Both the position numbers and the translations under genes were made by a program. Positions 1 through 10,289 of a stretch of DNA of 10,289 bases are shown piece after piece; the first letter of the stretch is position 1; each line of letters opens with the position of its first letter. Origin of the DNA: Desulfuromonadaceae bacterium. Lineage in GTDB: Bacteria > Desulfobacterota > Desulfuromonadia > Desulfuromonadales > Geopsychrobacteraceae. The DNA is taken from contig DAOWKG010000278.1 of the NCBI GenBank assembly GCA_030639985.1, forward strand, positions 1 through 10,289. Reading direction: 5' to 3'. Under the pieces are notes generated by a model. The model was not told the origin of the DNA and made no database searches. It saw nothing but the letters and a program-made list of their open reading frames with translations.

Positions 1-490
1 TCAACATTTCATCGGCTTCATCAATAACAACACAGCTGATTTTATCAAGTTTTAGTGTGCCACGGCGCAAATGGTCTTGAATCCGACCCGGCGTACCAAC
101 AACTGCCTGCACTCCACGGCTTAGTTGGCGTAATTGTTGCCCCATATTTTGTCCACCATAGACCGGTAAAACCTGAAACCCTTTGAGGTGACGTGCGTAG
201 GTTTGCATCGCTTCAGCAACCTGCAATGCCAGTTCACGGGTAGGGGTCAGTACCAGAATTTGTGGCGCTTTCAGCTTGGGGTTCAGGCGGCTGAGCAATG
301 GTAACGAAAAAGCAGCAGTCTTACCGGTACCGGTTTGAGCCTGTCCAAGTAAGTCCCGACCTTCTAGTAGCGGAGGGATACTTTGGGTTTGAATCGGTGT
401 AGGGGTTTCGTAACCGATTTCATTTATAACTTTGTATACCGATGGGTTGAGATTTAGATCTTCAAATGATGGAGAATTTTCTTCGGACAT
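1..490 (-). CDS. DEAD-box ATP-dependent RNA helicase, N-terminal part (cut by left edge)
   Basis: The first 163 residues of a DEAD-box RNA helicase, an enzyme that uses ATP to remodel RNA duplexes in ribosome assembly or mRNA decay. Reading the minus strand from the ATG at 490-488 gives the RecA-like domain 1 motifs in order: Q motif with Q34 (PTPIQ), Walker A AQTGTGKT at residues 51-58, motif Ia PTREL at 83-87, GG at 112-113, motif Ib TPGR at 133-136 and motif II DEAD at 157-160. The frame is open to position 1, so domain 2 and any C-terminal RNA-binding extension lie outside the window and the subfamily (DeaD/CsdA, RhlE, DbpA or other) cannot be fixed. The start is supported by AGGA a few bases upstream on the minus strand and by the short acidic N-terminus usual before the Q motif. 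The gene is divergent from the secreted-protein gene. Confidence 0.95.
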
Positions 491-789
491 ATTTTTCCTA
501 TTGTTCGTTGATGTGTTGATTTTGGCAAAAGATGCGTACAATAGCGTAGTTAGCGTTTTTGTGCTAGTAATTAATTGGTAATTCTTTTGAATCGTATATG
601 AATGGATCAGAAAAATATTAGTTATGCATCGGTTTTAGTAGAATTATTAACATTGAATTTGCTATGTGACATTGATGTGATATGTTTTCAAGTATTGCAT
701 TCGCATGAATTGTTGTAGATCTAAATTAATTCCTGTTCGTATTGTTAGTAAGTTGTTTTACGCATTTGATTCAGTCTAAGGAGAAAACT
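491..789. other. AT-rich divergent intergenic spacer
   Basis: This 299-bp stretch separates the leftward helicase gene from the rightward secreted-protein gene and must carry both promoters. I see no reading frame with a credible ribosome site, no strong inverted repeat and no -35/-10 pair close enough to consensus to call on either strand. The helicase start may have a long 5' leader, as some cold-inducible DEAD-box genes do, but the sequence alone does not show this. Confidence 0.6.
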
Positions 790-1830
790 ATGGGTTTGAT
801 TGGAAAGAAACTGGTTGTTGTTCTGCTGCTTGTGCTTTTTGGTGCTGTCAGTAGTTATGCTGGGCTTACTCCGGTAAAGCAGTTAGCACCTGTAGGGGTG
901 AAATCAATGTCGGTACCGGTTTTGAATGTAAATAAGCAGCCGGTAAAATTAGCGATTGATTTTCCTAGATCTGGTGGAACTGTATGGGATGGCAAAGTAG
1001 TAAATATCAGATGGCATGTTTTATCTGGCTCAGTTGATAAAACTGATAAAATTGACATTGTGTTACTTAAGAATAACCAGGTTGTTAATACCATTGCCCG
1101 TGGCGTAAGCATTACTTTACCGAACTATTATGCATGGCATGCAAAAGCTACTGGTGGAGGTCGTACTTCTGTGGGTGTCTATCGTATTAAAATGTTACAC
1201 AGTAGGACTTCGCAGATGCTGGCTATTACGGGTAATTTTTCGATTAAATCACCTGCCGCAGTTACAAAATTTAAAATAATTACACCCTCAGCTGGGTCAA
1301 CATCTCATTGGTGCCAGGGTCGTAGTTATTTAATCAGGTGGGAAACTGAAAATCCAATACCAGGGACGTACTCAATTGATCTGTTTGATGAATCAACTGG
1401 AATGGTAGTGAAACCTATTGCTGCCAGTGTTCAATCAACTGGGAGTTTTAATTTTAATGTCCCTGCTATAGGGAATATTGTAGGTTCCGGCTATAAACTC
1501 AGATTCAAAAACTCTTTTTGGGATTGGAAAAATGCTTACATTCTATATCACAATGCCCCATATAGTACCGGCAAATTGTATGCTGCAAATATTGGGAACC
1601 AATTGACCGTGTCAATGACGCAACATTGTCCCGTCTCTTCTCCCATTTCAATCCAATTGCTGGATCAAAATCGTCAGTTTGTTGATACTATTGCCAGTGG
1701 TATTCCTTCGCAAAATGGGAACATTGAGAGAACTTTTAATTATTCAGTTCCACAATTGACCCCGGGAAAATATTATGTGCGGGTAACTGATGGGGTTCAG
1801 CACTTCGATGAAGACCTGGATCTGCACTGA
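790..1830 (+). CDS. Secreted protein with three tandem Ig-like/Kre9-KNH-like beta-sandwich segments, function unknown
   Basis: A 346-residue exported protein of unknown function. The ATG at 790 is preferred over the in-frame ATG at 742 because AAGGAG ends 7 bases before it and because it begins a classical signal peptide: basic GKK at residues 5-7, hydrophobic core at about 8-20, and SYA at 22-24 as the likely signal peptidase I site. The mature part reads as three similar segments. The first (about 53-153) has the pattern I-D-F-P-x-S-G-G-T-x-W-x-G and then IRWH. The second (about 161-256) has IITPSAGS, W174-C175 and IRWE. The third (about 270-346) has ISIQLLDQN and ends with YYVRVTDG. The first two resemble the Kre9/KNH-type beta-sandwich (PF10342) often found in bacterial surface or secreted proteins. 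Only two cysteines, C175 and C280, are visible in the mature chain. I see no catalytic motif, transmembrane anchor or sorting signal at the C-terminus, so a periplasmic or extracellular binding or structural role is an inference. Confidence 0.85.
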   Translation: MGLIGKKLVVVLLLVLFGAVSSYAGLTPVKQLAPVGVKSMSVPVLNVNKQPVKLAIDFPRSGGTVWDGKVVNIRWHVLSGSVDKTDKIDIVLLKNNQVVNTIARGVSITLPNYYAWHAKATGGGRTSVGVYRIKMLHSRTSQMLAITGNFSIKSPAAVTKFKIITPSAGSTSHWCQGRSYLIRWETENPIPGTYSIDLFDESTGMVVKPIAASVQSTGSFNFNVPAIGNIVGSGYKLRFKNSFWDWKNAYILYHNAPYSTGKLYAANIGNQLTVSMTQHCPVSSPISIQLLDQNRQFVDTIASGIPSQNGNIERTFNYSVPQLTPGKYYVRVTDGVQHFDEDLDLH

Positions 1831-1856
1831 AACCTTCATATTTATGGTGAAAATTA

Positions 1857-1889
1857 TGCCCCCTTTCCCGTTGGGAGAGGGGGCATTTT
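1857..1889. terminator. Rho-independent terminator, probably bidirectional, between convergent genes
   Basis: Positions 1857-1869 pair with 1873-1885 in a 13-bp stem with a single G-U wobble and a 3-base loop. The stem includes a run of five G-C pairs, and TTTT follows at 1886-1889 on the plus strand. It starts 27 bases after the secreted-protein stop and lies just beyond the stop of the convergent exporter gene. On the minus strand the trailing T-run is weaker (ATAATTTT), so termination is likely best for the plus-strand gene. Confidence 0.88.
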
Positions 1890-1893
1890 AAAT

Positions 1894-4392
1894 TTAGCTC
1901 CGACCTTTCCATTTTATCAATAGAATAGGTAGTAGGGTCAAATTAGCAAACATGGCAATCAACATCGCTAAGCCGGTGAACAGTCCAAAATAGATAGTTG
2001 GAATAAAATTCGACATGGTCAAGATTGAAAAACCGATAATGATGGTGATTGAGGTGTAGTACATAGCCCGACCGATACTGTTGTGGCAGCGTTTCATTGC
2101 CGCCAGATAATCTCCATCAACGGTGATTTCATCGTTGAAGCGGTGGACGTAGTGGATGGTGTCATCAACAGCTATTCCAATAGTAATAGCGGCAATAGTT
2201 ATGGTCATAATATCGAGGGGGATATTAAGTAGTCCCATCAAGCCGAGTACCATTCCTGCCGATATCAAGTTGGGAATAATGGAGATGATTGCCAGTCGTA
2301 GTGAACGGAACTGGATAAAAAACATCACCATAATTACCAGAAAAACCACCCCGATTGTCATGATTTGCGAACTGAACAGACTCTGCAGCACGTTGTTATA
2401 GAGAACGAACATCCCGGTGAGGTGAATCTGCTCCGGTTTGATTTGAAACTTGTCGGTCAAATCAGAGCGGATTTTTTCCAACAAAGCGGCACGGCGCAGG
2501 TCGGGATGTGAATCGATTATGCGCATGGAAAAGCGTACCTGATTACCATCTTCGGCCATGTAGGGGTGAAACAGTGATTCACTGATAACTTTGGGTAGTT
2601 TTTTATGGATAACCGCCAAAGTAATGTTGTCGAGGGGGGCATCTTCGTTAAGCTGTTGCATCATGGTTAACGTGGTTGCCATCGATAATACTTTGCCGGT
2701 TTCTGGTAGTTGATCGAGATATTTGTGAATTTTTTGCAGGGTATCGATCTGGTAATTGTTATACCAATAACTGCTGCCCGAAAGCCCGGCTTCGGCTTCT
2801 TCATCAGCGAAGAAATCATCGGCAAATGGGTCATCTTCGATTGCCGCATTATCTTCAGCCTGTTTGGTAAAGAAGTCGGGATCAGCATCAATAATGAGAT
2901 CTAGCGGGGTGGTGCCACCGAGTTGTCGATCGATTAATTCCATCCCCTGATAAATTTCGGTGGTCGGTTTAAAATAATCGATAAAACGATTTTCAACGGT
3001 TAATTTGGCAATGCCGATAGCGCTAAAAACTGCCAGGAGAACAAATAACGCCAAGGTGAAATTGCCACGATTCTCTACCCAATGGGCGCAGGTACGGGTC
3101 AATTTGCCGGTGATATCGAAACTTGGGATGAATTGGACCGGGTTTTTATAGAGCATTAATCCAGCGGGGAAAATAACAAATGAAATCAATAGAGCAAAGC
3201 TGATACCAATTGCCATCATCCAACCAAAATCGATAACCGGGCGGATATCACTGGTCAATAACGAGGCGAAGGCAACGATGGTGGTCAATGCTGTATAAAT
3301 GCTGGGAATTGCCTTGCTGCGCACCATCTCTTTGACCATTGTGGCATGGCTGGCACCGGGAATTTCATCGAATAGTTCATTGTAACGAACGATCAAATGG
3401 ACACAAAGTGACAGGGTGATGATTAGCAGCAGGGAGGTGAAGTTGGATGAGACCACTGTTACTTTCCAACCGACTATACCGAGAAAGCCAAACATAAAGA
3501 TAACGCTGGCAAAACAACAGACCATTGGTAGCACTACCCAGCGTACTTTACGGAATATCAGGAACAGCATCGACACCAGAAATACCAGTACGCCGATGCC
3601 AAAGGCAGTTAGATCATGACGGATGAAGTCAATCATGTCGGCGACAATCATCGGCACGCCACCGAGGAATAATTCGCTATGTTGCTGGTGCTGTTTCATG
3701 ATGGCGCGGATTGTGGCGATATCGGTAGCTTCTCGATCGGCAACAACCTGGCTGTAGTCGGCAAACTTGGCACTTACGAGTTTGAGTTTGATTTCATCTT
3801 CAGCTGACAGGGGAGCATTAAGTCGCTTTTCACGTATTTCATTTCTTTGCTGTAGTAGTGAATGGTAAATGGTGTCACGTTTGAACACCACTTGTAGTGC
3901 CGAGGTTTTGCCATCGGGGCTGACCAACAGGTTGCTGTAAAAGGGACTGGTTTTAAATTCCTGTCGAACCAGCTCTATGTCTATATCTGGGGTTTCAAGG
4001 GTGCGAATTTCATTTTTGAGATCACCCAAGGTCAGACGTGGGCTGTCAATCAAGGGGACATCAAGGATACTTAGTACTGAATCGACCCGTTCAATTTGTA
4101 GCAGACTGTCACGCAATGTTCTCAGGTCATTGAGAGTTTCGGGTGCATAAAGGTCGGCTTTTGGTGAGTAACTGATAACCAGAAAGTCGGCGGTGCCATA
4201 TTTGACGTTGTTGGCGCGGAAGTACTTTAAATCTTGGTCGTTTTCCAGTAATAACGAATCGGCTGAAGCATCAAGGTGGAAATGTTTTGCATAAGCACCA
4301 ACACTGAGAACTATAAATAACATCAAGATGATGGCGATAACCGGGTGTCGCAGAATGGTACGATCATAAATTTTTAGTAGTAAGCTAGTCAT
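1894..4392 (-). CDS. RND-superfamily exporter, MMPL/COG1033-like inner-membrane protein
   Basis: An 832-residue membrane protein with the two-fold RND topology: about 12 hydrophobic segments (near residues 17-36, 262-281, 285-306, 316-335, 362-381, 389-412, 443-463, 676-694, 699-722, 725-742, 774-793, 799-826) and two large periplasmic loops, about 37-260 and 464-675. The second membrane bundle carries GIAVDDTIHYVHRF from residue 739, with the D743-D744 pair that in RND proteins belongs to the proton relay. The matching first-half segment (LSLCVHLIVRYNE, about 327-339) has no such acidic pair. Length and motifs fit the predicted exporters of COG1033, which are shorter than AcrB-type pumps and act without an obvious adaptor. 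No membrane-fusion or outer-membrane channel gene is adjacent, so the cargo (lipid, hopanoid or other hydrophobic compound) is unknown. The second loop holds a very acidic stretch at about 518-535. The ATG at 4392-4390 has only a modest GGAA ribosome site. Confidence 0.9.
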   Translation of the reverse strand: MTSLLLKIYDRTILRHPVIAIILMLFIVLSVGAYAKHFHLDASADSLLLENDQDLKYFRANNVKYGTADFLVISYSPKADLYAPETLNDLRTLRDSLLQIERVDSVLSILDVPLIDSPRLTLGDLKNEIRTLETPDIDIELVRQEFKTSPFYSNLLVSPDGKTSALQVVFKRDTIYHSLLQQRNEIREKRLNAPLSAEDEIKLKLVSAKFADYSQVVADREATDIATIRAIMKQHQQHSELFLGGVPMIVADMIDFIRHDLTAFGIGVLVFLVSMLFLIFRKVRWVVLPMVCCFASVIFMFGFLGIVGWKVTVVSSNFTSLLLIITLSLCVHLIVRYNELFDEIPGASHATMVKEMVRSKAIPSIYTALTTIVAFASLLTSDIRPVIDFGWMMAIGISFALLISFVIFPAGLMLYKNPVQFIPSFDITGKLTRTCAHWVENRGNFTLALFVLLAVFSAIGIAKLTVENRFIDYFKPTTEIYQGMELIDRQLGGTTPLDLIIDADPDFFTKQAEDNAAIEDDPFADDFFADEEAEAGLSGSSYWYNNYQIDTLQKIHKYLDQLPETGKVLSMATTLTMMQQLNEDAPLDNITLAVIHKKLPKVISESLFHPYMAEDGNQVRFSMRIIDSHPDLRRAALLEKIRSDLTDKFQIKPEQIHLTGMFVLYNNVLQSLFSSQIMTIGVVFLVIMVMFFIQFRSLRLAIISIIPNLISAGMVLGLMGLLNIPLDIMTITIAAITIGIAVDDTIHYVHRFNDEITVDGDYLAAMKRCHNSIGRAMYYTSITIIIGFSILTMSNFIPTIYFGLFTGLAMLIAMFANLTLLPILLIKWKGRS

Positions 4393-4457
4393 GTAAGTTC
4401 CGTAGGCGATCAGGTTTCAATACTTATAAAATCAAATAATTACCCATTCTAACACAA

Positions 4458-4493
4458 AAGAAAAGCCCCGATTGTATAACCGGGGCTTTTCTT
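4458..4493 (-). terminator. Rho-independent terminator of the fumarase gene
   Basis: A perfect 13-bp inverted repeat: AAGAAAAGCCCCG at 4458-4470 and its complement at 4481-4493, with a 10-base loop. Read on the minus strand, a GC-rich stem base is followed by TTTTCTTTTG, a good U-tract. It lies 28 bases past the fumarase stop and upstream of the exporter start, so the exporter is probably transcribed separately. Its A/T arms make it symmetric enough to work in either direction. Confidence 0.92.
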
Positions 4494-4509
4494 ACGCAAA
4501 TATATGTAG

Positions 4510-4525
4510 TGTAGTTTAAACTACA
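4510..4525. repeat. Perfect 16-bp palindrome spanning the fumarase stop codon
   Basis: TGTAGTTTAAACTACA is its own reverse complement. It includes the TAG stop (complement at 4521-4523) and lies upstream of the terminator in the direction of fumarase transcription. It could fold into a weak AT-rich hairpin at the 3' end of the mRNA. No function is known from the sequence, and coincidence is quite possible. Confidence 0.5.
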
Positions 4526-6140
4526 TGCCGATTTTCTTGAAGAAATCGTTGCCTTTATCATCAACCAGAACGAATGCCGGGAAGTTTTCAACTTCGATCT
4601 TCCAAACTGCTTCCATTCCCAGCTCTTCAAAATCAAGACATTCAACCTTCTTGATATTTTCTTCAGCCAAAATAGCTGCTGGACCACCGATCGAACCGAG
4701 ATAGAAACCTTTGTGTTTGGCACAAGCATCAGTGACTTGCTGGCTTCGGTTGCCTTTGGCAATCATGACCATGGAGCCGCCATTAGCTTGAAGCAGGTCA
4801 ACATAGCTATCCATTCTACCCGCTGTAGTTGGGCCAAATGAACCGGATGCTTTGCCGGCTGGAGTCTTGGCTGGGCCAGCATAGTAAATTGGGTGCTTTT
4901 TGAGATAATCGGGAAGCTCATTGCCACTATCGAGAATCTCTTTGAATTTAGAGTGGGCAATATCACGACCAACAATGATGGTACCGTTCAAGCGCAATGG
5001 GGAACCAACTTCAAGTTTGGTCAATTGTGCCAGAATTTCAGTCATTGGCAGGTTCAGATCAATTGGTGTACCAAGGCTTTTCTGGGTGCGTAACTCTTCT
5101 GGAATCAAGCGACTTGGATTGCGATCCATCTCTTCAACAAAAAGGCCATCCTTGGTGATTTTTGCTTTGATATTACGGTCAGCGGAACAAGATACTGCCA
5201 TCCCTACCGGACAAGATGCGCCGTGGCGAGGCAACCGGATGATACGGACATCATGGGCAAAATATTTGCCGCCGAATTGTGCGCCGATACCCAGTTCTTG
5301 AGCCATCTTCAGTACTTTGTTTTCTAGTTCAATATCGCGGAACGCTTGACCGTGCTCATTACCCTCAGTAGGTAACTCATCCAGATAGCGAGCGGTTGCA
5401 AGCTTGACGGTTTTCATGCAGGCATCAGCAGAAGTGCCGCCAATTACAAATGCTAAGTGGTACGGCGGGCAGGCTGCTGTGCCGATAGTTTTCATTTTTT
5501 GTAGCAGGTATTTTTCCAGGCTATCAGGATTAAGTAATGCTTTAGTTTCCTGAAACAGCATGGATTTGTTGGCCGAGCCACCACCTTTGGCGATAAACAG
5601 GAACTTGTAGGCATCACCTTCGGTAGCATAGAGGTCGATCTGGGCTGGCAGGTTGGTGCCGGTGTTCTTTTCTTTGTACATATCGAGAGCTACGGTCTGG
5701 CTGTAGCGGAGGTTTTCTTCGGTGTAGGTTTTAAAAACGCCAGCAGAAATCTGTTCGGCATCATTGGCGCCAGTCCAGACCTGCTGCCCTTTTTTGGCGA
5801 CAATTGTGGCAGTACCGGTGTCCTGACAGAGAGGAAGCTCGAAAAGTGCTGAAATCTCGGCATTACGCAAAAATGCCATTGCTACCATTTTGTCATTATC
5901 TGAAGCATCTGCATCGGTGAGAATTTTAGCAACTTGCTCATTGTGACTGGGGCGCAACAGGAAAGATACATCCCGCATTGCGGTGCCAGAGAGGATTGCT
6001 AACGCTTGTGGATCAACCTTGAGGACATCCTTACCGTCAAACTTCTCTACGCTGACAAATTTTTCGGAACCTTCAATTTTGTAGTACTTGGTTGGGTCTG
6101 GACCCAGTGGCATTGGATCCTGATACTTGAAATCTGGCAT
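4521..6140 (-). CDS. fum: Fumarate hydratase, class I ([4Fe-4S] type, FumA/FumB-like)
   Basis: A 539-residue class I fumarase, which interconverts fumarate and malate in the citric acid cycle using an oxygen-sensitive [4Fe-4S] cluster. The alpha part has [10 protein letters not shown] with C105, AACPPYH with C224 and [12 protein letters not shown] with C318. These three cysteines fall at the same numbers as the cluster ligands of E. coli FumA. The C-terminal beta part has [14 protein letters not shown] at 433-446 and ends in FFKKIGM, so the protein is the fused full-length form (E. coli FumA is 548 residues). The frame is open upstream to an ATG at 6194, but the start at 6140-6138 is chosen because AAGGAG lies 8 bases before it and because the predicted -10 box at 6197-6202 would put the 6194 codon at the transcription start. 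It is divergent from the Fe-S assembly operon and shares its regulatory spacer, which suits an Fe-S enzyme. Confidence 0.96.
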
Positions 6141-6196
6141 CGTTTCGCTCCTTATTGGGATAGAATAGTGGATCATAAAATCACAAAAACGCATAT

Positions 6197-6225
6197 ATTA
6201 TAGGAGAACTTTATCTACTTGTCGA
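6197..6225 (-). promoter_or_regulatory. Sigma-70-like promoter of the fumarase gene
   Basis: On the minus strand a -35 TCGACA (6225-6220, 5/6 to consensus) is followed by a 17-base spacer and a perfect -10 TATAAT (6202-6197). Transcription would begin near 6190, giving a leader of about 50 bases before the ATG at 6140. The -35 overlaps a 10-bp palindrome, TTGTCGACAA, at 6219-6228. Confidence 0.8.
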
Positions 6226-6285
6226 CAAATAAGCACAGATAAACGTAGTAAATAGGTAGATGGGTAGTTTTTGATTTATTTTTTA

Positions 6286-6310
6286 ATACCTGACTAAAAC
6301 AGTTGAAAAT
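6286..6310 (+). promoter_or_regulatory. IscR type 1-like operator, upstream copy
   Basis: Compared with the E. coli type 1 IscR consensus (ATASYYGACTRWWW followed by YAGTCRRSTAT), this 25-base stretch agrees at 22 positions. It has ATACCTGACT at 6286-6295, AAAAC, and AGT at 6301-6303. The mismatches are at 6304 (T for C), 6307 (A for S) and 6308 (A for T). The [2Fe-2S] form of IscR binds this class of site. The box lies upstream of the predicted -35 and adjoins the second copy. Confidence 0.8.
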
Positions 6311-6333
6311 AATTGACAGAAATAGTCGGGTAT
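6309..6333 (+). promoter_or_regulatory. IscR type 1-like operator, promoter-proximal copy
   Basis: This 25-base stretch matches the type 1 IscR consensus at 23 positions. The right half, TAGTCGGGTAT at 6323-6333, is perfect. The two mismatches are A for S at 6312 and A for T at 6318. It is spaced exactly 23 bp from the first copy, overlapping it by 2 bp, and it covers the TTGACA -35 at 6313-6318. A bound repressor here would block RNA polymerase, as expected for autoregulation by the iscR gene downstream. Confidence 0.85.
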
Positions 6334-6341
6334 GATAATTC
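6313..6341 (+). promoter_or_regulatory. Predicted sigma-70 promoter of the cysE-iscR-iscS-iscU operon
   Basis: A perfect -35 TTGACA (6313-6318) is followed after 17 bases by TAATTC (6336-6341), preceded by TG at 6333-6334, which gives an extended -10. An alternative -10, GATAAT at 6334-6339, would leave a 15-base spacer. Transcription would start near 6348, leaving a leader of about 109 bases. The promoter lies within the second IscR box and just upstream of the Fur box. Confidence 0.7.
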
Positions 6342-6362
6342 TGTTCCAAATTAAATTGATAG

Positions 6363-6377
6363 TGATAAAAATTATCA
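6363..6377 (+). promoter_or_regulatory. Fur-like box (7-1-7)
   Basis: TGATAAAAATTATCA matches the 7-1-7 Fur consensus (TGATAAT, any base, ATTATCA) at 13 of the 14 specified positions. It lies about 15-30 bases downstream of the predicted operon start, a position where bound Fur would act as a roadblock or block open-complex formation. TTGATA at 6356-6361 could also be the -35 of a second promoter covered by the box, but no good -10 follows. Confidence 0.7.
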
Positions 6378-6456
6378 TTTTATGTGTTATTGTTTAGTTT
6401 TTTAATATGACATAAGCGTGTGTGACAATAGACCTGATATCGAGAGGATTAAATAG

Positions 6457-7164
6457 ATGTTTTCGCAACTCAAGGGAGAATTAAAGGTTGTCTTTGAGCG
6501 TGATCCGGCCGTGCGGAGTGTCTTTGAAATAATTTTTTGTTATCCCGGGTTTCATGTGATGGTTTCCTACCGTTTTTCTCATTGGTTGTGGAATCATAAA
6601 TTTAAATTTATGGCGCGGTTAGTGTCTCATGTCGGTCGGTTTTTGACCGGCATAGAAATACATCCCGGCGCTACCATTGGGCGGGGCTTTTTTATCGACC
6701 ATGGCATGGGTGTCGTGATCGGCGAAACTGCCGAGATTGGTGATAACTGTACGATTTATCATGGCGTAACGTTGGGGGGGACTTCGTGGGCGAAAGAGAA
6801 GCGGCATCCGACTCTGGGTAATAATGTGGTCATAGGTTCCGGGGCAAAAATACTTGGCCCTTTTACCGTTGGTGATGACAGTAAGATTGGTTCAAATTCT
6901 GTGGTGGTTAAAGAGGTTCCGGCAAATGCAACAGTAGTGGGGATTCCCGGGCGGATAGTACTGTCCGGCGAAAAACGGAGTGGGGTTGATCTGCAACACG
7001 ATAAACTTCCTGATCCGGTTGCCAAAGCAGTTGGATGCCTATTTGACCAAATTGGCCGACTTGAGAATCAGATTGAAGCGTTACAGGATAGTCAGGAAAA
7101 ATTGCAGCATAAACTCGCCAATTATGAAAAAAACGATGCTGGTGAGTTGGTAAAAGAGGGGTAA
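6457..7164 (+). CDS. cysE: Serine O-acetyltransferase, short EpsC-type
   Basis: A 235-residue serine acetyltransferase that makes O-acetylserine from serine and acetyl-CoA, the carbon precursor of cysteine. The left-handed beta-helix hexapeptide repeats run from about residue 65 to 168: [62 protein letters not shown]. Aligned by hand with E. coli CysE, the general base is H82 next to D81, and the E. coli dyad residue D143 is E67 here, a common substitution in short enzymes. The long helical N-terminal domain of E. coli CysE (273 residues) is mostly missing. Residues about 194-225 look like a coiled coil. The chain ends in Gly and not in the terminal Ile that docks E. coli CysE onto CysK. AGAGG lies 9 bases before the ATG. 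As first gene of the operon and 5 bases from iscR, it supplies cysteine, the sulfur source for the desulfurase. Confidence 0.95.
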
Positions 7165-7169
7165 ATTTA

Positions 7170-7607
7170 ATGCGTATGTCAACTAAAGCTCAGTATGCGG
7201 TGCGTGCTCTGGTTAGCTTGAATTTGGATAACGGTGGGCTGCCGATATCTATAAAAGTTATTTCTGAGCGGGAAAATATTTCTTTAAATTATCTGGAGCA
7301 GTTGTTTGTTAAATTGCGTCGAGGTGGAATAGTCAACAGTATTAGGGGGCCTGGCGGTGGTTATGTTTTAGCACGACCAGCTGCTGATATCAGGATGGAT
7401 CAAATAGTCGATACGGTTGAAGAAGCAATGATGCCGTTATCGTGCATGAATACTGACGGCAGTTGTGGTTGTGGTACTGCCTGTGCTACGCAACTGGTCT
7501 GGCACGGTTTGGGGCAACAAATTAAAAATTTCCTTACTTCTATAACGTTAGAAGAGTTAACCAATGATTGTCGTCGACAGTTAAAGAATCAAGTAGTAAA
7601 TAGCTAG
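7170..7607 (+). CDS. iscR: Rrf2-family Fe-S-responsive transcription regulator, IscR
   Basis: A 145-residue Rrf2 winged-helix regulator that in E. coli binds a [2Fe-2S] cluster and represses its own isc operon. The N-terminus MRMSTKAQYAVRAL, the helix ISLNYLEQLFVKLRRGGIV (37-55) and the wing SIRGPGGGY (57-65) are typical. E43 is present, the residue that lets E. coli IscR tell site classes apart. The cluster loop has C92, C99, C101 and C105. By alignment C92, C99 and C105 stand for E. coli C92, C98 and C104, while E. coli H107 is Q108 here. The gene starts 5 bases after the cysE stop, with AGAGGGG spanning the end of cysE. It is shorter than E. coli IscR (162), lacking the C-terminal tail. 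Two IscR-type operators in the operon promoter support the assignment and autoregulation. Confidence 0.94.
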   Translation: MRMSTKAQYAVRALVSLNLDNGGLPISIKVISERENISLNYLEQLFVKLRRGGIVNSIRGPGGGYVLARPAADIRMDQIVDTVEEAMMPLSCMNTDGSCGCGTACATQLVWHGLGQQIKNFLTSITLEELTNDCRRQLKNQVVNS

Positions 7608-7655
7608 TTTTTAGCCATTATAAAATTTATGTGAAAGTATTGCCGGAGGAATTAA

Positions 7656-8885
7656 GTGGAAAAAATTTACATGGACAACAACGCTACAACAGCGGTCAAA
7701 TCTGAAGTTCTTGATGCAATGTTGCCCTATTTTAAAGAGCAATTTGGTAATCCTTCCAGTGTCCATTGGGCTGGGCAAATGGTTGGTGGTGCTATTGATA
7801 CCGCCCGTGAACAGGTGGCAAAACTACTTAATTGTTCAGCTGCTGAAGTTATCTTTCTTTCTTGTGGGAGTGAAGGTGATAATCACGCCATTAAGGGAAC
7901 TGCCGATGCGTTAAAGAGTAAAGGTAATCACATTATAACTACTTCAGTTGAGCATCCGGCGGTATTGGAGACTTGTGAAGCATTAGAAAAAGATGGCTTT
8001 GAGGTTACCTATCTCAAGGTCGATAAAGATGGCATGCTTGATCTTACTGAACTTGAAGCGGCTATCACCGATAAAACGATTTTGATTTCGGTTATGTGGG
8101 CCAACAATGAAACTGGTAATATCTATCCGATCGAAGAGATTGGTAAAATAGCTAAAAAGCATAAAGTGCGATTTCATACCGATGCAGTGCAAGCTGCTGG
8201 TAAAATTCCAATCGATGTCCGTAAAGCCAATGTCGATATGGCGGTAATTTCGGGGCACAAAATCGGCGCTCCCAAGGGTGTCGGTGCCATGTATTTACGT
8301 CGTGGCACCAAAATTTCACGGTTTATGCATGGCGGCCATCAAGAGCGTTTCCGTCGTGCCGGTACCCACAATGTCCCGGGGATTGTCGGTTTGGGTGTCG
8401 CTTGTGAGCTGGCGCAGCAAAATATGGAACACGATTATGCTTATGTGCGTAACTTGCGGGATCGGTTGGAACAGGGGATTTTAACTACTATCCCCGAGGT
8501 TAAATTAAATGGTCATCCCGATGCCGATTTGCGCTTGCCGAATACATTGAATGTAAGTTTTAACTATATTGAGGGCGAGTCAATATTGCTCTTTTTTGAT
8601 ATGAAAGGGATTGCTGCTTCTTCCGGTTCGGCTTGTTCTTCCGGCTCCCTGGAACCTTCCCATGTTATGGGGGCAATGGGTGTCGATATTGTTCTGGCAC
8701 ACTCGAGTACCAGATTTAGTCTTGGTGCTGATAATACTGTGGAAGAAGTAGATTTTATCCTTCAGGAACTGCCCTTGATTGTCCAACGGTTGCGGGATAT
8801 GAGCCCACTATACCAGCGTGATGAGCCGACCCCGTTGTCGTGTGATGAGTGTCGTATGGTAACCAAGATTTGTAACCCAAAATAA
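7656..8885 (+). CDS. iscS: Cysteine desulfurase, NifS/IscS type (GTG start)
   Basis: A 409-residue PLP enzyme that converts cysteine to alanine and passes the sulfur as persulfide to IscU, MnmA and other acceptors. The N-terminus has YMDNNATT. H100 in SVEH, D176 and Q179 in HTDAVQAAG, and K202 in SGHKIGAPKG are the expected cofactor-binding residues, K202 being the Schiff-base lysine. C327 in SSGSACSSG is the persulfide cysteine. Codons begin at a GTG 5 bases after CCGGAGGA, a strong ribosome site. The alternative ATG at 7671 would remove YM and start within the conserved DNNAT stretch. The tail holds C396, C399 and C406 (CDEC, then C six residues on), which the active site does not require. 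The gene follows iscR by 48 bases and precedes iscU by 18, so co-translation is likely. NifS and IscS group names overlap for this clade. Confidence 0.96.
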   Translation: MEKIYMDNNATTAVKSEVLDAMLPYFKEQFGNPSSVHWAGQMVGGAIDTAREQVAKLLNCSAAEVIFLSCGSEGDNHAIKGTADALKSKGNHIITTSVEHPAVLETCEALEKDGFEVTYLKVDKDGMLDLTELEAAITDKTILISVMWANNETGNIYPIEEIGKIAKKHKVRFHTDAVQAAGKIPIDVRKANVDMAVISGHKIGAPKGVGAMYLRRGTKISRFMHGGHQERFRRAGTHNVPGIVGLGVACELAQQNMEHDYAYVRNLRDRLEQGILTTIPEVKLNGHPDADLRLPNTLNVSFNYIEGESILLFFDMKGIAASSGSACSSGSLEPSHVMGAMGVDIVLAHSSTRFSLGADNTVEEVDFILQELPLIVQRLRDMSPLYQRDEPTPLSCDECRMVTKICNPK

Positions 8886-8903
8886 AATTATCAGGAGAAT
8901 ATT

Positions 8904-9272
8904 ATGTATACAGAAAAAGTAATGGATCACTTTTCCAACCCCCGTAATGTTGGTGAAGTTGAAAATGCAAATGGTGTTGGTGAAGTAGGTAATGCTTCCT
9001 GTGGCGATATTATGCGCATTTCACTTCAGGTAGAAGGTGAAGTAATTAAAGACGTCAAATTTAAAACATTTGGTTGTGGTGCTGCTATTGCAACGTCTTC
9101 TATGGTCACCGAAATGGCAATTGGAAAAACTATTGATGAGGCTTTGATCTTGACGAACAATGCGGTCGCCGAGGCTTTGGATGGTTTACCTGCGGCTAAA
9201 ATGCACTGTTCAAACTTAGCTGCTGATGCTCTCCATGAGGCGATAAAAAATTATAAAGAACAGCTACATTGA
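8904..9272 (+). CDS. iscU: Fe-S cluster assembly scaffold, IscU/NifU N-terminal type
   Basis: A 122-residue scaffold on which [2Fe-2S] clusters are built from desulfurase sulfur before transfer to apoproteins. All ligands of the fold are present: C33 and D35 in NASCGD, C58 in FGCGAA, H101 and C102 in KMHCSNLA. The length equals a stand-alone IscU domain, with no NifU-type ferredoxin or C-terminal thioredoxin-like domains. The loop before the last cysteine reads LPAAK (95-99), where IscU proteins served by the HscA chaperone have LPPVK. No hscA, hscB or fdx gene directly follows. AGGAGA lies 5 bases before the ATG. The neighbours place it in the same transcript as the desulfurase. Confidence 0.95.
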   Translation: MYTEKVMDHFSNPRNVGEVENANGVGEVGNASCGDIMRISLQVEGEVIKDVKFKTFGCGAAIATSSMVTEMAIGKTIDEALILTNNAVAEALDGLPAAKMHCSNLAADALHEAIKNYKEQLH

Positions 9273-9303
9273 CTATTAAAGTTAGAATTTAAATAATTAA
9301 TTG

Positions 9304-9331
9304 AGGGCTCTGCTTTGGTGGAGCCCTTTTT
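9304..9331 (+). terminator. Terminator-like hairpin between iscU and mnmA
   Basis: AGGGCTC at 9304-9310 pairs with GAGCCCT at 9321-9327, leaving a 10-base loop, and is followed by TTTTA. The stem is only 7 bp, so termination may be partial. It begins 31 bases after the iscU stop and ends 18 bases before the mnmA start. No room remains for a new promoter after it, so mnmA expression would depend on readthrough or on a promoter within or before the hairpin. Confidence 0.8.
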
Positions 9332-9348
9332 ATCTGGATGAGGTGAAT

Positions 9349-10289
9349 GTGAAAAAGCGGGTTGTTGTTGCAATGAGTGGTGGAGTCGATTCTTCGGTTA
9401 CTGCTGCCCTGCTGTTGGAGCAGGGTTATGAGGTGATTGGTTTAACCATGAACCACTGGGATGATAATTCCGGTCCAAATAGTGCGGTTGCCGAAGCCGA
9501 AAAAATTGCCGTAACACTCGATATCCCTTTTCATGTTGTAAACTTCAAGAGCGATTTTCGGCGACTGGTTATTGATCCCTTTGGTCGAGAATACTTCGAT
9601 GGCTGCACGCCTAATCCTTGCATCATCTGTAATAAAAAAATCAAATTCGGCTTGTTGCTCGATAAGGCCTTGGCTTTAGGTGGTGATTATCTTGCGACTG
9701 GTCATTATGTCAGTATCGCCAAGTTAAATAACCGCAGCTTTGTGCAGCGAGGGCATGATCGTAATAAAGACCAGAGCTATTTTTTATTTTCTTTAAGCCA
9801 GCAACAACTTTCTAAATGTCTCTTTCCCCTTGGTGAACTTGATAAAAGTAAGGTGCGTGCTCAGGCACAACGTTTCAATTTGTCATTTGCCCATAAGGAT
9901 GAAAGTCAGGATATCTGTTTTATTCCCGATAACGATTATGTCAGTTTTCTGGAGCATGAGTTTGGCAGCGGAAAGTTAGATGGTGAATTTCATGGTGATA
10001 TTGTCCACGTTTCGGGACAAGTGCTTGGTCAGCATCAAGGTATCTATCGTTACACTATCGGGCAACGTAAGGGGCTGGGGATCGGTTGGACCGAGCCTTT
10101 ATATGTGGTTAGCATTGATGCTGGGATGAAGCGGGTTGTTGTTGGTGAAAAAAAATACCTCAGTCATAGTGAGATGGTAGTGACACAATGTAGCTGGGCT
10201 ATTCCTGAACCTACTGAGTCATTTTCGACCTCATGTCGGATTCGCTATCGTCATACCGAAGTTGCGGTGACGGTTAAGCCGTTGCCAAA
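9349..10289 (+). CDS. mnmA: tRNA-specific 2-thiouridylase MnmA (GTG start, cut by right edge)
   Basis: The first 313 residues of MnmA, which adenylates and thiolates U34 of tRNAs for Lys, Glu and Gln using sulfur that originates in the cysteine desulfurase. The PP-loop motif SGGVDSS is at residues 10-16. TPNPCIICNKKIKF contains the catalytic C91 and also C94. SQDICFIP contains C190, the partner cysteine that receives and releases the persulfide. RYTIGQRKGLGIG (around 10050-10086) is the usual segment of the central beta-barrel domain. The frame remains open at the window edge, with only the C-terminal part of the second barrel missing. The GTG at 9349 is chosen because GAGG lies 5 bases before it and it begins KKRVVVAMSGG, the normal N-terminus. 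The next ATG (9373) is inside the P-loop region. Position after iscU fits its need for desulfurase sulfur. Confidence 0.95.
   Translation, partial: MKKRVVVAMSGGVDSSVTAALLLEQGYEVIGLTMNHWDDNSGPNSAVAEAEKIAVTLDIPFHVVNFKSDFRRLVIDPFGREYFDGCTPNPCIICNKKIKFGLLLDKALALGGDYLATGHYVSIAKLNNRSFVQRGHDRNKDQSYFLFSLSQQQLSKCLFPLGELDKSKVRAQAQRFNLSFAHKDESQDICFIPDNDYVSFLEHEFGSGKLDGEFHGDIVHVSGQVLGQHQGIYRYTIGQRKGLGIGWTEPLYVVSIDAGMKRVVVGEKKYLSHSEMVVTQCSWAIPEPTESFSTSCRIRYRHTEVAVTVKPLP

Follow-up and report, generated by a model that had tools for sequence, protein, structure and literature searches.

A predicted type 1 IscR operator ahead of a cysE-led iron-sulfur assembly operon in Desulfuromonadales

The window, a 10,289-nucleotide stretch of a Desulfuromonadaceae bacterium assembly (GCA_030639985.1, contig DAOWKG010000278.1), contains an operon encoding a serine O-acetyltransferase (CysE), an IscR-like Rrf2 regulator, a cysteine desulfurase and a U-type scaffold protein. 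Two sites resembling type 1 IscR operators lie upstream of cysE, the second overlapping a candidate promoter, and a fumarase gene is encoded divergently (Table 1). The nearest named loci belong to Desulfuromusa sp. metagenome assemblies and to other Desulfuromonadales including Malonomonas rubra.

Table 1. Features of the cysE-iscR locus in window coordinates.
Feature	Position	Strand	Remarks
fumA (class I fumarase), divergent	upstream of cysE	-	
fumA promoter-like site, TCGACA-17-TATAAT	6197..6225	-	11/12 matches
Box 1, second type 1-like site, ATACCTGACTAAAACAGTTGAAAAT	6286..6310	+	22/25 vs type 1 consensus; left half 6286-6295
Box 2, predicted type 1 IscR operator, promoter-proximal, ATAATTGACAGAAATAGTCGGGTAT	6309..6333	+	23/25 vs type 1 consensus
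-35 hexamer, TTGACA	6313..6318	+	inside box 2
Extended -10, TG-A-TAATTC	6333..6341	+	17 bp after -35; adjoins box 2
15-bp dyad, TGATAAAAATTATCA	6363..6377	+	just downstream of the inferred start
cysE, serine O-acetyltransferase	6457..7164	+	TIGR01172, 256.5 bits (cut-off 210.65)
iscR-like Rrf2 regulator	7170..7607	+	above TIGR00738 cut-off, below TIGR02010 cut-off; C92, C99, C101, C105, Q108
Cysteine desulfurase, NifS/IscS type	7656..8885	+	TIGR03402, 585.5 bits (cut-off 530.75)
Scaffold, NifU_clost/IscU type	8904..9272	+	TIGR03419, 213.3 bits (cut-off 187.9)
Terminator-like hairpin, iscU-mnmA gap	9303..9328	+	11 pairs, then T-run
mnmA (start of gene)	after scaffold gene	+	

The gene content found in the assembly resembles that of a minimal Fe-S assembly system with a single cysE. 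Scores exceed the curated cut-offs of NifS for the desulfurase and of NifU_clost for the scaffold, and stay below those of IscS and IscU. Neither the SufBD core nor an IscA-type protein (PF01521) was found in the window's assembly, which is about 90% complete, so that either absence could be an assembly gap; any SufBD was detected in only one of 21 genomes. The name isc operon, used in the original prediction, is loose, given the NifS/NifU_clost assignment and the lack of SufBD or IscA matches. A desulfurase and a U-type scaffold without SUF or an A-type carrier is the content expected of a minimal iron-sulfur (MIS) system, and the 90%-complete assembly shows this content, with the same reservation about gaps. 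A search of the assembly at E 1e-20 gave no cysE other than that of the operon. At this threshold or better CysE occurs in 20 of the 21 genomes and in exactly one copy in 19 of the 20, the window's assembly included; G008 carries a second, distant match. Six of seven weak IscA/HesB-family matches contain one in-frame TGA (G040:C20:17204, G003:C266:480, G012:C180:1377, G008:C21:12041, G006:C14:4141 and G001:C18:20422), and we take these six to be probable HesB-like selenoproteins. Terminator-like sites such as the one preceding mnmA are about as frequent by chance, with three found in the scanned region and 2.7 expected in shuffles.

Both boxes are genuine matches to the type 1 consensus and are unique in the assembly. 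Scored against ATASYYGACTRWWWYAGTCRRSTAT, the type 1 IscR consensus, they reach the 22/25 and 23/25 originally counted by hand, and their starts are 23 bp apart with an overlap of 2 bp, again as predicted. They are the sole places within three mismatches of the consensus in the 2,061,131 bases of the assembly (about 90% complete), and the reversed pattern gave none at the same limit. When the window was shuffled 1000 times with its dinucleotides preserved, sites of at least 20/25 occurred at a mean of 0.041 per shuffled window, no site reached 22/25 and no shuffle contained two sites of 20 or more within 30 bp. The assembly-wide scan and the shuffles together rule out a chance origin, and the existence of both matches in the window is confirmed.

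Almost all loci that we examined in the order have the operator before a cysE-led operon. We searched 60 genomes, the window's own included, and identified a regulator orthologue in 56; in G010, G013, G029 and G051 the match is absent or merely distant. Loci L089-L102, picked largely for carrying pattern hits, are excluded from the 56-locus counts. The gene preceding iscR is cysE in all 56 orthologous loci. A box 2 of at least 20/25, with TTGA in register and no more than 200 bases from cysE, is present in 55 of them, the sole exception (L088) scoring 19/25. A class-wide search of 58 genomes added 17 loci, all with cysE upstream of iscR on the same strand and 15 with a box of at least 20/25 before cysE (17/25 in L273 and 19/25 in L277). 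Taking both sets together, 70 of 73 cysE-iscR operons have a box 2 of at least 20/25; the three that fall short count against our preferred explanation. Seven of the 17 further loci come from outside the order and six of these possess the box. Outside the order, 21 of the 28 class members searched have no regulator orthologue at E 1e-30, and the arrangement is therefore a rule of the order and not of the whole class.

The promoter elements keep a constant register with box 2. The -35 hexamer lies inside the box, as originally proposed, and reads TTGACA in 49 of the 56 loci, TTGACG in six and TTGATT in one (TTGAC[AG] in 55/56). A TG at the end of box 2, followed by one base and TA at 17-bp spacing (TGnTA), is present in 56/56 loci. 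This invariance supports reading the promoter as TTGACA-17-TG-A-TAATTC, with a likely start near 6348 and box 2 then spanning about -39 to -15. The hexamer TAATTC is a poor -10 element, which counts against our preferred explanation. The promoter of the window is not listed by a sigma-70 promoter scan because that scan demands T at position 6 of the second hexamer. With a consensus match above chance and with this conservation, box 2 qualifies as a predicted type 1 IscR operator and is strongly supported as such on comparative grounds. The original prediction that a cysE-led operon has a conserved type 1 operator across its promoter depended on at least one box being conserved in close relatives, and box 2 bears it out.

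Box 1 is conserved in part only and mostly within the window's family. Among the 55 loci that could be tested (L005 has too little upstream DNA), 28 contain a site of at least 18/25 at a spacing of 22-27 from box 2, while the six following 6-bp bins contain 0, 0, 0, 0, 0 and 1 such sites. This excess shows that an upstream element is real. By the same threshold box 1 is absent from 27/55 loci, and by hand count 25 of the 28 sites fall in the window's family (25/33 testable loci there, 3/22 outside). Within the 28 loci the left half averages 9.68/10 matches and the right half 5.14/10, and the spacing to box 2 is 23 in 13, 24 in five, 25 in nine and 26 in one. The scan of relatives for a tandem pair at 23-bp spacing, proposed with the original prediction, thus recovers box 2 in 55 of 56 loci and of box 1 mainly the left half, at a spacing of 23, 24, 25 or 26. 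Box 1 is accordingly less well supported than had been claimed, with its left half alone conserved and nearly confined to one family. Two sites stand 25 bp apart in E. coli and in 14 other gammaproteobacterial iscR loci, so that 23 bp is a locally shortened version of a more widespread layout, and the conserved unit consists of a complete operator with a half-site upstream of it.

These patterns bear on how the upstream element could act. Two equivalent operators at an invariable distance of 23 bp could cooperate, neither being dispensable, as the original prediction implied. The 22/25 score of box 1 in the window, a spacing of 23 in 11/11 testable loci of its genus, the clustering of sites at spacing 22-27 and the occurrence of pairs in E. 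coli and other gammaproteobacterial iscR promoters are all consistent with this. Against it stand the degenerate right half, the variable spacing in relatives and the loci that have no box 1. We consider strict cooperativity rather unlikely, and the claim that a pair at exactly 23 bp is the conserved unit is not sustained. The right half is often TTGAAAAT-like, AT-rich and directly upstream of the -35, which would suit a site that acts mainly as a promoter UP element and retains no more than half of a former operator. The left half ATACCTGACT is an operator half, however, and is near invariant (identical in 22/28 loci) even where the spacing shifts, making an UP element the less probable account of box 1. 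In the window itself the right half matches at 7/10 and box 1 has the top score among the 11 testable genus loci.

The regulator departs from E. coli IscR in its ligand set. It exceeds the Rrf2 superfamily cut-off (TIGR00738, 129.7 vs 73.3 bits) and falls below that of the IscR equivalog (TIGR02010, 138.2 vs 207.55 bits), the latter counting against our preferred explanation. Residues could be read in 54 of the 56 orthologues, two being cut short by a contig end. All 54 possess the three cluster cysteines C92, C99 and C105, and 53 an extra cysteine, C101. The fourth ligand of E. coli IscR is a histidine two residues after the third cysteine. The window regulator has Q108 at this place, and this lack of the histidine also counts against our preferred explanation. 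Across the 54 orthologues the position is split evenly between Gln and His (26 each), with Arg in the other two. The operator is thus kept while the fourth-ligand residue varies, in agreement with the original view that it is conserved despite an altered ligand set. The equivalent of E. coli Glu43 (E43) and its neighbour Gln44 are invariant in 10 aligned regulators; Glu43 serves in type 1/type 2 discrimination. In eight iscR-led deltaproteobacterial operons (L122 and L126-L132) the boxes are of ATACTTGACA type and the regulators have Gln at the fourth-ligand place and no extra cysteine. With Gln occurring in such relatives without the extra cysteine, sequence alone does not identify the fourth ligand.

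The assembly encodes two further Rrf2 proteins, at 41% and 27% identity to the regulator. The main binder of the boxes could be such a paralogue and not the encoded regulator, and a weak site of 18/25 does precede the gene of one of the two. We regard this as highly unlikely, as box 2 tracks the cysE-iscR operon across the loci and E. coli IscR is stated to autoregulate through a type 1 site (PMC9973013, accessible text). The paralogue with 41% identity is encoded at L200 (G000:C119, 2040-2513), with the type 1-like site about 65 bases before the gene, and is followed by a gene that by eye resembles an ATP-dependent sulfurtransferase. Least probable of all is a main role for the boxes in controlling fumA, an Fe-S enzyme gene that is divergent in the window and in many family members, given that fumA has a promoter-like site to itself some 60 bp from the boxes and that box 2 is kept where the fetched flank contains no fumA (e.g. 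L021, L023, L024, L027 and L069, with box 1 kept in L021, L023 and L024). Promoter-like sites number five in the scanned region vs 7.5 expected in shuffles.

We favor, with a probability of about 0.83, IscR-type autorepression through box 2 that would also gate O-acetylserine synthesis, with box 1 as an auxiliary element. Box 2 would be the operator of the IscR-type repressor encoded by the second gene of the operon. When clusters are plentiful, a cluster-loaded dimer would occupy box 2, masking the -35 along with the beginning of the extended -10, and cysE-iscR-nifS-nifU would be off. When clusters are short, through lack of iron, sulfur or cysteine or through oxidation, the regulator without its cluster would leave the type 1 site, and the assembly machinery and O-acetylserine synthesis would rise together. 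In the window's family a second dimer may bind box 1 as an auxiliary site that is only half conserved, its right side being degenerate in most members and unusually complete here by chance or recent selection. Fe-S status would then probably set Fe-S assembly and an enzyme of cysteine synthesis at once. With a single cysE and no SufBD or IscA found, and provided that these absences are not gaps, the cell would by these routes obtain O-acetylserine and Fe-S clusters from this operon alone, so that one operator would set both.

Autorepression through box 2 would place the mechanism known from E. coli in a new context, a reading that is well supported in silico. The E. coli iscRSUA promoter likewise has two type 1 boxes (24/25 and 22/25) before a regulator-encoding operon, with TTGAC[C/A] in the downstream box and TG at the same place after it. 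The resemblance noted in the original prediction holds for this two-box architecture and not for the spacing, which is 25 in E. coli and 23 in the window. Unlike the E. coli operon, which starts with iscR and includes iscA, that of the window starts with cysE and has only the desulfurase and scaffold genes for assembly; the residue at the fourth-ligand place is His there and Gln here. The E. coli operon also includes hscBA and fdx.

The adjacency of cysE and iscR is not special to the window's group; what appears distinctive is the operator ahead of cysE. Pseudomonas and Azotobacter have a similar cysE-iscR order. cysE directly precedes iscR in 42 of 80 named loci, comprising 13 of halomonad/Hahella type, seven alphaproteobacterial and 22 others, for which we scanned the region before cysE and the cysE-iscR gap. 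The halomonad/Hahella loci (L141, L144, L145, L151, L154, L155, L156, L160, L161, L164, L172, L174 and L179; L151 is titled only Proteobacteria) share the cysE-iscR-iscS order, yet in 12/13 the 53-146 bp that separate cysE from iscR contain the top type 1 match, L154 showing a tie. Matches before cysE reach merely 13-17/25 in these loci, so cysE is probably outside operator control there. The alphaproteobacterial locus L176 has a 23/25 box before cysE, as here, and the coupling is therefore not unique to the window's group; the best matches before cysE in the other six alphaproteobacterial loci are 15-18/25. Of the 22 remaining loci, 21 are titled Desulfuromonadales, Deltaproteobacteria or Thermodesulfobacteriota and one Chloroflexi. 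A box of at least 19/25 precedes cysE in 20 of the 22, the other two (L111 and L113) having 33 and 0 bases upstream. By contrast, the eight iscR-led deltaproteobacterial loci have their 21-22/25 box before iscR, as found by scanning before the first gene.

Other Rrf2-linked assembly systems share parts of this organization. The MIS system with a linked Rrf2 gene that is mentioned in PMC9973013 resembles the window in pairing a desulfurase and a U-type scaffold with an Rrf2 regulator, and differs in that the main text, as far as accessible, does not include cysE. The Clostridium perfringens cluster cpe1786-1783 has the same Rrf2-iscS-iscU-trmU order and, according to the accessible text of PMC2940859, is upregulated 3 to 6-fold in cysteine limitation. 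There, unlike in the window, cysE lies apart from the Fe-S operon, with cysK under a T-box (PMC2940859). Myxococcus xanthus RisR is likewise a deltaproteobacterial Rrf2 repressor of Fe-S assembly genes, but the accessible text of PMC9973013 describes a dedicated binding motif and places RisR nearer to NsrR than to IscR.

If the proposed control is correct, cysteine precursor supply and Fe-S assembly would in these anaerobes be tied into a single feedback unit that relies on one sensor and one promoter. More tentatively, across Desulfuromonadales and kin a single CysE may be under Fe-S feedback, with an IscR of changed ligands (Cys4, or Cys3 plus Gln) as a joint sensor of clusters and cysteine, the fourth ligand being free and the operator fixed. 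The natural Q/H/R series with the same operator would offer a way to ask which ligand set IscR needs for type 1 DNA. It also bears on whether MIS-linked Rrf2 proteins are Fe-S sensors, a question raised in PMC9973013, whose accessible text states that Fe-S binding by Rrf2 groups near SUF or MIS genes awaits validation. Judged by titles and the opening lines of abstracts, no paper listed in our literature search describes regulation of cysE by IscR in Geobacter or Desulfuromonas, and the accessible parts of PMC7726332, PMC545781, PMC1274295, PMC3840689 and PMC4521836 (the last on Pseudomonas IscR) contain none; an earlier prediction may exist in subscription papers or RegPrecise, which lie beyond the scope of that search.

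Further elements surround the promoter. The dyad downstream of the inferred start may be bound by Fur or another regulator: an alignment of 16 near relatives, counting the window, shows TGnnAnnnnnTnnCA conserved at the position, while the inner bases drift. It has one mismatch to the E. coli Fur core, with three such places in the assembly and none for the reversed control. We did not adopt a Fur-box assignment, because the versions in relatives drift and because the deltaproteobacterial Fur box is given as WTGAAAATNATTTTCAW in the accessible part of PMC545781. No Rfam match to a leader RNA element exceeded the gathering score within the window, and comparing the promoter region with plasmid sequences by similarity gave no match. 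The genus members L004, L005 and L007 may have a third type 1-like site, of 20-21/25, at about -67 to -62 from cysE; the window lacks it. The thiol peroxidase gene tpx, named by eye, is a possible second IscR target. It was not found in the window's assembly (about 90% complete). Family-wide, 9/31 tpx loci reach 20/25, and in 7/10 of the tpx genes found in the genus (L204, L206, L207, L208, L211, L212 and L213) a type 1-like dyad of 21-24/25 lies at -54 to -58.
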